Assembly: GCA_003279005.1 (NCBI GenBank) | Contig: QCBY01000007.1 | Location: 1-64,000, forward strand | Source of the DNA: Prochlorococcus sp. AG-347-J22 | GTDB lineage: Bacteria; Cyanobacteriota; Cyanobacteriia; PCC-6307; Cyanobiaceae | Reading direction: 5' to 3' | Length of the DNA: 64,000 bases | Shown here: positions 1 to 64,000 of the stretch, piece by piece | Layout of the letters: each line of letters starts with the position of its first letter | How positions within the stretch are numbered: the stretch's first letter is position 1 | The notes under the pieces: model-generated | Databases searched by the model: none | Told to the model about the DNA's origin: nothing | What the model saw: the letters and a program-made list of their open reading frames with translations, nothing else | Made by a program: the position numbers and the translations under genes

Positions 1-225
1 GGAAATGAAGTTAAAGAGGAGGAACTAGAAGTAAAGTCAGAGGCGTCAGATGCAAATGAAGTCAAAGAGGAAGAACTAGAAGTTAAGTCGGAGGCGTCAG
101 ATGGAAATAAAGTCAAAGAGGAGGAACCAGAAATAAAGTCGGAGGCGTCAGATGAAAATGAAGTCAAAGAGGAGAAACCAGAAGTAAAGTCAGAGGCACC
201 AGATGAAAATGAAGTCAAAGAAGGG
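1..225 (+). repeat. 51-bp in-frame tandem repeat
   Basis: Units lie at 1-51, 52-102, 103-153 and 154-204, with a partial unit at 205-225. Each is 51 bp (17 codons), so copy-number change would keep the frame. The first two units are nearly identical; the others carry a few substitutions such as EEL to EEP and EKP. The array may continue upstream of the window. Confidence 0.85.
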
Positions 226-294
226 GTATTAAATACAAAGGTACAAGAAGACGAACCTAAACCCAAAAATACCAAAAAGCAAAAGGTAAATTAA
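1..294 (+). CDS. C-terminal part of an acidic repeat-containing protein (partial)
   Basis: The frame is open from the first base to a TAA at 292-294, so only the C-terminus is in the window. It encodes a 17-residue unit of the form xNEVKEEExEVKSEASD repeated about 4.4 times, followed by a lysine-rich end (KPKNTKKQKVN). The composition is almost entirely Glu, Lys, Ser, Val and Asp, with no hydrophobic segment, so this is probably a disordered charged tail. The upstream domain lies outside the window, so no function can be given. Later units are more diverged than the first two, which suggests expansion by tandem duplication. Confidence 0.8.
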   Translation, partial: GNEVKEEELEVKSEASDANEVKEEELEVKSEASDGNKVKEEEPEIKSEASDENEVKEEKPEVKSEAPDENEVKEGVLNTKVQEDEPKPKNTKKQKVN

Positions 295-422
295 GGGAGA
301 TGATGCTAAGATTGTCTTTTATTAATTATCAAAATTTTAATTAAAACTGTTGATATATTCTTTTAATTTGAAATATTACAAATATATAAATTCTAAAAAG
401 TTTAGATAAGTGACTTCAAATA

Positions 423-938
423 TCAAGAATCAAGAGCGACTTCTATAGCTGCTATTAAATTGTCGTCAAATGGTTGAACACTAGGTTTAAATCTTGCAAT
501 TACATTGCTATCTTTCCCGATAAGAAATTTTTCAAAATTCCATTCAACATCACCCTTTGGTTCGACCTTATTAAGTGTTGTGTAGGGTTCTGTAGTTTCA
601 CCTTTCGCGTGAACTTTTTGCATTATTTCGAACTCTACTCCAAATTTTGTCGAACAAAAATTCTTTATTATTGCGAGAGAATCAGGTTCTTGGTTACCAA
701 AATCATTACAAGGGAAAGCAAGAATTTTCAACCCTTTTTTTGAATATTTAGTGTGTAACTTTTGAAGATCCTCATATTGAGCGGTATTGCCACAATAACT
801 TGCAACATTAACCACTAATAGAACATTTTCAGAATATTGGCCAAGCTTTATTGCTTTACCCTCTGCTGACATAACAGTTGTATTTTGAACATCTATTAAC
901 ATGTTTTTATAAATTGATTTATTGAAGATAGCATTCAA
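423..938 (-). CDS. glutathione peroxidase family protein
   Basis: A thiol peroxidase that would reduce hydrogen peroxide or lipid hydroperoxides, probably in the cytoplasm and, as in most non-animal homologues, probably with thioredoxin as donor. The family motifs are present: ASYCGNTAQY with the peroxidatic residue as Cys49 (not selenocysteine), FPCNDFGNQEP with a second Cys77 and Gln83, and WNFEKFLI with Trp133. At 171 aa it is slightly longer than the usual 158-165. An internal ATG at 902 (MLIDVQNTTV) would give 159 aa, which matches the family better and may be the true start. It is transcribed away from its neighbours and looks monocistronic. Some annotations use the name btuE. Confidence 0.92.
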   Translation of the reverse strand: MNAIFNKSIYKNMLIDVQNTTVMSAEGKAIKLGQYSENVLLVVNVASYCGNTAQYEDLQKLHTKYSKKGLKILAFPCNDFGNQEPDSLAIIKNFCSTKFGVEFEIMQKVHAKGETTEPYTTLNKVEPKGDVEWNFEKFLIGKDSNVIARFKPSVQPFDDNLIAAIEVALDS

Positions 939-1050
939 AAAATCTTTTTGTGTTTTTTAAGAGCTTATTTTTTTTTATTTTTATTTGTAGGTTTTAGTTA
1001 AAAGTTTTTTCTTAGCTTAATATAATTTAGACAACTACTTCAATAAAAAT

Positions 1051-1284
1051 TTGGATCCATTAGACCCTATCACTGAAATTATTAGATCAGGACAAGCTTT
1101 CTCGTCCTCAATAGCATTAGAAAGAATCTTATGGTTCATGATCGGATTTTTTTTCCTTGGTGCTATTTCAACATCAATTAAAAGAGTAATGAAGCAAAAC
1201 GTTTTGTTTGGTAATAATGCATTTTTAACAAGTTCAAAAGTCTCTAAAGGAAAAGAAGAAAGGTCACCTGATGAAGATAAATAA
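1051..1284 (+). CDS. small membrane protein, TTG start
   Basis: Encodes 77 aa from a TTG (MDPLDPITEII...). It has one clear hydrophobic segment (ILWFMIGFFFLGAIS) followed by a basic, then acidic tail ending SPDEDK. The function is unknown. The minus strand is also open here (1035-1295), but the plus-strand product has the more protein-like membrane segment and runs into purT 17 bp downstream. I prefer the plus strand without proof. The TTG start lowers confidence. Confidence 0.55.
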   Translation: MDPLDPITEIIRSGQAFSSSIALERILWFMIGFFFLGAISTSIKRVMKQNVLFGNNAFLTSSKVSKGKEERSPDEDK

Positions 1285-1301
1285 AATTCAACCATACTTT
1301 C

Positions 1302-2486
1302 ATGACCAATTTTAAATTTATGAATAAGACAATATTATTACTTGGAAGCGGGGAACTTGGAAAAGAGTTGGTAATTGAAGCCAAAAGATTGGGTTTAAAA
1401 GTAATTGCTATTGATAAATATGAGAATGCACCAGCAATGCAGGTAGCGGATCATTGTTTTGTAATAGATATGAGTAATAAAGAAATACTATCAAAAACAA
1501 TAAAAGATTTTAACCCAGATTTCGTAGTGCCAGAAATTGAGGCTCTTTCGATTGAATCTTTAAAAGAACTCGAAAAAGAAGGGATAAAAATCGTACCAAA
1601 TGCTAGAACAGTTGAAATAACAATGAATAGAGATAAAATTAGAGATTTAGCATCAAACGAATTAAAGATAAAAACTGCAAAATTTAATTATGTTTTTGAC
1701 TCAGAAGATCTTGAAAAAAAATCTCATGAAATAGGTTTCCCCCTATTACTTAAGCCATTAATGAGTTCTTCTGGAAAAGGGCAATCCTTAGTTGAAAGTA
1801 AAGATAATCTGATAGAAGCTTGGGATCAAGCTTTAGAAAATTCAAGAGGGAAAATTGTTGGTGTAATTCTTGAGGAGTTTATAGAATTTGATTATGAATT
1901 TACTCTTTTAACTGTTAGAAAAGAAAATGGAGAAAATATTTTTTGTGATCCTATAGGCCATGAACAGTATAAGGGAGATTATCAATGTAGTTGGCAACCT
2001 ATGGAGTTAAATCAATTCTTACTTGATGAAGCTAAAAAAATAACAACTCAAATTTTAAATAATTTAAATGGTTCTGGTATCTACGGAGTAGAGTTTTTTG
2101 TAAAAGAAAATGAGATTATTTTTTCAGAATTATCACCAAGACCTCATGATACAGGAATGGTTACTTTAGTTAGTCAAAACTTAAATGAATTTGAATTACA
2201 TTTAAGAGCATTTTTAAATTTACCAATACCACAGATATCAATATTAAAGCCATCAGCTAGTAGAGTTTTACTTGCCAATGACAAATTTCATCATCCATCA
2301 TTTGATGGGCTAAATGAGGCATTAGAAATAGAGAATACTAAGGTTCTTATATTTGGTAAACCAACTTCCAAAAAAGGAAGGCGAATGGGGGTAGTTCTCT
2401 CATCAAATGATGATATAAATGTTGCTCGCTCAAATGCTGATAATGCAGCAAGTATGATAAAAATCGTTCCTAATTTAAAACATTAA
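1302..2486 (+). CDS. purT: formate-dependent phosphoribosylglycinamide formyltransferase (GART 2)
   Basis: Catalyses the formate- and ATP-dependent formylation of glycinamide ribonucleotide in purine synthesis. It is an ATP-grasp protein of 394 aa, against about 392 in the family. The N-terminal nucleotide-binding motif ILLLGSGELGKEL is at about residues 10-22. The ATP-grasp segment FPLLLKPLMSSSGKGQS follows near residue 145, and FSELSPRPHDTGMVT carries the metal- and ATP-binding residues near residue 270. ATG 1302 gives six extra residues before a second ATG at 1320 (MNKTILLLG), which is an equally good start. PurT does not need 10-formyl-tetrahydrofolate, unlike PurN. Confidence 0.97.
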   Translation: MTNFKFMNKTILLLGSGELGKELVIEAKRLGLKVIAIDKYENAPAMQVADHCFVIDMSNKEILSKTIKDFNPDFVVPEIEALSIESLKELEKEGIKIVPNARTVEITMNRDKIRDLASNELKIKTAKFNYVFDSEDLEKKSHEIGFPLLLKPLMSSSGKGQSLVESKDNLIEAWDQALENSRGKIVGVILEEFIEFDYEFTLLTVRKENGENIFCDPIGHEQYKGDYQCSWQPMELNQFLLDEAKKITTQILNNLNGSGIYGVEFFVKENEIIFSELSPRPHDTGMVTLVSQNLNEFELHLRAFLNLPIPQISILKPSASRVLLANDKFHHPSFDGLNEALEIENTKVLIFGKPTSKKGRRMGVVLSSNDDINVARSNADNAASMIKIVPNLKH

Positions 2487-2573
2487 GTAAATATTACAAA
2501 AAAACTACTTATTTCCTTCGTTTTTATTTCCTATTTTTGTATGTAACCTTTAAAAGTATTATTGTTTTTGTCT

Positions 2574-2807
2574 ATGATTGAAAACTATAAAGGTTGGAAT
2601 ATTATTTTGACATGGGATGATAATCATTCTATTAATAAGAATTCTGGTAGAAATAAGTCATTTAATCAAAAGGAAAAGTGGAAAGGAGTGAATTTAGATG
2701 GTAGCAGCATTTATGGAGCCTCTCTTAAGGAAATAAGACATATTATTGATTATCCTCTTTTGCACAAAAAAATTAATCATCCTCTTTCCGATTCTTATCA
2801 TCAATAA
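2574..2807 (+). CDS. hypothetical protein, 77 aa
   Basis: Starts at ATG 2574 (MIENYKGWNIILTWDDNHSI); the frame stays open to a TTG at 2562. The product is polar and soluble with several aromatic residues (GWNIILTWDD, KWKGVNLDG). It resembles no family I can name. Its 3' end overlaps the end of the convergent small gene at 2773-2934 by 35 bp. Confidence 0.6.
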   Translation: MIENYKGWNIILTWDDNHSINKNSGRNKSFNQKEKWKGVNLDGSSIYGASLKEIRHIIDYPLLHKKINHPLSDSYHQ

Positions 2808-2934
2808 GTTCGTTTGCAAGTTCTCTTAGATCACCTTTAATTGATACCCATGTAAATGCCGCAATAAAGATTGTAACTGATATTGATATTGTAATTGTCT
2901 CTAAAGGACTCAAACCTAAAGCGATAGCAAACAT
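2773..2934 (-). CDS. small single-span membrane protein, 53 aa
   Basis: Found by reading the reverse complement. ATG at 2934 opens MFAIALGLSPLETITISISV, followed by a hydrophobic stretch (TIFIAAFTWVSI) and a charged tail (GDLRELANELIDDKNRKEDD). There is one predicted N-terminal membrane span with an acidic cytoplasmic end. This architecture is common among tiny thylakoid- or membrane-associated proteins in picocyanobacteria. The function is unknown. It overlaps the convergent gene 2574-2807 by 35 bp. Confidence 0.6.
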   Translation of the reverse strand: MFAIALGLSPLETITISISVTIFIAAFTWVSIKGDLRELANELIDDKNRKEDD

Positions 2935-3126
2935 ATTTATTTAAAATAATAATTCATTATATCCGAGATTATTAATTAGCTTTAAGAGAATATACATTTG
3001 AAACTTTATTTAATTATTAACGCAATAATTAAATAAATAATCTTTAATTTTCTTATTATTAAGATACTTTTAAAAGATAATCCATTCTCTAATACATCTA
3101 AATAACAGGGTTGTTAAAAAATAATC

Positions 3127-3357
3127 ATGAAGCAAAAAAAATGCCCTCAATGTAAAAATTTAATTTCTTTAACAGCACCAACTTGCCTATATTGTGGTAG
3201 ACCTAATAAAACTGTAACTAATAATTATGTTAAAATGAAATGGGATAAAGAATATAAGAAAAGTGAAATTAATTTTTTTAAAGTATTAATCTCTAAGAAA
3301 ATTTTCTATATTCCTATTCTGTTTTTAATAATCTTATTTATAATTTTATTCAAATAA
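3127..3357 (+). CDS. zinc-ribbon protein with C-terminal membrane anchor
   Basis: Encodes 76 aa. The N-terminus carries a compact zinc ribbon with two cysteine pairs (CPQC at residues 6-9 and CLYCG at 20-24). A basic linker follows, then a C-terminal hydrophobic segment from about residue 59 to the end (IFYIPILFLIILFIILF). The layout is a tail-anchored membrane protein exposing a zinc ribbon to the cytoplasm. The partner is unknown. It converges on pepN with a 7-bp gap. Confidence 0.75.
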   Translation: MKQKKCPQCKNLISLTAPTCLYCGRPNKTVTNNYVKMKWDKEYKKSEINFFKVLISKKIFYIPILFLIILFIILFK

Positions 3358-3364
3358 ACATTTT

Positions 3365-5974
3365 TTAACTTAAAATAGCATCTATAACTTCTCTTGAATT
3401 TGGTGAAAGATCATGCTTTTTAATGTAATTAAGCACAACTAAAATGTTATTTCTATAAGGTTCGTCATATTTTCTGAATGTACTAAAAATCTTTAGGAAT
3501 CGTGAAATTACAATTGGATTTGATTTGTCAAATTCAATAATTTTGTTTGCTATATATTTATAACCAGATCCATCTTTTGAGTGAAATAATGAATTTTTTG
3601 TTACGTATGCATTTAGTATAGATCTTAAAGTATTTGGGGATTTGACATCAAAATATTTGTTATTAAAAAGCTCTTCAATACTTTTTTGTTTATCATCTAT
3701 CTCAATAGATGCTTCAAAAGAGAACCAATTATCTAAAACTACAGAGTTATTTTCCCATCTTTTAAAAAACATATTTGAGAGTAATTTTCTTTCCTGACAT
3801 TCAATCCTTGTAAATACATTAAGTGTCGCTCTTGAAAGTGTCATTGAATCACTACTTATATAACTGATTATTTTACTTTTGATTTCTTTATCTTTACTAT
3901 GTAAAAGTAACTTCCATATTGTCTCAATTAGTTTTCTTTCATCCTTACCTTCGGGCCATATTTTAGTTATTTTTTTTTCAATCTCATTTAACTTATTTAA
4001 AAGTTCCTCTTTTAATTTAGTGCCGAATAAATAATTTAATTCGTCAATAGTTTTGTATATTTTTATTGGATTAATTATATTTATTTCTGATTCAATTTCA
4101 GAGAAAGTTGGAATACTAAGTATTTCAGATAGAAGGGATAAATTTATATTTTTGTTATTTCTAATAATTGATTTTATTGTTTTTATTAATTTATTTTCAA
4201 TATAAAAATCTGATTTTTCATTTATTCTTTTGCAAATTATTTTTTTGTATAAGCTTTTTATAGTGTCATATATTGTGAAATAATCTGTTTCAAATTCTAA
4301 TATTATTAATTTTTCAGAAAATGTGGTATCCGTTTCCCACTCAACTGGGGCTGATAAGTTACGGAAATAAGTAATTATTGGAATATCAAAATCAGACTTT
4401 ATATTTTCAAAAATAAATTCCTCTTCCTTTTCTTTTAAGAAAAAAGTCTTATTTATTTTTTCATTTCTTTTTAATAATATCGCAATATTAATTGGAATTA
4501 TTAGAGGCAAGTCATTATAAAATGTCTTTTTATTTGAATTAGTTTGTGATACCTGTATTTTGAGGATTTTTTTTTCTTTACTCCATTTTCTTTTAAACTT
4601 TACTAAAGGCGTCCCATTTTGTTTATACCAAATTTTAAATTTTTCACTATTTATTTCTTTATTATTTTTTAAAACCTTTTCAACAAATTGATCAATTGTT
4701 GCAGCTTTCCCATCATAAGAGGAAATAAAATCTCTAAAACCAATATTAAAGTTTTCATCTTTTACCAATGCTTTAATCATTCTTATTATTTCTGCTCCTT
4801 TTTCATAGATTGTAGTCGTATAAAAATTATCTATTTCTAAATATCTTTCTGGCCTCACCGAATGCGATGTTGGACCAGAATCTTCTCTAAATTGTGCTTT
4901 TCTGAGGTATTTTGCATCTTCAAGTCTTTTTAATGAGCGATTATGAAGATCTGCTGTAAATTCTTGATCCCTAAAAACTGTCAAACCCTCCTTGAGAGAT
5001 AATTGAAACCAATCCCTACATGTGATTCTATTACCTGTCCAATTGTGAAAGTACTCATGAGCTATTACGCCCTCCATGCGCTCAAATTCTTCGTCCGTGG
5101 TAGTCTCTGAGTCTGCAAGTATTAACTTTGAGTTAAATATATTGAGGCCTTTATTTTCCATTGCCCCCATATTAAAATGCCTTATTGCAACAATATTAAA
5201 TAATGCTAAGTCGTATTCGAGACCATATTTGTCTTCGTCCCATTTCATTGCCTTCTTTAATGAATTAATTGAATGTTGTACATACTTTTCATCACCTTCT
5301 TCTACATATATATTAATTTCTATTTTTTTGTTAGATTTCGTAGTGAAGTAATCTCTGATACAACTTAGTTTTCCTGCAACTAGTGCAAAGAGATACGAGG
5401 GTTTGGGGTATGGATCTTCCCAAATCACTTCATGCCTTTTATTTTTAAGATCATTAGTTTTGATCAGATTTCCATTAGATAGTAAAACTGGAAAATCTGC
5501 TTTGTTTGCCTCAATTCTTACTTTATATTTACTCAAAATATCAGGTCTATCTGCGTGGTAACTTATTCTTCTAAAGCCTTCTGCCTCACACTGGGTAGTA
5601 ATAATTCCATTACTTTCATACATACCTAAAAGCGAAACATTCTCCTTTGGTTTGATTATTCCCTCTATCTTTAAAGTGAAACTATTATTAAAAGAGGATT
5701 TAATTAATAATCTGTTTTTTTGTATTGAATAGTATTTTTCATTTAATGGAGAATCATCTAAATAAATTTTATTTACAATTATGTCTATCCCATCCAGAAT
5801 AAGAGTATTGGAGCTAATATTTTTTTTTATTAGTTTAAGTTCAGTTCTAACAATTACTTTTTTGTCTTCAATTATAAAATCCAAAAAAATATTAGGTATT
5901 TCATAATCAAATAATTTATAATCTTCAAGTTTTATGTATTCTTTTTTAATTTCTTTATTTGAAACTTTAAGCAT
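3365..5974 (-). CDS. pepN: aminopeptidase N (M1 family zinc metallopeptidase)
   Basis: A cytosolic broad-specificity aminopeptidase that finishes peptide breakdown. The 869-aa length fits bacterial PepN (about 870). Visible motifs are the substrate-binding GAMENKGLNIF (exopeptidase GAMEN) near residue 268 and the zinc site HEYFHNW at residues 306-312, with the third ligand Glu in SLKEGLTVF about 20 residues later. The C-terminal alpha-helical domain is intact. It is monocistronic and convergent with the zinc-ribbon gene. A small plus-strand ORF inside it at 5076-5351 is a shadow. Confidence 0.97.
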   Translation of the reverse strand: MLKVSNKEIKKEYIKLEDYKLFDYEIPNIFLDFIIEDKKVIVRTELKLIKKNISSNTLILDGIDIIVNKIYLDDSPLNEKYYSIQKNRLLIKSSFNNSFTLKIEGIIKPKENVSLLGMYESNGIITTQCEAEGFRRISYHADRPDILSKYKVRIEANKADFPVLLSNGNLIKTNDLKNKRHEVIWEDPYPKPSYLFALVAGKLSCIRDYFTTKSNKKIEINIYVEEGDEKYVQHSINSLKKAMKWDEDKYGLEYDLALFNIVAIRHFNMGAMENKGLNIFNSKLILADSETTTDEEFERMEGVIAHEYFHNWTGNRITCRDWFQLSLKEGLTVFRDQEFTADLHNRSLKRLEDAKYLRKAQFREDSGPTSHSVRPERYLEIDNFYTTTIYEKGAEIIRMIKALVKDENFNIGFRDFISSYDGKAATIDQFVEKVLKNNKEINSEKFKIWYKQNGTPLVKFKRKWSKEKKILKIQVSQTNSNKKTFYNDLPLIIPINIAILLKRNEKINKTFFLKEKEEEFIFENIKSDFDIPIITYFRNLSAPVEWETDTTFSEKLIILEFETDYFTIYDTIKSLYKKIICKRINEKSDFYIENKLIKTIKSIIRNNKNINLSLLSEILSIPTFSEIESEINIINPIKIYKTIDELNYLFGTKLKEELLNKLNEIEKKITKIWPEGKDERKLIETIWKLLLHSKDKEIKSKIISYISSDSMTLSRATLNVFTRIECQERKLLSNMFFKRWENNSVVLDNWFSFEASIEIDDKQKSIEELFNNKYFDVKSPNTLRSILNAYVTKNSLFHSKDGSGYKYIANKIIEFDKSNPIVISRFLKIFSTFRKYDEPYRNNILVVLNYIKKHDLSPNSREVIDAILS

Positions 5975-6045
5975 ATTCTTATAGATTATTTGGGGCTAAA
6001 TGATTAATTAAAGATTAGCAATTTGAACAAAAAATTGAAATTTAT

Positions 6046-6393
6046 TTAGGTTTCTTCTATTTCACATATATATTCTTTAATTATCCCTGAAGGCAATAAC
6101 TCGTATAATATCGGAGTCTTTTCATTGACTGAACCATCCTGATTAATTTGGTATCTCCAATCCCATTTTTTGTCAGTAAATGATACATAATCCTTTCTAA
6201 GAGAATATGGAAGCATAAGTTTTTTTTCATCCCAATCTATATTTATAAATGCGCCTGGTTTAATTTCTGAAATATTTTTAACTATTGAGAAATCTCCATT
6301 GATATTATTTCTAATTACTAAGTCGAGATTTATTTTCTCACACAAATAGTTTGTGTTTAGAACTAATAGAAGAATTATTGTAGAGAATAACAA
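6046..6393 (-). CDS. hypothetical secreted protein, 115 aa
   Basis: Starts with TTG at 6393. The N-terminus is a signal-peptide-like hydrophobic segment (MLFSTIILLLVLNTN) with no strong basic n-region. The mature part is beta-rich and aromatic (FINIDWDEKKLMLPYSL, KKWDWRYQINQDG), suggesting a small extracytoplasmic beta domain. I do not recognise a family. It shares its strand with pepN downstream (72-bp gap), but the pairing may be fortuitous. Confidence 0.6.
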   Translation of the reverse strand: MLFSTIILLLVLNTNYLCEKINLDLVIRNNINGDFSIVKNISEIKPGAFINIDWDEKKLMLPYSLRKDYVSFTDKKWDWRYQINQDGSVNEKTPILYELLPSGIIKEYICEIEET

Positions 6394-6479
6394 ATTAACT
6401 TTTTGCTCCTTTTTTATTTTAAATTGTTTTATTTGAAAAACTCTTTAAATTTAAGATTATTTTTTTTTAAAATTTTTTT

Positions 6480-7196
6480 TCAAATCTTTACAGAATCCAT
6501 AACTTTTAAGTTTACTAGGTTGCATTTCAATTCTTCTTTATATTCCTCTATTGATATAAATTTATTTAAAAGTCCAGTATATTTAGCTTCTCCTCCAACT
6601 GTACTAGAAAGTATATATTTTGGATTGAAAATGTTTAATAATTTTGGAAGGACATCAGCACCTTTTACAAATGGTCCAACTACAGGTAACTCAAGGTTTA
6701 TTGTAGGAGTTATAACAGCATCTATTTTTTGAGATTTTAAGTTTTCATCAAGATATCCATGAGGCTCTATATAAAAACCTTTTCCTTCGCAGTCCTTTAC
6801 TATGTATCCATTTTCTATTTGTGGTACTGGAGCACCAGCAGTAGCCTCAATTTCTAATGATAAATGATAAATTTTTTCGGATGGTTTAAGAACCTTTAAA
6901 GAAGTGAAACCTGATTTTTCAAGAATCCCTTTGGCACTATTTGGGCAAATTATATCTATGTTTTTTTTAAATTTTTTTAATGACGGAATATGGCAATGAT
7001 CGGGTAATCCTTGTGTTAGGAGAATTAAATTAATTTCATCTTCAATTATAATTTCATTATCTAATGAACCTTTGAAAAACCATTCTCCTGGAGGAAACAC
7101 TAAATCACCAGTTAGCCAAGGATCTATTATTACATTAGTTCTATCAAATTTAATTAACCAACCATTTGATCCAAGATATTTAGCTTCAAAAGTCAT
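6480..7196 (-). CDS. metallo-beta-lactamase-fold protein with altered metal motif
   Basis: A 238-aa protein of the metallo-hydrolase superfamily, UlaG-like in layout: it starts with AKYLGSNGWLIKFDRTNVIIDPWLTGD, the usual first strand pair and DPxL motif (split here for description). At the place where the HxHxDH motif is expected it reads TQGLPDHCH, so the first two histidines are Gln and Leu, while Asp-His and a following His remain. A TPTINLE stretch replaces a later ligand region. Similar degenerate members occur in cyanobacteria and plants by memory. It may bind metal differently or act non-enzymatically; the substrate is unknown. Confidence 0.75.
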   Translation of the reverse strand: MTFEAKYLGSNGWLIKFDRTNVIIDPWLTGDLVFPPGEWFFKGSLDNEIIIEDEINLILLTQGLPDHCHIPSLKKFKKNIDIICPNSAKGILEKSGFTSLKVLKPSEKIYHLSLEIEATAGAPVPQIENGYIVKDCEGKGFYIEPHGYLDENLKSQKIDAVITPTINLELPVVGPFVKGADVLPKLLNIFNPKYILSSTVGGEAKYTGLLNKFISIEEYKEELKCNLVNLKVMDSVKI

Positions 7197-7342
7197 TATT
7201 TATATATATTTCTTAAATAACTATAAATTAAATTAATTAAAATTGAGAATATAGTCTTCCAAATATACTTTGTACTTTAGTATAAATATTTAATAATTTC
7301 TGTCTAATTAATTAATTTAATATTTAAAAACCTACATAATTA

Positions 7343-7651
7343 TCAAGCATGTTTAGCCTCCTTTAAAATTTGAAACGACTTCTTTTTTAGATTAAATATA
7401 AGAACTTGATTATCTTTTGCATTACCATTAAAAGTTTCTTCTCTTAATGATTGAATTGGAATTAAAGCTAAGCCTCCAGTTCCAGAAAATATAATAGGCA
7501 TGGTCACATTTTTATTACCATTCATTTTTTGTAAATCTATAGCTTGCGAAACAATTTTTTTAGCTCTTTCAAATCCGTGGTGTTCTATTAATTCAGACCA
7601 TAATGAATTTACTGACTCATATTTTGAAAATTCAATTTTAATACTTTTCAT
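7343..7651 (-). CDS. hypothetical protein, 102 aa
   Basis: A soluble small protein (MKSIKIEFSKYESVNSLWSE...) with a glycine-rich turn IIFSGTGGLALIPIQSL in the middle. There is no signal peptide or membrane span. I recognise no family. It lies 46 bp downstream of the next minus-strand gene (7698-7883), so the two may be co-transcribed. Confidence 0.6.
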   Translation of the reverse strand: MKSIKIEFSKYESVNSLWSELIEHHGFERAKKIVSQAIDLQKMNGNKNVTMPIIFSGTGGLALIPIQSLREETFNGNAKDNQVLIFNLKKKSFQILKEAKHA

Positions 7652-7697
7652 TAAAAATTTTAAGATAAACTAAATTTTTTAAAAAGAATAATTTTAT

Positions 7698-7883
7698 TTA
7701 GTTTCTATTTTTAAAGCCATCCATTACTAATTGCAACACATCAATAACATCTCCATCAGTTAAGTCGAGATCTTTTTTTAAATCATTACAAGTTAAATCC
7801 ATTTCTAATACCGCCTCTGCCATATGATTTACTTTCTCATCTTTACCTCCTAAAGAAATAAATGGATTGAAGTTTTCTATCAT
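7698..7883 (-). CDS. hypothetical protein, 61 aa
   Basis: A small acidic, probably all-helical protein (MIENFNPFISLGGKDEKVNH...). It contains two helices rich in Leu and Asp (EAVLEMDLTCNDLKKDLDLT, then DVIDVLQLVMDGFKNRN). The second half resembles a helix-turn-helix or EF-like helical pair, but there is no convincing signature. Function unknown. Confidence 0.6.
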   Translation of the reverse strand: MIENFNPFISLGGKDEKVNHMAEAVLEMDLTCNDLKKDLDLTDGDVIDVLQLVMDGFKNRN

Positions 7884-7996
7884 AAGTATTTGGATATTAT
7901 TTCTATGTTCTAGCTAAGAAATAATAAATTAACTTACTTTCATTTAGAAGCTTATAACTATGTCATTTATTGGTTTGGTGGGATTTAACATTTTCT

Positions 7997-8377
7997 TTAA
8001 ACTAAAGATGTTGATACACCTTTTGATATCAAGGCAAATCTCCTTGCTCTTACCAGGAATGGAAACAATAGTTTTGTCCTTTTCTTTGATTTAAAGATAT
8101 TTGATAAAAGTTTTAAAAGTTTTCCTGAGGGATTACAAATTTTGTTACAAATAGTATTTATTGCTTCAGCTCCATGAAATATGTCATCACCTATTAAAAG
8201 AATTGCTCCTTTATCGATATCATAACCTTTATCTAAAAGAGAGTTAGTAATAGTTTGATTTTTTCTGGCATCTAAAATAGAAATGTTTTTTATCTTACTC
8301 TTTAGTTCCAATAGTTCTGCAAAGTGATTACAAAAAGGGCACTCTCCGTCGTAGATAAATGTTAATTCTGATTTCAT
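7997..8377 (-). CDS. thiol-disulfide oxidoreductase, DCC family (DUF393)
   Basis: Encodes 126 aa. The N-terminus has the family hallmark YDGECPFCN (CxxC at about residues 14-17 within the DxxCxxC motif), followed by ILDARKNQ and GAEAINTIC. The DCC name comes from these conserved residues. The family is thioredoxin-like and presumed to act in redox chemistry; its physiological substrate is not established. It stands alone in a run of small genes. Confidence 0.88.
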   Translation of the reverse strand: MKSELTFIYDGECPFCNHFAELLELKSKIKNISILDARKNQTITNSLLDKGYDIDKGAILLIGDDIFHGAEAINTICNKICNPSGKLLKLLSNIFKSKKRTKLLFPFLVRARRFALISKGVSTSLV

Positions 8378-8580
8378 TTGTATACCTTAAATGAAAAAAA
8401 AGAAACTTGTTGTTTGAAAGTGTAGTTGCTAAAAAATTTTTTCACAAATTAATTTTATTGATATTAAAAATCTATCCGAAGATCAAATTTTCTTCAATTA
8501 CAAAGAAATGTCTCAATTTGGGTATATTTACCTCAATAATTCTGTATGCTAACACCAATATTAATGTATTTAAAAAATTC

Positions 8581-8718
8581 ATGAATTTATTAGCTTCATT
8601 CGCCATAGGCGGTTTTAATCCTTGGGCTGCAGGTGTTGGGATTGGTTCTTTAGTACTTTTTGGACTAGTAGGTTTAGTGGCTGGGCCAAATCTTAGCAAA
8701 TTTGATACTGAGGAATAA
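8581..8718 (+). CDS. mini membrane protein, 45 aa, SFAIGGF family
   Basis: ATG 8581 gives MNLLASFAIGGFNPWAAGVG followed by IGSLVLFGLVGLVAGPNLSKFDTEE. It has one hydrophobic span and a short polar tail. It shares ASFAIGGFxPxAAxxG and a following LVLxGL pattern with the mini protein at 41691-41822, so the two look like paralogues. Size and topology recall photosystem low-molecular-mass subunits, but it matches none I know. A strong terminator follows at 8751. The frame is open further upstream, but the ATG at the paralogue-matching position is the sensible start. Confidence 0.7.
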   Translation: MNLLASFAIGGFNPWAAGVGIGSLVLFGLVGLVAGPNLSKFDTEE

Positions 8719-8750
8719 AACAAGTATTGATTATTAAATTTGAATTTTTT

Positions 8751-8776
8751 AAGGCTCATTATGAGTCTTTTTTTTT
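8751..8776 (+). terminator. rho-independent terminator after the mini membrane gene
   Basis: AAGGCTCAT pairs with ATGAGTCTT (one G-T wobble) and is followed directly by a run of nine T. It lies 32 bp downstream of the stop codon of 8581-8718, supporting that small gene as a real transcript. Confidence 0.8.
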
Positions 8777-8838
8777 AATTAAACAGTTTTAGGAATTTTT
8801 TTTTAAAATTAGGATATATATAAATTTATTTAAATTTA

Positions 8839-9108
8839 ATGTTACTAAATCCCTTTACCCCTTTGGCTTTTATTAAGATTAGTTCTCTCAAGGCTACAAC
8901 ATTTTTTTTATTAATTCTCTTAATAAAGTCAAATTTACTTAGATTAAAAGGTGGTTTAATAGGAGGTCTCTTTGCTTTAATACTTATTTCAGGTATATTA
9001 GCTTCGACTTCAATTGCTGTTGGGTCACTAATTTATGCATTCAGAGTCAAAAATAAGACTAATGAAGACGAAGGCAATGTCCAAGATTTAGAGCCGGTTA
9101 ATATTTAA
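8839..9108 (+). CDS. small membrane protein, 89 aa
   Basis: Two hydrophobic segments are visible: ATTFFLLILLI near residues 20-30 and GGLIGGLFALILISGILAST near residues 38-57, running on to about residue 68. The tail is acidic (NKTNEDEGNVQDLEPVNI). The start could be downstream of ATG 8839. The second segment is small-residue rich (Gly, Ala, Ser), which is typical of tightly packed membrane helices. Function unknown. Confidence 0.6.
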   Translation: MLLNPFTPLAFIKISSLKATTFFLLILLIKSNLLRLKGGLIGGLFALILISGILASTSIAVGSLIYAFRVKNKTNEDEGNVQDLEPVNI

Positions 9109-9133
9109 TTTTTTTCTGTATCTAATAATTTAA

Positions 9134-9250
9134 TCAGAATGGTGTGCCAGGTACAAAGTGTAATATTAAGAAACCTAAGCCAGCTGCAAATACAATTGAG
9201 ACTGCAATTATTAGTAGGCCTGAAGCCATACCACCTTCTTTGAAAGCCAT
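9134..9250 (-). CDS. mini membrane protein, 38 aa
   Basis: ATG at 9250, stop TGA at 9134-9136. The product is MAFKEGGMASGLLIIAVSIV followed by FAAGLGFLILHFVPGTPF: a single span flanked by short polar ends. It is too short for standard gene callers. It resembles low-molecular-mass thylakoid proteins in size, but I cannot assign it to a known photosystem or cytochrome subunit. Confidence 0.6.
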   Translation of the reverse strand: MAFKEGGMASGLLIIAVSIVFAAGLGFLILHFVPGTPF

Positions 9251-9318
9251 TTAATTAGATATTTCTTTTTAAATATAAATCATTAGGGAAATTTAAGTAA
9301 TTGTATTAATTACTCAAA

Positions 9319-9492
9319 TCATCCAAATTTATTATTTATTGTAAAAAGTAGTAAAAAGATAGATAATAATGAAATCATTAAACCAAATATTATCATTGGT
9401 GTTGATTTCTCATTAGATTTTTTAACTGGAAAATTTTTAGATGCAGATGGATCTTTCTCTTTATTAAAAAGATTTGAAAAAAGTTTGCTCAC
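9319..9492 (-). CDS. small tail-anchored membrane protein, 57 aa, GTG start
   Basis: Reads from GTG at 9492: MSKLFSNLFNKEKDPSASKN, a basic linker, then a hydrophobic segment (MIIFGLMISLLSIFLLLFTI) close to the C-terminus. The basic N-terminus and C-terminal span indicate an N-in orientation. It lies 24 bp downstream of the DUF3303 gene on the same strand. Function unknown. Confidence 0.55.
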   Translation of the reverse strand: MSKLFSNLFNKEKDPSASKNFPVKKSNEKSTPMIIFGLMISLLSIFLLLFTINNKFG

Positions 9493-9516
9493 ATTAAAAA
9501 ATAAATTTATTAACCA

Positions 9517-9834
9517 TTAAGTCATAGAGTTAAATAAAGTTTTGTGGTAATCGACTATGTTTTGACAACTGATTACAGGTGTAAATTCCATGTGAATTCC
9601 AAATTTTGCTCTCCAAGGGGCAAAATGTTCGAAAATTTCTTTATCACTATTAGCTTTACACAAACAAACCACTCTTCCTTCTCCAGGAGCATGAACTCTA
9701 AAAAGCATTTCAAATTTATCTGTTTTGTCTGATTTAGCCATTTCGCCATTTTCCCAGGCCTCAACAAATAATTTGTAGGCTTTTACTTGGTTATCAATAT
9801 CAGGGAATTGACAGTCTGCAAGAAACATTTGCAT
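9517..9834 (-). CDS. DUF3303 family protein
   Basis: A 105-aa soluble protein (MQMFLADCQFPDIDNQVKAY...). It has the central stretch MLFRVHAPGEGRVVCLCKAN and the end FTPVISCQNIVDYHKTLF, which I recognise as a cyanobacterial ferredoxin-like alpha/beta barrel family annotated as DUF3303. Several conserved cysteines (Cys8, the CLC pair, and Cys of SCQN) could be redox- or metal-active. That is inference. Plus-strand ORFs here are shadows. Confidence 0.75.
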   Translation of the reverse strand: MQMFLADCQFPDIDNQVKAYKLFVEAWENGEMAKSDKTDKFEMLFRVHAPGEGRVVCLCKANSDKEIFEHFAPWRAKFGIHMEFTPVISCQNIVDYHKTLFNSMT

Positions 9835-9930
9835 TAGATTTTTTGTATTAGTAATTACATTATCTGTTAAAAACTTACTTATTTAGCTCACTGTTTTAAT
9901 TTGAACATGATTAAGAATTCTTTTTTATTG

Positions 9931-10083
9931 CTAAATGAAATGCGAAGATAGGATTTCTAGGAATTTCCCAATATCTTTTTTATAAAGACTATCTGTAATT
10001 TTAAGTGAAAATAATTCATTTTCGTTAACATCATTTTCTTGATTATCAAAATTTATATTTCCCTTGATAGTAATATTTCTCAT
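9931..10083 (-). CDS. hypothetical mini protein, 50 aa
   Basis: ATG at 10083 to TAG at 9931-9933: MRNITIKGNINFDNQENDVN then ENELFSLKITDSLYKKDIGK and FLEILSSHFI. It is a soluble, mixed-charge peptide. Codon use looks like its neighbours, but the small size means it could be chance. No family recognised. Confidence 0.4.
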   Translation of the reverse strand: MRNITIKGNINFDNQENDVNENELFSLKITDSLYKKDIGKFLEILSSHFI

Positions 10084-10212
10084 AAAAATAATTATTACTA
10101 TCTAAAATTTAAACAATATTTATGAAAAGGCAATTTTCTTAACATATTGTTTTTTTCACAAAGCATAAATACTATTTGTATATAATTGTAATCAGCCTTA
10201 TTGAAGTCATTC

Positions 10213-10530
10213 CTAGATTAGTTCCAGTGCAATAAAAAAAAGAAGATTTAATAAACTTAAAATAAATGTTAGGAAAGAGGCTAAAACAGGCAATATATTA
10301 AACCACAATTGAGCAGTAGTCATAGATGAGTCTATAGGTAGGAAGTTACCTTTCCTTTTTATTCTTGTTTGCAGCCAAAAAATTGATAATGGGTAAATTA
10401 TCTTTGCAAACGTAATTAAGAATGAAAATAAATATCCTTCTTTTGTGTAAAGTATATAACCTGAAAATAAATATAAAATCCAAATTAATAATCGTTTTAG
10501 TAACAATATATTTATGTTTTTGCTCCTCAT
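10213..10530 (-). CDS. membrane protein, three predicted spans, 105 aa
   Basis: Hydrophobic segments lie near residues 10-26 (LLKRLLIWILYLFSGYI), 33-52 (YLFSFLITFAKIIYPLSIF) and 78-104 (WFNILPVLASFLTFILSLLN...). The loop between spans two and three is basic (QTRIKRKGN). It starts 15 bp after the stop of the GNAT gene and is probably co-transcribed with it. Function unknown. Confidence 0.65.
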   Translation of the reverse strand: MRSKNINILLLKRLLIWILYLFSGYILYTKEGYLFSFLITFAKIIYPLSIFWLQTRIKRKGNFLPIDSSMTTAQLWFNILPVLASFLTFILSLLNLLFFIALELI

Positions 10531-10545
10531 TATTTAATTGATAAA

Positions 10546-11007
10546 TCAAAAATTTTTAATCATTTTATATCTTTCAAATATTATATTCTTAATATTTATT
10601 TTTTCTTTACGAATTATTTCCCATTTATTTTTTAGGAATAATTTATAACTAATTAAACTGGCTTCCGTAGACAAAAAAGTTAGTCCCTCTTCTTTTGCTT
10701 CCTGCTCTAACTTAAGAAGCAATTTCGTACCATAACCCTTTCTTTGTGAATCCCCTTTGCAGTATAAAAGAGATATTCTACTTTTCGGATATCTTGAAGC
10801 AAAGGCAATTACCTTGTCTTTTTTATAGATAAGCCATCCAAGACCTTCTTTTATAGTTAAATCAAAATGTTTATTATCCCAAGCTTGGCTTGCCCAAGCC
10901 CTTTTTTGCTCCTTTGTATAAATATTTTCGTCAATTGATATTATTGAATCAAAATATAACTTCTTTAAATTTAGTTGATCTTTTTTAGAAATCCGTCTTA
11001 AATTCAT
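10546..11007 (-). CDS. GNAT family N-acetyltransferase
   Basis: Transfers an acetyl group from acetyl-CoA to an unknown amine. The 153-aa length is typical. The acetyl-CoA loop is visible as SQRKGYGTKLLLKLE (R/Q-x-x-G-x-G/A) near residues 87-101, preceded by the beta4 strand ISLLYCKGD. Its start faces the divergent PepE-like gene 20 bp away, so the two share a very short promoter region. Confidence 0.85.
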   Translation of the reverse strand: MNLRRISKKDQLNLKKLYFDSIISIDENIYTKEQKRAWASQAWDNKHFDLTIKEGLGWLIYKKDKVIAFASRYPKSRISLLYCKGDSQRKGYGTKLLLKLEQEAKEEGLTFLSTEASLISYKLFLKNKWEIIRKEKINIKNIIFERYKMIKNF

Positions 11008-11027
11008 ATGGTTTACTTTTAGTTAAA

Positions 11028-11708
11028 ATGTTAGATAAAAATATTGTGGCAATAGGAGGTGGAGGTTTTGGACGTTCTTTAGGCGAACTTAAGATAGAAA
11101 AATATATTACATCATTGGCTAAAAAAGAGAGACCTAAAATTTGCTTTATTCCGACAGCGTCTGGTGATAATGATTTATATAAATTAAATTTTTATAGGGC
11201 TTTTTCTAGATTAAATTGTATATCTAGTCATATTGATTTCTTCTCGAGGACAGAAAACTTAGAAAATAAAATTTTATCTCAAGATATTATTTATGTTGGG
11301 GGAGGGAATACAAAAAGTATGCTTGCTGTTTGGAGAGAATGGAATCTCCATAATATTCTAAAAACTGGTTATGAAAGAGGCATTGTAATGAGTGGGGTAA
11401 GTGCAGGAGCAATATGTTGGTTTGACAAAGGTATAACAGATTCTTTCGCTGATAAATTAGAAATTATTGATTGCCTTGGGATAATAAAAGGAATTGCTTG
11501 TCCTCATTATGATGAAGAAAAAGAGAGGGAACCCTTTGTTAAAGAAATTATCAAAAGCCAAAGAATTAATTCTTGTATTTGTATAGAAAGTAATTGTGCT
11601 TTACATATAAGAAATGATTTGAATTACGAATCGATTAACTTTGGAAATAAAAAAAAATGTATAAAACTCTTCAAACATAATGACAAATTAATTCAAGAAT
11701 ATTTTTAA
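11028..11708 (+). CDS. peptidase S51 (dipeptidase E-like) family protein
   Basis: A serine hydrolase of the class-I-glutamine-amidotransferase-like fold. The nucleophile elbow SGVSAGAICWF (Ser at about residue 126) is clear. The N-terminal IVAIGGGGFG, FIPTASGD and IIYVGGGNTKSML match the PepE/cyanophycinase pattern. The family cleaves Asp-X dipeptides or cyanophycin; Prochlorococcus is not known to make cyanophycin, so an Asp-dipeptidase role is more likely. At 226 aa it matches PepE (about 230). Confidence 0.88.
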   Translation: MLDKNIVAIGGGGFGRSLGELKIEKYITSLAKKERPKICFIPTASGDNDLYKLNFYRAFSRLNCISSHIDFFSRTENLENKILSQDIIYVGGGNTKSMLAVWREWNLHNILKTGYERGIVMSGVSAGAICWFDKGITDSFADKLEIIDCLGIIKGIACPHYDEEKEREPFVKEIIKSQRINSCICIESNCALHIRNDLNYESINFGNKKKCIKLFKHNDKLIQEYF

Positions 11709-11734
11709 AATCTTAATTTATGAAATAAATCAGA

Positions 11735-12139
11735 TTAGATATCCTCATTTTTTGCAATTGACACTAATTCAACACCTTTATATTTTGTAAAAGAAGCCGT
11801 CCAAATTTCTTTTGAGAGATTTCCTAAATATTTTAAAAATTGATTTGTGTCTCCATCCCTTATCCATTCAGATTTTATAAAAGGGAGTTCTTTTTGCATT
11901 CTTTTTGGATGCATATGAACTAATAGCAAACCTTTATCTTCTGAAACTCTTTTTATTGCACCTTCATCGCTTCTTTGGAAAACTCTTAGAAGAAGATTTA
12001 AAATTACCTCTTCACCGAGTTTATTCAAATTATCTGCTTCATCTAATTTGTCTTTAATTTCTTTTCCACCTAAGGGCATAGCTCTTATTTCATTTTGCTC
12101 TATTAATGCAATTGCAATTAAATAATCCTGACTTACCAT
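11735..12139 (-). CDS. hypothetical protein, 134 aa
   Basis: A soluble alpha/beta protein (MVSQDYLIAIALIEQNEIRA...) with charged helices and the stretch LLLVHMHPKRMQKELPFIKS. I do not recognise the family. It converges on the PepE-like gene, and its promoter side holds the 42-bp-period repeat described separately. Confidence 0.65.
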   Translation of the reverse strand: MVSQDYLIAIALIEQNEIRAMPLGGKEIKDKLDEADNLNKLGEEVILNLLLRVFQRSDEGAIKRVSEDKGLLLVHMHPKRMQKELPFIKSEWIRDGDTNQFLKYLGNLSKEIWTASFTKYKGVELVSIAKNEDI

Positions 12140-12153
12140 ATTCTTTAAAAATC

Positions 12154-12231
12154 TAATGAAATTATTCTACCCCCTGGACGTCGTCATTAATAATTTAATG
12201 AAATTATTCTAACCTCTGGACGTCATCATTA
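12154..12231. repeat. two 36-bp direct repeats with inverted ends
   Basis: Units at 12154-12189 and 12196-12231 (42-bp period) differ at only a few bases. Each starts TAATGA and ends TCATTA, its reverse complement, and contains the palindrome GACGTC after a C/T-rich stretch. They sit in the promoter region between the minus-strand gene ending upstream and the 12530 gene. They could be a paired operator or a small duplicated element. Confidence 0.7.
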
Positions 12232-12529
12232 ATTTTATAAGTTCTACCAATATTGATTGAGTAGAATTTTATATTATTGATTAGAAATTTTGATTTTTTG
12301 AAAAATCATTATTTTATTAATTTCACTATTAAATTTTGATTTATCGAGTATCTCACAGATGCAAATATTTAAAAAATTTGAAATACTTTTGAAATTTAAA
12401 TAATAAATCAACAAAAAATATTTTTACAATTATTTTACAGGCTTTACCCTGAAATTTATTAGTAGGTAAAAATAGCAATTCTTAGAAATTAAACATTATT
12501 TCGAAGCATTTTTTCGTTAACTCTTCTAA
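12232..12529. other. AT-rich intergenic region, no gene seen
   Basis: About 300 bp of A/T-rich sequence with stops in all frames and no convincing small ORF, RNA or terminator. It presumably holds the promoter of the 12530-14549 pair. Confidence 0.5.
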
Positions 12530-13372
12530 ATGGAAAAAAAATCATATAATTTTAGTATGATTAATAAATTGAGATTCGAATTATCTTTTAAGGATATTTT
12601 CCAATTAGAAAAAAAACTTAATTTCTGTGTCTCCAATAATATTAACAAAATTAATATTCCATGCAAAGGATCAATAAAAAAGGAATTTCTAATTGAAACT
12701 TTTGAATATATATGTGAGAACTATAAAGAATTAGATGTTATCTATCACTACAGTCTTTATCATCAATACTCTAAAAATATAGAAAATTCTTATTTAGAAT
12801 TTCTAAATTTTATTAAAAAATGCAAATCTAATAAAATAAGAGAAATTCTCCTTGTTTCAGGATCTAATAAGAGAAAGAATTTTGAAGTTTTAGATGTAAT
12901 GAATAATTTAAAAAATGAAAAAAACTTAAATACTTATTTTGGCATTGCTTATAATCCTTTCTTAGATAATTATTTTGGTTTTAGAGGAGAAAAAGTAAAG
13001 TTTGAAAAAAAGATTTCGTCAGGATTAATTAGATCAGTATGGCTTCAATTTGGAACAGATATCAAATTACTAGAATCTGAAATAAATTTCTTAAAATCTA
13101 CTATAAAAAAACTATCTAATAATTATGATCAAAAAATAAAATTATATGGGAGCTTATTAATCCCTTCTAGGCAATTTATTTCAAGGTTTAAATTTCGTCC
13201 ATGGAAAGGCGTTTATATTTCAGATAAGTACTTAAATTCTTTTGATAGATTTTATGATTTTACAAAAGATTTAATTAAAATTTATCTTGAGAATAATATC
13301 TGCCCGGTAATTGAAACTGACTTTTATTCTATGGAGAAAATAGATAATATTCATACTTTACTAAATAACTAA
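12530..13372 (+). CDS. divergent MTHFR-like TIM-barrel protein
   Basis: A 280-aa protein with faint but ordered similarity to methylenetetrahydrofolate reductase. REILLVSGSNKRK (residues about 104-116) corresponds to the MTHFR strand ending in a SGD loop. FGIAYNPF matches the GVAAYPE position, SGLIRSVWLQFGTD matches the GADFIVTQ position, and KLYGSLLIPSRQFISRFKF matches the IPGIMP region. Several canonical flavin and folate residues are not conserved, so it may not be a true MetF. It sits 13 bp upstream of an FAD oxidoreductase, which suggests the two act together. Confidence 0.55.
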   Translation: MEKKSYNFSMINKLRFELSFKDIFQLEKKLNFCVSNNINKINIPCKGSIKKEFLIETFEYICENYKELDVIYHYSLYHQYSKNIENSYLEFLNFIKKCKSNKIREILLVSGSNKRKNFEVLDVMNNLKNEKNLNTYFGIAYNPFLDNYFGFRGEKVKFEKKISSGLIRSVWLQFGTDIKLLESEINFLKSTIKKLSNNYDQKIKLYGSLLIPSRQFISRFKFRPWKGVYISDKYLNSFDRFYDFTKDLIKIYLENNICPVIETDFYSMEKIDNIHTLLNN

Positions 13373-13385
13373 ATAAATAAATATC

Positions 13386-14549
13386 ATGGAGAAAGATAAT
13401 ATTTACGATCTTGCAGTAATTGGAGGTGGCATATCTTCATGCGTATTTGTATCTAATTACCTTAAAAAAGGTTTTGATGGAAGAATTGCAATAATAGAAA
13501 ATGGTCGAAATCTTGGAGGAAGATCTAGTACAAGAATTAGTTTTGCAAATAAAGGTTGGAAACTTAATCATGGGTCTCCAAATTTTAATATTTTTAATAC
13601 TTCTCACAATAAATTAATAAATACTTTTATAAAAGAACTATTGGATTTAAATATTATCCAAATTGATCCTTCAGAGATAATTGAACTTTGCAAAGATAAT
13701 ATACATAATTCTGAAATAAGTTCTGTTTTTCATAGAGGTGCCAATTATATTTCAACCACTTCTATGTCTGAATTATCACAGAATATAATTACCTGTAATA
13801 ATTTTAAAAATCAAATAGACTATTTTTTTCAAACTTTAATACTCAAACTAGATTATGAAAAAAATCAATGGACTTTAACCTCAAAAAATGGAATTAAATT
13901 TAAAACTAAATTCCTTATTTGTGCTAGCAGTTTACTCCTACATAAACGGTCTTTAGATATTTTGAATATTAATCAGATCCCTTTGAGAAAGGCAATTCCA
14001 ATAAATAAAGATAAGAAAATTGATAAAATTATTAATCTTCTTTACGAACAAGATTATATTCATAGATTAACTTTCTTGATTTATACAAAATCTAATTATT
14101 CTTATAAAGACAACTACAAAAATAAATACCGGTATTTCATTTTAAATAATCTGTTACAGGAAGAATACAAATTTGAGAGAATTATTTTTCAAAAGCAAAA
14201 AAATAATAAATTAGGTATTGTGCTTCATACAAAAAATAATGAATTTATAAAAGAGTATTTTAAATCCATAAATAAAGTCCGATTTAAAGAAAAATTAATA
14301 GATAAATTTAATGAACTCTTTGCTAATGAAAAATATATTAATAAATTAATGGAATATCAAGATATTTCTACAATGTCATGGAGGGCGTCTCAACCTTATG
14401 GCTCTGGGATTCCTGAAAGTTTGCAAGTCTGTGAAGATCACAATATTGCTTTTTGTGGCGATTGGTTTGATTTTGAGGGTTTTGGAAGAATTGAAGGAGC
14501 AATTTTGAGTGGCTTGAAATTATCCAATAAAATTAATTCACTATATTAG
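13386..14549 (+). CDS. FAD-dependent amine-oxidase-like oxidoreductase
   Basis: Encodes 387 aa. It has an N-terminal Rossmann dinucleotide-binding motif (LAVIGGGISSCVF, GxGxxx variant), an acidic strand end (IAIIENG) and the GGRSSTR motif of the renalase/phytoene-desaturase type. The C-terminal FAD motif is IAFCGDWFDFEGFGRIEGA plus ILSGL. The family oxidises amines, dihydronicotinamide isomers or isoprenoids; the substrate is unknown. It overlaps the convergent kinase-like gene by 17 bp and probably forms an operon with the MTHFR-like gene. Confidence 0.8.
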   Translation: MEKDNIYDLAVIGGGISSCVFVSNYLKKGFDGRIAIIENGRNLGGRSSTRISFANKGWKLNHGSPNFNIFNTSHNKLINTFIKELLDLNIIQIDPSEIIELCKDNIHNSEISSVFHRGANYISTTSMSELSQNIITCNNFKNQIDYFFQTLILKLDYEKNQWTLTSKNGIKFKTKFLICASSLLLHKRSLDILNINQIPLRKAIPINKDKKIDKIINLLYEQDYIHRLTFLIYTKSNYSYKDNYKNKYRYFILNNLLQEEYKFERIIFQKQKNNKLGIVLHTKNNEFIKEYFKSINKVRFKEKLIDKFNELFANEKYINKLMEYQDISTMSWRASQPYGSGIPESLQVCEDHNIAFCGDWFDFEGFGRIEGAILSGLKLSNKINSLY

Positions 14550-15144
14550 TTAAATTTTTTAGCAAAGAGTTTATATCACTTTGATTTTTTAAAATGATTT
14601 GTTTCTTGAGATTTCTTGACTTATTTTTCTTTTTATTTCTAAAAAATAATTCCCATGCTTTTATAAAATCTTTTTTTGCAAGATGCTTACTTTTTCCTCT
14701 TTCTTCATAATCTCTCTTAATTACTCTTTTCATACATGATTGTTTATTAATTTTTAAATTAATTAAAATACAATTATTTCTCGACAAAGATTTAATAATT
14801 TCTTGTCCAAATATTCCTTCTATTATGACGAACTTTATATTTTTAGTTTCTTTAAATTTTTTAATCGCAGATTTGCTTTTGAAATCATACTCATAGGAAT
14901 AATTAGAGAATCCTTTTTTTAATATAAATTTTAGATCACGTTTAAATAATCTATAATTAAAACTTATTATTCTATCAAAATAAGAGGGTAAAGCTATCGA
15001 TAATATTTGGCTTATTATCCCTGTTTTATAGTAATTATCTGTATTTAAAATAATTCCATCTTTTAATTTTTTTAAAATTATTTTTGAAAGTGTTGTTTTC
15101 CCGCTGCCAGAAGGTCCACTAATAATTATTAATTGCATACTCAA
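14533..15144 (-). CDS. uridine kinase-like P-loop NTPase
   Basis: A 203-aa protein. The Walker A motif GPSGSGKTTLSK is at residues 10-21. ILNTDNYYKTG follows, the uridine/phosphoribulokinase-type motif that places Asp near the substrate, and then FVIIEGIFG, a Walker B-like strand with an EG motif. Uridine kinases phosphorylate uridine or cytidine, but the C-terminal lid region (SCMKRVIKRDYEERGKSK) is very basic. Family membership is clear; the substrate is uncertain. It is convergent with the oxidoreductase gene. Confidence 0.75.
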   Translation of the reverse strand: MSMQLIIISGPSGSGKTTLSKIILKKLKDGIILNTDNYYKTGIISQILSIALPSYFDRIISFNYRLFKRDLKFILKKGFSNYSYEYDFKSKSAIKKFKETKNIKFVIIEGIFGQEIIKSLSRNNCILINLKINKQSCMKRVIKRDYEERGKSKHLAKKDFIKAWELFFRNKKKNKSRNLKKQIILKNQSDINSLLKNLTNIVN

Positions 15145-15663
15145 AAATTAGTTGAAAAATATAGATTACTTTGATCTATTAATAAATAATATACTAACTT
15201 TTAAAAATCAATTTTTTCTTGTGTTTAAATCATTCATACCTAAATAATAATAGAAACACACTTTGACTTTTAGAACATAAGTAGAATTTTTGTTTTATTT
15301 GTTACAGTTGAAATGCAAAATTTCAAGCCAAAAAATCTTTATTTTATCACTAATAATATTTAAAAAGAGTAATTTCAAATTTAATCTTTAGAAAGATCTA
15401 TTATTAAAGATCAAATAATAAGATATCAATATATTTTTTTTCTTTGATTAGATCAGTAAATCAAAAAATTTATTTAATATGATTTTATAGTTGCTCATTA
15501 GATTTTCCTCTTGCATCATAAATAAATATATGTCTTTATATATATGTAAATAAAAATTATTTTCTATTAATTCTTTTTTAAATATAATTATTAAATTTTT
15601 CAAAAGCTTAATGGTTTATTTAAGGAATTTAGATTTTAATAAATTAACTAATCTTTTAAATAA
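15145..15663. other. long AT-rich intergenic region, no gene seen
   Basis: Over 500 bp with stops in every frame, poly-A/T tracts and no recognisable ORF, tRNA or strong hairpin. For this compact genome it is a large gap. It may hold promoters for both flanking genes, a small RNA that I cannot see, or a gene remnant. Confidence 0.5.
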
Positions 15664-15993
15664 ATGATTACAAAATTTTTAAGTAAACTGAAATCAATTC
15701 TTTTTAAGAGTGAAGCCCCTTCTGTAATTTCAGAGGTTAAAAAACCTATAAAGAAAACTAAAAAGAAGTCAGTCAAGTCTTCTAAAACATCTAAACCTAA
15801 ATCAAAAAAAGAAGACCCAAAAAAATTAATTGAAGCTTTAAAAGCTATTCCTGGGGTAGGCGCTAAGAGTGCTGAGGCTTTTTACAAGGCTGGTTTCAAA
15901 ACACCTAAATCAATTAAATCTGCAAAAGATGAAGATCTTCTCGCAGTTCCTGGAGTAGGTATCAATCTAGTAAAAAAACTAAAGAACCTTTAA
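15664..15993 (+). CDS. helix-hairpin-helix protein with lysine-rich N-terminus
   Basis: Encodes 109 aa. Residues about 25-57 are Lys/Ser/Pro-rich (KKPIKKTKKKSVKSSKTSK). The C-terminal 50 residues form two helix-hairpin-helix motifs with the IPGVGAKSAEAFYKAGF and LLAVPGVGINLVKKL hairpins (GxG loops). This is a non-specific DNA-binding unit, as in ComEA, RuvA and the RNA polymerase alpha-like (HhH)2 domain. It has no signal peptide, so it is more likely a small cytoplasmic nucleoid-associated protein than a ComEA. Confidence 0.8.
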   Translation: MITKFLSKLKSILFKSEAPSVISEVKKPIKKTKKKSVKSSKTSKPKSKKEDPKKLIEALKAIPGVGAKSAEAFYKAGFKTPKSIKSAKDEDLLAVPGVGINLVKKLKNL

Positions 15994-16097
15994 TAAAAAC
16001 ATTTAGTAACTTTATTATCTCTTAAAAGCAAAAGCGATTAGATTTTTTAAAATATTATTTTTAATTAAGTAAAAATAACTTATAAGAATTTATTGAA

Positions 16098-16274
16098 TTA
16101 TCTTCTTCTTGCTTTCCTTCTTTGCTGCAATTTTCTCTTATATTTTTCAATAGGAGTTTCATGATGTCTTAGTCTTTTTAAATCAGCAAAAATGCCTGAC
16201 TTGGAGACTTGTCTTTTAAATCTTCTGAGAGCGGATTCAATACCCTCATTTTCACCTACTGTAACTTGAGTCAA
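16098..16274 (-). CDS. rpsU: 30S ribosomal protein S21
   Basis: Read from a TTG start at 16274 ([20 protein letters not shown]). The rest is the highly basic S21 helix pair ending QQRRKARRR, total 58 aa, which is normal length. S21 sits near the anti-Shine-Dalgarno end of 16S rRNA and helps initiation. The TTG start is the only one that keeps the conserved TQVTVGENE start and probably explains why simple ORF calling misses it. Confidence 0.95.
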
Positions 16275-16363
16275 AATTTAACAAATAAAAGCAATTATAT
16301 CACTTAAACTGTTCTATTTATAGATATTTCCAAGTATTTTTTAAAAAATTTTTTTAATGGTTA

Positions 16364-16825
16364 TTATTTATTTTGAGCCCAATTAATAAAATTCTTTTTT
16401 GGGTTATTTATATCTTCTAGGTTTTCAAAGTAATTTTTTGACCAACTTTCCTTTTTTAAACCAACAAATAACATCAAATTTAGAGGATATTGATCGCTAT
16501 CTGAGCAATTCCTAAAATCATCTCTAAATAAAAATATTTCTTTTTTAAGAGCAATAGCAATTCCTAGTTCGACCATGACGCCTTCATCAGGTGGATTCCC
16601 ATTAACAATGGCGAAAATACAATCACATGATTTTAAATCCTCGAAATTTTTTTTTGCTATTTCATAAGCCCAGTCTTTTTTATTAATAATTAAATTATTT
16701 GTTCTCTCAAAAGGCTCATAAACTTCTACATTTAGATTTTGAAAAATTTTAATGAATGCAGGTAATAGATCTTTTGTTTGTTTTGAGAATCCATATGGAT
16801 TAGCTAAGTATAATTTTTTTTTCAA
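16364..16825 (-). CDS. nucleoside 2-deoxyribosyltransferase family protein
   Basis: A 153-aa protein with the family layout: N-terminal KKLYLANPYGFS, a strand-loop CDCIFAIVNGNPPDEGVMVE with Asp/Glu of the active site, and the helix LGIAIALKKEIFLFRDDFR. Family members exchange bases between deoxynucleosides or hydrolyse deoxynucleoside 5'-phosphates. It overlaps the phosphoribosyltransferase gene by 4 bp (ATGA-type coupling), so the pair is probably a base or nucleoside salvage unit. Confidence 0.85.
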   Translation of the reverse strand: MKKKLYLANPYGFSKQTKDLLPAFIKIFQNLNVEVYEPFERTNNLIINKKDWAYEIAKKNFEDLKSCDCIFAIVNGNPPDEGVMVELGIAIALKKEIFLFRDDFRNCSDSDQYPLNLMLFVGLKKESWSKNYFENLEDINNPKKNFINWAQNK

Positions 16826-17217
16826 TTTAAACCTCTCTTATTATAGTATTCTTTTTCTTCATTAAATTCATTTTTTTTGTTTTCCCACGGAAAGACAATC
16901 CATTCTTTTTTATAAGATAAGAATACCGTATTCCACCAAATAGGTTTCTTTTTACTAACTAGTACAAAGAAATTAGCCCCCTCAATATTCTTTAAATTCC
17001 CAAGTGTGAAGCCAGTTTCAAAAATATCATCTACGATAAGAGAATTTTTTAAGGGTTTTTCAATTAACTTAATATTTAATTTATGACTTAAAGCTACTGC
17101 TAGGCATAAACCACCTCTTGGAACTCCATATACTCCAGAAAATTTTTTAAATTTGTATTTATTAGCAATATAATCAACACTTTTATCAAATTCATTCCAA
17201 GAAAAGTACCTGCTCAT
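16822..17217 (-). CDS. phosphoribosyltransferase family protein
   Basis: A 131-aa type I PRTase. The PRPP-binding motif is SLIVDDIFETGFTL (two acidic residues then the ETG loop) near residues 59-72. The pyrophosphate-loop region VYGVPRGGLCLAV is near residues 29-41. It ends with an aromatic VFPWENK segment, as in xanthine/hypoxanthine PRTases (the WxVFPWE motif of Xpt/Gpt-like proteins). It likely converts a purine base to its nucleotide. It is translationally coupled to the deoxyribosyltransferase gene. Confidence 0.85.
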   Translation of the reverse strand: MSRYFSWNEFDKSVDYIANKYKFKKFSGVYGVPRGGLCLAVALSHKLNIKLIEKPLKNSLIVDDIFETGFTLGNLKNIEGANFFVLVSKKKPIWWNTVFLSYKKEWIVFPWENKKNEFNEEKEYYNKRGLN

Positions 17218-17222
17218 GCTAA

Positions 17223-17405
17223 TTATTTTTTATTTTCAACTATTGGAGCATAGTTTGCAGCTATTACACTTAAAAGTGCTACTATTTGTTCGTTAGGACA
17301 ATTGGTTTCAAATTTTAATTTTTCACATTCTTTTATGATATTTGCATATACTTCTTCTACAATTCCATTCATCTGAGTTTGGTTGAACGCATATGGCTTA
17401 GTCAT
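17223..17405 (-). CDS. hypothetical protein, 60 aa
   Basis: A small helical protein (MTKPYAFNQTQMNGIVEEVY, then CEKLKFETNCPNEQIVALLS). It lies 5 bp upstream of the phosphoribosyltransferase gene, so it probably leads that operon. It has two cysteines and no membrane span. No family recognised. Confidence 0.6.
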   Translation of the reverse strand: MTKPYAFNQTQMNGIVEEVYANIIKECEKLKFETNCPNEQIVALLSVIAANYAPIVENKK

Positions 17406-17478
17406 TTTTTTTTATGTATGTTTTTATCTTTACTTAAATATTAAATAAGTAAATGACTTTAGTCTGAAAAAAAAATAT

Positions 17479-17982
17479 TTATCTCCACATAGGGTCATTT
17501 TGAATGTTTTTTTCTATTGAATTTGGTCTATAGGTGTGTAGTTCTTCGATATCCAAAGCCCATTTCTTTGAGTCTCCTTTTATGCTGTCACTATTAATTA
17601 TATTTGCTAATGATACTCTTTTTCTGATTTTAAGAAGTCCAAAACAGGTCTCCCATGCTTCTTTATTTTTATATTTTTCTAACCAGAAATCAAATATTTT
17701 TTCTAATACGCTTAATGGAATATTAAAAGAAACCCCAATTGGAGGTTGATCTAAAAGCATATGATTTTTTTTTAAATCTGTGGTTAGATTATTTAAATTT
17801 AAATTTATTGCATTAAGAATTTCCTTAGCCGATTCTTCTCCAATTAATTCTTTTCTATGACATTCTAAAAGATTTTTATCATCTAGTATTTTCTTGTCAC
17901 TATCTTTTATTCCGATAAGCCAAAAACCCTTATCATTAACTACACCACTAGCTAAAAACAGAAATAAATATCTAGTTTTCAA
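17479..17982 (-). CDS. hypothetical protein, 167 aa
   Basis: A soluble protein. The N-terminus (MKTRYLFLFLASGVVNDKGF) is hydrophobic enough to look like a weak signal, but it is followed by a strand-like WLIGIKDSD. The C-terminus is polar and ends NDPMWR. The middle contains QPPIGVSFNIPLSVLEKIFD. No family recognised; it may be specific to marine picocyanobacteria. Confidence 0.65.
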   Translation of the reverse strand: MKTRYLFLFLASGVVNDKGFWLIGIKDSDKKILDDKNLLECHRKELIGEESAKEILNAINLNLNNLTTDLKKNHMLLDQPPIGVSFNIPLSVLEKIFDFWLEKYKNKEAWETCFGLLKIRKRVSLANIINSDSIKGDSKKWALDIEELHTYRPNSIEKNIQNDPMWR

Positions 17983-18194
17983 AGAAATACTATATTTTCT
18001 TATGTTTTAGCATTTATAAACAAAAAATAAAATAGCTATAAAATAAATCTAATTAAAAGGAACAGAAAGGGTTAGGGTAAATAAGTATTTTATTGAGCTT
18101 TAATGATTTGCAAGAAATATTAAACTAATTCTTATAGTCTAATAGATTTAATAAGGGATAAAAATTTAATGTTAATCAGGTGATACTGTAAAAC

Positions 18195-18419
18195 TTACTT
18201 TTGCTTGGGAAACAATTTCCCAATTTTTTCTTGTTGAATAGATTCTTTTTTAGTTCTTATTTTTTTATCTTCTATGGATTCTTTATTGGTACTTACTGCA
18301 TAAATAACATAAAAAATCATTCCACTAAATATTAAGCCTATAAATAAAATAATAATTCCAATAGGTTCTGTAGGACTATAAATTTTGAGGTTAATAGCGG
18401 AATTGAGTAAAACTATCAT
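18195..18419 (-). CDS. small single-span membrane protein, 74 aa
   Basis: A central hydrophobic segment (IGIIILFIGLIFSGMIFYVIYAV, residues about 20-42 in two parts) is followed by a highly charged tail (NKESIEDKKIRTKKES, then QQEKIGKLFPKQK). It lies 32 bp downstream of the 18452-18673 gene on the same strand and may be co-transcribed with it. Function unknown. Confidence 0.6.
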   Translation of the reverse strand: MIVLLNSAINLKIYSPTEPIGIIILFIGLIFSGMIFYVIYAVSTNKESIEDKKIRTKKESIQQEKIGKLFPKQK

Positions 18420-18451
18420 TAAAAGAAATTTATTTAATAAACGATTTTTGT

Positions 18452-18673
18452 TTATTTAATTTCTTCATAACCAATGAAGGTTACGTTATCAGAATTTTTA
18501 TATCCAGTAGCTGCTTCTTGAGGATTTTGAGCATCCATGCTTCTGGCTTTTGCATGGATCATATTGAATGGAAAAATAACAGCGCCAACAAAAAAATGCA
18601 GTATTAAAAAATCAGATGGCAATCCGTTTGTCCAATCAGGGAAGAAAAGAAGTGTCGAAAAAGAATGTTCCAT
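18452..18673 (-). CDS. small membrane protein, 73 aa
   Basis: The N-terminal half is aromatic and hydrophobic (TLLFFPDWTNGLPSDFLILH, then FFVGAVIFPFNMIHAKA), giving one membrane-associated helix. A soluble tail follows (MDAQNPQEAATGYKNSDNVT). His25 inside the hydrophobic part could in principle bind a pigment, but no light-harvesting motif (ExxN/HxxR) is present. Function unknown. Confidence 0.6.
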   Translation of the reverse strand: MEHSFSTLLFFPDWTNGLPSDFLILHFFVGAVIFPFNMIHAKARSMDAQNPQEAATGYKNSDNVTFIGYEEIK

Positions 18674-18837
18674 ATTATCAAAAACAGAAAAATACTTATT
18701 GATACTATTACTAAGTTCAATATGTATTTGTTTATATTTAATAAATTGAAATTTAAATTATCTTATAGATGATTTGATTTGTATTAAAGATTTAGTTATT
18801 ATCAAATAAAAATAAACAATTTTAATAACTAAGTCGA

Positions 18838-19239
18838 TTGTATAGATTCCTTTTTTGCTTTATATTTGCTGCATTTCTTTTGTTACATCCTTTAAATACT
18901 TTTGCTTCTCATACATCTGATCCAACAGTTAGTCTTCTTCAGAGCAGAATATCAAATAATTTTTCAGAGAAATTTTGTAGTGCCATACAAAATGGTTTGT
19001 CAAAGGATGAAGCTATGACTTCAGCCATAATTAAGACTGAAAATATTGTTTCATTTTCATATAATCCTCAAAAAAAATGGATTGAAAAAGAGGATTTAGC
19101 TAATCAAATTTCTATAAAAGTAATAAATGAATGTGGTTGGTCGTTTGGACTAAATGGTAAAGAGGGCATTGATTATTTTAGATCGTATTTTTTGGAAATT
19201 TACGATAAAACAACGCCAGAAAAAAAATTATCTAGTTAA
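18838..19239 (+). CDS. secreted hypothetical protein, 133 aa, TTG start
   Basis: Starts with TTG at 18838 and has a good signal peptide (MYRFLFCFIFAAFLLLHPLN, then TFASHT, an Ala-Ser-type cleavage site at about residues 22-24). The mature part is helical with two cysteines (Cys47 and Cys109) that could form a disulfide in the periplasm or thylakoid lumen. No family recognised. The next small gene follows after 9 bp. Confidence 0.65.
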   Translation: MYRFLFCFIFAAFLLLHPLNTFASHTSDPTVSLLQSRISNNFSEKFCSAIQNGLSKDEAMTSAIIKTENIVSFSYNPQKKWIEKEDLANQISIKVINECGWSFGLNGKEGIDYFRSYFLEIYDKTTPEKKLSS

Positions 19240-19248
19240 TTTAATTTT

Positions 19249-19446
19249 ATGAATAATAATATTTCTGATAAAAACGTCATAATTATTATATTGGTAACTA
19301 TTTTTATTGTATTTGCTTTTATTTTCTCCGTTAAATCTCCTGAAAGAAAGGTTATTGAATCACCAATTATGTGGAAAGAGGACTTTTCCAATATCTCATT
19401 CTTTGATAATAAAAAGAATGTATTAGAAAATTATTTTTATATTTAA
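19249..19446 (+). CDS. small membrane protein, 65 aa
   Basis: One N-terminal span (NVIIIILVTIFIVFAFIFSV, residues about 9-28) followed by a polar domain (KSPERKVIESPIMWKEDFSN). It lies 9 bp after the secreted-protein gene, so it is probably the second gene of a two-gene operon and may be its membrane partner (inference). Confidence 0.6.
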   Translation: MNNNISDKNVIIIILVTIFIVFAFIFSVKSPERKVIESPIMWKEDFSNISFFDNKKNVLENYFYI

Positions 19447-19566
19447 GGAAAATCTTATCTAAATAATATTTACTAACTAATAAAATAAATTAATAAAACA
19501 ATTTTTTTAAAAAGATTATTATTAATTTATTTATAAAATCTATATTTATAAATCTATATTAATTAA

Positions 19567-19908
19567 TTAATTTATATAGTTCAGTAAAACTGATGCAAGC
19601 TTTAAATCATCATTAAACCAAGCTCTAATTGCCATAGACCTTCTTGGGTCATAAAATTTCTGAGTCCTGTACCAATCAAGTACTTCAGAATCTGACTTTT
19701 TACCATTACAAGATAAACAACATGGAACGCAATTACTCGTAATACTTTTACCACCCTTAGACATTGGATGTAAATGATCAAGTGATTCAGAAGGTTTTCC
19801 GCAATAAATACATTTATTTTTGGTTATTTTATGTAGTGATTCTCTCCAGTTTTTATTACTAATTTTTGGGCATAGCTGATCAAGGTAAATTGCATCATCT
19901 TTATGCAT
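19567..19908 (-). CDS. HNH endonuclease family protein
   Basis: A 113-aa protein with a compact HNH domain: CIYCGKPSESLDHLHPMSKG (first zinc pair and the Asp-His metal site), then SNCVPCCLSCNGKKSD (second CxxC and the Asn). The core matches the small free-standing HNH proteins common in cyanobacteria. These may nick or cut DNA; no adjacent methylase or phage gene suggests restriction or packaging. The role is therefore unknown. Confidence 0.88.
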   Translation of the reverse strand: MHKDDAIYLDQLCPKISNKNWRESLHKITKNKCIYCGKPSESLDHLHPMSKGGKSITSNCVPCCLSCNGKKSDSEVLDWYRTQKFYDPRRSMAIRAWFNDDLKLASVLLNYIN

Positions 19909-20046
19909 TATAATCTTGATAATTAAGTAAATAATAACATTTTCCGTAAAGGTTTGATTTTTTATTTTTTCAAACTACTAAATAAATTAGAAATTTTGAT
20001 ATTATTTATTAAAAATTATTTTTTTATGAAGTAAAAATTATATTTA

Positions 20047-20859
20047 ATGCTGACAACTTATTTATATTTGCAAATTAATAATGATTCTAATTTACATAAC
20101 AAGTTTTTAATATTTTTCATTTCTTTTATTTCTAATACATTTTCAGCTATCTCTGGAGGAGGTGCAGGATTAATTCAATTACCTGCTTTGCTTTTATCTG
20201 GCATACCTTATTATCAAGCTCTTGCTACTCATAAAATCGCAACAGTTGCTCTTGGTTTAGGAGGATCTATAAGGAATTTAAAATCTTTGAAAAACGATAT
20301 TGAAGTTATTAATCAAATATTATTTTTTGGAACCCCTGGAGTTGTTATTGGGGCATCGATTGTGAAATTCCTTTCAGAACAATATCTGTATTTAATATTG
20401 GGTATTTTTTCAATTATTTTAGCTATTTATTCATTTTGTAAACCTAGTTTAGGGTTGAATTCAACTGAAATTAATATCAAGCAATCTTTGAAATTAAGGT
20501 TTGTAATTCCCATTTTTCTAATTGGTATTCTTAATGGATCTGTCTCTTCAGGTACTGGTTTATTGGTGACTATTTTATTAATTAAAACTTTCAAGATGGA
20601 TTTTCTTAGAGCAGTTAGTTCAACTTTTTTTACTGTGGGCATTTTCTGGAATGCAATAGGAGCATTTTTTTTAAGTCGGATTGGCTCCTTACCTATAAAT
20701 TTATTAGTTATTCTTATATTTGGTTCTTTTGCAGGAGGCTATTTTGGTGCTCATTTATCTAAATTAAAAGGGAATAAACTTATAAAGAAAATCTTTACAA
20801 TAGTTTGTTTCCTAGTAGGTCTTAGTTTATTAATCAAGTCAATTAATTCTTTAAAATGA
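20047..20859 (+). CDS. TauE/SafE family membrane permease
   Basis: A 270-aa protein with about eight hydrophobic segments. The family signature appears near the N-terminus: FSAISGGGAGLIQLPALLLS (GGGxGxxxxP). It repeats in the second half as LNGSVSSGTGLLVTILLIK, giving the internal duplication typical of TauE/SafE. The family exports sulfite or sulfonates, or imports other anions; the substrate is unknown. The first 20 residues before the first span are polar. It is convergent with the 27-aa ORF at 20861. Confidence 0.88.
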   Translation: MLTTYLYLQINNDSNLHNKFLIFFISFISNTFSAISGGGAGLIQLPALLLSGIPYYQALATHKIATVALGLGGSIRNLKSLKNDIEVINQILFFGTPGVVIGASIVKFLSEQYLYLILGIFSIILAIYSFCKPSLGLNSTEINIKQSLKLRFVIPIFLIGILNGSVSSGTGLLVTILLIKTFKMDFLRAVSSTFFTVGIFWNAIGAFFLSRIGSLPINLLVILIFGSFAGGYFGAHLSKLKGNKLIKKIFTIVCFLVGLSLLIKSINSLK

Positions 20860-20860
20860 T

Positions 20861-20944
20861 TTAACTTAATGCAAAAGTTAAAACTGCTGTTGTAGTTAAA
20901 AAAAGTCCTAAAGCTGCTGTTGCAGTTAATAGTGATAAATTCAT
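20861..20944 (-). CDS. mini membrane protein, 27 aa
   Basis: ATG at 20944, TAA at 20861-20863: MNLSLLTATAALGLFLTTTA followed by VLTFALS. It is a single Ala/Thr/Leu-rich transmembrane helix with almost no polar residue. The size is that of the smallest photosystem or cytochrome b6f subunits, but the sequence matches none that I know. Chance cannot be excluded at this length. Confidence 0.45.
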   Translation of the reverse strand: MNLSLLTATAALGLFLTTTAVLTFALS

Positions 20945-21046
20945 TTTAAGAAAAATTTTAAAAATATTAATTTTCTTCAATGACTGAAGATGTATTAGAA
21001 AATACTTTTACCTAAATATTCTAATTAATGTGATTTAGTAAAAAGT

Positions 21047-21076
21047 AAAAAAAAAAGGCCTCACATTTGTGAGACC
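21047..21076 (-). terminator. strong rho-independent terminator, minus strand
   Basis: On the minus strand GGTCTCACA and TGTGAGGCC form a 9-bp stem (one mismatch) with a two- to three-base loop, followed by ten T (A10 on the plus strand at 21047-21056). It would end a leftward transcript that starts somewhere right of 21076, yet no minus-strand gene lies there. Confidence 0.7.
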
Positions 21077-21184
21077 GGGTGATGGGGAACCTTATTTTTA
21101 AACCAATTTTTATAAAAATGCAACCCCCCATCAGTAGTGGCATTAGATTTACTTTTACACACTACAGATAGTGGTTTTTTTTTT
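21057..21184 (+). ncRNA. candidate structured RNA or leader, orientation uncertain
   Basis: The stretch has four nested complementary segments and no ORF. A 5' hairpin lies at 21057-21076. TGATGGGG (21080-21087) can pair with CCCCATCA (21126-21133), and GTAGTG (21134-21139) with CACTAC (21160-21165). A terminator-like CACTA-CAGA-TAGTG hairpin with ten T spans 21160-21184. The GTAG/CTAC pairing competes with the final hairpin, as in attenuators. It is GC-rich for this genome. It could be a plus-strand sRNA or leader, or a minus-strand sRNA ending at 21047. No known RNA family is recognised. Confidence 0.45.
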
Positions 21185-21345
21185 AAATTATTTAATTGTC
21201 TTCTAATAGTGATAATGTTTTGTAATATTTTTAATTTTTGGCAATAAAATTAATTTAAAGTTTGAATATTTTTTTCCCTTTCAAGCTTGTTTATGGTTCG
21301 ATCCAATGTATTATTCGTAAAAGTGTTCGATAATTTTAAAAATTA

Positions 21346-21573
21346 ATGATTGAATTAACACTTCTTGCACTTTTAAATTTCGTCGGGGATAATTTTTGTA
21401 ATTATAGAGACTTAGGTCATGATAACTATAAGTCTTTACTACTTTCTTATAGTGATGCAAGCGAAAAGTATGGTCCTTTAGAAGTGAAAAAAGTTATTGA
21501 AAAATCGGAAAATTTCAAAGTCGCTGCAATTGCAATTGCTGCTATTAAATGCCCTCAGCATATTATGGAATAA
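21346..21573 (+). CDS. hypothetical protein, 75 aa
   Basis: A soluble helical protein (MIELTLLALLNFVGDNFCNY..., with VAAIAIAAIKCP near the end). Its stop overlaps the start of the next gene (TAATG), so translation is probably coupled. No family recognised. It lies 160 bp downstream of the structured RNA candidate. Confidence 0.6.
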   Translation: MIELTLLALLNFVGDNFCNYRDLGHDNYKSLLLSYSDASEKYGPLEVKKVIEKSENFKVAAIAIAAIKCPQHIME

Positions 21574-21839
21574 TGAAATTCGAAGTAAAAACTGAAAAAG
21601 ATGACCTCTCCAAATCCTCTATTTATTTCTTTTTATCTATTGTAATTATTGCATTAATAGTAATTCTCACTAATATTTCTATAAAACTTGGAAAGATTTC
21701 AAGAAATTATGAGATCAGTTATCTTTGTAAGCTCATTTTAATTGAAAAAACTTCCTTAAATTTCAATAAATTATCAAAATTGACTAATCAAACTAATAAG
21801 CAAAAAATGTGGGATTTATGTAGAGAAATTGTTAAATAA
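21573..21839 (+). CDS. single-span membrane protein, 88 aa
   Basis: ATG at 21573 (MKFEVKTEKDDLSKSSIYFF) overlaps the previous stop by one base. An in-frame ATG at 21549 inside the upstream gene is less likely. One span (YFFLSIVIIALIVILTNISI, about residues 18-37) is followed by a cytoplasmic helical domain with two cysteines. Function unknown. Confidence 0.6.
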   Translation: MKFEVKTEKDDLSKSSIYFFLSIVIIALIVILTNISIKLGKISRNYEISYLCKLILIEKTSLNFNKLSKLTNQTNKQKMWDLCREIVK

Positions 21840-21842
21840 AAA

Positions 21843-22637
21843 TTAGCTTGAGGCTGATGTGTAATATCTCAGAGCAAATAACCAAAATCTTCTTGAAACA
21901 ATAAAAAATATTCCAGAAACAACTATCTCTAATAATATTTTCCATAGTTGGGCGAGACCCAAGAATACTTCAGAAGGGATTGTTGTTATAAATGCTATTG
22001 GTATAAAAATACTAAAGAATATTCTTAATGAAAATGAAAAGGAATTCAGTGGGAACCTTCCTATGTAAAGAAATGAACGTAAAACTTCAGTAGCATTCCA
22101 AGTTTTAACGAACCATATTGTTGTTGTTGAAATTAAAAACCATAAACTGTATAGAATTAATATTGAACAAAGTAAGGTAGTGAGACAAAGAATAAAAAAC
22201 CCAATATTTATATTTATTTGATTAATTCCTGTGCAATATAATAGTAAGGCAACTCCCAATATTATTTCTAAAAGCCCAGATGGTGAAATTTTTTTTAATG
22301 AAATAAAAAATTGACTATCTAAAGGTTTGAGAAGAACAAAATCCAAAGTACCCTCTCTAATATGTTTTACTATTTCTGTGAGATTTGGATTGAACCAAGT
22401 ATTGGTAATTCCATTTAAAATTGTGTAAATCCCTTGAATAATAAGTGCTTGTTCAAATTTCCAGCCTCCGATATTATCAGTACTTTGAAAAAAAATAGTT
22501 AATAAAAATAGGCTACCTATCAAACTTAGTATCGCAGTTATAAAATCGATTATTATGTTAGTTTTATATTCTAATTCTGAAGCTATAGACGTTTGTAAAA
22601 ATAAAGAATAGATTTTTAAATATTTTTTTATATTCAT
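21843..22637 (-). CDS. ABC-2 type exporter permease (second subunit)
   Basis: Encodes 264 aa from ATG 22637 (MNIKKYLKIYSLFLQTSIAS). I chose this start because it overlaps the TGA of the upstream permease in an ATGA junction; the frame is open to 22676. It has about six spans and resembles the DUF990 branch of ABC-2 permeases, with the inner motif IREGTLDFVLLKPLDSQFF. It pairs with the permease at 22634-23425 and the ATPase at 23426-24415. Confidence 0.85.
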   Translation of the reverse strand: MNIKKYLKIYSLFLQTSIASELEYKTNIIIDFITAILSLIGSLFLLTIFFQSTDNIGGWKFEQALIIQGIYTILNGITNTWFNPNLTEIVKHIREGTLDFVLLKPLDSQFFISLKKISPSGLLEIILGVALLLYCTGINQININIGFFILCLTTLLCSILILYSLWFLISTTTIWFVKTWNATEVLRSFLYIGRFPLNSFSFSLRIFFSIFIPIAFITTIPSEVFLGLAQLWKILLEIVVSGIFFIVSRRFWLFALRYYTSASS

Positions 22638-23425
22638 GAACCCATTGCAGTATATTTTTTTGTACCCATAGACCATATCTTTCTAAATGTTGGGAAAAGA
22701 ATTGAGATCCAAAATAGCTGCATAATAAACCCCTCAATTATGTTGGTTTTGTTTCCAGATAATAAATTTGCAGGAAAATCAATCAAGTAAGGAAATGGAG
22801 TTATATATATCCATGATTTTACATATTCTGGAAATGATATCACTGGTGCTAAAAGACCTGAAAGGAAGAGAGTTGGGATAAAAAATAATCTCTCTACAGA
22901 AGAAGCCTTTTCTGTCCAGAAACATAAACAAGCAATAATTGATTGAATTAGAAATTGAATTAAGAAGGAAAAAAATGTAGATATGCATGATAGTAAGAAA
23001 ATACCTATGTTCGGTACCCAAAAACTCTCTCGATTAAAAATGAAAAAAATTAAAGCGATAATTATTGCAAAAGGGAAGCGTGTAATTTGCTCTGCTAAAT
23101 GTTGAGCAATATATCTAAAGAAAGGGTTTAAAGGCTGAATCAAATATGGGGAGATTTTACCTAAAAGAGCATCTTCTTCAAAAGTAAAGACAACCCAAAC
23201 CACAGAAAATTGTCTTACAAAGAATGCACTCAAAAAATATCTAGAAAGCATTACATTACTTAAATTTATAGATTCGTTTAAGTTGTTATTTGTCCATATA
23301 TTAAGCATGAAAAAAGGTATGATTCCTGATATTGCCCATAAGGCTATTTCAACTCTGTATTCCAACATGTTTGAATATTGTACTTTTAATAAAGTTATTA
23401 TTTTATTTCTGTTCAAATAAGACAT
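22634..23425 (-). CDS. ABC-2 type exporter permease (first subunit)
   Basis: A 263-aa membrane protein with about six spans and the cytoplasmic element EDALLGKISPYLIQPLNPFF, the counterpart of the TLDFVLLKPLD element in its partner. The two permeases therefore form a heterodimer. It directly abuts the ATPase gene (stop and start are adjacent) and overlaps the next permease by 4 bp. The substrate is unknown; related transporters export lipids, drugs or peptides. Confidence 0.85.
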   Translation of the reverse strand: MSYLNRNKIITLLKVQYSNMLEYRVEIALWAISGIIPFFMLNIWTNNNLNESINLSNVMLSRYFLSAFFVRQFSVVWVVFTFEEDALLGKISPYLIQPLNPFFRYIAQHLAEQITRFPFAIIIALIFFIFNRESFWVPNIGIFLLSCISTFFSFLIQFLIQSIIACLCFWTEKASSVERLFFIPTLFLSGLLAPVISFPEYVKSWIYITPFPYLIDFPANLLSGNKTNIIEGFIMQLFWISILFPTFRKIWSMGTKKYTAMGS

Positions 23426-24415
23426 TTATACTTTCCCCTTAATTAAAATATTCCCAATTATTTCATCAACTGGCGGCTCATTTATATATAGATCTTCGAT
23501 ATCAAATTTGTTTAGAATCTCTTTTAAGGAAGGTTTAATAAGTTCTTTTTTTATACTTATTATTATTTCTTTTTGATTTCTACTTTTAATAGTAAATCCT
23601 GAATTGCTTAATTCTTTGGCATCTTTATCAGTTTTGCAGACAATTAGGATGTCTTTGAGAGGCGATATTTTTTTTAATAGTTTATTAAGCTTTCCATCAT
23701 AGGTAATACATCCTTCGTGAATACATATAACCCTTTTACATAAAGATGTAATATCTTTCATGTAATGACTAGTAAGGCAAATTGTTGCATCAGTTTCTTT
23801 ATTATAAATTTGCAGAAATTTTCTAAGATTTCTTTGAGCATTTATATCTAAACCTAATGTGGGTTCATCTAAAAATAAAATATTTGGTTTATGTATTAAA
23901 GATGCTAATAATTCTGCTTTCATTCTTTGCCCTAGAGATAGTTTTCGAACAGGTATAAAAAGCTCCTTATCTATCTCAAGCATATCTGATAACTTTTTAA
24001 TTCTTCTTTTGGCCTCATATTTTTCAATATCATAAATTGCTGCATTTAAGTAGAAAGATTCTATTGGAGGAAGATCCCAAATTAGTTGTTGTTTTTGACC
24101 CATAATCAAAGTTATATTTTTTAAAAAATTATGCCTTCTTTTATAAGGAAGATAACCTGTAACATTTAAATTGCCTGCACTTGGGTAAATCAAACCACAA
24201 AGCATTTTCAGAATAGTTGTTTTCCCAGCACCATTAGCCCCTAGAAAGCCAACTATTTCCCCTTTTTTGATTTGAAAATTTATATTTTTAATAACCTCGA
24301 TACTTTTTGTTTCCCTTTTAAAAAAATGCTTAACTGTACCTTTTATTCCAGGTTCTTTTGAAGAAATATCGAATGATTTTGATAAATCTTCAACCTGAAT
24401 AATATTTTTTTCCAT
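23426..24415 (-). CDS. ABC-2 type exporter ATP-binding protein
   Basis: A 329-aa ATPase. Walker A is GFLGANGAGKTTILKML near residue 56. The signature is KLSLGQRMKAELLASL (LSLGQ instead of LSGGQ), Walker B is NILFLDEPTLGLD, and the switch His lies in TSHYMKD. The N-terminal region SFDISSKEPGIKGTVKHFFK and the long C-terminal extension match the exporter ATPases that accompany DUF990 permeases. It is the first gene of the three-gene operon. Confidence 0.93.
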   Translation of the reverse strand: MEKNIIQVEDLSKSFDISSKEPGIKGTVKHFFKRETKSIEVIKNINFQIKKGEIVGFLGANGAGKTTILKMLCGLIYPSAGNLNVTGYLPYKRRHNFLKNITLIMGQKQQLIWDLPPIESFYLNAAIYDIEKYEAKRRIKKLSDMLEIDKELFIPVRKLSLGQRMKAELLASLIHKPNILFLDEPTLGLDINAQRNLRKFLQIYNKETDATICLTSHYMKDITSLCKRVICIHEGCITYDGKLNKLLKKISPLKDILIVCKTDKDAKELSNSGFTIKSRNQKEIIISIKKELIKPSLKEILNKFDIEDLYINEPPVDEIIGNILIKGKV

Positions 24416-24498
24416 ATAAATTAATTGTTCGATTTAATTTTTAATTCTTATATTCTAAAAACTAATTCTCGTTTTTTATACTTTAATATTACCCAAAA

Positions 24499-24882
24499 TC
24501 ATAAGATATCTTTTACGGAAACAACTAGCCAAGTTATAAAATTAACTGGATTTAAAAGTTCATTGAACTTATAGTTGGTTTCATAATTCAGATTTTTAAG
24601 ATTTCTAGTTACTATATTGTCATTTTTATTTTCTATGTTTTCTATTATATTTCCTTCTTTATCAAGAATCTGAATTTCATTCTCAAAAAACCATTCTTCT
24701 TTCCCATTCGATAATTGTAGTATTACACCTATACCCTTCCCATCAGTGATTTTAAAGTCAATTATGGTGCATTCTGATGAAGAATTTATCGCCTCAATGG
24801 TCTCCTTTGTTAATCTATCTTTTGAGCGATCCAGATTTACTCTAACAGGATTCCCAATTTGAACTTTATCTAAAATTGTCAT
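24499..24882 (-). CDS. DUF2862 domain protein
   Basis: A 127-aa cyanobacteria-specific protein. The core includes VQIGNPVRVNLDRSKDRLTK and IGVILQLSNGKEEWFFENEI, which I recognise as DUF2862, a small beta domain of unknown function. The C-terminal 40 residues are Asn-rich and end in a short hydrophobic segment (FITWLVVSV). It lies 84 bp upstream of the ABC operon on the same strand. Confidence 0.7.
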   Translation of the reverse strand: MTILDKVQIGNPVRVNLDRSKDRLTKETIEAINSSSECTIIDFKITDGKGIGVILQLSNGKEEWFFENEIQILDKEGNIIENIENKNDNIVTRNLKNLNYETNYKFNELLNPVNFITWLVVSVKDIL

Positions 24883-24951
24883 TTTTTATAGGTTATTATA
24901 CTTATTTGATTTTTATTATGGTGAAAAATTTTTAAATTTATATTCTTATCT

Positions 24952-25104
24952 TTACTTATTGGTATTTTTAAACACGGCTTCTAAAATTCTTTTTATTGAT
25001 ATTGCTAGTAACCTTAAGAAAACGAAAATTAAACCAAGCCATCCTAATAATACTGAAATAGATAGTAAACTTGAACCAAGATCTCGTTGTAAAAATTTCT
25101 CCAT
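24952..25104 (-). CDS. mini membrane protein, 50 aa
   Basis: ATG at 25104: MEKFLQRDLGSSLLSISVLL then GWLGLIFVFLRLLAISIKRI and LEAVFKNTNK. It has one long hydrophobic helix with basic residues on the C-terminal side. It is on the same strand as, and 70 bp upstream of, the DUF2862 gene. Function unknown. Confidence 0.55.
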   Translation of the reverse strand: MEKFLQRDLGSSLLSISVLLGWLGLIFVFLRLLAISIKRILEAVFKNTNK

Positions 25105-25264
25105 TAAGAATTAAATTTTATAATAATTTACCTTAATTTATATTTTAAAAATTAGGTGATTAAATATTTATGCTTATAAATTTATTGTAATTATTCCAAA
25201 TCTTAATCCTAGATTTGATGATTTTATTTCATAGGCTAAGATATAATTACGGAAACTTATTTTC

Positions 25265-25366
25265 TTGAATATCTCATTTTATTCTTTCCTAGGAATATTT
25301 TTCATCTTAATTGGTTTGTTAGTTCGAATTGATTTTAAATTTATAGTGCAAAAAGACATCCACTAA
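25265..25366 (+). CDS. possible mini membrane protein, 33 aa, TTG start
   Basis: TTG 25265 gives MNISFYSFLGIFFILIGLLV then RIDFKFIVQKDIH. It is one strong span with a basic C-terminal tail. The TTG start and short length make it tentative. The surrounding 25105-25515 contains nothing else I can support. Confidence 0.3.
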   Translation: MNISFYSFLGIFFILIGLLVRIDFKFIVQKDIH

Positions 25367-25515
25367 TTTATTTTTTTTTATCTAATCTTGTAAATTTCCA
25401 TCAGATAAATAAACTTATTAAAAATCAAATATAAAATTTACGTTTTTGTTATTTAAAATTAAATTGACAAATAAATTTTTAGGATTTATAACAACTAAAA
25501 ATATAAATTAAATTT

Positions 25516-25689
25516 ATGAAAAATGACTTAGAAACCTTTAATTACTTTGTAGACGATCTTCTTTTTTCGGAAGTTAATTTATTGAAATATGAGCTTGATT
25601 TGTTATTGATGCAGTATCTTTTTAATTCGTTTGATCTTGAAGCATTAAATGACCTGGATATTCAAAAAAATTTTATTATAGCGGCATAG
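25516..25689 (+). CDS. hypothetical mini protein, 57 aa
   Basis: ATG 25516: MKNDLETFNYFVDDLLFSEV and onward to KNFIIAA. It is an acidic, Leu-rich, amphipathic helical peptide, with heptad-like spacing of hydrophobics (LLKYELDLLLMQYL). It is the first of three plus-strand mini-ORFs in a row. It could be an oligomerising helix or a regulatory peptide; no family is recognised. Confidence 0.5.
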   Translation: MKNDLETFNYFVDDLLFSEVNLLKYELDLLLMQYLFNSFDLEALNDLDIQKNFIIAA

Positions 25690-25703
25690 AATAAATATAG
25701 GTT

Positions 25704-25817
25704 ATGAAGTATTTTTATGAGAAATTCTGGGTCCCTTTTTTTGGTAGAATCTTGTCAAAGTTTGTTATCTTAATAGAGGGGAAACCACAAAAATTAGAAA
25801 AGAATAATAAAAGATAA
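25704..25817 (+). CDS. hypothetical mini protein, 37 aa
   Basis: ATG 25704: MKYFYEKFWVPFFGRILSKF followed by VILIEGKPQKLEKNNKR. It is aromatic and amphipathic with a basic tail, possibly membrane-surface associated. It begins 14 bp after the preceding mini-ORF, which suggests one transcript. Confidence 0.45.
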   Translation: MKYFYEKFWVPFFGRILSKFVILIEGKPQKLEKNNKR

Positions 25818-25964
25818 TTTGAATCGAAATTATAAATTACTTAGTTCATTTTTAAAGTTTTTATTGAAATATATTGAAAGCAACAAATCATATTTCTTTA
25901 GTTTAAAAAATTATGCATGGTTAAAATAAGTAAAGGAATATTGCCTTTACTAGAATAAGATTCG

Positions 25965-26141
25965 ATGGAAAAAACTTTTTTAAAACCATATACAGTCCAT
26001 TATAGAAATTTTCAAAATCTTAGATTAGAAAATTGTTTCTATGCACTAGATGCTTATGAAGCAAGAACATTAGCTATGGAATTGAATAAATATATACATG
26101 AAAACCCTAATAGTATTGATTTAATAAGGTGTGAAAAATAA
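25965..26141 (+). CDS. hypothetical mini protein, 58 aa
   Basis: ATG 25965: MEKTFLKPYTVHYRNFQNLR and onward to NSIDLIRCEK. It has a strand-helix look (KPYTVHYRNFQN, then YALDAYEARTLAMELNKYIH). This resembles the many small Prochlorococcus proteins in which a beta strand with aromatics precedes a helix that starts with DAxEAR. No function known. It converges on urtE. Confidence 0.6.
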   Translation: MEKTFLKPYTVHYRNFQNLRLENCFYALDAYEARTLAMELNKYIHENPNSIDLIRCEK

Positions 26142-26179
26142 TAAAAAATAATTTTTAAAAGTGTAAATTTTATACACTT
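26142..26179 (-). terminator. candidate terminator of the urt operon
   Basis: On the minus strand AAGTGTA and TACACTT (26159-26165 with 26173-26179) form a 7-bp stem around the urtE stop codon, followed by a T-rich stretch. The stem is AU-rich and therefore weak. Confidence 0.4.
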
Positions 26180-26880
26180 AAAAATTTATCAATGACTGTC
26201 TGGCTTAATTCATTTGTGTTTCCGCTTGCAACGATACCCCCCCTTTGCATTGCATAGTATCTACTAGCTTGTCTAACAAAGTGTAAATGTTGCTCAACTA
26301 ATAAAACTCCGATACCAGTTTCCTTAATTATAAGGTTTATGGCGTTTTCAATATCTAAAACTATATTTGGTTGTATTCCCTCTGTAGGTTCGTCTAATAA
26401 TAATAATTGTGGTTTTCCAAGTAGTGCTCTAGCGATAGCTAGTTGTTGTTGTTGGCCACCACTTAGATCTCCGCCTTTTCGTGAAAGAAAGTCTTTTAAG
26501 ATCGGAAATAAATCATAAATTAAAGGATCAATTTTTTTATTTTTGGATAATCCACCAGGCAATGATTCCATACCTAACATTAAGTTTTCTTCAACAGTCA
26601 AATAAGGTATTATTTCTCTACCCTGAGGAACATATGCCATGCCCTTTCTTGCACGTTGATGTGGAGCTTTTCTATTAATATTTTCTCCAATAAGGAAAAT
26701 TTCTCCTCTTTTTGGTTTTAATAAGCCTATTAGTGTTTTTAATAATGTGGTTTTTCCTACGCCATTTCTACCTATCAAACAAACCATTTCACCAGATTTG
26801 ACGTTCAAATCAACATCTCTGAGAATATGACTCTCTCCATAATAAGTATTTAATGATTTTACTTCTAATAGACTCTCCAT
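26170..26880 (-). CDS. urtE: urea ABC transporter ATP-binding protein UrtE
   Basis: A 236-aa LivF-type ATPase. Walker A is LIGRNGVGKTTLLKTL, the signature is GGDLSGGQQQQLAIARAL, and Walker B is LLLLDEPTEGIQPNIV. The Gln-rich signature and the TEGIQP extension after Walker B are typical of UrtE. With UrtD it powers the UrtBC permease. It is the last gene of the urt operon, separated from urtD by 2 bp. Confidence 0.96.
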   Translation of the reverse strand: MESLLEVKSLNTYYGESHILRDVDLNVKSGEMVCLIGRNGVGKTTLLKTLIGLLKPKRGEIFLIGENINRKAPHQRARKGMAYVPQGREIIPYLTVEENLMLGMESLPGGLSKNKKIDPLIYDLFPILKDFLSRKGGDLSGGQQQQLAIARALLGKPQLLLLDEPTEGIQPNIVLDIENAINLIIKETGIGVLLVEQHLHFVRQASRYYAMQRGGIVASGNTNELSQTVIDKFLSV

Positions 26881-26882
26881 AA

Positions 26883-27638
26883 TTATTCTTCCGGTCTTCC
26901 TAAATAAACATCAATAACCTTTTTATCATTCTGAATAGTGTCCATTGTCCCCTCACATAATACAGTGCCCTGATTTAAAACTGAAACATTACTGTCTAGT
27001 CTCCTTATGAATTCCATGTCATGATCAATAACCACTACTGTATTATCTCCTGATAAAGACTTTAATAAATCTGCTGTTAAATCAGTTTCCTCATCGGTAA
27101 GACCGGCAACTGGTTCATCTACGAGCATCAAGTCTGGTTTCTGCCCAACTAGCATGGCTATCTCTAGCCACTGTTTTTGACCATGGGAAAGTGAACCTGC
27201 TTTTGCATTTTTTTTATTTGATAAATTAACAATTTTCATCAAATGATCTATTTCTTCAATTTGTTCAGTTTTTATATTTTTATTTATGAGGTTTAAAGGA
27301 CTTTTAGGAGAACTTACTGATATCTCAAGATTTTCCTTTACTGTCAGATTTTCAAAAACTCTAGGGCTTTGAAATTTTCTTCCTACTCCAAGGCGTGCAA
27401 TCTTATGTTCTTTCCTTCCAATTAAAGATTTTCCTTTAAAAAATACATTACCTTTATTAGGTTTTACTTTACCTGTTATCACATCAAGAAATGTTGTTTT
27501 GCCGGCTCCATTTGGTCCAATTACAGCTCTAAGTTCTCCTTTTTTTAAACTTAGGTTTAGATCATTTAAAGCTAGAAATCCTTCAAAACTAACCGTTATA
27601 TTTTCTAGGCTTAGAAGACTTTTAGATTTTTTTTTCAT
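26883..27638 (-). CDS. urtD: urea ABC transporter ATP-binding protein UrtD
   Basis: A 251-aa LivG-type ATPase. Walker A is AVIGPNGAGKTTFLDVI, the conserved GRKFQSPRVFENLTVKEN region follows, then the signature SLSHGQKQWLEIA (LSHGQKQWLE, diagnostic for UrtD) and Walker B LMLVDEPVAGL. It overlaps urtC by 4 bp. It forms a heterodimer with UrtE. Confidence 0.96.
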   Translation of the reverse strand: MKKKSKSLLSLENITVSFEGFLALNDLNLSLKKGELRAVIGPNGAGKTTFLDVITGKVKPNKGNVFFKGKSLIGRKEHKIARLGVGRKFQSPRVFENLTVKENLEISVSSPKSPLNLINKNIKTEQIEEIDHLMKIVNLSNKKNAKAGSLSHGQKQWLEIAMLVGQKPDLMLVDEPVAGLTDEETDLTADLLKSLSGDNTVVVIDHDMEFIRRLDSNVSVLNQGTVLCEGTMDTIQNDKKVIDVYLGRPEE

Positions 27639-28768
27639 TTTTTTAAATCCTCTGCTTCATTGTTAATTTCTAAGCTTGGATATGTTTCAATTTTCCTTTT
27701 AAGGCCAAATCTTTGAAGAAGATTTCGTGGCCCTTCTCCTTGAATCCAGCCTAAAACTCCTTCTGGTAAAGCAGTAACTACTAAAATAAATAAGCCTCCT
27801 TGAATAAACATCCAACTGGCTGGTAAAGCCTCACTTACTAAGCTCTTTGCATAATTAATAAATACTGCACCTAGTATTGCTCCCAATAATGTACCTCTAC
27901 CACCAACAGCCACCCAAATAACCATTTCTATTGAAAATGGTACTGTCATAAATTGTGGAGATACTATTCCTGACTGAACAGTATATAAAGCTCCTGATAT
28001 GCCAGCTAATGCGCCAGCTATAGAAAATATTATCGTTTTGAACAAAACAGGATTATAGCCTGTAAATCTGACTCTTGGTTCATCATCCCTGATACCTATA
28101 AGAATATTTCCAAACCTTCCTTTTACCAACCATTTTGAAAAAAACCATGCAGCAATAACTAATACTGCTGTTGTCCAGAAAAACATTCTTTGCATTTGTT
28201 CTGAACCAACCATTTGTCCAAAAAGTTCTGTAACATCAGTCTTTAATCCATTTGTTCCGTTGATCAGTTTTTGTTGCCCATTAAAGAAATTGAAGAATAC
28301 CAAGAGAGCCGCTTGGGTTAGTATTGAAAAATATACACCTTTTATTCTATTTCTAAAAACTAAAAATCCTAGCATTCCTGCAACTAATGCTGGTATAACC
28401 CAAATTGCAAATAAAGTAAATATTGGGGATCTAAATGGCTCCCAAAAGAAAGGTAAATTATCAACACCATAAAGACCAAAGAATTCTGGAATGTTGTTTG
28501 GAAATTCAGATGAACTTGTTATTTGTAGATACATTGCTGCACAATAACCTCCAAGGGCAAAAAATATACCTTGTCCCAAGCTAAGCAAACCAGTAAAACC
28601 CCAAATAAGATCAACTCCAAGAGCTACTATTGCTAATGATAAATATCTACCAAGAAGATTTAATCTGAATACAGGAAGTATCGTTGGCGCAGCAATAACA
28701 AAAGCAATTATGCCAACCCAAATAATAAAAGTGGTTTTTTTGCTAAGTTTTAGATTTTTAAATTCCAT
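27635..28768 (-). CDS. urtC: urea ABC transporter permease UrtC
   Basis: A 377-aa LivM-type membrane protein with about ten spans. The conserved cytoplasmic motif is GRFGNILIGIRDDEPRVRFT, followed by GYNPVLFKTIIFSIAGALAG. The second half carries VWVAVGGRGTLLGAILGA. UrtB and UrtC form the urea channel. Its start shares a base with the urtB stop. Confidence 0.96.
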   Translation of the reverse strand: MEFKNLKLSKKTTFIIWVGIIAFVIAAPTILPVFRLNLLGRYLSLAIVALGVDLIWGFTGLLSLGQGIFFALGGYCAAMYLQITSSSEFPNNIPEFFGLYGVDNLPFFWEPFRSPIFTLFAIWVIPALVAGMLGFLVFRNRIKGVYFSILTQAALLVFFNFFNGQQKLINGTNGLKTDVTELFGQMVGSEQMQRMFFWTTAVLVIAAWFFSKWLVKGRFGNILIGIRDDEPRVRFTGYNPVLFKTIIFSIAGALAGISGALYTVQSGIVSPQFMTVPFSIEMVIWVAVGGRGTLLGAILGAVFINYAKSLVSEALPASWMFIQGGLFILVVTALPEGVLGWIQGEGPRNLLQRFGLKRKIETYPSLEINNEAEDLKK

Positions 28769-29922
28769 TAGCTTTCAACCATCCTCCCTTTCTGTGGGAA
28801 TAAACCAGTAGGTTTGAATTGCAAAAATATTACTATCAATGCGAAAATCATTACTCTTGCCATACTTGTAGTGGCAAAGAAATTAATTGTATTTGAAAGA
28901 GGTAAAGGCATATCGGGCCATATCGACAAGAGGCGACCAGCTCCAATTAAATCAGTCATTATACCAATTCCAAAGGAAGCAAAAATTGTACCCAATAAGT
29001 TTCCTACACCTCCCAAAACAACCACCATAAAGCATCCAACTATATAGTTTCCCCCAACATTAGGCCCAACAGATCCTAATAGTGATACAGCAACACCTGC
29101 TACTCCTGCCAAACCGGAACCAATTCCGAAAGTAAGGACATCAACTTTTTCTGTTGAAATCCCAAGACAGTCACTCATTTCTCTATTTTGAGTTACTGCT
29201 CTTATTCTCATTCCCCATGCACTTTGATTCAAAAATAAGGTAATTGCTATCACAGATATCAACGTAATTATTATTATCATTAATCTTGTTTTTGGGAAGG
29301 CTGTTCCAAGGATCTCAACCTGACCTCTCATCCATGCTGGAGCTGTTACATCAACATTTCTAGCACTTGCTCTGCTTAATTTGCTAACAGAAGATGAAAT
29401 TAAATTACCTGTGAGAACCCCTGATAGTGCAGCTATTACCCAAGAGCTGAATCTTATATATTTAAAATTTATAGACTCTTTTATTTTTGACGAAAATATC
29501 GTTGGTAGAAATAAACCAACTAGGAGACTTATTATCAATCCTGTTCCATAAGCTAGTGGAACACTGCGAACGAATTGTTGAAGAATCAGGCTTACCCCCC
29601 ATGTAGCGAGTAAAGTCTCTAACGGGCTACCATATAATTTTCTAATTACAGTTTTTTCTAAAAGTATTCCGACTACTCCGCTTACAATAAATGCTAGAAA
29701 GATTGAAACTATAACGTATGCATTGTAATAAGGTTTTAATAATGGGAGTTTAAAAATTAGTTGTGTTACGTATGTAGTATAGGCACCTAGCATCATAAGT
29801 TCACCGTGAGCAAGGTTAATTACACCCATCAAACCAAATACAATAGCTAAGCCTAATGCTGCTACAAGTAAAACTGATCCAATCGCTATACCATTAAATA
29901 GACTATCAAGAAGCAATTCCAA
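28768..29922 (-). CDS. urtB: urea ABC transporter permease UrtB
   Basis: A 384-aa LivH-type permease. The N-terminus has VFGLMGVINLAHGELMMLGA, diagnostic of the family, and the cytoplasmic loop has GMRIRAVTQNREMSDCLGIS. An internal stretch of about residues 155-200 (KEISIN... to APAWMRG) is the UrtB-specific insertion. It starts 82 bp after urtA, the gap that holds the strong hairpin. Confidence 0.96.
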   Translation of the reverse strand: MELLLDSLFNGIAIGSVLLVAALGLAIVFGLMGVINLAHGELMMLGAYTTYVTQLIFKLPLLKPYYNAYVIVSIFLAFIVSGVVGILLEKTVIRKLYGSPLETLLATWGVSLILQQFVRSVPLAYGTGLIISLLVGLFLPTIFSSKIKESINFKYIRFSSWVIAALSGVLTGNLISSSVSKLSRASARNVDVTAPAWMRGQVEILGTAFPKTRLMIIIITLISVIAITLFLNQSAWGMRIRAVTQNREMSDCLGISTEKVDVLTFGIGSGLAGVAGVAVSLLGSVGPNVGGNYIVGCFMVVVLGGVGNLLGTIFASFGIGIMTDLIGAGRLLSIWPDMPLPLSNTINFFATTSMARVMIFALIVIFLQFKPTGLFPQKGRMVES

Positions 29923-29955
29923 TTTTTATAAGAAAAAATTATTGTGTATATAAGA

Positions 29956-29978
29956 AGAGGAGGCTTAAAGCCTCCTCT
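29956..29978 (-). promoter_or_regulatory. perfect intercistronic hairpin between urtA and urtB
   Basis: AGAGGAGGCTT and its exact complement AAGCCTCCTCT flank a single central base: 23 bp, very GC-rich for this genome. In the direction of the operon it is not followed by a T tract, so it is unlikely to be a simple terminator. Such a stem can protect the 3' end of the upstream mRNA, giving more UrtA than UrtB-E (inference). In the opposite direction it is followed by six T. Confidence 0.75.
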
Positions 29979-30004
29979 CGATTTTTTAAGAGTAAGCTTT
30001 GAAA

Positions 30005-31294
30005 TTAAAGCTTATATCTTTCTCCCTTAGATGGATCAGTCCAGTCGCATGCATATCCTTTTGAACTTGGTTCAAATTGGTTCCATGCTTGTGGGTATAC
30101 AACTCCATCAGTTTCTTCCAGTATCTCGAATCCACCTTCTGGCTTGATTAAACCAATTCTTACTGTTTGAGCTAGGTGATGGTTAGGCATAACTTCAACT
30201 GGTCCTTGAGGGGCGTCAAATGTTTGACCCACAAGAGCTTCTCTTACGGCGCTGTTCTCAAATGTGCCAGCATCTTCCACAGCTTGTTTCCATAAATAAA
30301 CCATGTTGTAAGCAGATTCCTGAGGATCAGCAACTACTCTGTCACTTCCATATAAAGCTTTGAAGTCGGCTGCAAATTTCTTTGATTCAGGAGTATCAAT
30401 AGACATCATGTAGTTCCAAGCACCATAGTGACCTTCTAAAAATTCAGGTCCAATAGTACTGATTTCTTCCTCTGCAATTGAATAATTCATTACATAATAT
30501 CCATTGCTTGGAGTAATACCAGCATCCTGTATTTGTTTAAAGAAGGCAACGTTCTGGTCTCCATTAAGTGTGTTGATAATTACTCCACCGCCAGTTGGTG
30601 CTAAAGCTTTCTTTATCTTGGAAATGATAGGAGCAACTTCAGTATTTCCTAAAGGTAAATAATCTTCGCCTACAACTTTTCCTCCAAGTGATTTAAGTTG
30701 TTCTTTGGTAATAGTATTTGATGTTCTTGGGAAAACATAGTCTGAACCAACTAAGAAAAATGGTTTTCCAGCGGCAGGAGATCTCTTGAACATGAAGTCA
30801 GTTGCTGGTTCTGACTGCTGATTTGGTGAAGCACCAGTGTAGAAGATGTTGTTTGAACACTCTTGAGCTTCATATTGAATTGGGTAGTAAAGGAAAGCAT
30901 CTTTCGATTCGTAAACAGGAAGCATTGCTTTTCTACTTGCAGATGTCCATCCACCAAATACGACGGGCACTCCATCTTGATCGATTAATTTTTTAGATTT
31001 CTCTGCAAATGTTGGCCAATCAGAAGCTCCATCTTCAACAATGTATTCGATTTTGTAGCTTTTACCACCAACGGTTACTCCGCCGGCTGCATTAATTTCA
31101 GCAATAGCCATTTTTTCAGTGTCAACAAGTGTTGATTCAGAAATAGCCATTGTTCCTGATAGGGAATGTAAAATACCAACAGTTACAGTGTCATCGAAAC
31201 TTCCGGAAGTGTCTGTTCCTCCTCCGCAGGAAGTTACGGTAACGGCAAGAGAGGCAGTAGCTAAACCTGCCAAAATACGCCTTGAAATTCTCAT
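30005..31294 (-). CDS. urtA: urea ABC transporter substrate-binding lipoprotein UrtA
   Basis: A 429-aa periplasmic urea-binding protein. The N-terminus is a lipoprotein signal (MRISRRILAGLATASLAVTV then TSCGGG, lipobox VTSC). The mature part starts VTVGILHSLSGTMAISES, typical of the UrtA branch of the branched-chain amino acid binding fold, and contains GGWTSASRKAMLPVYE. It is the first and presumably most expressed gene of urtABCDE and is preceded by an NtcA-type promoter. Confidence 0.97.
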   Translation of the reverse strand: MRISRRILAGLATASLAVTVTSCGGGTDTSGSFDDTVTVGILHSLSGTMAISESTLVDTEKMAIAEINAAGGVTVGGKSYKIEYIVEDGASDWPTFAEKSKKLIDQDGVPVVFGGWTSASRKAMLPVYESKDAFLYYPIQYEAQECSNNIFYTGASPNQQSEPATDFMFKRSPAAGKPFFLVGSDYVFPRTSNTITKEQLKSLGGKVVGEDYLPLGNTEVAPIISKIKKALAPTGGGVIINTLNGDQNVAFFKQIQDAGITPSNGYYVMNYSIAEEEISTIGPEFLEGHYGAWNYMMSIDTPESKKFAADFKALYGSDRVVADPQESAYNMVYLWKQAVEDAGTFENSAVREALVGQTFDAPQGPVEVMPNHHLAQTVRIGLIKPEGGFEILEETDGVVYPQAWNQFEPSSKGYACDWTDPSKGERYKL

Positions 31295-31342
31295 GAATTC
31301 GTTTAAATTAGGTAATTGACCCTCATTAGGGGGATAAAGTAA

Positions 31343-31384
31343 AAGTTATAAACGAGTGGGATTTCCTTTTGTATCGCTCGTAAC
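31343..31384 (-). promoter_or_regulatory. NtcA-activated promoter of urtA
   Basis: On the minus strand GTT-N8-TAC (31371-31384) differs by one base from the NtcA consensus GTA-N8-TAC. Exactly 22 bp downstream is TAACTT (31343-31348), which fits the TAN3T -10 element. This box-N22-TAN3T arrangement is the standard class II NtcA promoter. It lies about 50 bp upstream of the urtA start and implies induction on nitrogen limitation. Confidence 0.75.
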
Positions 31385-31393
31385 ATTTTGTTG

Positions 31394-31416
31394 AATCCAA
31401 AATAAAACTTTGGATT
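31394..31416. other. stem-loop between ureG and urtA
   Basis: AATCCAAA (31394-31401) pairs with TTTGGATT (31409-31416) around a 7-nt loop. On the plus strand it continues into a T-rich run, as in a terminator; on the minus strand, the direction of both flanking operons, the tract after the stem is not T-rich. It could attenuate readthrough from ureG into the urtA promoter, but this is uncertain. Confidence 0.45.
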
Positions 31417-31428
31417 TTTTTTGTGACT

Positions 31429-32034
31429 TTACATTTTTGGTATTTGAGCTTCTAAATATTTTAAAACTTCTTCAACTCCTTTCCCTGAACAAAGATTTGT
31501 AAAAAACCATGGATTTCCATTCCTCATGATATTGGTATCTTTTTCCATAATGTTTAAATTTGCACCAACCATTTCAGCTAAATCAATTTTATTGATTAAT
31601 AACAAATCTGATCTTGTAATACCAGGACCTCCTTTTCTAGGGATTTTATCTCCTGCAGATACATCAATCACATATATGGATAAATCTACAAGTTCTGGAC
31701 TAAAACTCGCTGCCAAGTTATCTCCTCCACTTTCTACAAAAATAAAATCTAACGGATGATATTTCTTTTCAAGATCTATTACTGCATTTTTATTAAGAGA
31801 ACAATCTTCTCTGATTGCAGTATGAGGACAACCTCCTGTTTCTACTCCAACAATTCTTCCCTCTTCTAAAACCTTTTTCTTTATAAGAAAATTAGCATCC
31901 TCTTTTGTATAAATGTCATTAGTAACAACAGCTAATTGATATTTCTTTTTAAGACCAACACACAAAGTTTCAACTAATGCAGTTTTCCCAGAACCTACAG
32001 GCCCAGCAACACCTACTCTTAATTTGCTGCTCAT
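31429..32034 (-). CDS. ureG: urease accessory protein UreG
   Basis: A 201-aa SIMIBI GTPase that delivers nickel during urease activation. The P-loop is [18 protein letters not shown], and the metal-binding region is [18 protein letters not shown] (the CPH motif). [12 protein letters not shown], the switch region, and [13 protein letters not shown], the NKxD guanine motif, follow. It is the last gene of ureEFG on the minus strand, 3 bp after ureF. Confidence 0.97.
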
Positions 32035-32037
32035 AAA

Positions 32038-32724
32038 TTAATTTCGAAATAATTTTGAATATAAATCGTTATGATTTTGTTGGGCCATAGATAAGCTAAC
32101 ATTCCCAACATAAAGATCATTAATATTTATGTCTACAATTTCTTGTGAAACTTCTGATATTAAATCCAAAAGCTCTAGTTGAATAATTTGTGCTTTTATT
32201 GAGCCCATTGGTATGAGTCTTATTGCAGCGCTAAGTTGATTAGCAGTCCATGCATATATAAAATTCTCAATCATTTCTATTTTGGTTATTTCAAAACAAA
32301 AACTTGTCCAACTCCATGCTAGAGACCAAGAAATATTTTTATTTGTTGCATGTAGATATTCAAAGCCAAATTCTTTAGTTAATTCAAAAAGCGATTTTGC
32401 CATTTGAGTCTGTTGCGCTCTTATTTCAATAGAATCTCTAAATGATATAAGCCATTTATCTAAACTCAATAATCTTCGTTTGTTATTTTTTATATTATTA
32501 CCGTTTTTTAATTCAATAAAAATATCAAAAAATTCTGTTAAACATTTAGCTTCTATTCTAATTTGTCCAATTTTTAATTCATTTTGAATTAATTCTTTAA
32601 TATGGTGGGACTCTTCTAATTTTTTGATTTTTAAATAACTTTCTAATCCTTCTGAATAACAAAAACTTCCCACTGGTAAACTTGTACTTGTCAATAAATA
32701 TTTAACTAAGGGATTTTTAATCAT
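32038..32724 (-). CDS. ureF: urease accessory protein UreF
   Basis: A 228-aa all-helical GTPase-activating partner of UreG. I place the start at ATG 32724 (MIKNPLVKYLLTSTSLPVGS), where the conserved SLPVGSFCYSEGLE follows directly. The frame is open back to 32784, but that extension lies inside ureE. It overlaps ureE by 8 bp. The motif WTANQLSAAIRLIPMGSIKA near the C-terminus is also conserved. Confidence 0.95.
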   Translation of the reverse strand: MIKNPLVKYLLTSTSLPVGSFCYSEGLESYLKIKKLEESHHIKELIQNELKIGQIRIEAKCLTEFFDIFIELKNGNNIKNNKRRLLSLDKWLISFRDSIEIRAQQTQMAKSLFELTKEFGFEYLHATNKNISWSLAWSWTSFCFEITKIEMIENFIYAWTANQLSAAIRLIPMGSIKAQIIQLELLDLISEVSQEIVDININDLYVGNVSLSMAQQNHNDLYSKLFRN

Positions 32725-33166
32725 TGTGAAAAGCTCCCATTTCAGGAAAAAATTTCTTTTCAACTTCTGTGAAACAAACTTCAAAGTTTTTTAGCAATTC
32801 TTCAATTATGTAATCATTCTTAGTTAGTAAAATATTTTCATTAATCTCAATTTCCATATGTCTATTTCCAAGATGATAAGCAACTTTAATAAGCTCTAAA
32901 TTTGTTTTAGCAGTTATTTCTATTAAATTTTCTTTTTGGGCAGAAATTTGTACAAATAAATTTTTATGATTAGTTACAAGGATATCACCATCTTTTAATT
33001 TTCCTTCCCTTGGTAATTGTAAATGAAGTTCTTGATTACAATCTGATTTTCTTTTTCCTCTGAAAATTCTTCTTTGATCGGAACTTAATGTGAGTTTTAA
33101 AAAATTCCCTTTATAAGGACGATTCTTAATCCAATCCGTTACAACTATTTCGTTTTTGATGCTCAT
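32717..33166 (-). CDS. ureE: urease accessory protein UreE
   Basis: A 149-aa nickel chaperone for urease. It has the N-terminal beta domain (RIFRGKRKSDCNQELHLQLP) and the C-terminal metal-binding domain with KVAYHLGNRHMEIEINEN, whose His is the conserved dimer nickel ligand. There is no His-rich tail, as in other cyanobacterial UreE. It is the first gene of ureEFG and is divergent from ureD across 46 bp. Confidence 0.93.
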   Translation of the reverse strand: MSIKNEIVVTDWIKNRPYKGNFLKLTLSSDQRRIFRGKRKSDCNQELHLQLPREGKLKDGDILVTNHKNLFVQISAQKENLIEITAKTNLELIKVAYHLGNRHMEIEINENILLTKNDYIIEELLKNFEVCFTEVEKKFFPEMGAFHND

Positions 33167-33212
33167 ACAAAAATATTTTTAGTAACTTTAATAGAGTAAT
33201 TAAGAAAACAAT

Positions 33213-34115
33213 ATGGCTAATTCTTCTTGGGAAGGTAATTGTCTCTTAAATTTTTTTAATAATAAATCAAGTTCTGAAAAAGATGATAAAACAATCTTCA
33301 AATCTAAATTTACTTCTCCGTATAAATTACTAAAGTGTAGTCATGACAGGGAGGGTCGTTGTATTTTACCCATACTACATACAGCAGGAGGTCTTGTTGG
33401 TGGAGATCTGTTGGAAATTGATGCAAAAATTGGAATTAATTCGAAAGTTTTGTTGACCACTTCTTCAGCTCAGAAAGTATACGGATCAGTTGGCAGGTCA
33501 AAAATTAATCCTAAAGGAGCTTTCGCCTTGCAAAAAACAACAATAAATATTCTTGATGGTTCTCATCTAGAATACCTTCCACAAGAAACTATTGTTTTTG
33601 CTAATGGACTATATTCTCAAGAATTTAAAATAAGTATTTCTGATAACTCAAGTTTCTTATTTACCGATTTAATAAGACTTGGAAGGTCCTCCGCAGGCGA
33701 GTCTATTGAAAACGGAGTATTCAGATCAAAATTAGAGATTATCAGGAATTGTAATTTATATGATGATTGGGAATTTGTAGATCAAATTGAACTTAATAAA
33801 TTTAGTTTTGAAGCAAAAAGTGGTATGGATTCTATGCCAGTATTTGGTTCTTTAATTTGGATATGTAAAAAAGATTTTCCTAAAACAAAATTTAAGGAAT
33901 TAGAAAAAAATATAAAAATGATTTTTAAACAGAATAATAATTATTTATCTTTAGGAACTTTAGAAAATGGTTTATCAATAAGATTCTTGGGTACTTCATC
34001 ACAAGATGCCAGAAAAAGTTTTTTTAGTATTTGGAGACAAATCAGAGCTGTTTGTGGCTTTTGTAAGCCAGAATATCAAGGTGTATGGCCTTTACAAGAT
34101 TCTATAAATTATTAA
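33213..34115 (+). CDS. ureD: urease accessory protein UreD
   Basis: A 300-aa scaffold (UreH in some species) that binds urease apoprotein and recruits UreF and UreG. Conserved features are [32 protein letters not shown] and the C-terminal [20 protein letters not shown]. It leads ureDABC; ureA follows after 53 bp. Confidence 0.96.
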
Positions 34116-34168
34116 TTATGTTCACAGAGAACTTTTTTCAAAATTTTTTATATTAATTTTTTATTATT

Positions 34169-34471
34169 ATGCATCTCTCACCTCAAGAAAAAGATAAGTT
34201 ATTAATTTTCTCAGCTGCACAATTAGCTGAAAGAAGACTAAATAGAGGTCTTAAACTTAACTACCCTGAGACAGTTGCTTTCTTAAGTTTTCAAGTTTTA
34301 GAGGGAGCTAGAGATGGTAAAAGCGTTAGCCAATTAATGTCTGAAGGTACAACTTGGCTCAGTAAGAAACAAGTAATGGATGGAATTTCTGAAATGATCA
34401 ATGAAGTTCAAGTGGAAGCTGTCTTCCCCGATGGTACAAAATTAGTAACTATCCACAATCCGATTAATTAA
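34169..34471 (+). CDS. ureA: urease gamma subunit
   Basis: A 100-aa subunit with the full-length family sequence ([24 protein letters not shown]-type region [16 protein letters not shown], and the end [13 protein letters not shown]). It forms the (UreABC)3 holoenzyme with beta and alpha. The gap to ureB is only 2 bp. Confidence 0.98.
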
Positions 34472-34473
34472 CT

Positions 34474-34794
34474 ATGGACTATTTAATACCTGGTGAAATA
34501 ATGATTGAGGATGGTGAAATTGAATTAAATACAGGAAAGAATGTTAAAACTTTAACTGTTTCTAATTCTGGTGATAGGCCTGTTCAAGTTGGATCTCATT
34601 ATCATTTTTTTGAAACTAATAAAGCTTTAATTTTTAATAGAGAAATTACACTTGGCATGCGTCTAGATATTCCTGCAGGAACTGCTATAAGATTTGAACC
34701 TGGAGATACTACAGAAGTAAAATTGGTATCTTATTCCGGATATAGGAATGCCTTTGGTTTTAATGCTTTAATTAATGGTCCTTTAGATTCTTAA
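34474..34794 (+). CDS. ureB: urease beta subunit
   Basis: A 106-aa subunit with the family core [20 protein letters not shown] and [20 protein letters not shown]. The usual length is about 101-110. It sits between ureA and ureC with very short gaps, which favours balanced synthesis of subunits. Confidence 0.98.
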
Positions 34795-34799
34795 ATATT

Positions 34800-36509
34800 A
34801 TGTCTTTTAAGATTAATAGAAAAACTTATGCTCAAACGTATGGACCTACAAAGGGAGATAGAGTGAGACTTGCAGATACAGAATTAATAATTGAAGTGGA
34901 AAAAGATTTTACTACTTATGGAGATGAAGTTAAATTTGGTGGGGGTAAGGTTATCAGAGATGGTATGGGACAGTCTCAAGTAACAAGAGATAATGGAGCA
35001 GTTGATACCGTAATAACTAATGCTTTAATAGTTGATTGGTGGGGAATTGTAAAAGCTGATGTAGGATTAAAAGACGGAAATATTTGTGAAATTGGTAAGG
35101 CTGGAAATCCTGATATTCAAGATAATATAAACATAATAATTGGCGCTTCAACTGAGGTTATAGCTGGTGAGGGACATATTCTCACTGCAGGATCAATAGA
35201 TACACATATCCATTTTATTTGCCCTCAACAAATAGAAACAGCTTTAGCTTCTGGCATAACAACTATGCTAGGGGGAGGAACAGGTCCAGCGACTGGAACA
35301 AATGCTACCACATGTACTCCAGGTTCTTTTCATATATCTCGGATGCTTCAATCTGCTGAAGCCTTCCCCATGAATTTGGGCTTTTTTGGAAAAGGCAATT
35401 CATCTAATGAAACAAATCTTTTTGACCAGGTTAATGCTGGTGCATGTGGTTTAAAATTACATGAAGACTGGGGTACAACTCCTTCAACGATTAATTCTTG
35501 TCTTAATGTTGCAGATGCTTTAGATGTTCAAGTGTGTATACATACAGATACATTGAATGAAGCAGGATTCGTTGAGGATACAATAAATGCTATTGCTGGA
35601 AGAACTATACATACTTTTCATACTGAAGGAGCAGGGGGTGGCCATGCACCAGATATTATTAAAATTTGCGGGGAACTAAATGTTTTACCAAGTAGTACAA
35701 ATCCAACCAGGCCTTACACCAAAAATACTTTAGAAGAACATCTTGATATGTTGATGGTCTGCCATCATTTAGATTCTAAAATACCAGAAGATATAGCATT
35801 TGCAGAATCAAGAATAAGAAGGGAGACAATAGCTGCTGAAGATATTTTACATGATATTGGTGCCTTCTCTATTATTGCAAGTGATTCACAAGCCATGGGA
35901 AGAGTTGGAGAAGTAATAACAAGAACTTTTCAAACTGCACATAAAATGAAAGTTCAAAGAGGTCCTTTGCCTGAAGATTCTGACAAAAATGATAATAATC
36001 GAGTTAAAAGATATATATCTAAAGTGACTATTAATCCTGCTATTGCCCATGGAATTGATAAATTTGTTGGTTCTATTGAAATAGGTAAAATAGCAGATTT
36101 AGTTTTATGGAAACCAGCCTTTTTTGGAGTTAAACCAGAATTAGTTATAAAAGGTGGCTCTATCATTTGGTCTCAGATGGGAGATGCTAATGCTTCAATT
36201 CCAACTCCAGGCCCTGTTCACGGTCGACCTATGTTTGCAAATTATGGAAAATCACTTTTAAGGAGTTCTTTCACTTTTTTGAGCAAAAATGCAATCGATC
36301 TTGGTATTCCTAAAAAACTTTCTTTACAAAAAAAATGTTTAGCTGTTGAGAACACAAGATCCATTAATAAATTAGATCTAAAATTAAATAATAATTTACC
36401 TAATATTTCAGTTGATCCACAAACTTATGAAGTATTCTCCGATGGTGAATTATTAACATGTGAACCTCTTGAAGAAGTTCCAATGGCACAAAGATATTTT
36501 TTACTCTAG
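34800..36509 (+). CDS. ureC: urease alpha subunit
   Basis: The 569-aa catalytic subunit, which hydrolyses urea to ammonia and carbamate. The carbamylated nickel-bridging Lys is K219 in [12 protein letters not shown]. The metal ligands HIHFICPQQ are near residues 136-144, and VCHHLD (His322-His323) includes the catalytic acid His. [11 protein letters not shown] and the C-terminal RYFLL are also conserved. It is the last gene of ureDABC and converges on gpgS with an overlap of 4 bp. Confidence 0.98.
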
Positions 36510-37732
36510 TAGTTATTAATTAATTCTTTTTTGTTTAAATTTATTTCTCTAGTTCCTGCATTCGCTAAATCATCTTGAAGTTTATTTTCACATGAAAGAA
36601 CTCTTGACCAACTTGGAAGTTGTTGAGTTGTTGGATTTGCTAAATAACCTTGAGTAGCGGGTCTTAATAATTTAGCGAATTTTTGAACAGACAATTCCTC
36701 TTCATGCCTATCATAAGGAAGCTTATTAACTGCAGAATCTAATCCAAATTGTTTGACTCTGTCCTCTCCTACTCTTTTATAAAGCACTTCGAGAGTTGAC
36801 AATTGAGTGCTTGTTAAAGTTTCTGCTTGATGTTCCATAAGTCCTCTTAAAACACTTGAGAGAATTTCTGTGCACATTTTTTGTAGTCCTTCCTTGGAGG
36901 AAGCTCCTATTGTTTTATGTTTATGATCAAATAATCCAAGGTCCACCTGTGCTATCTTCGAAGTTCTTACATTTCTGTAAACCTCCGAAAGAAGACCTAT
37001 CTCTAATCCCCAATCACATGGAATTCTTAAATTCATTGCCAAGTCTTTTGTAAATGCAAACTCACCAGCAAGAGGATATCTAAATGATTGTAAATACTGT
37101 AGGAAAGGCCCATTTCCAACTAACTGCTCTAAGCTTGCCAAAAGAGGACCAACAAATAATCTAGTTGCTCTACCTTGCAATTGATTAGTTTCTAGTGATA
37201 ATCGGCTGTAGAATGCTTTTACATAGGAAATCCCATATGATTCATCTAACAAAGGAAGAATCATTCTAGATGGATATAAAGAACTAAATGTTCTTATGTC
37301 AGCATCAAATAAAGCAACAACCTCAGATTTTCGTGTTGCAACACCTATACCTTGCCATACTGCCCACCCTTTCCCTGGAGTACCAAGTAATTCTAGACCA
37401 TTTGTTTCTTGATTCTTTAATAGCTCAATTACAGATGGAGAATTTGTCCATTGAATGTGAACTGGGAATGGCATTGAATCGAAAAAAGATTTTGCTGAAT
37501 TTACTTGATTAATTGTTTTTGCAGATAGAGCAATAACTAATTCATTTAATTCTGTAAGGTTTTTTAGAACTTCTCTTATATCTCTTAGCGCAGGACGCTC
37601 AAACTCTTCATAAAGGCAAGGAATTAATATTGCTGTGGATCTTTTCTTAAGACTTCTATTTAATTCTTTAAGAAGATCTTTTGTGACACCATATTCATGT
37701 ATTGTTGTGATTAAACCCTGTTGAAAGTCCAT
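36506..37732 (-). CDS. gpgS: glucosyl-3-phosphoglycerate synthase
   Basis: A 408-aa GT81 enzyme that transfers glucose from a nucleotide sugar to 3-phosphoglycerate, the first step of glucosylglycerate synthesis. The nucleotide-sugar binding strand is [18 protein letters not shown] and the DxD-type motif is [12 protein letters not shown]. The acceptor region is [20 protein letters not shown] with [14 protein letters not shown]. It is divergent from the phosphorylase operon, and its end overlaps the end of ureC. Glucosylglycerate is a compatible solute favoured by marine cyanobacteria under nitrogen limitation. Confidence 0.93.
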
Positions 37733-37785
37733 TTTCTATTTGATGTGCAGAATAGTGTTAATTCTTCGATAATTTTTTCAAAGTA

Positions 37786-39552
37786 ATGCGAATTGATTCC
37801 GAGAAAAAATTAATTAGATTAAAGCTTAGTAAATTGCTAGAAACAATTTATAAGGATCATACTACTGAAGAGATTAACTATATTTGTAATCAATTATTGC
37901 AGATTTTAGATAATTTCTCAGAGAAGTCTCGTTATGAAGAAAAAAGTGATGATAGAAAATGGGATGAATCTTATGCCGTTTTAATAACTTATGCTGATGG
38001 TGTATATAAAAAAGGAGAAGCTACATTAGTAACACTTCGAGATTTATTAAGTAAACATTTTGGTAGCCTTTCAAAAGTAATACATATACTTCCATTTCTC
38101 AAATCAACTAGTGATGGGGGCTTCGCTGTTTCAAGTCATAAATTATTAGAGGAGAAGTTTGGTAGTTGGGAGGATCTTAATAGTATTTCTAAAAAACATC
38201 ATTTAATGGCTGATTTAGTTTTAAATCATGTTTCATCCTCTCATCCATGGGTGCAGCAATTTATTAAATGTCAAGAACCTGGCTTGTCTAATGTTTTTTC
38301 TCCGTCTCAAAATCTTGATTGGAAGAATGTGATAAGACCAAGAAGTTCTTCTCTTTTTTCACAAATAAATACTGTTAATGGATCCAAACAAGTTTGGACA
38401 ACTTTTGGACCAGATCAAATTGATTTGAATTGGCTTAATCCCAAAATGACAATAGAGTTTCTTAACTTAATTATTACTTACTTATCAAATGGCATTAAAT
38501 GGTTAAGATTGGATGCAGTAGGTTTTATTTGGAAGGAACCAGGCACAACATGCTTGCACTTGCCGAAGGCTCATTTAATTGTAAAAATTCTAAGAATATT
38601 GCTAAATGACCTTTTAAAAGATGGTGTATTAATTACTGAAACTAATGTTCCACAAAAGGAAAATCTTTCTTATTTAATACCAGAAGATGAAGCAAATATG
38701 GCTTATAATTTTCCTCTCCCACCTCTTCTTTTGGAAGCAATTATTACTTCTAGGGCAGATATTTTAAATTCATGGATTTGTGATTGGCCAGATTTACCTG
38801 AGTCAACAACTATGTTTAATTTTACAGCTTCTCATGATGGCGTTGGATTAAGAGCTTTAGAAGGACTGATGAATGAACAAAGAATTAAAGAGTTATTGAT
38901 AAATTGCGAGAAAAGAGGTGGGCTAGTAAGTCATAGAAGATTATCTAATGGCGAAGATAAACCATATGAATTAAATATTAGTTGGTGGAGCGCCATGGAA
39001 GATGCTGGCCGAGATTCAAATCGTTTTCAATATGAAAGGTTTTTATTAACGCAACTACTTGTGATGTCTTTAAAAGGTGTTCCTGCTTTTTATCTCCCAG
39101 CATTATTAGCTTCAGAAAATGACTTAAAAAGTTTTTCGATGACAGGTCAAAGAAGAGATCTTAATAGGGAAAAGTTTAAGTCAGAGAAACTTACTGCATT
39201 ATTTAAAAATCCTGAATCTAATGCTAATAAGAATCTGAGATATCTCCGCAATGCAATGGATGCTAGAGCAAATTTACCTCAATTCCATCCTCAGTCAGAA
39301 ATGGAATGCTTGTCTAAAAATAGAAGTGATATTGTTGTAATTAAAAGGGGTGTCGGTTCAAAAGCTGTTTTTACAATTCACAACATGACAGAAAATAAAA
39401 TTAACTATAGATTGAGTGATCTTGTATTAACTAAACAAATTAATAATGATTTTCATATGAAGGATTATTTAACATCAAATAAATATAATTGTAATAATAT
39501 TGAACTTAATCCATTTCAAGTAATATGGCTTGGTTTTTCAGTAGATGATTGA
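37786..39552 (+). CDS. GH13_18 sucrose-phosphorylase-like protein, probably glucosylglycerate phosphorylase
   Basis: A 588-aa GH13 enzyme. The catalytic residues are clear: nucleophile Asp243 in WLRLDAVGFIWKEPGT, acid/base Glu285 in ITETNVPQKENLSY, and the stabiliser Asp351 in ASHDGVGLRAL. These match GH13_18 phosphorylases (sucrose, glucosylglycerol or glucosylglycerate). The context, in one operon with gpgP and a glycerate kinase and facing gpgS, argues for glucosylglycerate cleavage to glucose-1-phosphate and glycerate. The substrate is inferred, not read from the sequence. It overlaps gpgP by 8 bp. Confidence 0.8.
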   Translation: MRIDSEKKLIRLKLSKLLETIYKDHTTEEINYICNQLLQILDNFSEKSRYEEKSDDRKWDESYAVLITYADGVYKKGEATLVTLRDLLSKHFGSLSKVIHILPFLKSTSDGGFAVSSHKLLEEKFGSWEDLNSISKKHHLMADLVLNHVSSSHPWVQQFIKCQEPGLSNVFSPSQNLDWKNVIRPRSSSLFSQINTVNGSKQVWTTFGPDQIDLNWLNPKMTIEFLNLIITYLSNGIKWLRLDAVGFIWKEPGTTCLHLPKAHLIVKILRILLNDLLKDGVLITETNVPQKENLSYLIPEDEANMAYNFPLPPLLLEAIITSRADILNSWICDWPDLPESTTMFNFTASHDGVGLRALEGLMNEQRIKELLINCEKRGGLVSHRRLSNGEDKPYELNISWWSAMEDAGRDSNRFQYERFLLTQLLVMSLKGVPAFYLPALLASENDLKSFSMTGQRRDLNREKFKSEKLTALFKNPESNANKNLRYLRNAMDARANLPQFHPQSEMECLSKNRSDIVVIKRGVGSKAVFTIHNMTENKINYRLSDLVLTKQINNDFHMKDYLTSNKYNCNNIELNPFQVIWLGFSVDD

Positions 39553-40345
39553 AAATTCTGGTATCTGGGTAGTAAGTGATGTTGATGGTACCCTTATGGA
39601 TCATTCTTATGATTTAACCCCAGCAAAAGAAACTATAAATTTGCTTCAAGAATTATCTATCCCCATAATATTATGTACAAGTAAAACCGCTGCGGAAGTA
39701 AAGGTTATTAGAAAAGAACTAAATTTAACTGATCCTTATATTGTTGAAAATGGCGGAGCTATATATGGCGAATCATTAACTAAAGTTAATGGGGAGATTA
39801 TTCTTGGAGAAAAATACGAAATACTCGAAAAAATTTTGAGTAATATTTCTAATGAAATTAATTATGAATTACAACCACTTAATAACATTTCTAACCTAGA
39901 GGCAACTAAACTTACTGGATTAAAAGGGCATTCTTTAGAATTAATGAGAGATAGACATTGGAGTATGCCATTCCTAAATCCTCCTGAAACTAAAGAACAA
40001 GAGATTAATGCTTGTTGCAAAAAATTTAATGTAGAAATATTTAGGGGTAATAGGATGAGTCACATGTTGTCAATTAATTCAAACAAAGGAAAAGCAATAG
40101 ATGCACTCAAATCATATTCAAATAATCCAAATATTAAAATTATTGGACTTGGTGATTCCCCTAATGACTTACCTCTATTATTAAAATCAGATTACAAAAT
40201 TGTTATTCCAAGTCCTAGTGGACCGAATTTAAATTTATTGGATAAATTAAGTGATTGTAAATTTACTTTAGCCAGTGAACCAAATGGTTATGGTTGGAAA
40301 AGTGAAATAAATAAGTTAGTAAATAAATTGGTATTCAGTAAGTAA
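39545..40345 (+). CDS. gpgP: glucosyl-3-phosphoglycerate phosphatase, HAD family
   Basis: A 266-aa HAD phosphatase of the mannosyl-3-phosphoglycerate phosphatase (MpgP) type. It starts VVSDVDGTLMDHSYD (nucleophile motif DVDGT) and has the second motif ILCTSKTAAEV, Lys in NKGKAIDAL and the motif IIGLGDSPNDLPLL. It removes phosphate from glucosyl-3-phosphoglycerate to give glucosylglycerate. Its stop overlaps the glycerate kinase start (TAATG), so expression is coupled. Confidence 0.9.
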   Translation: MIENSGIWVVSDVDGTLMDHSYDLTPAKETINLLQELSIPIILCTSKTAAEVKVIRKELNLTDPYIVENGGAIYGESLTKVNGEIILGEKYEILEKILSNISNEINYELQPLNNISNLEATKLTGLKGHSLELMRDRHWSMPFLNPPETKEQEINACCKKFNVEIFRGNRMSHMLSINSNKGKAIDALKSYSNNPNIKIIGLGDSPNDLPLLLKSDYKIVIPSPSGPNLNLLDKLSDCKFTLASEPNGYGWKSEINKLVNKLVFSK

Positions 40346-41301
40346 TGAAAGATTTAAAAATTGAATTTCCTTTAGATAAATTTGAAAATTTAATTAGGCA
40401 AATGGGTTGGGAAACTCTTGATGAATGGTTTGATTTTTGGGAGACCAAAAAAGAAATACTATCAATTAATAAATTTTGGGACAGTGGTGTAAATGAAGAT
40501 TGGATTTGGGGTCTTGCATTACCTCTTCTATCTCAAGCATATTACTTTAATAAGAATTTTCCTGAAAGAAAACTTATTGGAATTTCAGCACTTCCTGGGA
40601 CTGGCAAGACAACTTTAGGTAAATGGTTGGAAAGTATATCTAGAAAATTAAATTTCAAAATATGTGTTATTTCTATTGATGATTTTTATCTCCCCTCCAG
40701 TGAAATGGAATTAGCTATTCAAAATAACCCCTGGAATGTCTCTAGAGGATTTCCTGGGACCCATTCGATAGATTTAATGAAAGAGAAACTAATTAAATGG
40801 AAAGTTGATGGAACGTTAAATGTTCCTGTTTTTGATAAATCTTTAAGAAATGGCTTAGGTGACAGATCTCATTGGAGAGAAGATGAACCCGATTTGTTAA
40901 TAATTGAGGGATGGTTTTTAGGGATAAAACCACTATCTATTGATGAAAAAAATAGTGAAATAATTTCACCTAAATTAAGTTCTTATGAATGTTCTTATAG
41001 AAATAATATTCAAAGTAATTTGAAAAACTATTTAGATATTTGGAATCTGATTGATCAAACTTGGCAACTAAAACCTTTGAAGTTTGAATATATGAATGAA
41101 TGGAAATCCAATCAAGAAAAAAGTATGGGTCTTCAACGAGGAAGTTCTCTTAAAGATAAAAAATTAAGTAATTTTCTTCGAATGTTAAGTGTTTCTATCC
41201 CGCACAAGAGTTTTGATTTTATAAATTCTGATGTTTTATTGTTAATTAATCAAAAGAGAAAATTAATTAATGTTGAATTAATTAAAAATTCTTCCAAATA
41301 A
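40345..41301 (+). CDS. D-glycerate 3-kinase (GLYK type)
   Basis: A 318-aa P-loop kinase of the plant/cyanobacterial glycerate kinase family. Walker A is ISALPGTGKTTLGKWLESI, and ISIDDFYLPSSEMELAI is the substrate-binding motif. RGFPGTHSIDLMKEKL and LLIIEGWFLGIKPL follow. It phosphorylates glycerate to 3-phosphoglycerate, so it can recycle the glycerate released by the phosphorylase; the photorespiratory kinase role is equally possible. It is the third gene of the glucosylglycerate operon. Confidence 0.92.
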   Translation: MKDLKIEFPLDKFENLIRQMGWETLDEWFDFWETKKEILSINKFWDSGVNEDWIWGLALPLLSQAYYFNKNFPERKLIGISALPGTGKTTLGKWLESISRKLNFKICVISIDDFYLPSSEMELAIQNNPWNVSRGFPGTHSIDLMKEKLIKWKVDGTLNVPVFDKSLRNGLGDRSHWREDEPDLLIIEGWFLGIKPLSIDEKNSEIISPKLSSYECSYRNNIQSNLKNYLDIWNLIDQTWQLKPLKFEYMNEWKSNQEKSMGLQRGSSLKDKKLSNFLRMLSVSIPHKSFDFINSDVLLLINQKRKLINVELIKNSSK

Positions 41302-41379
41302 TTTTTCATTTAGTTGTTTTTTATACAATTTAAATTGAATTATTTGGTGTTTAATTTAATTTGATTTATTTTATTTTGG

Positions 41380-41607
41380 ATGATTGAGTTTTCTTATAAA
41401 AATGAAGGCTCCAGAATGGTAGTTTTAAGGTGCATTGGCCCTTCTAATTTTTTTCTAGAAAGAGTTTTATTTCCTACTGATATTCTTACTTTTATGGCTC
41501 CTAATGATTCTAGAGTTGAGATATGGGGTAATGAATTATATGGCCCTAAACTAGAAGAAAGGATAAGAATTACATCTGAAAATGAAGATGCAACTCTAGT
41601 TGCGTGA
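41380..41607 (+). CDS. DUF1830 family protein
   Basis: A 75-aa protein. The stretch RCIGPSNFFLERVLFPTDIL, then FMAPNDSRVEIWGNELYGPK, matches the cyanobacterial DUF1830 pattern (C-x-x-FFxERVxFP and a WG motif). It is a small beta domain of unknown role. It stands between the glucosylglycerate operon and a cluster of mini membrane proteins. Confidence 0.8.
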   Translation: MIEFSYKNEGSRMVVLRCIGPSNFFLERVLFPTDILTFMAPNDSRVEIWGNELYGPKLEERIRITSENEDATLVA

Positions 41608-41690
41608 TAACTTAATATTTTTAATTGTCTTCGACTCAGAATTTTTACCCACCTGCAAAGTTTAATTGATATTATTTAATTATTTAAAAT

Positions 41691-41822
41691 ATGATAATGA
41701 CACAAATTGCTTCCTTTGCTATTGGTGGTTTCGTACCATCTGCCGCTATTGCGGGTGTTTTAGTATTAGTTGGTCTTGGTGCGTTTTTTTATCTTGGTTT
41801 AAAAGGACCAACAGATTATTAA
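41691..41822 (+). CDS. mini membrane protein, 43 aa, SFAIGGF family
   Basis: ATG 41691 (or 41697): MIMTQIASFAIGGFVPSAAI then AGVLVLVGLGAFFYLGLKGP and TDY. It has one Gly/Ala/Val-rich span. It shares ASFAIGGFxPxAA and the LVLxGL segment with the 8581-8718 gene, though the C-terminal ends differ. The size and topology resemble photosystem mini-subunits, but I can name none. Confidence 0.7.
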   Translation: MIMTQIASFAIGGFVPSAAIAGVLVLVGLGAFFYLGLKGPTDY

Positions 41823-41863
41823 TTACCAACCAATAATTTAAAAGTTCTTTAAAAAAATCTCAA

Positions 41864-41998
41864 ATGGACCTAAATACAATACTTTTCATAGTAAGTTTAC
41901 CTTTCGTATTATTAACCGCTTATTTTGGGACAAAAAATGATTTTTATGAAAGCGAAAATTACAAGGGTGATGGTTGCGCTCACGATGTAAAAAGATAA
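41864..41998 (+). CDS. mini membrane protein, 44 aa
   Basis: ATG 41864: MDLNTILFIVSLPFVLLTAY followed by FGTKNDFYESENYKGDGCAH and DVKR. It has an N-terminal span and an acidic soluble tail. The YFGTKNxFYxSxxYxGxGxAH pattern looks like a motif conserved across cyanobacteria, but I cannot attach a name to it. It lies 41 bp after the previous mini gene. Confidence 0.6.
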   Translation: MDLNTILFIVSLPFVLLTAYFGTKNDFYESENYKGDGCAHDVKR

Positions 41999-42145
41999 AT
42001 TAAAATTTAAACTTTAGATTAAGATCTATTTCTTAATAAAAGTGGTTTCCTTTAAAGGTCTCAATGATTTTTTGATGTTGAATTTTTTTGAGATTTTTGA
42101 TTAATTTAAATTTATAACTAATTAAAATAAAAATTAGATGTTTGC

Positions 42146-42334
42146 GTGTTAATGTTTTTTTTATATAATTTTGAAATGTTTTTTTTTATATCATATCAAC
42201 TTGGTGAGGTTCAAGTCTCAAATCTTACTATCATCATATGTGCAATTTTTTCTTCATTTACATTCATTGCAGTTGGAATAAGCTCTTATAAGCTTTACAA
42301 ATCATTAATAAATAAAGACGATTCTGTTAGTTAA
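42146..42334 (+). CDS. small membrane protein, 62 aa, GTG start
   Basis: GTG at 42146 gives MLMFFLYNFEMFFFISYQLG, then a second span (LTIIICAIFSSFTFIAVGIS) and a charged end (KLYKSLINKDDSVS). An ATG at 42176 is an alternative start that would leave one span. It ends one base before tRNA-Pro begins on the other strand. Function unknown. Confidence 0.45.
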   Translation: MLMFFLYNFEMFFFISYQLGEVQVSNLTIIICAIFSSFTFIAVGISSYKLYKSLINKDDSVS

Positions 42335-42408
42335 TCGGAACGGCGGGATTTGAACCCACGACCCCCACTACCCCAAAGTGGTGCGCTACCAAACTGCGCT
42401 ACGCCCCG
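42335..42408 (-). tRNA. tRNA-Pro (anticodon GGG)
   Basis: A full cloverleaf on the minus strand. The acceptor CGGGGCG pairs with CGTTCCG (two G-T wobbles). D-arm GCGC/GCGC, anticodon arm CCACT/AGTGG with loop TTGGGGT (anticodon GGG at positions 34-36) and T-arm GTGGG/CCCGC with TTCAAAT complete it. The discriminator is A. There is no CCA in the gene and no intron. Confidence 0.96.
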
Positions 42409-42435
42409 TATTAACACTATAAATATAAATAACTT

Positions 42436-43164
42436 TTACTTGTCAATTTTTATTGGGTTATTGTTAGATCTCAATACACATTTATCAATCTCCCAATTGA
42501 AATTATTCCAAACTTCATTAGGAAGTTTGAAGTTACTACCATTAAAGTCTCCTAACTTTACTTTAGTAGGTGATGCTGAACAATATTGCCTATTTCCATC
42601 TACTGCTAAATATTGCTGGTGATATTCTTCTGCGTAAAAATAAGATTCAATCATTTTTATTTCTGTTTCAATTAATCCAAAGTTATGGGCATTAAGTTCT
42701 TTTTGATAAGCTTCTTTACTTAAATTAATTATCTCTTTATTACTTTTATTTGTATAGAAAATTGTAGATCTATATTGAGTTCCGACATCATTACCCTGCC
42801 TATTTTTTTGGGTTGGATTATGACATTCCCAGAACATTTTTAATAAATCACTAATATCAATTTTATTTGTATTCCAAACCACCTTAACCACCTCTGCATG
42901 ACCAGTAGTACCAGAACAGACTTCATAGTACGTTGGGTTTTTCTTCTCTCCACCAGCATAACCAACTGAAGTTGTAACAACTCCTGGAAGTTTCCAAAAA
43001 CATTTCTCTGCACCCCAAAAACATCCGCATCCAAACACTATCGAATCCTCTTGAGATTTTGGTTCTTTTTTTATATCCGTATTTAATATTCTATGGACAA
43101 AATTTGCTTCAATAGCAGGATTTGATTCTTTGTTATTCATGATTTTTTTTAGAAATTCAAACAT
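42436..43164 (-). CDS. msrA: peptide methionine sulfoxide reductase MsrA
   Basis: A 242-aa enzyme that reduces methionine-S-sulfoxide in proteins. The active-site motif is GCGCFWGAEKCFW, and VGYAGGEKKNPTYYEVCSGT with TGHAEVVKVVW follows. YHQQYLAVDGNRQYC is at the C-terminal side. The N-terminal 40 residues before the domain are polar and non-conserved. It shares its strand with the ABC half-transporter 17 bp away. Confidence 0.96.
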   Translation of the reverse strand: MFEFLKKIMNNKESNPAIEANFVHRILNTDIKKEPKSQEDSIVFGCGCFWGAEKCFWKLPGVVTTSVGYAGGEKKNPTYYEVCSGTTGHAEVVKVVWNTNKIDISDLLKMFWECHNPTQKNRQGNDVGTQYRSTIFYTNKSNKEIINLSKEAYQKELNAHNFGLIETEIKMIESYFYAEEYHQQYLAVDGNRQYCSASPTKVKLGDFNGSNFKLPNEVWNNFNWEIDKCVLRSNNNPIKIDK

Positions 43165-43181
43165 TCTTTCAACGTATATTA

Positions 43182-44927
43182 TTAACTTACTATTTTATTT
43201 GTAGCTATTTCTCTTTCCCAGAGTTTTTTATATAAACCTTTTTTGGTTATCAAATCCTTATGAATCCCCTCTTGAACAATTTCTCCTTTGTCCATTACAA
43301 ATACCCTATCACAGGTCGCTGCTACAGATAATTGGTGGCTAATCATCAATATTGTTTTACTTTTATTTTCTCTCATCTCATCGATGATTATCGCAGCAGT
43401 CTTATTGTCTACACTTGCCAAAGCATCATCTAAAACTATAACAGAAGCATCAACCAGAAGCGCTCTTCCTAAAGCTGTTCTTTGGCGTTGACCACCGCTT
43501 AGAGTGATACCTCTTTCACCAACAATTGTTTTAAATCCCTCAGGAAAACTCTTAATGTCATCAATTAAACCAGCGTTTACTGCGCTTGTCCTGACTGCTC
43601 TTTTAGAAGCTTTTGGCTCTCCAAATTTTAGATTGTCTGAAATTGTAGATGTAAATAAAAATGCTTCTTGAGGTACTATTGCAATATGTTTTCTTAAATC
43701 ACTTAATTTAATATTCTTTATATCAATATTATCTAAAAATAATTGCCCATCTGATATCTCAATAGTTCTTCCCAATGATTTTGCTAAGGTGGTTTTGCCA
43801 CATCCAACTGGACCAACTATAGCGACAAGTTCTCCAGGTTTGATCTTAAAATTTAATCCATTTAATGAATTGAATTTTGCATCATCATATCTTATTTTTA
43901 AATCTTTGGCTTCTATAAAACCATTTACTTTTTTCTTTAGGAATTTAGCTTTTGGGTTGTCAACAATTTTTGGCCTATTTCTAAATATCTCTTCAATTCG
44001 ATCTAGACTTACTTGTCCTAATTGAAAAGTATTTAGTGTAAATCCTAGTAATGCTGTTGGAAATACAAGTCTCTCGACAAATAATATCAATGCTACTAGT
44101 CCGCCAATGGTTATAAATCCATTTTCAAGCTGAGAAGTCCCTAATCCTAAGAGTATTAACAGTGAAATTGAAGATATACCTTGTAATAGTGGGAATAAGA
44201 TACTTGCAGTTCTTGCAAGCTTTATTGCTGAATTGCGATAAACATTATTGAAATTTTTAAATTCTTTCTTCTCAGCATCTTCCTGTGCATAAATTTTTAT
44301 AGCACTTATACCTGATAAATCTTCTTGAATTAAATCACTTAATTTGGAAAGTGATTCTTGTTGAATTTTTCTTTGACTTACCATTCGTCCACCAAATAAG
44401 CTTACTATTACTAAAATCAGTGGAAATATCATTAGCGCTGCAATTGTCAAGGTTTTATTAATCGATAACATTGAAGGAATTGTTAGAGAATAAGCAAGTA
44501 CGATATTGCATAAACTTAGTACTGTAAAACCTAAAAGTCTTCTGATGTTCTCAACATCACTGGTAGCTCTACTGATAATATCTCCACTACCTTTTTTTTG
44601 AATCCAATCTGGGTCTTGAATTAGTAAATGATCAAATAATCTTTGACGAAGATTTACTTCAACTTTTCTTCCTATACCAAATACAATCTGCCTTGAAAAT
44701 AATCTAATGAGACCCATACAAGTAGCTAGAAACATAAGCCATAATGATTTAGATATTACGAAATTAGAAGAAAAGCCATTTTTTAGTTGGTCAATAATGT
44801 TTTTGACTTCTAGTGGAATTAAAACACTTAAAATATTTACTGCTAAGAGAGCTACTGCTCCATATAAAAATTCTTTTTTATATGGTTTGAGATATTTTAT
44901 TATAACTTTTAATTTCAGATTTTTCAT
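43182..44927 (-). CDS. ABC half-transporter (fused membrane and ATPase domains)
   Basis: A 581-aa ABCB/MdlB/MsbA-type exporter. About six spans lie in residues 1-310. The nucleotide-binding domain follows: Walker A IVGPVGCGKTTLAKSL, Q-loop HIAIVPQEAFLFT, signature ITLSGGQRQRTALGRAL and Walker B VIVLDDALASVD, with switch His in MISHQLS. The LDDALASVD variant in place of LDE suggests an asymmetric or low-activity site, as in some heterodimeric exporters. The substrate is unknown. It is probably co-transcribed with msrA. Confidence 0.92.
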   Translation of the reverse strand: MKNLKLKVIIKYLKPYKKEFLYGAVALLAVNILSVLIPLEVKNIIDQLKNGFSSNFVISKSLWLMFLATCMGLIRLFSRQIVFGIGRKVEVNLRQRLFDHLLIQDPDWIQKKGSGDIISRATSDVENIRRLLGFTVLSLCNIVLAYSLTIPSMLSINKTLTIAALMIFPLILVIVSLFGGRMVSQRKIQQESLSKLSDLIQEDLSGISAIKIYAQEDAEKKEFKNFNNVYRNSAIKLARTASILFPLLQGISSISLLILLGLGTSQLENGFITIGGLVALILFVERLVFPTALLGFTLNTFQLGQVSLDRIEEIFRNRPKIVDNPKAKFLKKKVNGFIEAKDLKIRYDDAKFNSLNGLNFKIKPGELVAIVGPVGCGKTTLAKSLGRTIEISDGQLFLDNIDIKNIKLSDLRKHIAIVPQEAFLFTSTISDNLKFGEPKASKRAVRTSAVNAGLIDDIKSFPEGFKTIVGERGITLSGGQRQRTALGRALLVDASVIVLDDALASVDNKTAAIIIDEMRENKSKTILMISHQLSVAATCDRVFVMDKGEIVQEGIHKDLITKKGLYKKLWEREIATNKIVS

Positions 44928-45007
44928 TTAATATTTCCCATAAGATTAAGATAATGTTTCATTTTAGAATATGTGAGCTAGCTTTATAAATGATTTGGTT
45001 TTTTATT

Positions 45008-45304
45008 ATGAGCAATGAGCAAATTCATCCACTACATGCAACTGATAAAAAGATAATTGATTCACTTATAACAAAACATAATCCTGAAGATTTCGATTTG
45101 ATTAATTTAGCTAGATTAATTAAACGCTATGATAATTTTCCTGGGGAAATAGAAATTAAGGCTGATATTCAAAAAATACTTAAATTTTGGAATATTACAC
45201 AGGATATCCTTTTTTCTATGACTCGGAAATTATGGTTAAATAATTTTAGGCCGTCCAAAACTTCAAAAGAATTAGTCGGTTCAGGTTTTGATACTTCTAA
45301 CTGA
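45008..45304 (+). CDS. DUF3288 family protein
   Basis: ATG 45008 gives MSNEQIHPLHATDKKIIDSL. The longer frame from 44990 adds six residues with no support. The pattern of HPL, LARLIKRYDNFPGEIEIKAD and ILKFWNITQDILFSMTRKLW matches DUF3288, a small helical cyanobacterial family of unknown function. It is 98 aa long. trpD follows after 34 bp on the same strand. Confidence 0.75.
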   Translation: MSNEQIHPLHATDKKIIDSLITKHNPEDFDLINLARLIKRYDNFPGEIEIKADIQKILKFWNITQDILFSMTRKLWLNNFRPSKTSKELVGSGFDTSN

Positions 45305-45338
45305 ACTATTAATCATTATTTAATAATACAAATACTAA

Positions 45339-46367
45339 ATGTCTAATAAAACAAATTCAGAAATTCTAGATCAATTACTTTTTGGACATAATCTTAATGA
45401 AGAAACTTCAAGAGCTTTAATGAAAAGGTGGTTAAATCATGAAATATTAGATGTTCAAACAGGTGCTTTTTTAGGTGCATTTAGAGCTAAAGGGGTTACT
45501 GGTTTGGAACTATCTTCAATGTCAGAAGTGCTTTTAAATAATTGCAAAATGCCTATCGAACGGCCAGATTTGTATATGGTTGATACTTGCGGGACTGGCG
45601 GTGATGGTGCAAATACATTCAATATTTCAACTGCTGTTGCCTTTGTCGCTTCGACATGTGGTGTAAATATTGCAAAACACGGAAATAAAAGTGCAAGTGG
45701 AAAAGTGGGTTCTGCAGATGTTTTGTTAAATCTTGGTATTAATCTTAATTCTTCTTTAGAAAAAGTTATTAATGCAATAGAAGATATTGGTATAACTTTT
45801 TTATTTGCTCCTATTTGGCATAAATCTTTGATTAAATTAGCACCTTTGAGAAAGGCTCTAGGTATCAGAACTGTCTTTAATCAATTAGGTCCATTAGTAA
45901 ATCCTTTAAGACCTAATGCTCAAGTTTTAGGTGTTGCTTCTGAAGAACTTCTTACTCCTATGGCTTCCGCTTTAAATAATATGGGAATGGATAGAGCAAT
46001 AGTTGTTTATGGTTATGGGGGACTTGATGAGGCCTCACTTGAAGGAGATAATAAAATTATATTTGTGGATAAAGGTCAATTAAAATATTCAAAACTAAAT
46101 GTTTCTGACTTTAATTACCAGAATACCTCTAACAATAACTTGACAGTATCAAATGATGAGTCTTACGAAGAGATTCTGAAATCTGTTTTGAAGGGTTCTG
46201 GTCAAAAAGCCCATATGGATGTTGTAGCTTTAAATGTTTCATTAGTTCTTTGGGCAGCCGGTATTGAAGATAACATTGAGAAAGGATTTCAAAAAGCATT
46301 GTTTTCTATGAGTAAAGCAAAACCTTGGGATAAATTTTTGCGTTTGAAAGCTTATCTTGAGCCATAA
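45339..46367 (+). CDS. trpD: anthranilate phosphoribosyltransferase
   Basis: A 342-aa type III PRTase that joins anthranilate to PRPP in tryptophan synthesis. Motifs are [20 protein letters not shown] (PRPP-binding GTGGD), [17 protein letters not shown], and [20 protein letters not shown] with [13 protein letters not shown]. It is followed 16 bp later by carA, an unusual but simple pairing of amino acid and pyrimidine/arginine biosynthesis. Confidence 0.97.
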
Positions 46368-46383
46368 GAAATTTTTTCATTAA

Positions 46384-47523
46384 ATGAATCATCCTTTTAA
46401 GAAAAATGCAAAACTTGTTTTAAGTAACGGTATTACTTTTTCTGGTTATTCATTTGGAGCTTTGGGTACAACTCTTGGTGAAATTGTTTTTAATACAGGT
46501 ATGACTGGTTATCAGGAAGTAATAACCGATCCAAGTTATTTTGGGCAGATTCTAACATTTACCTACCCAGAGATTGGAAATACAGGAATTAATTTCGAAG
46601 ATTCTGAATCTGATAATTTTGTAAAAGGTTTAATTGTTCGTAATTACTCAAACAATAATAGTAATTGGAGATCCAAATCTAATCTTAACCAGTGGTTAGT
46701 TGATCATAATATTGTTGGACTTTATGGAGTTGATACTAGAGCACTTGTTAAAATTCTAAGATCTAGTGGTTCTATGAATGGACTTATCACTTCAGAAAAG
46801 AAAGATCTGGAAAGCTGTCTTAAGTTAATTTCTAATGCTCCAGATATGAAAGGCCTAAATTTATCAAAGGAAGTTTCAACAAATAATAACTATTTATGGA
46901 AAAACACTACTGAGACTAATTTTGATAAAAGGGAAAGATTATCTAAAAATGAAAATAAATTTAAAATTGTGGCTATTGATTTTGGGATTAAAAAATCAAT
47001 TCTTAATAGATTAGTATCTCATGGATGTGAAGTAATGGTTTTGCCATCAAGTTCATCTTTTGACGATGTTTTGTCTCATAATCCTGATGGGATATTTTTC
47101 TCAAACGGTCCAGGTGATCCTGCTTCTGTTTTTGAGGGCATTAATTTAGCTAAATCACTTATAAATTTTGGAAAAATTCCAATGTTTGGAATTTGTCTTG
47201 GACATCAAATTTTTGGATTGGCATTGGGAGGAAAAACTTATAAATTACCGTTTGGCCATCGTGGTTTAAATCATCCTTGTGGGATGAATAATAATGTTGA
47301 AATAACAAGTCAGAATCACGGCTTTGCCATTGATCCAAATTCTTTATCAAATGAAAGTGTTGAAATAACTCACTTTAATCTTAATGATAAAACTGTTGCT
47401 GGATTGAAACTTAAAAATAAGCCTATTTTTAGTGTTCAATATCACCCCGAGGCTGGCCCCGGTCCTCATGATTCGGATTATTTATTTGAAAAATTTGTTT
47501 CTCTAATGTTAGAAAGATGTTGA
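46384..47523 (+). CDS. carA: carbamoyl-phosphate synthase small subunit
   Basis: A 379-aa glutamine amidotransferase subunit that supplies ammonia for carbamoyl phosphate (pyrimidines and arginine). The CPSase small-chain domain is N-terminal (TGMTGYQEVITDPSYFGQIL). The class I GATase triad is in FGICLGHQIFGLALGG (Cys nucleophile) and VQYHPEAGPGPHDSDYL (His, Glu). Length is normal. The STAS gene follows after 62 bp. Confidence 0.97.
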   Translation: MNHPFKKNAKLVLSNGITFSGYSFGALGTTLGEIVFNTGMTGYQEVITDPSYFGQILTFTYPEIGNTGINFEDSESDNFVKGLIVRNYSNNNSNWRSKSNLNQWLVDHNIVGLYGVDTRALVKILRSSGSMNGLITSEKKDLESCLKLISNAPDMKGLNLSKEVSTNNNYLWKNTTETNFDKRERLSKNENKFKIVAIDFGIKKSILNRLVSHGCEVMVLPSSSSFDDVLSHNPDGIFFSNGPGDPASVFEGINLAKSLINFGKIPMFGICLGHQIFGLALGGKTYKLPFGHRGLNHPCGMNNNVEITSQNHGFAIDPNSLSNESVEITHFNLNDKTVAGLKLKNKPIFSVQYHPEAGPGPHDSDYLFEKFVSLMLERC

Positions 47524-47588
47524 CATATTGATTCTTTTTGATTTGATAATTACATTTAATAAATTATTTTTTGGGGGGAAATTAAATC

Positions 47589-47954
47589 ATAGAAGATTTT
47601 CAAAAACTAACTGTTTCCTTAAGAGGAAATATAGAAGTAAAGACAAATATTATTGTTTTTACTTTTAAAGGGCAATTAGATGCATTTTCTGAAAAGCAAT
47701 TTAAAACTTTTGTTACTAATAATCTCAAAAAGGATCCTAAGTCATTTGTTATTGACTTAAGCAAAATAGATTTTCTTGACTCATCAGGGTTAGGGGCTCT
47801 TGTTCAAACTTCTAAGGAATCCAAAAAACTCAAAGTTGGTTTTTCAGTGGTTGGAAATTCTAGAGTTGCTCAAACTATAAAACTTGTTCGATTAGGAGAC
47901 TTTCTTAATTTGAAAGCTACTCTTGAGGATTCATTAATCTATTTGAATAATTGA
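47589..47954 (+). CDS. STAS-domain anti-sigma factor antagonist, non-AUG start
   Basis: A clean open frame encodes 121 aa. It has the STAS core FTFKGQLDAFSEKQFKTFV, the hallmark VIDLSKIDFLDSSGLGALVQ (phosphorylatable Ser in DSSGLG) and the C-terminal RVAQTIKLVRLGDFL. The first canonical in-frame start is a GTG past the middle of the domain. An in-frame TAA sits at 47583-47585, so translation must begin at ATC 47586, ATA 47589 or a later non-AUG codon. G-rich GGGGGGAA at 47573-47580 is the only SD-like sequence. Its stop overlaps the TTG start of mrnC. It probably acts in a partner-switching or signalling pathway. Confidence 0.85.
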   Translation: MEDFQKLTVSLRGNIEVKTNIIVFTFKGQLDAFSEKQFKTFVTNNLKKDPKSFVIDLSKIDFLDSSGLGALVQTSKESKKLKVGFSVVGNSRVAQTIKLVRLGDFLNLKATLEDSLIYLNN

Positions 47955-48343
47955 ATTATTGGATACAAAATCTTGCTCCACATGGTTCTCCTGAAGAGAT
48001 AGGTGTGATTCAACTTGCTTGGCTTGGGGACTCTATATGGGAGTTGCATCAAAGATTACGATATATTCATATGCCTTTAAAATCCAAAGAACTTCATCTC
48101 TCAGTAGTAAATGAAGTCAAAGCTGAAGCTCAATCAAAATCATTGCAAGACATTGAACATTTATTAAATTCATTTGAAATTAATTTAATAAGACGAGCTA
48201 GAAACAAAACAAAAAGATTTCCAAAGTCTTCAAATCCTGTCTTATATTCTAGAGCTACTGGTTTTGAAACATTACTTGGTTGGTTATTTTTAAAAGATCC
48301 CAAGAGATTGTCTAAAATTTTTGAATATCTAGATTGCAAATAA
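47951..48343 (+). CDS. mrnC: Mini-ribonuclease III
   Basis: A 130-aa enzyme that matures 23S rRNA ends in cyanobacteria and firmicutes. The RNase III-like active site is IGVIQLAWLGDSIWELHQRL, and the second half has RARNKTKRFPKSSNPVLYSR with ATGFETLLGWLFL. The TTG start at 47951 overlaps the TGA of the STAS gene (frames shifted), so its translation is probably coupled to that gene. rlmB follows 12 bp later. Confidence 0.93.
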   Translation: MNYWIQNLAPHGSPEEIGVIQLAWLGDSIWELHQRLRYIHMPLKSKELHLSVVNEVKAEAQSKSLQDIEHLLNSFEINLIRRARNKTKRFPKSSNPVLYSRATGFETLLGWLFLKDPKRLSKIFEYLDCK

Positions 48344-48355
48344 GCCAATAAATTT

Positions 48356-49405
48356 ATGAACAACTTTTCTAAAAATAATAATTCCAAAAAAAATAGTGAT
48401 AAAGATTCTAGAAAATCGAAAAATAAAAATAATTATAAATCTAAAAATTTTCAAGAAGTTAGATTCAAATCAAATAAAAATACTAGTTATGAAAGAAATG
48501 ATTTTAAAAAAAGAGATGAATTTAAAGTTAACGAATACAATTATTTAGAATCAAAAGAAAAGTCAAAAAAAATTTTAAATCAATCAAAAAGAAAATTTCC
48601 TTCAAATAATTCAAATAAAGGAAATTATCCTGAAAATAGTCCAAAAAATTTTCAAACAAATACCAATGTAAAAAATTTTGATGATTGGATTTGGGGTAAA
48701 CATTCTGTTTTTGCTGCTTTAAATAATAAAAGACCGATAAACAGAATTTGGTGTACGTCAGATATATTTTCTTCAGAAAAATTTTTTTTATTATTTAAGG
48801 ATCTTAAGTCTAAAGGTGTTTTAATTGAAGAAGTCTCTTGGTCTAGACTATCCCAATTAACATCTGGTGCTGTTCATCAAGGAGTAGCGCTTCAGACAGC
48901 TTCTTCTCAAACTTTATCTTTAGATAAGTTAATTGATAGTTCTAAAAGTAAATTTAAAAACCCTATTTTTGTTGTATTAGATGGTATTACTGATCCTCAT
49001 AATTTAGGAGCAATTATTAGGTCTGCAGAAGCTTTTGACTGTAAAGGTATTATTATTCCACAAAGAAGATCAGCAGGATTAACTGGGACTGTTGCAAAAG
49101 TTGCAGCTGGAGCATTAGAACATATACCAGTAAGCAGAGTTGTAAATCTAAATAGAGCAATAGATGAATTAAAGAAAAATGGTTTTCTAATTCTTGGTTT
49201 ATCAGGTGATGGGCAGATTCCTATCTCTGAATTTGATCAAAAGGCTCCAATAGTCATAGTTGTTGGAGCTGAAAGTAAAGGTATTTCATTATTAACCCAA
49301 AAAAAATGTGATTATTTGCTTAGAATTCCTCTTAAAGGGAAAACCTCTAGCTTAAATGCCTCTGTGGCAGCAGCCATCTCATTTTGTTATTTATCCAAAA
49401 ATTAA
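48356..49405 (+). CDS. rlmB: TrmH-family rRNA methyltransferase (RlmB-like) with disordered N-terminus
   Basis: A 349-aa SPOUT methyltransferase. Residues 1-105 are an Asn/Lys/Ser-rich disordered extension. The substrate-binding domain follows (WIWGKHSVFAALNNKRPINR) and then the SPOUT core: LDGITDPHNLGAIIRSAEAF, GIIIPQRRSAGLTGTVAKVA, VVGAESKGISLL and RIPLKGKTSSLNASVAAAIS. RlmB methylates G2251 of 23S rRNA. The neighbour mrnC also acts on 23S rRNA. Confidence 0.93.
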   Translation: MNNFSKNNNSKKNSDKDSRKSKNKNNYKSKNFQEVRFKSNKNTSYERNDFKKRDEFKVNEYNYLESKEKSKKILNQSKRKFPSNNSNKGNYPENSPKNFQTNTNVKNFDDWIWGKHSVFAALNNKRPINRIWCTSDIFSSEKFFLLFKDLKSKGVLIEEVSWSRLSQLTSGAVHQGVALQTASSQTLSLDKLIDSSKSKFKNPIFVVLDGITDPHNLGAIIRSAEAFDCKGIIIPQRRSAGLTGTVAKVAAGALEHIPVSRVVNLNRAIDELKKNGFLILGLSGDGQIPISEFDQKAPIVIVVGAESKGISLLTQKKCDYLLRIPLKGKTSSLNASVAAAISFCYLSKN

Positions 49406-49520
49406 TTTTTAGAAATTAAAATTAAACTTTTAATTAATATATTTATCATTATTTAAATATATTTATTTAATAATTTGTTATTGAATAATTACTCCAAAAT
49501 TGTATACAATTTAACAAGAA

Positions 49521-49772
49521 TTGCTGGTCCATAATTTAGGGCCAAAAAAATTGATTAGAAATCTTGGAAACAAACTTGGTTTAGCATGGTGGGCTAAAGT
49601 TGATACAGGTTCTCCTTCTGCAACTTATTGGTATGGTCCATTTCTAACAAAGAGAAGTTTAAATGAAAATTTAGAAAAATTTCTAAATGACCTTTATGAA
49701 GAAGGGTCAAAAGATATTCAACATAGTATTATTAGATGTAATAAAGAAGAACCGCTAACAGTTGATAATTAA
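49521..49772 (+). CDS. DUF1816 family protein, TTG start
   Basis: An 83-aa protein with LAWWAKVDTGSPSATYWYGP and FLTKRSLNENLEKFLNDLYE, which fits DUF1816, a short cyanobacterial family with a CpcD-like look. TTG 49521 (MLVHNLGPKKL) is the longest start; TTG 49551 is possible. The second is closer to the domain, so the exact start is unsure. A TATACAAT sequence at about 49503 may be its -10 element. Confidence 0.7.
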   Translation: MLVHNLGPKKLIRNLGNKLGLAWWAKVDTGSPSATYWYGPFLTKRSLNENLEKFLNDLYEEGSKDIQHSIIRCNKEEPLTVDN

Positions 49773-49797
49773 ATCAATCTAAAAACTCAATCTTGAT

Positions 49798-51252
49798 ATG
49801 AACTTTAATTCTTTTCGAAAGGAAATTAATAGTGGAAAAACTTCAGTTAAGGAATTAATTAATGAATTCTTTTTGAAAATCGATTCATTAAATCCAAAAA
49901 TAAATGCTTATACCTCTCTAACAAAACAAATTGCTAATGCACAATCTGAACAAGTAGATAAATTAATTTCTAATAATCAAAACCTCCCACCTCTTGCTGG
50001 AATACCCATTGCTATAAAAGATAATATTTGTACCAAAGGAGTCGTAACTTCTTGTTCAAGTAAAATGCTTCAAGACTTTGTAGCTCCATACGAGTCTTCT
50101 GTATCAACTAAGTTATGGTCATCAGGGGGCATTTGCTTAGGGAAAACTAATTTAGACGAATTTGCAATGGGAAGCTCTACTGAGACTTCGGTATTCGGCA
50201 CCACCTCTAATCCTTGGGATATAAATAGAGTTCCAGGAGGAAGTTCTGGTGGTAGTGCTGCTTCAGTAGCTGCTGGTTTGTGCTTGGCCGCTATTGGTTC
50301 TGATACAGGGGGCTCGATTAGACAGCCGGCCTCTTTTTGTGGTGTAGTAGGTCTAAAACCAACCTACGGAAGAGTTAGTAGATGGGGACTTATTGCATTT
50401 GCAAGTTCTCTTGATCAAATTGGTCCAATTACAAATACTGTTTCTGATGCTGCAGAAATTCTTTACTCGATCTCCGGTAAGGATCCTCTCGATTCGACAT
50501 GTTTAGATAAACCTGTACCTAATTTTTTATCTGATTTAGATAAATCTATTAAAGGTTTAAAAATTGGAATTATAGAAGAATGCTTTAATCATCCTGGGCT
50601 CAATCCTGAAGTTAAAGAATCTGTTTTAGCTGGTGTTGAGAGATTCAGATCTTTGGGGGCTGAAATTTATGATGTAAAATGCCCAAGATTTAATGATGGT
50701 ATCGCAACTTATTATGTAATTGCTCCCTGTGAAGCTTCAGCAAATTTAGCAAGATATGATGGTGTTAAATATGGATATAGATCTGATGGAGACTCTAACT
50801 TATTAGAAATGACATCAAAGAGTAGAGCAGAGGGTTTTGGAAATGAAGTACAAAGAAGGATTTTGATTGGTACTTATGCTTTATCTGCAGGATATAGTGA
50901 TGCATATTATAAGAAAGCTCAGAGAGTAAGAACCTTAATAAGAAAGGATTTTGATAATGCTTTTGATAAAGTTGATGTATTACTAACACCCACATGCCCA
51001 ACTACTGCATTTTTAAAAGGTGATTTCGTTAATGACCCTTTGTCTATGTATTTATCGGATCTTTTAACTGTTCCAGTAAATCTTGCTGGACTCCCTGCTA
51101 TTAGTATTCCATGTGGTTTTGATAAAAAGGGTTTACCGATAGGGCTACAATTAATCGGAAATGTTTTAGAAGAGCATCGAATATTAAATGTTGCAAATAT
51201 ATTCGAAAAGGATGCCGAAGTCATAAAGAACAAACCTAATATTGAAATTTGA
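49798..51252 (+). CDS. gatA: Asp-tRNA(Asn)/Glu-tRNA(Gln) amidotransferase subunit A
   Basis: A 484-aa amidase subunit. The catalytic Lys is in [13 protein letters not shown], the Ser-cis-Ser pair is in [16 protein letters not shown] and [14 protein letters not shown]. It releases ammonia from glutamine for the GatB subunit. gatB and gatC are not in this window. dnaE follows after 78 bp. Confidence 0.97.
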
Positions 51253-51330
51253 ATTAATAATTAATTTGTATTAGTTAAATATAGAATTTTTAAAAATATT
51301 CTCTATCTTATAAATATTAGTAGTTTAAAA

Positions 51331-54300
51331 ATGGGATTTGTTCCACTTCATAATCATAGTGATTACAGCCTTCTTGATGGTGCAAGTCAAGTTTCAAAGA
51401 TAGTCGAAAGAGCTTCTGATCTTGGGATGAATGCAATTGCTTTAACCGATCATGGAGTAATGTATGGAGCTCTTGATTTAGTAAAAAAATGTAAAGAAAA
51501 AGGTATAAAACCAATTATTGGTAATGAAATGTATATTATCAATGGTTCAATTGATGATCCTCAACCAAAGAAGGAAAAAAGATACCATTTAGTAGTATTA
51601 GCTAAAAATCATAGAGGGTATAAGAATCTTGTAAAACTTACTACACTAAGCCATCTTAATGGGATGAGGGGTAGAGGTATATTTTCTAGACCATGTATTG
51701 ATAAATCTCTTTTAGAAAAATATAAAGATGGTCTTATTATCTCTACAGCATGTTTAGGTGGGGAGATTCCTCAAGCCATCTTAAAAGGAAAGATTGATGT
51801 TGCTGAAAATATTGCTCTTTGGTATAAAAAATTATTTGGAGATGATTTTTATCTTGAAATACAAGATCATGGCTCTGTAGAAGATAGGATTGTAAATGTT
51901 GAATTAATAAGAATCGCTAAAAGACACCAAATTAAAGTTATTGCTACTAATGATGCTCACTACATCTCAAACATGGACGTTGAAGCGCATGATGCCCTAC
52001 TTTGTGTCCTTACTGGTAAATTAATAAGTGATGAAAAAAGATTGAGATATACAGGGACTGAATATATTAAAAGTGAAAATGAGATGCTTAAACTTTTTAA
52101 TGATCATATTGACAATGAATCTATTAGAGAAGCTATCAATAATACTGTTGAGGTGTCAAAAAAGATTGAAGAATTTGAATTGTTTGGAACCTATAGAATG
52201 CCTAAATTTCCATTAAAAGAAAAGGATGATGATTCTTTATCCTTTTTGACGAAAATATCTAAGGAAGGTCTTTTAAAAAGATTTAACAAAAGTAATATTG
52301 ATGAAGTTTCAGAGATTTATATAAAAAGATTATCTGCAGAATTAAAAATAATTGATGATATGGGCTTCCCAGATTATTTTTTAGTTGTTTGGGATTATAT
52401 AAAATTTGCTAGAGATAATTTAATACCAGTTGGTCCCGGGAGAGGTTCCGCTGCAGGTTCACTTGTAGCATATGCTCTTCAAATAACAAATATTGATCCT
52501 GTAAAACATGGATTGTTATTTGAGAGATTCTTAAATCCAGCTAGAAAGTCTATGCCTGATATTGATACGGATTTTTGTATTGATAGGAGAAATGAAGTTA
52601 TTGATTATGTAACCAATAGATATGGCGAAGATAAAGTGGCGCAAATAATTACTTTTAACAAAATGACATCTAAAGCTGTATTAAAGGATGTCGCTAGAGT
52701 TCTTGATATTCCTTATGGGGAATCAGACAAGTTAGCTAAGTTGATACCAGTTGTAAGAGGAAAACCATTTAAGCTAAATGAAATGATTGATAAAAAATCT
52801 CCTAGTCCTGAATTTAGGGAGAAATATTTGAAAGATAGTAAGGTCAAAAGATGGATTGATTTAGCACTAAGAATTGAAGGTACTAACAAAACTTATGGAG
52901 TTCATGCAGCAGGCGTTGTCATTTCATCAGAGCCTTTAGATATGCTTGTTCCCCTTCAAAGGAATAATGAAGGACAAATCATAACTCAATATTCAATGGA
53001 TGATATTGAATCCCTAGGTTTGTTGAAAATGGACTTCTTGGGTCTTAAAAATCTTACAATGATTGATAAGACAGTTTCTTTAATAGAATCCTCTACAGGA
53101 CAAAAAATCAATATTGATGAATTACCTCCAAATGATAATAAAACTTTTGATTTGATTGGAAGAGGTGATTTAGAAGGTATTTTCCAACTGGAATCTTCTG
53201 GGATGAAACAAGTTGTTAAAGACTTTAAGCCAAATTCTCTTGAAGATATTTCTTCTATTTTAGCTCTATATAGACCTGGCCCTCTTGATGCAGGTCTAAT
53301 TCCCAAGTTTATCAATAGAAAAAACGGTAGTGAAAAAATAGATTTTCCTCATCCTTTTATAGAATCAATTCTTACTGAAACCCATGGAATAATGGTTTAT
53401 CAAGAGCAAATCATGAAAATTGCTCAAGATTTAGCTGGATATTCTCTTGGAGATGCTGATTTACTGCGTAGAGCTATGGGTAAAAAGAAAGTATCTGAGA
53501 TGGTTAAACATCGTAACCTTTTTATTGAAGGTTCCTGCAATAAAGGGGTAGATAAAAAACTTGCTAATGATCTTTTTGATCAAATGGTTTTATTTGCTGA
53601 ATATTGTTTTAATAAAAGTCATTCGACGGCATATGGAGCGGTTACATACCAAACAGCTTTTTTAAAAGCTCATTTTCCAGTGGCTTATATGGCTTCTCTT
53701 CTAAGTGTGAATTCAGGCTCTACTGACAAAATGCAAAGGTATATTTCTAATTGTTATTCAATGGGAATTGAGGTTATTTCACCCAGTATAAATTTATCTG
53801 GAATAGATTTTACAATTAAGAAGGATCAAATTTTATTTGGATTATCTGCAATTAAAAATCTTGGAGATTCCGCAATAAAAAATATTATAGATAATCGGAA
53901 TAAACTTGGAAGCTTCAAATCATTTTCGGATTTATGCGATCGTTTACCATCTAATATTTTAAATAAAAGGAATCTAGAATCTTTGATTCATTGTGGGGCT
54001 CTTGATGAATTTTCTGATAATAAAAATAGAGCTCAACTATTCTCCGATCTTGAACATGTAATGGAGTGGGCCTCTTCTCGTAATCGTGATCGCTTATCTG
54101 GTCAAGGAAATCTATTTGATTCCATAAGTAATTATGAAGAAAAAGAATTGTCTCTATCTCAACGATCTAAAGTTGATGATTATTCTTTAATTGAAAAGCT
54201 TAAATTAGAAAAGCAACTTTTAGGTTTCTATTTATCAGATCATCCATTAAAACATCTCGCAAAGCCTGCTAAACTTGTTTCTCCAATGAGTATTTCTCAA

Positions 54301-54831
54301 TTAGAAGAAGCGCAAGATAGAGCGAAGGTTTCTTTAGTTGGAATGATTCCTGAATTAAAGCAAATTACTACGAGAAAAGGAGACAGAATGGCAATTGTCC
54401 AACTTGAAGATCTTTCAGGAAGCTGTGAGGCAATAGTATTTCCAAAGACATATTGTATATTATCTGAATTTCTACTTACCGATACTAGATTATTAGTATG
54501 GGGAACTATTGACAAAAAGAGTGATAAGACACAGTTAATTATTGATGATTGCAGAGAAATTGATAACTTGAAATTACTAATTATTGACTTAGATAATTCT
54601 CAAGCCTCTGATATAAGAATTCAAAATACGATAAGAGATTGTTTAGTTAAATTTAAACCAGATAAAAATAAATGTGGAATTAAGATTCCTGTACTGGCAG
54701 CTGTTAGGAATAATGATTCTGTAACCTATGTTAAGTTTGGAGATCAATTTTGTGTTGGAGATATTTTGGGAGTTACTAAATTACTTAAAGATAAATCTTT
54801 TCAGGTTAATTTAAAATCGTTAGTGACTTAA
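51331..54831 (+). CDS. dnaE: DNA polymerase III alpha subunit
   Basis: The 1166-aa replicative polymerase. It has an N-terminal PHP domain (FVPLHNHSDYSLLDGASQVS), the palm with catalytic acidic residues in KSMPDIDTDFCIDRRNEVID, and the fingers region VGPGRGSAAGSLVAYALQI. The tandem HhH and OB-fold domain are near residues 830-1120. This is a typical DnaE1. PAM68 converges with a 5-bp gap. Confidence 0.98.
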   Translation: MGFVPLHNHSDYSLLDGASQVSKIVERASDLGMNAIALTDHGVMYGALDLVKKCKEKGIKPIIGNEMYIINGSIDDPQPKKEKRYHLVVLAKNHRGYKNLVKLTTLSHLNGMRGRGIFSRPCIDKSLLEKYKDGLIISTACLGGEIPQAILKGKIDVAENIALWYKKLFGDDFYLEIQDHGSVEDRIVNVELIRIAKRHQIKVIATNDAHYISNMDVEAHDALLCVLTGKLISDEKRLRYTGTEYIKSENEMLKLFNDHIDNESIREAINNTVEVSKKIEEFELFGTYRMPKFPLKEKDDDSLSFLTKISKEGLLKRFNKSNIDEVSEIYIKRLSAELKIIDDMGFPDYFLVVWDYIKFARDNLIPVGPGRGSAAGSLVAYALQITNIDPVKHGLLFERFLNPARKSMPDIDTDFCIDRRNEVIDYVTNRYGEDKVAQIITFNKMTSKAVLKDVARVLDIPYGESDKLAKLIPVVRGKPFKLNEMIDKKSPSPEFREKYLKDSKVKRWIDLALRIEGTNKTYGVHAAGVVISSEPLDMLVPLQRNNEGQIITQYSMDDIESLGLLKMDFLGLKNLTMIDKTVSLIESSTGQKINIDELPPNDNKTFDLIGRGDLEGIFQLESSGMKQVVKDFKPNSLEDISSILALYRPGPLDAGLIPKFINRKNGSEKIDFPHPFIESILTETHGIMVYQEQIMKIAQDLAGYSLGDADLLRRAMGKKKVSEMVKHRNLFIEGSCNKGVDKKLANDLFDQMVLFAEYCFNKSHSTAYGAVTYQTAFLKAHFPVAYMASLLSVNSGSTDKMQRYISNCYSMGIEVISPSINLSGIDFTIKKDQILFGLSAIKNLGDSAIKNIIDNRNKLGSFKSFSDLCDRLPSNILNKRNLESLIHCGALDEFSDNKNRAQLFSDLEHVMEWASSRNRDRLSGQGNLFDSISNYEEKELSLSQRSKVDDYSLIEKLKLEKQLLGFYLSDHPLKHLAKPAKLVSPMSISQLEEAQDRAKVSLVGMIPELKQITTRKGDRMAIVQLEDLSGSCEAIVFPKTYCILSEFLLTDTRLLVWGTIDKKSDKTQLIIDDCREIDNLKLLIIDLDNSQASDIRIQNTIRDCLVKFKPDKNKCGIKIPVLAAVRNNDSVTYVKFGDQFCVGDILGVTKLLKDKSFQVNLKSLVT

Positions 54832-54836
54832 TTAAA

Positions 54837-55283
54837 TTACTTTTTCTTATCGAAGTTTTGAGAAGCAGGTCTAAAAGCAGCTTTAGCTCTTTGAATGTTT
54901 AAAGAAATATTTTCTATCCCAAAAAAACTTCCTGGTTCTTTATCCCAACTTGCTGATAATATTCCAAAACTCAAACCTCCAAGCCCTATTAAGAAAAATA
55001 ATGCGGAAATTGCAATTGTTGAAGATGGGGGAATTTCAGCAATGTTTCTTGTAACAATTATATAACTTACAACAAATACAGACATACCCATAATTGTTGG
55101 AATTCCTGCTGTAAAAAAAATTCTTTTAGCCATTCTGTCGGCTACATATTTAGGTATCCCATTAGATTGTTTAAGCTTTGGGGTAATTAAAGGAACATTT
55201 TTTTGAGTATTTCTAAAGGCATTGACCTCTGATATTTTTTTCTTTTTTGTAGTATTTTTCTTTTTACCTTGTTTTTTTTTCAT
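54837..55283 (-). CDS. PAM68 family photosystem II assembly protein
   Basis: A 148-aa membrane protein. A basic N-terminus (KKKQGKKKNTTKKKKISE) precedes two spans (FFTAGIPTIMGMSVFVVSYI and STIAISALFFLIGLGGLSFG). The conserved SASWDKEPGSFFGIENISLN loop follows and marks the PAM68/DUF3464 family. PAM68 proteins aid CP47 and photosystem II assembly. It lies 10 bp downstream of rpsO, a linkage I recall as common in cyanobacteria. Confidence 0.9.
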   Translation of the reverse strand: MKKKQGKKKNTTKKKKISEVNAFRNTQKNVPLITPKLKQSNGIPKYVADRMAKRIFFTAGIPTIMGMSVFVVSYIIVTRNIAEIPPSSTIAISALFFLIGLGGLSFGILSASWDKEPGSFFGIENISLNIQRAKAAFRPASQNFDKKK

Positions 55284-55293
55284 TAAGGGAAAT

Positions 55294-55563
55294 TTATCCT
55301 CTGATTCCGATTTTTTTAATTAGATCTTGATAATTTTGGGGATTTTTAATTTTCAAGTATGATAATAATCTTTTTCTTTTCCCTATCATTTTTAATAAGC
55401 CTTGCCTTGAAGCATAATCATGAATATTTTCTTGCAGATGGTCACTTAATTTGGAAATTTTTTCAGAGAGCATTGCAACCTGCACTTCAACAGATCCTGT
55501 ATCTTTTGCATGTACTTGATGGGATTCAATTAGTTTTTGTTTTTCGGCTGTATCGAGTGTCAT
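55294..55563 (-). CDS. rpsO: 30S ribosomal protein S15
   Basis: 89 aa, the normal length. It has the conserved [20 protein letters not shown], the loop [20 protein letters not shown] and [21 protein letters not shown]15 is a primary 16S rRNA binder and may autoregulate its own mRNA. It is co-transcribed with the PAM68 gene. Confidence 0.98.
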
Positions 55564-55608
55564 TAAATTTATAAACTTATTTGTATTTTACTACGTAATT
55601 GGCCTAAA

Positions 55609-56283
55609 TTAATACTTTTGTCTATCTAAATAGTTCATGGCAACTTTTAGTAAATTTTCAAAAGAAAAAGAATTTTTTGCTAAAGTCTGAATTTTATTAT
55701 TTTTAATATCTTTAATAAGTTTGGGAAATAAATTTTTTATTTCTTTCTTGGGGTAGTTTAAAGATTGAAGAGTTAGATCAATATCTTCGAAAATTGATTG
55801 TAATTCTTTATTATTTAAAAGAAAATTATTTTCATCAAAATTTTCTTCTACAGTTTGTTTGTTAATTATTTTGCTTTTTAATTCAAGAATTATACGTTCT
55901 GTCATCTTTTGTCCAATTCCTTGTACAGAACCAATCAACTTTTTGTCATTGTTGTTTATCGCATTAATTATTTGAGTTAAAGAAAATTTATTTAATAATG
56001 ACATTCCGATTTGAGATCCAATACCCTTAATATTAAGAATTTGAATAAAGAAATCTCTTTGATCCTTTAATGTAAAACCAAAAAACGTATCAGAGTCTTC
56101 TTTTTTTATATGTTTCAACCATAAGATTATTTCTTTTTTAGAAATTTTATTTAAATTGATGTCTACCAATACTGATTCTAAGGTTTGAATTTCATAACCT
56201 AATCCCTGACAATTAATTAATATGTAGAATTTATTATTAGCTTGCCATGCACTTACTAATTCTCCTTTTATCCAGCTAATCAA
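55609..56283 (-). CDS. ruvA: Holliday junction helicase subunit RuvA, TTG start
   Basis: A 224-aa protein with an N-terminal OB domain (MISWIKGELVSAWQANNKFY), the tandem HhH region (ILNIKGIGSQIGMSLLNKFS and SVQGIGQKMTERIILELKSK), and a C-terminal UBA-like domain. It starts with TTG directly after the stop of the upstream gene (adjacent bases). The two genes are probably co-transcribed. Confidence 0.93.
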   Translation of the reverse strand: MISWIKGELVSAWQANNKFYILINCQGLGYEIQTLESVLVDINLNKISKKEIILWLKHIKKEDSDTFFGFTLKDQRDFFIQILNIKGIGSQIGMSLLNKFSLTQIINAINNNDKKLIGSVQGIGQKMTERIILELKSKIINKQTVEENFDENNFLLNNKELQSIFEDIDLTLQSLNYPKKEIKNLFPKLIKDIKNNKIQTLAKNSFSFENLLKVAMNYLDRQKY

Positions 56284-56622
56284 TTATCCACCATCCACCT
56301 GACATCCAATAGCTGCTCCAGTTACTGCTCCCAATGGGACAGCCCACCAACGACCTTGTTTCCTTGAAACTGCACCTCCAATTCCACCACCAAGTAATGC
56401 ACCTGCTATCTTTCCATCAGTACATTCATCTTTCTTGTCTCCTCCACAAGGTATTTCTACATCTACTTCATAATTTCTAACATAACCTGGGCTTGATTTT
56501 GTTCCAGGAATATATTCTTCCCTATATTCAGTCCTAGTACATGTTACGGATTTAGGAGTTGATGACTTAACTTCCAGAAATGGATAGAAACTGAAAATTA
56601 CTAATAAGAAAAATTTCATCAC
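56284..56622 (-). CDS. glycine-zipper exported protein
   Basis: A 112-aa protein with a signal peptide (MMKFFLLVIFSFYPFLEVKS). The C-terminal part is a glycine zipper (GKIAGALLGGGIGGAVSRKQ, then GAVTGAAIGCQVDGG), as in Rickettsia 17-kDa-type and YmgG-like surface proteins. Four Cys could pair. It lies immediately before ruvA. It is probably in the outer membrane or periplasm. Confidence 0.8.
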   Translation of the reverse strand: MMKFFLLVIFSFYPFLEVKSSTPKSVTCTRTEYREEYIPGTKSSPGYVRNYEVDVEIPCGGDKKDECTDGKIAGALLGGGIGGAVSRKQGRWWAVPLGAVTGAAIGCQVDGG

Positions 56623-56643
56623 AAATTTATTTCTAGTAATATT

Positions 56644-57531
56644 TTAAATCTTTTTTAGTATTTTGCTAGTAGAAATAATAGTTCCTAACAAAACTAGTAA
56701 TGAACCAATTATAAAATTGATATTTATTATTTCATTGAAGAATAAAAACCCCCATAAAGAGCCAAAAAATACTTGTAAATAATTTATCGTAGCTGCTTCT
56801 GAGGTTGGCAATTGCTTTATCCCAACGGTTAAAAATGTTTGTCCGGCCTGTGTAAAAAATCCTATACCAAGGATCCAAACTATATCAATAATATTTGGTG
56901 TTACCCAATTCATTAATACAATGGGTGATAGCGTAATTACAGACACTAATGGAAAGTATTTTATTATTATAAAAATATCCTCTGTTAATGATAGTTTCTT
57001 TACTGTTATGTAAGCCAAGGAGGTTGAGACAGCCCCAAGAAATGCAATTAATAAGACAAATTTATCTAGCTCAATTTTCAAACTTGATAATTGGTATGGA
57101 TTTAAGATTATTAATATTCCTAACCATCCTATTAAAGATGCAATAACAACATTCTTAGTAATCTTTTCATTAATAAGAATTCCAGCAAAAATAGATATGA
57201 AAATTGGGTAAGTATATTGAATAACAGTAGCGATATTTAGAGGCATATTTCGTATAGCATAAAAAATACAAACCAATGCTATAGTCCCCAAAATGCCTCT
57301 CAAGATAAGTAATGGTTTGTTATTTCCCCAAGGATTTAAATTTTTTTTATTTATTATTAAAGAGGTTATTGACAAGCTTAATAATGATCTGAAAAATACC
57401 AATTCATATATCGGTATCCTATTATCAATTTTCTTCACGCAAAGAGTCATAAGGCTAAAGAAAAGGGATGCAAATATTAAATTAATCTTATTAATTGCTT
57501 TACTATTTCGATTGAAAAACTCTTTCAACAT
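56644..57531 (-). CDS. EamA/DMT-family transporter
   Basis: A 295-aa protein with ten spans in two repeats of five. It has the family stretch KIDNRIPIYELVFFRSLLSL, then AIRNMPLNIATVIQYTYPIF (the EamA hallmark) and the second repeat SEAATINYLQVFFGSLWGFL. It is an exporter of metabolites or amino acids; the substrate is not predictable. It is divergent from dnaG. Confidence 0.88.
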   Translation of the reverse strand: MLKEFFNRNSKAINKINLIFASLFFSLMTLCVKKIDNRIPIYELVFFRSLLSLSITSLIINKKNLNPWGNNKPLLILRGILGTIALVCIFYAIRNMPLNIATVIQYTYPIFISIFAGILINEKITKNVVIASLIGWLGILIILNPYQLSSLKIELDKFVLLIAFLGAVSTSLAYITVKKLSLTEDIFIIIKYFPLVSVITLSPIVLMNWVTPNIIDIVWILGIGFFTQAGQTFLTVGIKQLPTSEAATINYLQVFFGSLWGFLFFNEIININFIIGSLLVLLGTIISTSKILKKI

Positions 57532-57629
57532 TACTAAAAAATAATTTTATTGTGAAATTTTGTAGATTCTTCTAAAAATTTGTTCTATAACATAGTGACA
57601 ATGTGACTTCTTTTTGGAAATAAATATAA

Positions 57630-59675
57630 ATGGGACCTTCGATACATCCAAGCACTATACAGGAGGTTAAAGATAAAGCAGATATTGTAGATGTTATTTC
57701 TGAACATATTGTCTTAAAGAAAAAGGGAAAAGAATTTGTGGGAATATGCCCTTTTCATGATGATAGTAAACCATCCATGACTGTTTCTCCCACTAAACAA
57801 TTTTATTATTGTTTCTCTTGTGGAGCCGGAGGAAATTCTATTAAATTTTTAATGGAGTTTACTCGTAATAACTTTACAGACGTTGTTCTCTCTCTTGCAA
57901 AAAAGAATGATATTAATGTAATAAATGTTGATGGCCCTCAACAAGAGATATATAAAAAACAATTATCTAGAAGAGAGGAACTATACAAGATTCTTCGAGT
58001 TGCAAAAGACTGGTTTAAATCTCAATTAAATAATTCATTAGGAAAGGAAGCGCATCATTATTTGACATCAAAAAGAAATTTAAATACTAAAAATATTAAT
58101 GATTTTGAATTAGGTTTTGCTCCTAATTCATGGAATGATTTATTTAATTATCTTTCAAAAGTGGAAAAATTTCCTATAAAGTCTATTTTAAGCGCAGGCC
58201 TTGTGATCTCAAAAGAAAATTCTGATAAGATTTATGATCGCTTTAGAAATAGATTGATAGTTCCTATTTTTGATATGCAAGGAAGAGTTGTTGCTTTTGG
58301 GGGTAGATCTCTTGATTCTCAGGAACCCAAATATTTAAATTCTCCCGAATCCGAAGTTTTTGAGAAAGGTAAAATTTTATTTGCGTTTAATAAAGCATCT
58401 AGCAATATTAGAAAAAGAGATAAGGCAGTTATAGTAGAAGGTTATTTTGATGTTATTTCACTTCATTCCAGAGGTATTACGAATTCTGTAGCTTCTCTTG
58501 GAACAGCTTTAAACAAATATCAAATATCCCAACTTTGTAGATGTACTGATAGTAAAAATATAATCATTAATTTTGATTCTGATAATGCAGGTAGATTAGC
58601 TACAAAAAGGGTTATAAATGAAGTTGAAAGCTTATCACTTCATGATCAAATAAACTTAAAAATACTTCAAATAAAATCATTTAAAGACCCTGACGAGTAT
58701 CTTAAAAGAAATACTGCAGAAGATTATTTTAATTTAATAGATAATGCCTCTTTCTGGATTGATTGGGAGATTGATCAGATTTTTAATAACAAAGACTTAT
58801 CTAAATCTGATATATTTCAGAACGTTATTTCTTCAATAGTTAAGCTACTAAGTAAACTGCCTCAATCTGCTACTAGAACGCACTATTTGCAAAAAGTTTC
58901 TGAAAGATTAAGTAAGGGTCAAGCGAGATTAGCTATTAAATTTGAAGAAGACTTGAGAAAACAAGTTAAAGGATTTCGTTGGCATGGAAGATCAAAAAAA
59001 TTTGAACAGCCAAATGAAATTAGTCAACGTGAAAGAAATGAATCAGAAATAATTTATTATTATCTACATTGTCCCGAACATAGACTTTTTATTCGTGAAG
59101 AATTACTTAAAAGAGAAATAGATATTTTCAATACTGAAAGTATTCGTCTTATTTGGGAATCTATCTCACAAATAGAAGAAAATAATTTAGGTTCGAATTA
59201 TTTAGATGATTTGAAAAATGCAAATAATAAAAAATTGAGCAATGACTTTAATTCAATTAACTTGATTTCACTTTTACCTGATCACCTGGCTCTTAACAAT
59301 CTTGAAGTCTCAAATAATATTAATACTTTTATTAATCCGGATGAATTATTTTTAACCAATCTAAAAAATCCTTTAGAAAATCTTCTTGGAACTTTGTCTC
59401 TTCTTGAAAGATATAAATCATTAAAAAGATGTAGACATCTCATTGAATCTTGGGGTTCTCAAAGACTTAAAACTTTAGAAAACTGTATTTCTATTTTAAT
59501 TGATAATTCTTCCTTAGAAACTTCAGACTCTAATAAAGAAATTGATGATGTCTTTAAAGATTTAAACTCAGATGCTATTAAATTTCAAGAATTATATTAT
59601 CTAGAAAGAGAGCATATCAATCTACTCGATAAACAACGTTGTGGAAATTTTTCTTATAAAAAAATAAGTCTTTAA
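57630..59675 (+). CDS. dnaG: DNA primase
   Basis: A 681-aa enzyme. The N-terminal CHC2 zinc finger is CPFHDDSKPSMTVSPT with YYCFSCGAGG (C-H-C-C). The catalytic core has KYLNSPESEVFEKGKILFAF and the TOPRIM motif AVIVEGYFDVISLHSRG with NFDSDNAGRLA. The C-terminal helicase-binding domain is long and poorly conserved. It is normal size for cyanobacteria. Confidence 0.97.
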   Translation: MGPSIHPSTIQEVKDKADIVDVISEHIVLKKKGKEFVGICPFHDDSKPSMTVSPTKQFYYCFSCGAGGNSIKFLMEFTRNNFTDVVLSLAKKNDINVINVDGPQQEIYKKQLSRREELYKILRVAKDWFKSQLNNSLGKEAHHYLTSKRNLNTKNINDFELGFAPNSWNDLFNYLSKVEKFPIKSILSAGLVISKENSDKIYDRFRNRLIVPIFDMQGRVVAFGGRSLDSQEPKYLNSPESEVFEKGKILFAFNKASSNIRKRDKAVIVEGYFDVISLHSRGITNSVASLGTALNKYQISQLCRCTDSKNIIINFDSDNAGRLATKRVINEVESLSLHDQINLKILQIKSFKDPDEYLKRNTAEDYFNLIDNASFWIDWEIDQIFNNKDLSKSDIFQNVISSIVKLLSKLPQSATRTHYLQKVSERLSKGQARLAIKFEEDLRKQVKGFRWHGRSKKFEQPNEISQRERNESEIIYYYLHCPEHRLFIREELLKREIDIFNTESIRLIWESISQIEENNLGSNYLDDLKNANNKKLSNDFNSINLISLLPDHLALNNLEVSNNINTFINPDELFLTNLKNPLENLLGTLSLLERYKSLKRCRHLIESWGSQRLKTLENCISILIDNSSLETSDSNKEIDDVFKDLNSDAIKFQELYYLEREHINLLDKQRCGNFSYKKISL

Positions 59676-59679
59676 CAAT

Positions 59680-60135
59680 TTATAAGCAATAACTTTTCAG
59701 TATTTCTTTTATTTTTCTTGGCCTGTCTTCCATAACATAAGCTTCTAATTCTTTATCTAAATTCCCAGATATTCGTACTGATGATTTTAGAGCTTTTAAT
59801 TTTCCTTTATGGATTTTATCTTCTATATTTTTTATTACTCCTATGGGTTTATTGTTATTGCATGACTGGACTAGATGTGTTGTCTCATGCCTTAAAGCTC
59901 TTCTTATATAAAGATTTGTTTTGTGATTATCGTAACGCTTGTCTTCTCTATAACCTCCTAATTTTTTCGCATTTTGAGTGCAAATAACGATTTTTTTTTC
60001 TCTTTTTTTATAAAAACCAACAAACTTTTTATCTATAAGGCAAAGCTCTGTATTCTCTTCTATTGAATGATTTGATTTATTGATTAGTTCTATTATTTCT
60101 CTATCGATCTTGTTTAAAAATAATATAAATTCCAT
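59680..60135 (-). CDS. putative zinc metallopeptidase-like protein (HExxH)
   Basis: A 151-aa soluble protein. Residues about 86-100 read RRALRHETTHLVQSC, a clear HExxH signature (HETTH). The rest is basic and helical, with no signal peptide. A small cyanobacteria-type family that I cannot name. It is convergent with dnaG across only 4 bp and lies next to umuC. Protease activity is suggested only by this motif. Confidence 0.65.
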   Translation of the reverse strand: MEFILFLNKIDREIIELINKSNHSIEENTELCLIDKKFVGFYKKREKKIVICTQNAKKLGGYREDKRYDNHKTNLYIRRALRHETTHLVQSCNNNKPIGVIKNIEDKIHKGKLKALKSSVRISGNLDKELEAYVMEDRPRKIKEILKSYCL

Positions 60136-60144
60136 TTCCGCTTT

Positions 60145-61437
60145 TTATACAATTATATTTGGGATTTTTTTAATATCTGTTGTTGATCCGGGACTTAATG
60201 AATTTCTATTCATTGTCCAGTCTTGTGGCTTTTTTGCAATTGCCCATGTAATTGCTTTATTATTAAATTTTTTATTCAAAGAGTCAATTGTTTTCATAAG
60301 ACTTATTGATTTTATTGAGTCTTCTTGAGACTCGTAATTGATAATTGATTGCTGTAAATATTTGCAGTTAGTTAAATCCTGCATTAAAACTCCAGCTTTT
60401 GATAATTTATATTCTGGAGAGTAAATCTCTTTAGATAATGCGACGACTGTTTTTAAAATAGTACTTGTGTTATTTGTTGCATTTATAAGTTTTTTATGAG
60501 CACTTTTTTGATAAGGATTATTTGAATAATGACTAGTTCTTGTAAATACTGTAATGGTAGATGATTTTAAATTTTGACTTCTCATTTTTGCTGACGCTTT
60601 TATTGCATAAATTGCTAATGCTTGAGTTAAATCTTCTAATTTTGTGATTGGTTTGCCAAAACTTCTACTTACTTGAATCTCTTTCTTTGGCTTTTTATTT
60701 ATTTCTATCGGAAGACATTTATTACCTTTTAATTCCAATTGCAACCTTTTCCCTACGACTCCTAACTTTTTAATGATTTCATCTTGATCCATATCTCTTA
60801 ATTCTTTCGCATTTTTAATTCCTTTGCTTTGTAACCAATTAGATGTTTGTTTACCAATTCCCCATATGTTTTCTACACTAATTTTTCTTAAGTAATCATT
60901 CTCATTTTCGATTCTAACTAAATCAAATATTCCTGCTGAAGAATTAATATTCTTAGCTAGCTTATTAGCAATTTTCGCCCTTACTTTATTTTCGCCTATT
61001 CCAATTGTTAAAGTTATTCCTAGGCTTTGATATATTAAGCATCTTACTTTTCTTGCCCAAGGATGTAAACTTTTATCCTTAGGTCTAAGAATTGAGACAA
61101 AGGCTTCATCAATAGAATAAATCTCCATCTCTTCAGAATAGTTCTTTAATAAATTCATTAATCTCTTGCTCATGTCACCATAGAGTGAGTAATTTGAACT
61201 TAAAACTACGACCCCTAATCTATTCAATCTTTCTTTTGCCTTAAAATAAGGAATTCCCATTTTAATTTTTAATGCACGAGCTTCAGGACTTCTTGCGATA
61301 ACACAGCCATCGTTATTAGATAAAATTACTACTGGTTTATTTCTTAAATGCGGGTTAATACTTTGTTCGCATGAGGCATAGAAATTATTAGCATCTATAA
61401 GAGCTATTGATTGAGTACTGGAACTTTTGCTTTTCAT
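60145..61437 (-). CDS. umuC: DNA polymerase V subunit UmuC
   Basis: A 430-aa Y-family translesion polymerase. The metal site is IALIDANNFYASCEQSINPH, then VVILSNNDGCVIARSPEARA and the second catalytic pair EIYSIDEAFVSI. The C-terminal little-finger domain has RSFGKPITKLEDLTQAL. It overlaps umuD by 4 bp, so the two are translated together. Confidence 0.96.
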   Translation of the reverse strand: MKSKSSSTQSIALIDANNFYASCEQSINPHLRNKPVVILSNNDGCVIARSPEARALKIKMGIPYFKAKERLNRLGVVVLSSNYSLYGDMSKRLMNLLKNYSEEMEIYSIDEAFVSILRPKDKSLHPWARKVRCLIYQSLGITLTIGIGENKVRAKIANKLAKNINSSAGIFDLVRIENENDYLRKISVENIWGIGKQTSNWLQSKGIKNAKELRDMDQDEIIKKLGVVGKRLQLELKGNKCLPIEINKKPKKEIQVSRSFGKPITKLEDLTQALAIYAIKASAKMRSQNLKSSTITVFTRTSHYSNNPYQKSAHKKLINATNNTSTILKTVVALSKEIYSPEYKLSKAGVLMQDLTNCKYLQQSIINYESQEDSIKSISLMKTIDSLNKKFNNKAITWAIAKKPQDWTMNRNSLSPGSTTDIKKIPNIIV

Positions 61438-61850
61438 AAGTAACTATGTATTGAATAGATTACAACTCCCCAAATTTGTATATCAATATGATTTCTAAAA
61501 CTGAAGTCTGGATAATTGTGATTTTCTGCTTTTAAATATAATTCATTATTTTTTATGGATAATCTTTTTATCGTAAATTCTCCATCTATCATTGCAATTA
61601 TAATATTCCCTGGTTTAGCAGTTAAACTCTTATCTACTATTATTAAATCTTTATCTTTAATTCCTGAATTTATCATTGAGTCACCTTTTACTCTAAGAAA
61701 AAAAGTACTAAAAGGATTAGATATTAAATGCTCGTTTAAATCAATATTTTCCTCAGTATAGTCATCTGCAGGAGAAGGAAAACCTGCCGATATCGAGTCA
61801 CTTAATAATGGAATCTTCACATTTTTAAAAGCTGAATCAGAAGGGAGCAA
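61434..61850 (-). CDS. umuD: UmuD, self-cleaving subunit of DNA polymerase V
   Basis: A 138-aa LexA/UmuD-type serine peptidase. The cleavage site is in SISAGFPSPADDY (Ala-Gly), the nucleophile Ser is in RVKGDSMINSGIKDKDLI, and the Lys general base is in GEFTIKRLSIKNN. The TTG start at 61850 is the only start before the cleavage-site region; the frame has no ATG upstream. The SOS-like box lies just upstream. Confidence 0.93.
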   Translation of the reverse strand: MLPSDSAFKNVKIPLLSDSISAGFPSPADDYTEENIDLNEHLISNPFSTFFLRVKGDSMINSGIKDKDLIIVDKSLTAKPGNIIIAMIDGEFTIKRLSIKNNELYLKAENHNYPDFSFRNHIDIQIWGVVIYSIHSYL

Positions 61851-61862
61851 AGCTTTGAGTTG

Positions 61863-61878
61863 TAGTACATATATACTA
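61863..61878 (-). promoter_or_regulatory. LexA-like SOS box upstream of umuDC
   Basis: TAGTACATATATACTA is a near-perfect palindrome of the TAGTAC-N4-GTACTA type (one mismatch between arms) that resembles the LexA boxes described for marine cyanobacteria. It lies 13 bp upstream of the umuD start codon, so LexA binding would block transcription or early initiation. DNA-damage control of umuDC fits its known biology. Confidence 0.65.
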
Positions 61879-61942
61879 TATATTAAATTCCTTAAATTGT
61901 GTTTGTTTTTAGAGTTTTATATATAATCTTTAATCTTCTATT

Positions 61943-62356
61943 TTATGCACGATGATAAGGAGAATTATTTGAAATAGAAATAGCTCTATAAATTTGTTCG
62001 AGTAGAATTAATCTTGCAAGTTCATGAGGAAAAGTAAGAGAAGAGAGGCTTAGTAAAAGATGAGATTTCTGTTTAATGTCTGTAGGGATCCCATCGGCAT
62101 CTCCTATAAGAAAATTAATTTTTTTATTTTTAAAATTTAAAAGTAAAGATGTTAATTCTACTGAACTGAAGGATTTACCTTCTTCAGAAAGGCAAATAAT
62201 AATATTATTAACTGGAATATTATTAATATTGAAGCTTTTAGACTCATTAATAATGAGCTCAGGCATCCTTTTTTTGTATTGATTAATCCCTTCTTTTATC
62301 CAATTTTTTTTTATTTTACCAATAGCATTTATTGATAATCTATTAGTCTGAAGCAT
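61943..62356 (-). CDS. rlmH: 23S rRNA (pseudouridine1915-N3)-methyltransferase RlmH
   Basis: A 137-aa SPOUT methyltransferase. It has [19 protein letters not shown]-type motif (here [19 protein letters not shown]), [20 protein letters not shown], and the C-terminal [20 protein letters not shown], of which the YHR end is invariant. The family length is about 155 in E. coli and shorter in cyanobacteria. Confidence 0.94.
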
Positions 62357-62376
62357 AGAAAATAAGAAAATTTCCT

Positions 62377-62688
62377 TTATTCATCAAGAAGATAATTAAA
62401 TTCGTCATAAAGCTCATCTTCAATCGATAAATTGTTTGAGTAATTAGTTTTTCTAGAATTTAAATTATGAAAACTATCCTCACAATTTTTTAATAATGGA
62501 TTTTCTTTTGTTGTTTCACTTATATCGTCGGAATTATCAATTATAGAATAGAAAATCTTGGATGGGTCATCAACTTTGGATGAATTATTAAGTTCTTGCT
62601 GATTTCTACATGAGTTATTATTGTTCACTAAATTTCTTTGTGTAATAAAAGTACCGAGTTTATCTAGATTTTTTTTTGATAGGCCCAT
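62377..62688 (-). CDS. hypothetical protein, 103 aa, preceded by a tetranucleotide repeat
   Basis: A polar, probably disordered protein ([20 protein letters not shown], many Asn/Ser/Asp) with an acidic C-terminus ([16 protein letters not shown]). No family recognised. Its start codon at 62688 lies 7 bp from a 35-bp AATA tandem repeat on its 5' side, so repeat-length change could alter its leader or spacing. Confidence 0.6.
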
Positions 62689-62695
62689 ATTATTT

Positions 62696-62730
<35 letters not shown>

Positions 62731-62732
62731 AG

Positions 62733-62752
62733 AGATATATATGTATATATCT
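62733..62752. promoter_or_regulatory. 20-bp near-palindrome in the rsmA promoter region
   Basis: AGATATATATGTATATATCT is a near-perfect inverted repeat, 33 bp upstream of the rsmA start. It could be an operator, a cruciform-prone AT tract or a promoter -10 region. Its AT-only arms make chance possible. Confidence 0.5.
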
Positions 62753-62785
62753 ATTTATAATTTAAACACATAAATTCTCTTTTGG

Positions 62786-63616
62786 ATGAATACAAAAAAC
62801 TGTCATCAAAAAAAAAGATTTGGTCAACATTGGTTAGTAAATAATTTGATATTGGAGAAGATAAAAGAAGTAGCAGAACTTGAAGAAAAAGATTTTATTC
62901 TAGAAATTGGGCCAGGAAGAGGAGCTTTGACATCACAATTGCTAAATTCAAAAATTAGTAGATTACACGCTGTTGAATTGGATAAAGACTTAATTGATTA
63001 TTTAAACAATAAATTTAAAAATTATAAAAAATTTTCACTACAGCAAGGAGATATTCTTTCAACAAATCTTGAATCTATAAACAAAAAAATTACAAAAGTG
63101 ATAGCAAATATTCCATATAATATTACTGGCCCAATATTAGATATTTTCATAGGCAGATTAGGCATAGTTAGTAAGAACAATTACGAGAAAATAATTTTTT
63201 TGATGCAAAAGGACGTTGTAGATAGGATCTTATCTGAGGATGGCAATAAGAATGCAGGAGCTCTTAGTGTGCGGATGCAACTCATTTCTAATATTAGAAG
63301 AGTATGCGATGTACCTCCATCTTCTTTTAATCCACCTCCAAAAGTATTTTCTTCTTTGGTTGTTTTTGAACCATTAAGACAAGATTTGCGGTTAGATATT
63401 AAATTAGAGAAATATATTGATAAACTTCTTCGAATTTCATATAACTCAAGAAGAAAAATGATAAGAAATACTCTTAATTCAATACTTTCAGAGGATGAGA
63501 TAAAGAAATTATCGGAATCATCTGAAATATGCTTTAATTTAAGGCCTCAAGATATTTCAATTAATAAATGGATTAAGCTTGCAGAAGCCTGTATTAAAAT
63601 AAGAAATGTGAATTAG
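62786..63616 (+). CDS. rsmA: 16S rRNA dimethyladenosine transferase
   Basis: A 276-aa KsgA family enzyme that dimethylates the two adjacent adenosines near the 3' end of 16S rRNA. Motifs: [20 protein letters not shown], the SAM loop [29 protein letters not shown], and the catalytic [11 protein letters not shown] (NxPY). The C-terminal domain has [17 protein letters not shown]. ispE follows after 4 bp. Confidence 0.97.
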
Positions 63617-63620
63617 TTAG

Positions 63621-64000
63621 ATGTCATTATTACCCAAAACTAAAATTTGTGTTAAGTCACCAGCAAAGATAAACCTTCACCTTGAAATTATCGGAAAAAG
63701 AGAAGATGGATTTCATGAATTAGCAATGATAATGCAAAATATTGACCTTTTTGACTATATAGAATTTGAAAATAACCAAATAGGTGAGATTGAATTAAAC
63801 TGTGATAAATCAGATCTAAGTCTTAATCAGGATAACTTAATAATAAAAGCAGCGAATTATTTAAAGGAGATATCCAATGATAAGGATTTAGGAGCTAATA
63901 TATTTCTAAAAAAAAATATTCCTATTGGTGCTGGCTTAGCTGGTGGCTCTAGCAACGCAGCTGCTTCATTAATTGGACTTAATAGATTATGGAATTTAAA
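63621..64000 (+). CDS. ispE: 4-diphosphocytidyl-2-C-methyl-D-erythritol kinase (5' part)
   Basis: Starts at ATG 63621 and runs off the end of the window. It is a GHMP kinase of the MEP isoprenoid pathway. The first conserved region is [20 protein letters not shown] (the AKINL motif), and the ATP-binding motif is [20 protein letters not shown]. The first 126 codons are visible. The rsmA-ispE order is conserved in many bacteria. Confidence 0.96.

Follow-up and report, generated by a model that had tools for sequence, protein, structure and literature searches.

Translation of the gene for a STAS-domain anti-sigma factor antagonist in the window (the whole stretch of 64,000 nucleotides that was analysed) almost certainly starts at an AUH codon, that is ATA, ATC or ATT, and a codon of this kind recurs at the orthologous position in nearly all the relatives that were read. 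Judged by its sequence, the gene is the ortholog of Synechocystis ssr1600, which encodes an anti-SigC antagonist, and its AUH codon is preceded by a very strong Shine-Dalgarno sequence. We think it probable, with some reserve, that Ssr1600 is started in this way because the non-AUG codon keeps the antagonist low in amount and sensitive to the initiation factor IF3.

All features of this locus lie on the forward strand. The ssr1600 ortholog occupies positions 47589-47954 (121 codons plus stop), and carA (46384-47523, TIGR01368) is its upstream neighbour. The reading frame is open from 47586 to the TGA at 47952-47954, and on its 5′ side it is ended by an in-frame TAA (47583-47585) that stands two codons ahead of the ATA at 47589-47591, the proposed start codon, with an ATC at 47586 in between. 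The first-pass annotation had given the TAA, the ATC and the ATA these same positions and had noticed that the STAS frame contains no ATG, GTG or TTG before the middle of the domain. Both observations hold, as the earliest in-frame canonical start-type codon is the GTG at 47847-47849, codon 87 of 121 counted from the ATA, followed only by TTG codons at 47910 and 47943. Initiation at this GTG would come too late for a working domain, since the product would be no more than the C-terminal third of the protein and would lack the phospho-serine predicted in the DSSG motif (47781-47783, codon 65). The length of 121 codons that had been given for the open frame is correct when counted from the ATA, while from stop to stop the frame has 122 codons.

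It had been proposed that relatives be aligned to see whether the non-AUG codon is conserved, and an ATG, GTG or TTG at this position in related strains had been named as the finding that would overturn it. At the codon orthologous to 47589, 324 of the 328 loci read carry ATA, ATC or ATT as aligned, and in two further loci with one extra codon each (L250 and L407) an ATT, read by eye, is displaced one codon upstream, which brings the count to 326 of 328. The exceptions are a TTG (L139), the single canonical codon among the 328, and a CTG (L405). ATG and GTG are absent at the start position from all 328 loci read, and chance can thereby be excluded. The genus of the window carries ATA in 88 of 88 loci (49 distinct contexts and 39 further loci). 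In the other genera of the family, 103 distinct contexts have ATC (51), ATA (31), ATT (20) and TTG (1). Outside the family, ATT prevails, with 42 ATT and 5 ATC in 47 contexts and with 17 ATT, one CTG and one displaced ATT in 19 further loci. Finally, 71 contexts from named records, mostly with Nostocales titles and drawn from the best 80 of 505 relatives, none of them titled Synechocystis, have ATT (62), ATA (8) and one displaced ATT. The total of 328 is made up of 270 distinct contexts, collapsed from 304 loci, and 58 further loci that were left uncollapsed, and the taxonomic levels are the kinship labels of the genome set. That the non-canonical codon is an assembly or sequencing error is a practically negligible explanation, given that the genus loci with their uniform ATA come from independent genomes. 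The same uniformity rules out an indel upstream of 47586 in this assembly, which had been named as a check, and an indel upstream of 47583 could not restore a start because the TAA is adjacent and in frame.

The gene was matched in 73 of 101 genomes of the genus; of the 28 genomes without a match, 5 belong to the 29 with a completeness of 90% or more and a contamination of 5% or less. In the family 270 of 300 genomes were matched, with 103 non-genus contexts read, and in the class 238 of 242, with four misses and 66 non-family loci read; one matched genome (G034) without the start region was left out. Strong orthologs in a search of the phylum were confined to the window's class, with matches of 1.3e-12 or weaker in other classes. 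This class is identified as the cyanobacteria proper by named cyanobacterial loci, one of which matches the query from a same-class genome at 100% identity. One genome of the class (G676, given as 99% complete) has a weak STAS match only (1.5e-11) and may be missing the ssr1600 ortholog.

The history of the third base was reconstructed by Fitch parsimony on a gene tree of 269 sequences, in which it changed about 23 times, one of these changes being the TTG locus, and never to ATG. For comparison, G is the outcome of 209 of the 720 changes (29%) that start from A, C or T at 13 four-fold columns, and with this proportion the probability of zero changes to ATG is about 4e-4 for 23 changes or 5e-4 for 22. 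The test is rough, the tree having been built from the same gene, and it errs on the conservative side, since AUG ought to be favoured at a start. In a large survey, it has been reported that only two switches to AUU were reconstructed among 66,438 ancestral AUG and GUG starts (PMC5622118). One locus (L145, G280:C4:10704-11048) was left out of the tree for its internal stops. It is a STAS ortholog with three in-frame TAG codons, either a decayed copy or a case of recoding.

Both ATC 47586 and ATA 47589 had been offered as start candidates, and the comparison within the genus separates them, making the ATA the likely start in the window. While the ATA is constant, the codon that precedes it is mostly ATC and otherwise ACC, AAC or GTC, which favours ATA as the start; ATC is probably not the start, and its use as the sole start is disfavoured. 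Given that the preceding codon is itself an AUH codon (ATC) in most genus loci, both codons may be used as starts in the genus. The constancy of the ATA goes beyond codon preference, since the codons of the genus are mixed (26 ATA, 20 ATT and 2 ATC) at the only other isoleucine column that 90% or more of the alignment shares. Residues 2-13 are almost constant in the genus and their codons vary synonymously.

The AUH codon might alternatively encode an internal isoleucine, with the true start further upstream at another codon or reached via a frameshift. Some in-frame canonical codon is indeed present somewhere upstream in 106 of the 270 contexts, of which 27 have a stop within 60 nt, but in-frame stops stand directly upstream in many loci: 134 of the 270 contexts have one at most 60 nt upstream with no canonical codon in between, and in several genomes outside the family this stop is the TAG inside the Shine-Dalgarno sequence itself (TAGGAGG). 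The codon just before the AUH varies and the AUH does not, the spacing of the Shine-Dalgarno sequence suits the AUH codon, and both exceptions, TTG and CTG, are start-type codons, so that an upstream start is very improbable. The alignment also shows no alternative canonical start common to the family, canonical codons being present in at most 55 of 269 sequences at any column of positions 2-60. The 20 STAS paralogs fetched as a control from the weaker matches of the phylum search all start canonically, at a codon before model position 24.

The Shine-Dalgarno sequence of the window (GGGGGG, 47573-47578) lies 10 nt ahead of the ATA, and its duplex energy with the anti-Shine-Dalgarno is -9.3. 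At the first start of 43 other open reading frames of the window the median is -0.6 and none of the 43 reaches -9.3; when each of the window's frames is scored instead at whichever nearby canonical codon gives the best value, the median is -3.3 and 19% reach -6. Among the relatives, median energies are -9.8 in the genus (n=49), -8.4 in the family (n=103), -10.9 in the class (n=46) and -12.0 in the named records (n=71), and GGAGG is found in 47 of the 49 genus contexts. Most contexts of the genus (42 of 49) and of the family (79 of 103) have a spacing of 9 nt, and 5 nt is the rule in the class (40 of 46) and in the named records (70 of 71). Compared with shuffled sequences, the region of the start shows no excess of predicted RNA structure, mean folding-energy z ranging from -0.03 to +1.5 by group. 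A hairpin masking the Shine-Dalgarno sequence (UUUUGGA/UCCAAAA), seen by eye in genus loci, is not supported by the folding energies, and a promoter (TACACT/TACATT), seen by eye in family loci, was set aside, as scanning the window for the consensus yielded two weak matches. Immediately before the AUH codon, at position -1, all 49 genus contexts have C, and 108 of the 118 non-family contexts have T. A U in this place might form a pair with A37 of the initiator tRNA.

The downstream neighbour is an RNase III-domain gene (47951-48343; PF00636, 3.3e-19; no match in NCBIfam) with a TTG start, named mrnC (Mini-III) in the first-pass annotation. The first-pass annotation had also coupled the two genes, and the overlap itself is as described there, the stop TGA of the STAS gene (47952-47954) sharing letters with the TTG at 47951 (TTGA). 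All 49 genus contexts have such an overlap between STAS stop and mrnC start (TTGA or GTGA), as do 58 of the 103 contexts from the rest of the family. Of the 118 contexts from outside the family, 33 have an mrnC motif close by, and only one of these 33 shows the overlap. Being almost confined to the window's family, the tie between STAS protein and mrnC does not stand as a general feature and is better taken as a local one; as the main point of the locus it was rejected outside the family. In the remaining 45 of the 103 family contexts (e.g., L060, L062 and L072), no TTG for mrnC overlaps the STAS stop.

The protein scores 68.4 bits for the STAS domain (PF01740; cut-off 22.6, 5.2e-19) and 65.6 for TIGR00377 (cut-off 53.45), and D64, S65 and G67 of the DSSG motif are invariant in 22 aligned sequences. 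In Synechocystis, a 2025 study describes Ssr1600 as the anti-SigC antagonist in a partner switch with the kinase Slr1861 (PMC12329169). With the Ssr1600 numbering taken from the published residues rather than from the Synechocystis 6803 sequence, its L24, G43 and S59 correspond to residues 30, 49 and 65 of the family, a fixed offset of six that equates S59 with the predicted phospho-serine of the window gene. By hand count, the relative L190 has L, G and S at these three positions, and the window gene agrees with Ssr1600 at L30 and S65 and has D instead of G at position 49. The initiation codon of ssr1600 was stated to be TTG, and in the construct that overexpressed the gene from the psbA2 promoter an ATG took its place (PMC12329169). 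The offset of six makes this published TTG residue 7 of the family, the L of LTVSLRG, and puts the conserved AUH codon six codons upstream of it. In L190 residue 7 is indeed encoded by TTG, with an ATT six codons upstream.

Given the published model, in which codon 7 of the family is the start (PMC12329169), it could be argued that the true start is a downstream canonical codon. However, only 44 of 269 sequences have a canonical codon 7 (alignment column 8), the residues ahead of it show partial conservation (residue 3 is nearly always E or D), and the window offers no canonical codon until number 87. We consider a downstream start more improbable still than an upstream one, and the AUH codon is retained as the start. 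For the partner of the antagonist, the window genome, whose assembly is 86% complete, contains one HATPase_c_2 match, a SpoIIAB-like kinase gene with an ATG start located 8 kb past the window (C7:72166-72441). By eye, the open reading frame adjoining this gene looks GUN4-like.

The dose of Ssr1600 matters. It has been reported that overexpression of Ssr1600 slowed growth in high CO2, and that mutations which drastically lowered Ssr1600 rescued cells without the omega subunit in high CO2 (PMC12329169). From these features we infer a mechanism in which ribosomes initiate at AUA 47589 in the window, and at AUU, AUC or AUA in other cyanobacteria. The unusually strong Shine-Dalgarno sequence would place the ribosome at the AUH codon, where the initiator tRNA would mispair with the third base, and initiation would thus have a low efficiency and be liable to rejection by IF3. 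In its unphosphorylated form, Ssr1600 would bind its anti-sigma partner and free SigC, and hence the antagonist would have to stay below its partner in amount. The non-AUG codon would then fix a low ratio of antagonist to anti-sigma factor, a ratio that would move with IF3 activity, so that the AUH start would keep the antagonist both scarce and IF3-sensitive.

A simpler reading is that the AUH codon is the start but merely holds expression low, the level of IF3 carrying no signal. Such is the precedent of E. coli pcnB, a known AUU gene that has been described as translationally limited (PMC9410913), and in S. aureus the AUU start of cvfC1 is reported to lower the yield without an effect of the medium (PMC13009471). 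However, low expression could equally be reached by a weak Shine-Dalgarno sequence, as at the first start of most open reading frames of the window, or by a GUG, whereas here a strong Shine-Dalgarno sequence is kept, and none of the 328 loci has GUG or AUG as the codon behind it. We regard this simpler reading as unlikely, though far from negligible, and prefer a start that is both limiting and IF3-sensitive.

The kind of system, a gene with a non-canonical start of the IF3-repressed type, is known already, although in the literature covered here AUU, AUC or AUA is the established start of few bacterial genes (infC, pcnB and some recent ones). The start of infC is AUU in E. coli, ATC in Streptomyces and AUA in S. 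aureus (PMC5472188, PMC13009471). It resembles ssr1600 in having an AUH start whose third base varies by lineage and an extended Shine-Dalgarno sequence (reported for infC of S. aureus), but infC encodes IF3 and regulates itself, whereas ssr1600 encodes no translation factor. In S. aureus, infC, cvfC1 (AUU) and ccpN (AUA) are described as having AUA or AUU starts with extended Shine-Dalgarno sequences, and in poor medium the yield of the cvfC1, ccpN and citZ reporters was about 10% of that with AUG; ccpN is medium-sensitive and shares its start with B. subtilis (PMC13009471). The conserved AUA or AUU with an extended Shine-Dalgarno sequence makes ccpN and cvfC1 similar to ssr1600, but they encode other proteins in another phylum.

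A further parallel is found in Streptomyces sigR, which is reported to start at GTC behind an extensive ribosome-binding site and to be repressed by IF3, and in which any canonical codon unbalances the ratio of sigma to anti-sigma factor (PMC5472188). Its start is GTC in 32 and GTT in 2 of 34 cases across Streptomyces, and it is misannotated in genomes (PMC5472188). Non-canonical start on a gene of a sigma switch, very strong ribosome-binding site, overlap of stop and start with the next gene, genus-wide conservation and misannotation are all common to sigR and ssr1600. The differences are that the codon of sigR is GTC and not AUH, that it sits on the sigma factor and not on the anti-anti-sigma factor, and that it is Streptomyces-wide, with no evidence for it in other actinobacterial genera according to the source (PMC5472188), whereas the AUH codon of ssr1600 spans the whole class. 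What ssr1600 shares with infC-like and sigR-like genes is thus a very strong Shine-Dalgarno sequence together with a conserved codon of the class that IF3 discriminates against.

In the portions of the literature covered by our search, we found no report of an AUH start for ssr1600. A proteogenomic study of Nostoc reports eight revised genes with ATA or ATT starts (PMC8557916), and ssr1600 may be among those eight. If true, the class-wide case of ssr1600 would be among the most widely conserved non-AUG starts, and it would concern a regulator that links photosynthetic growth to carbon supply. An AUH start implies that the published model of Ssr1600 is short of six N-terminal residues, and the ATG-swapped overexpression construct may have removed a layer of control. 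The codon being kept off AUG suggests that cells hold Ssr1600 at a low level that responds to the state of the translation machinery, which raises the question of whether initiation fidelity feeds into the choice of sigma factor in cyanobacteria.

IF3 autoregulation through infC is unsupported in the window genome, which has a single infC match with an ordinary ATG start. Among the infC loci of genus and family, ATG heads the frame in 12 of 14 (the motif search took the wrong frame for L231 and L238 and found no motif for L241 and L243), so that no feedback of the E. coli type is visible in the family. Other cyanobacteria carry a second, short IF3-like paralog, infC2, first seen at L241-L243 and read in 30 loci (L414-L443). 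In 28 of the 30 an AUH codon (ATC or ATA, often after ATT) stands directly before a conserved LIN motif; the examined upstream stretch is free of canonical codons in 26, and in 4 a TTG or GTG lies 14-19 codons ahead of the LIN motif. Such putative AUH starts suggest that infC2 is under IF3 autoregulation. It is conceivable, though we hold it only tentatively, that ssr1600 and infC2 form an ancient small AUH regulon in cyanobacteria, which would read the balance of IF3 to ribosomes into the SigC partner switch between growth and arrest and whose codon would have been off AUG since the ancestor of the class. In such a regulon, the IF3-to-ribosome balance would stand for translation capacity and hence for growth state, light and carbon supply. 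By eye, Shine-Dalgarno sequences of the AGAGG type are seen in many of the infC2 loci.
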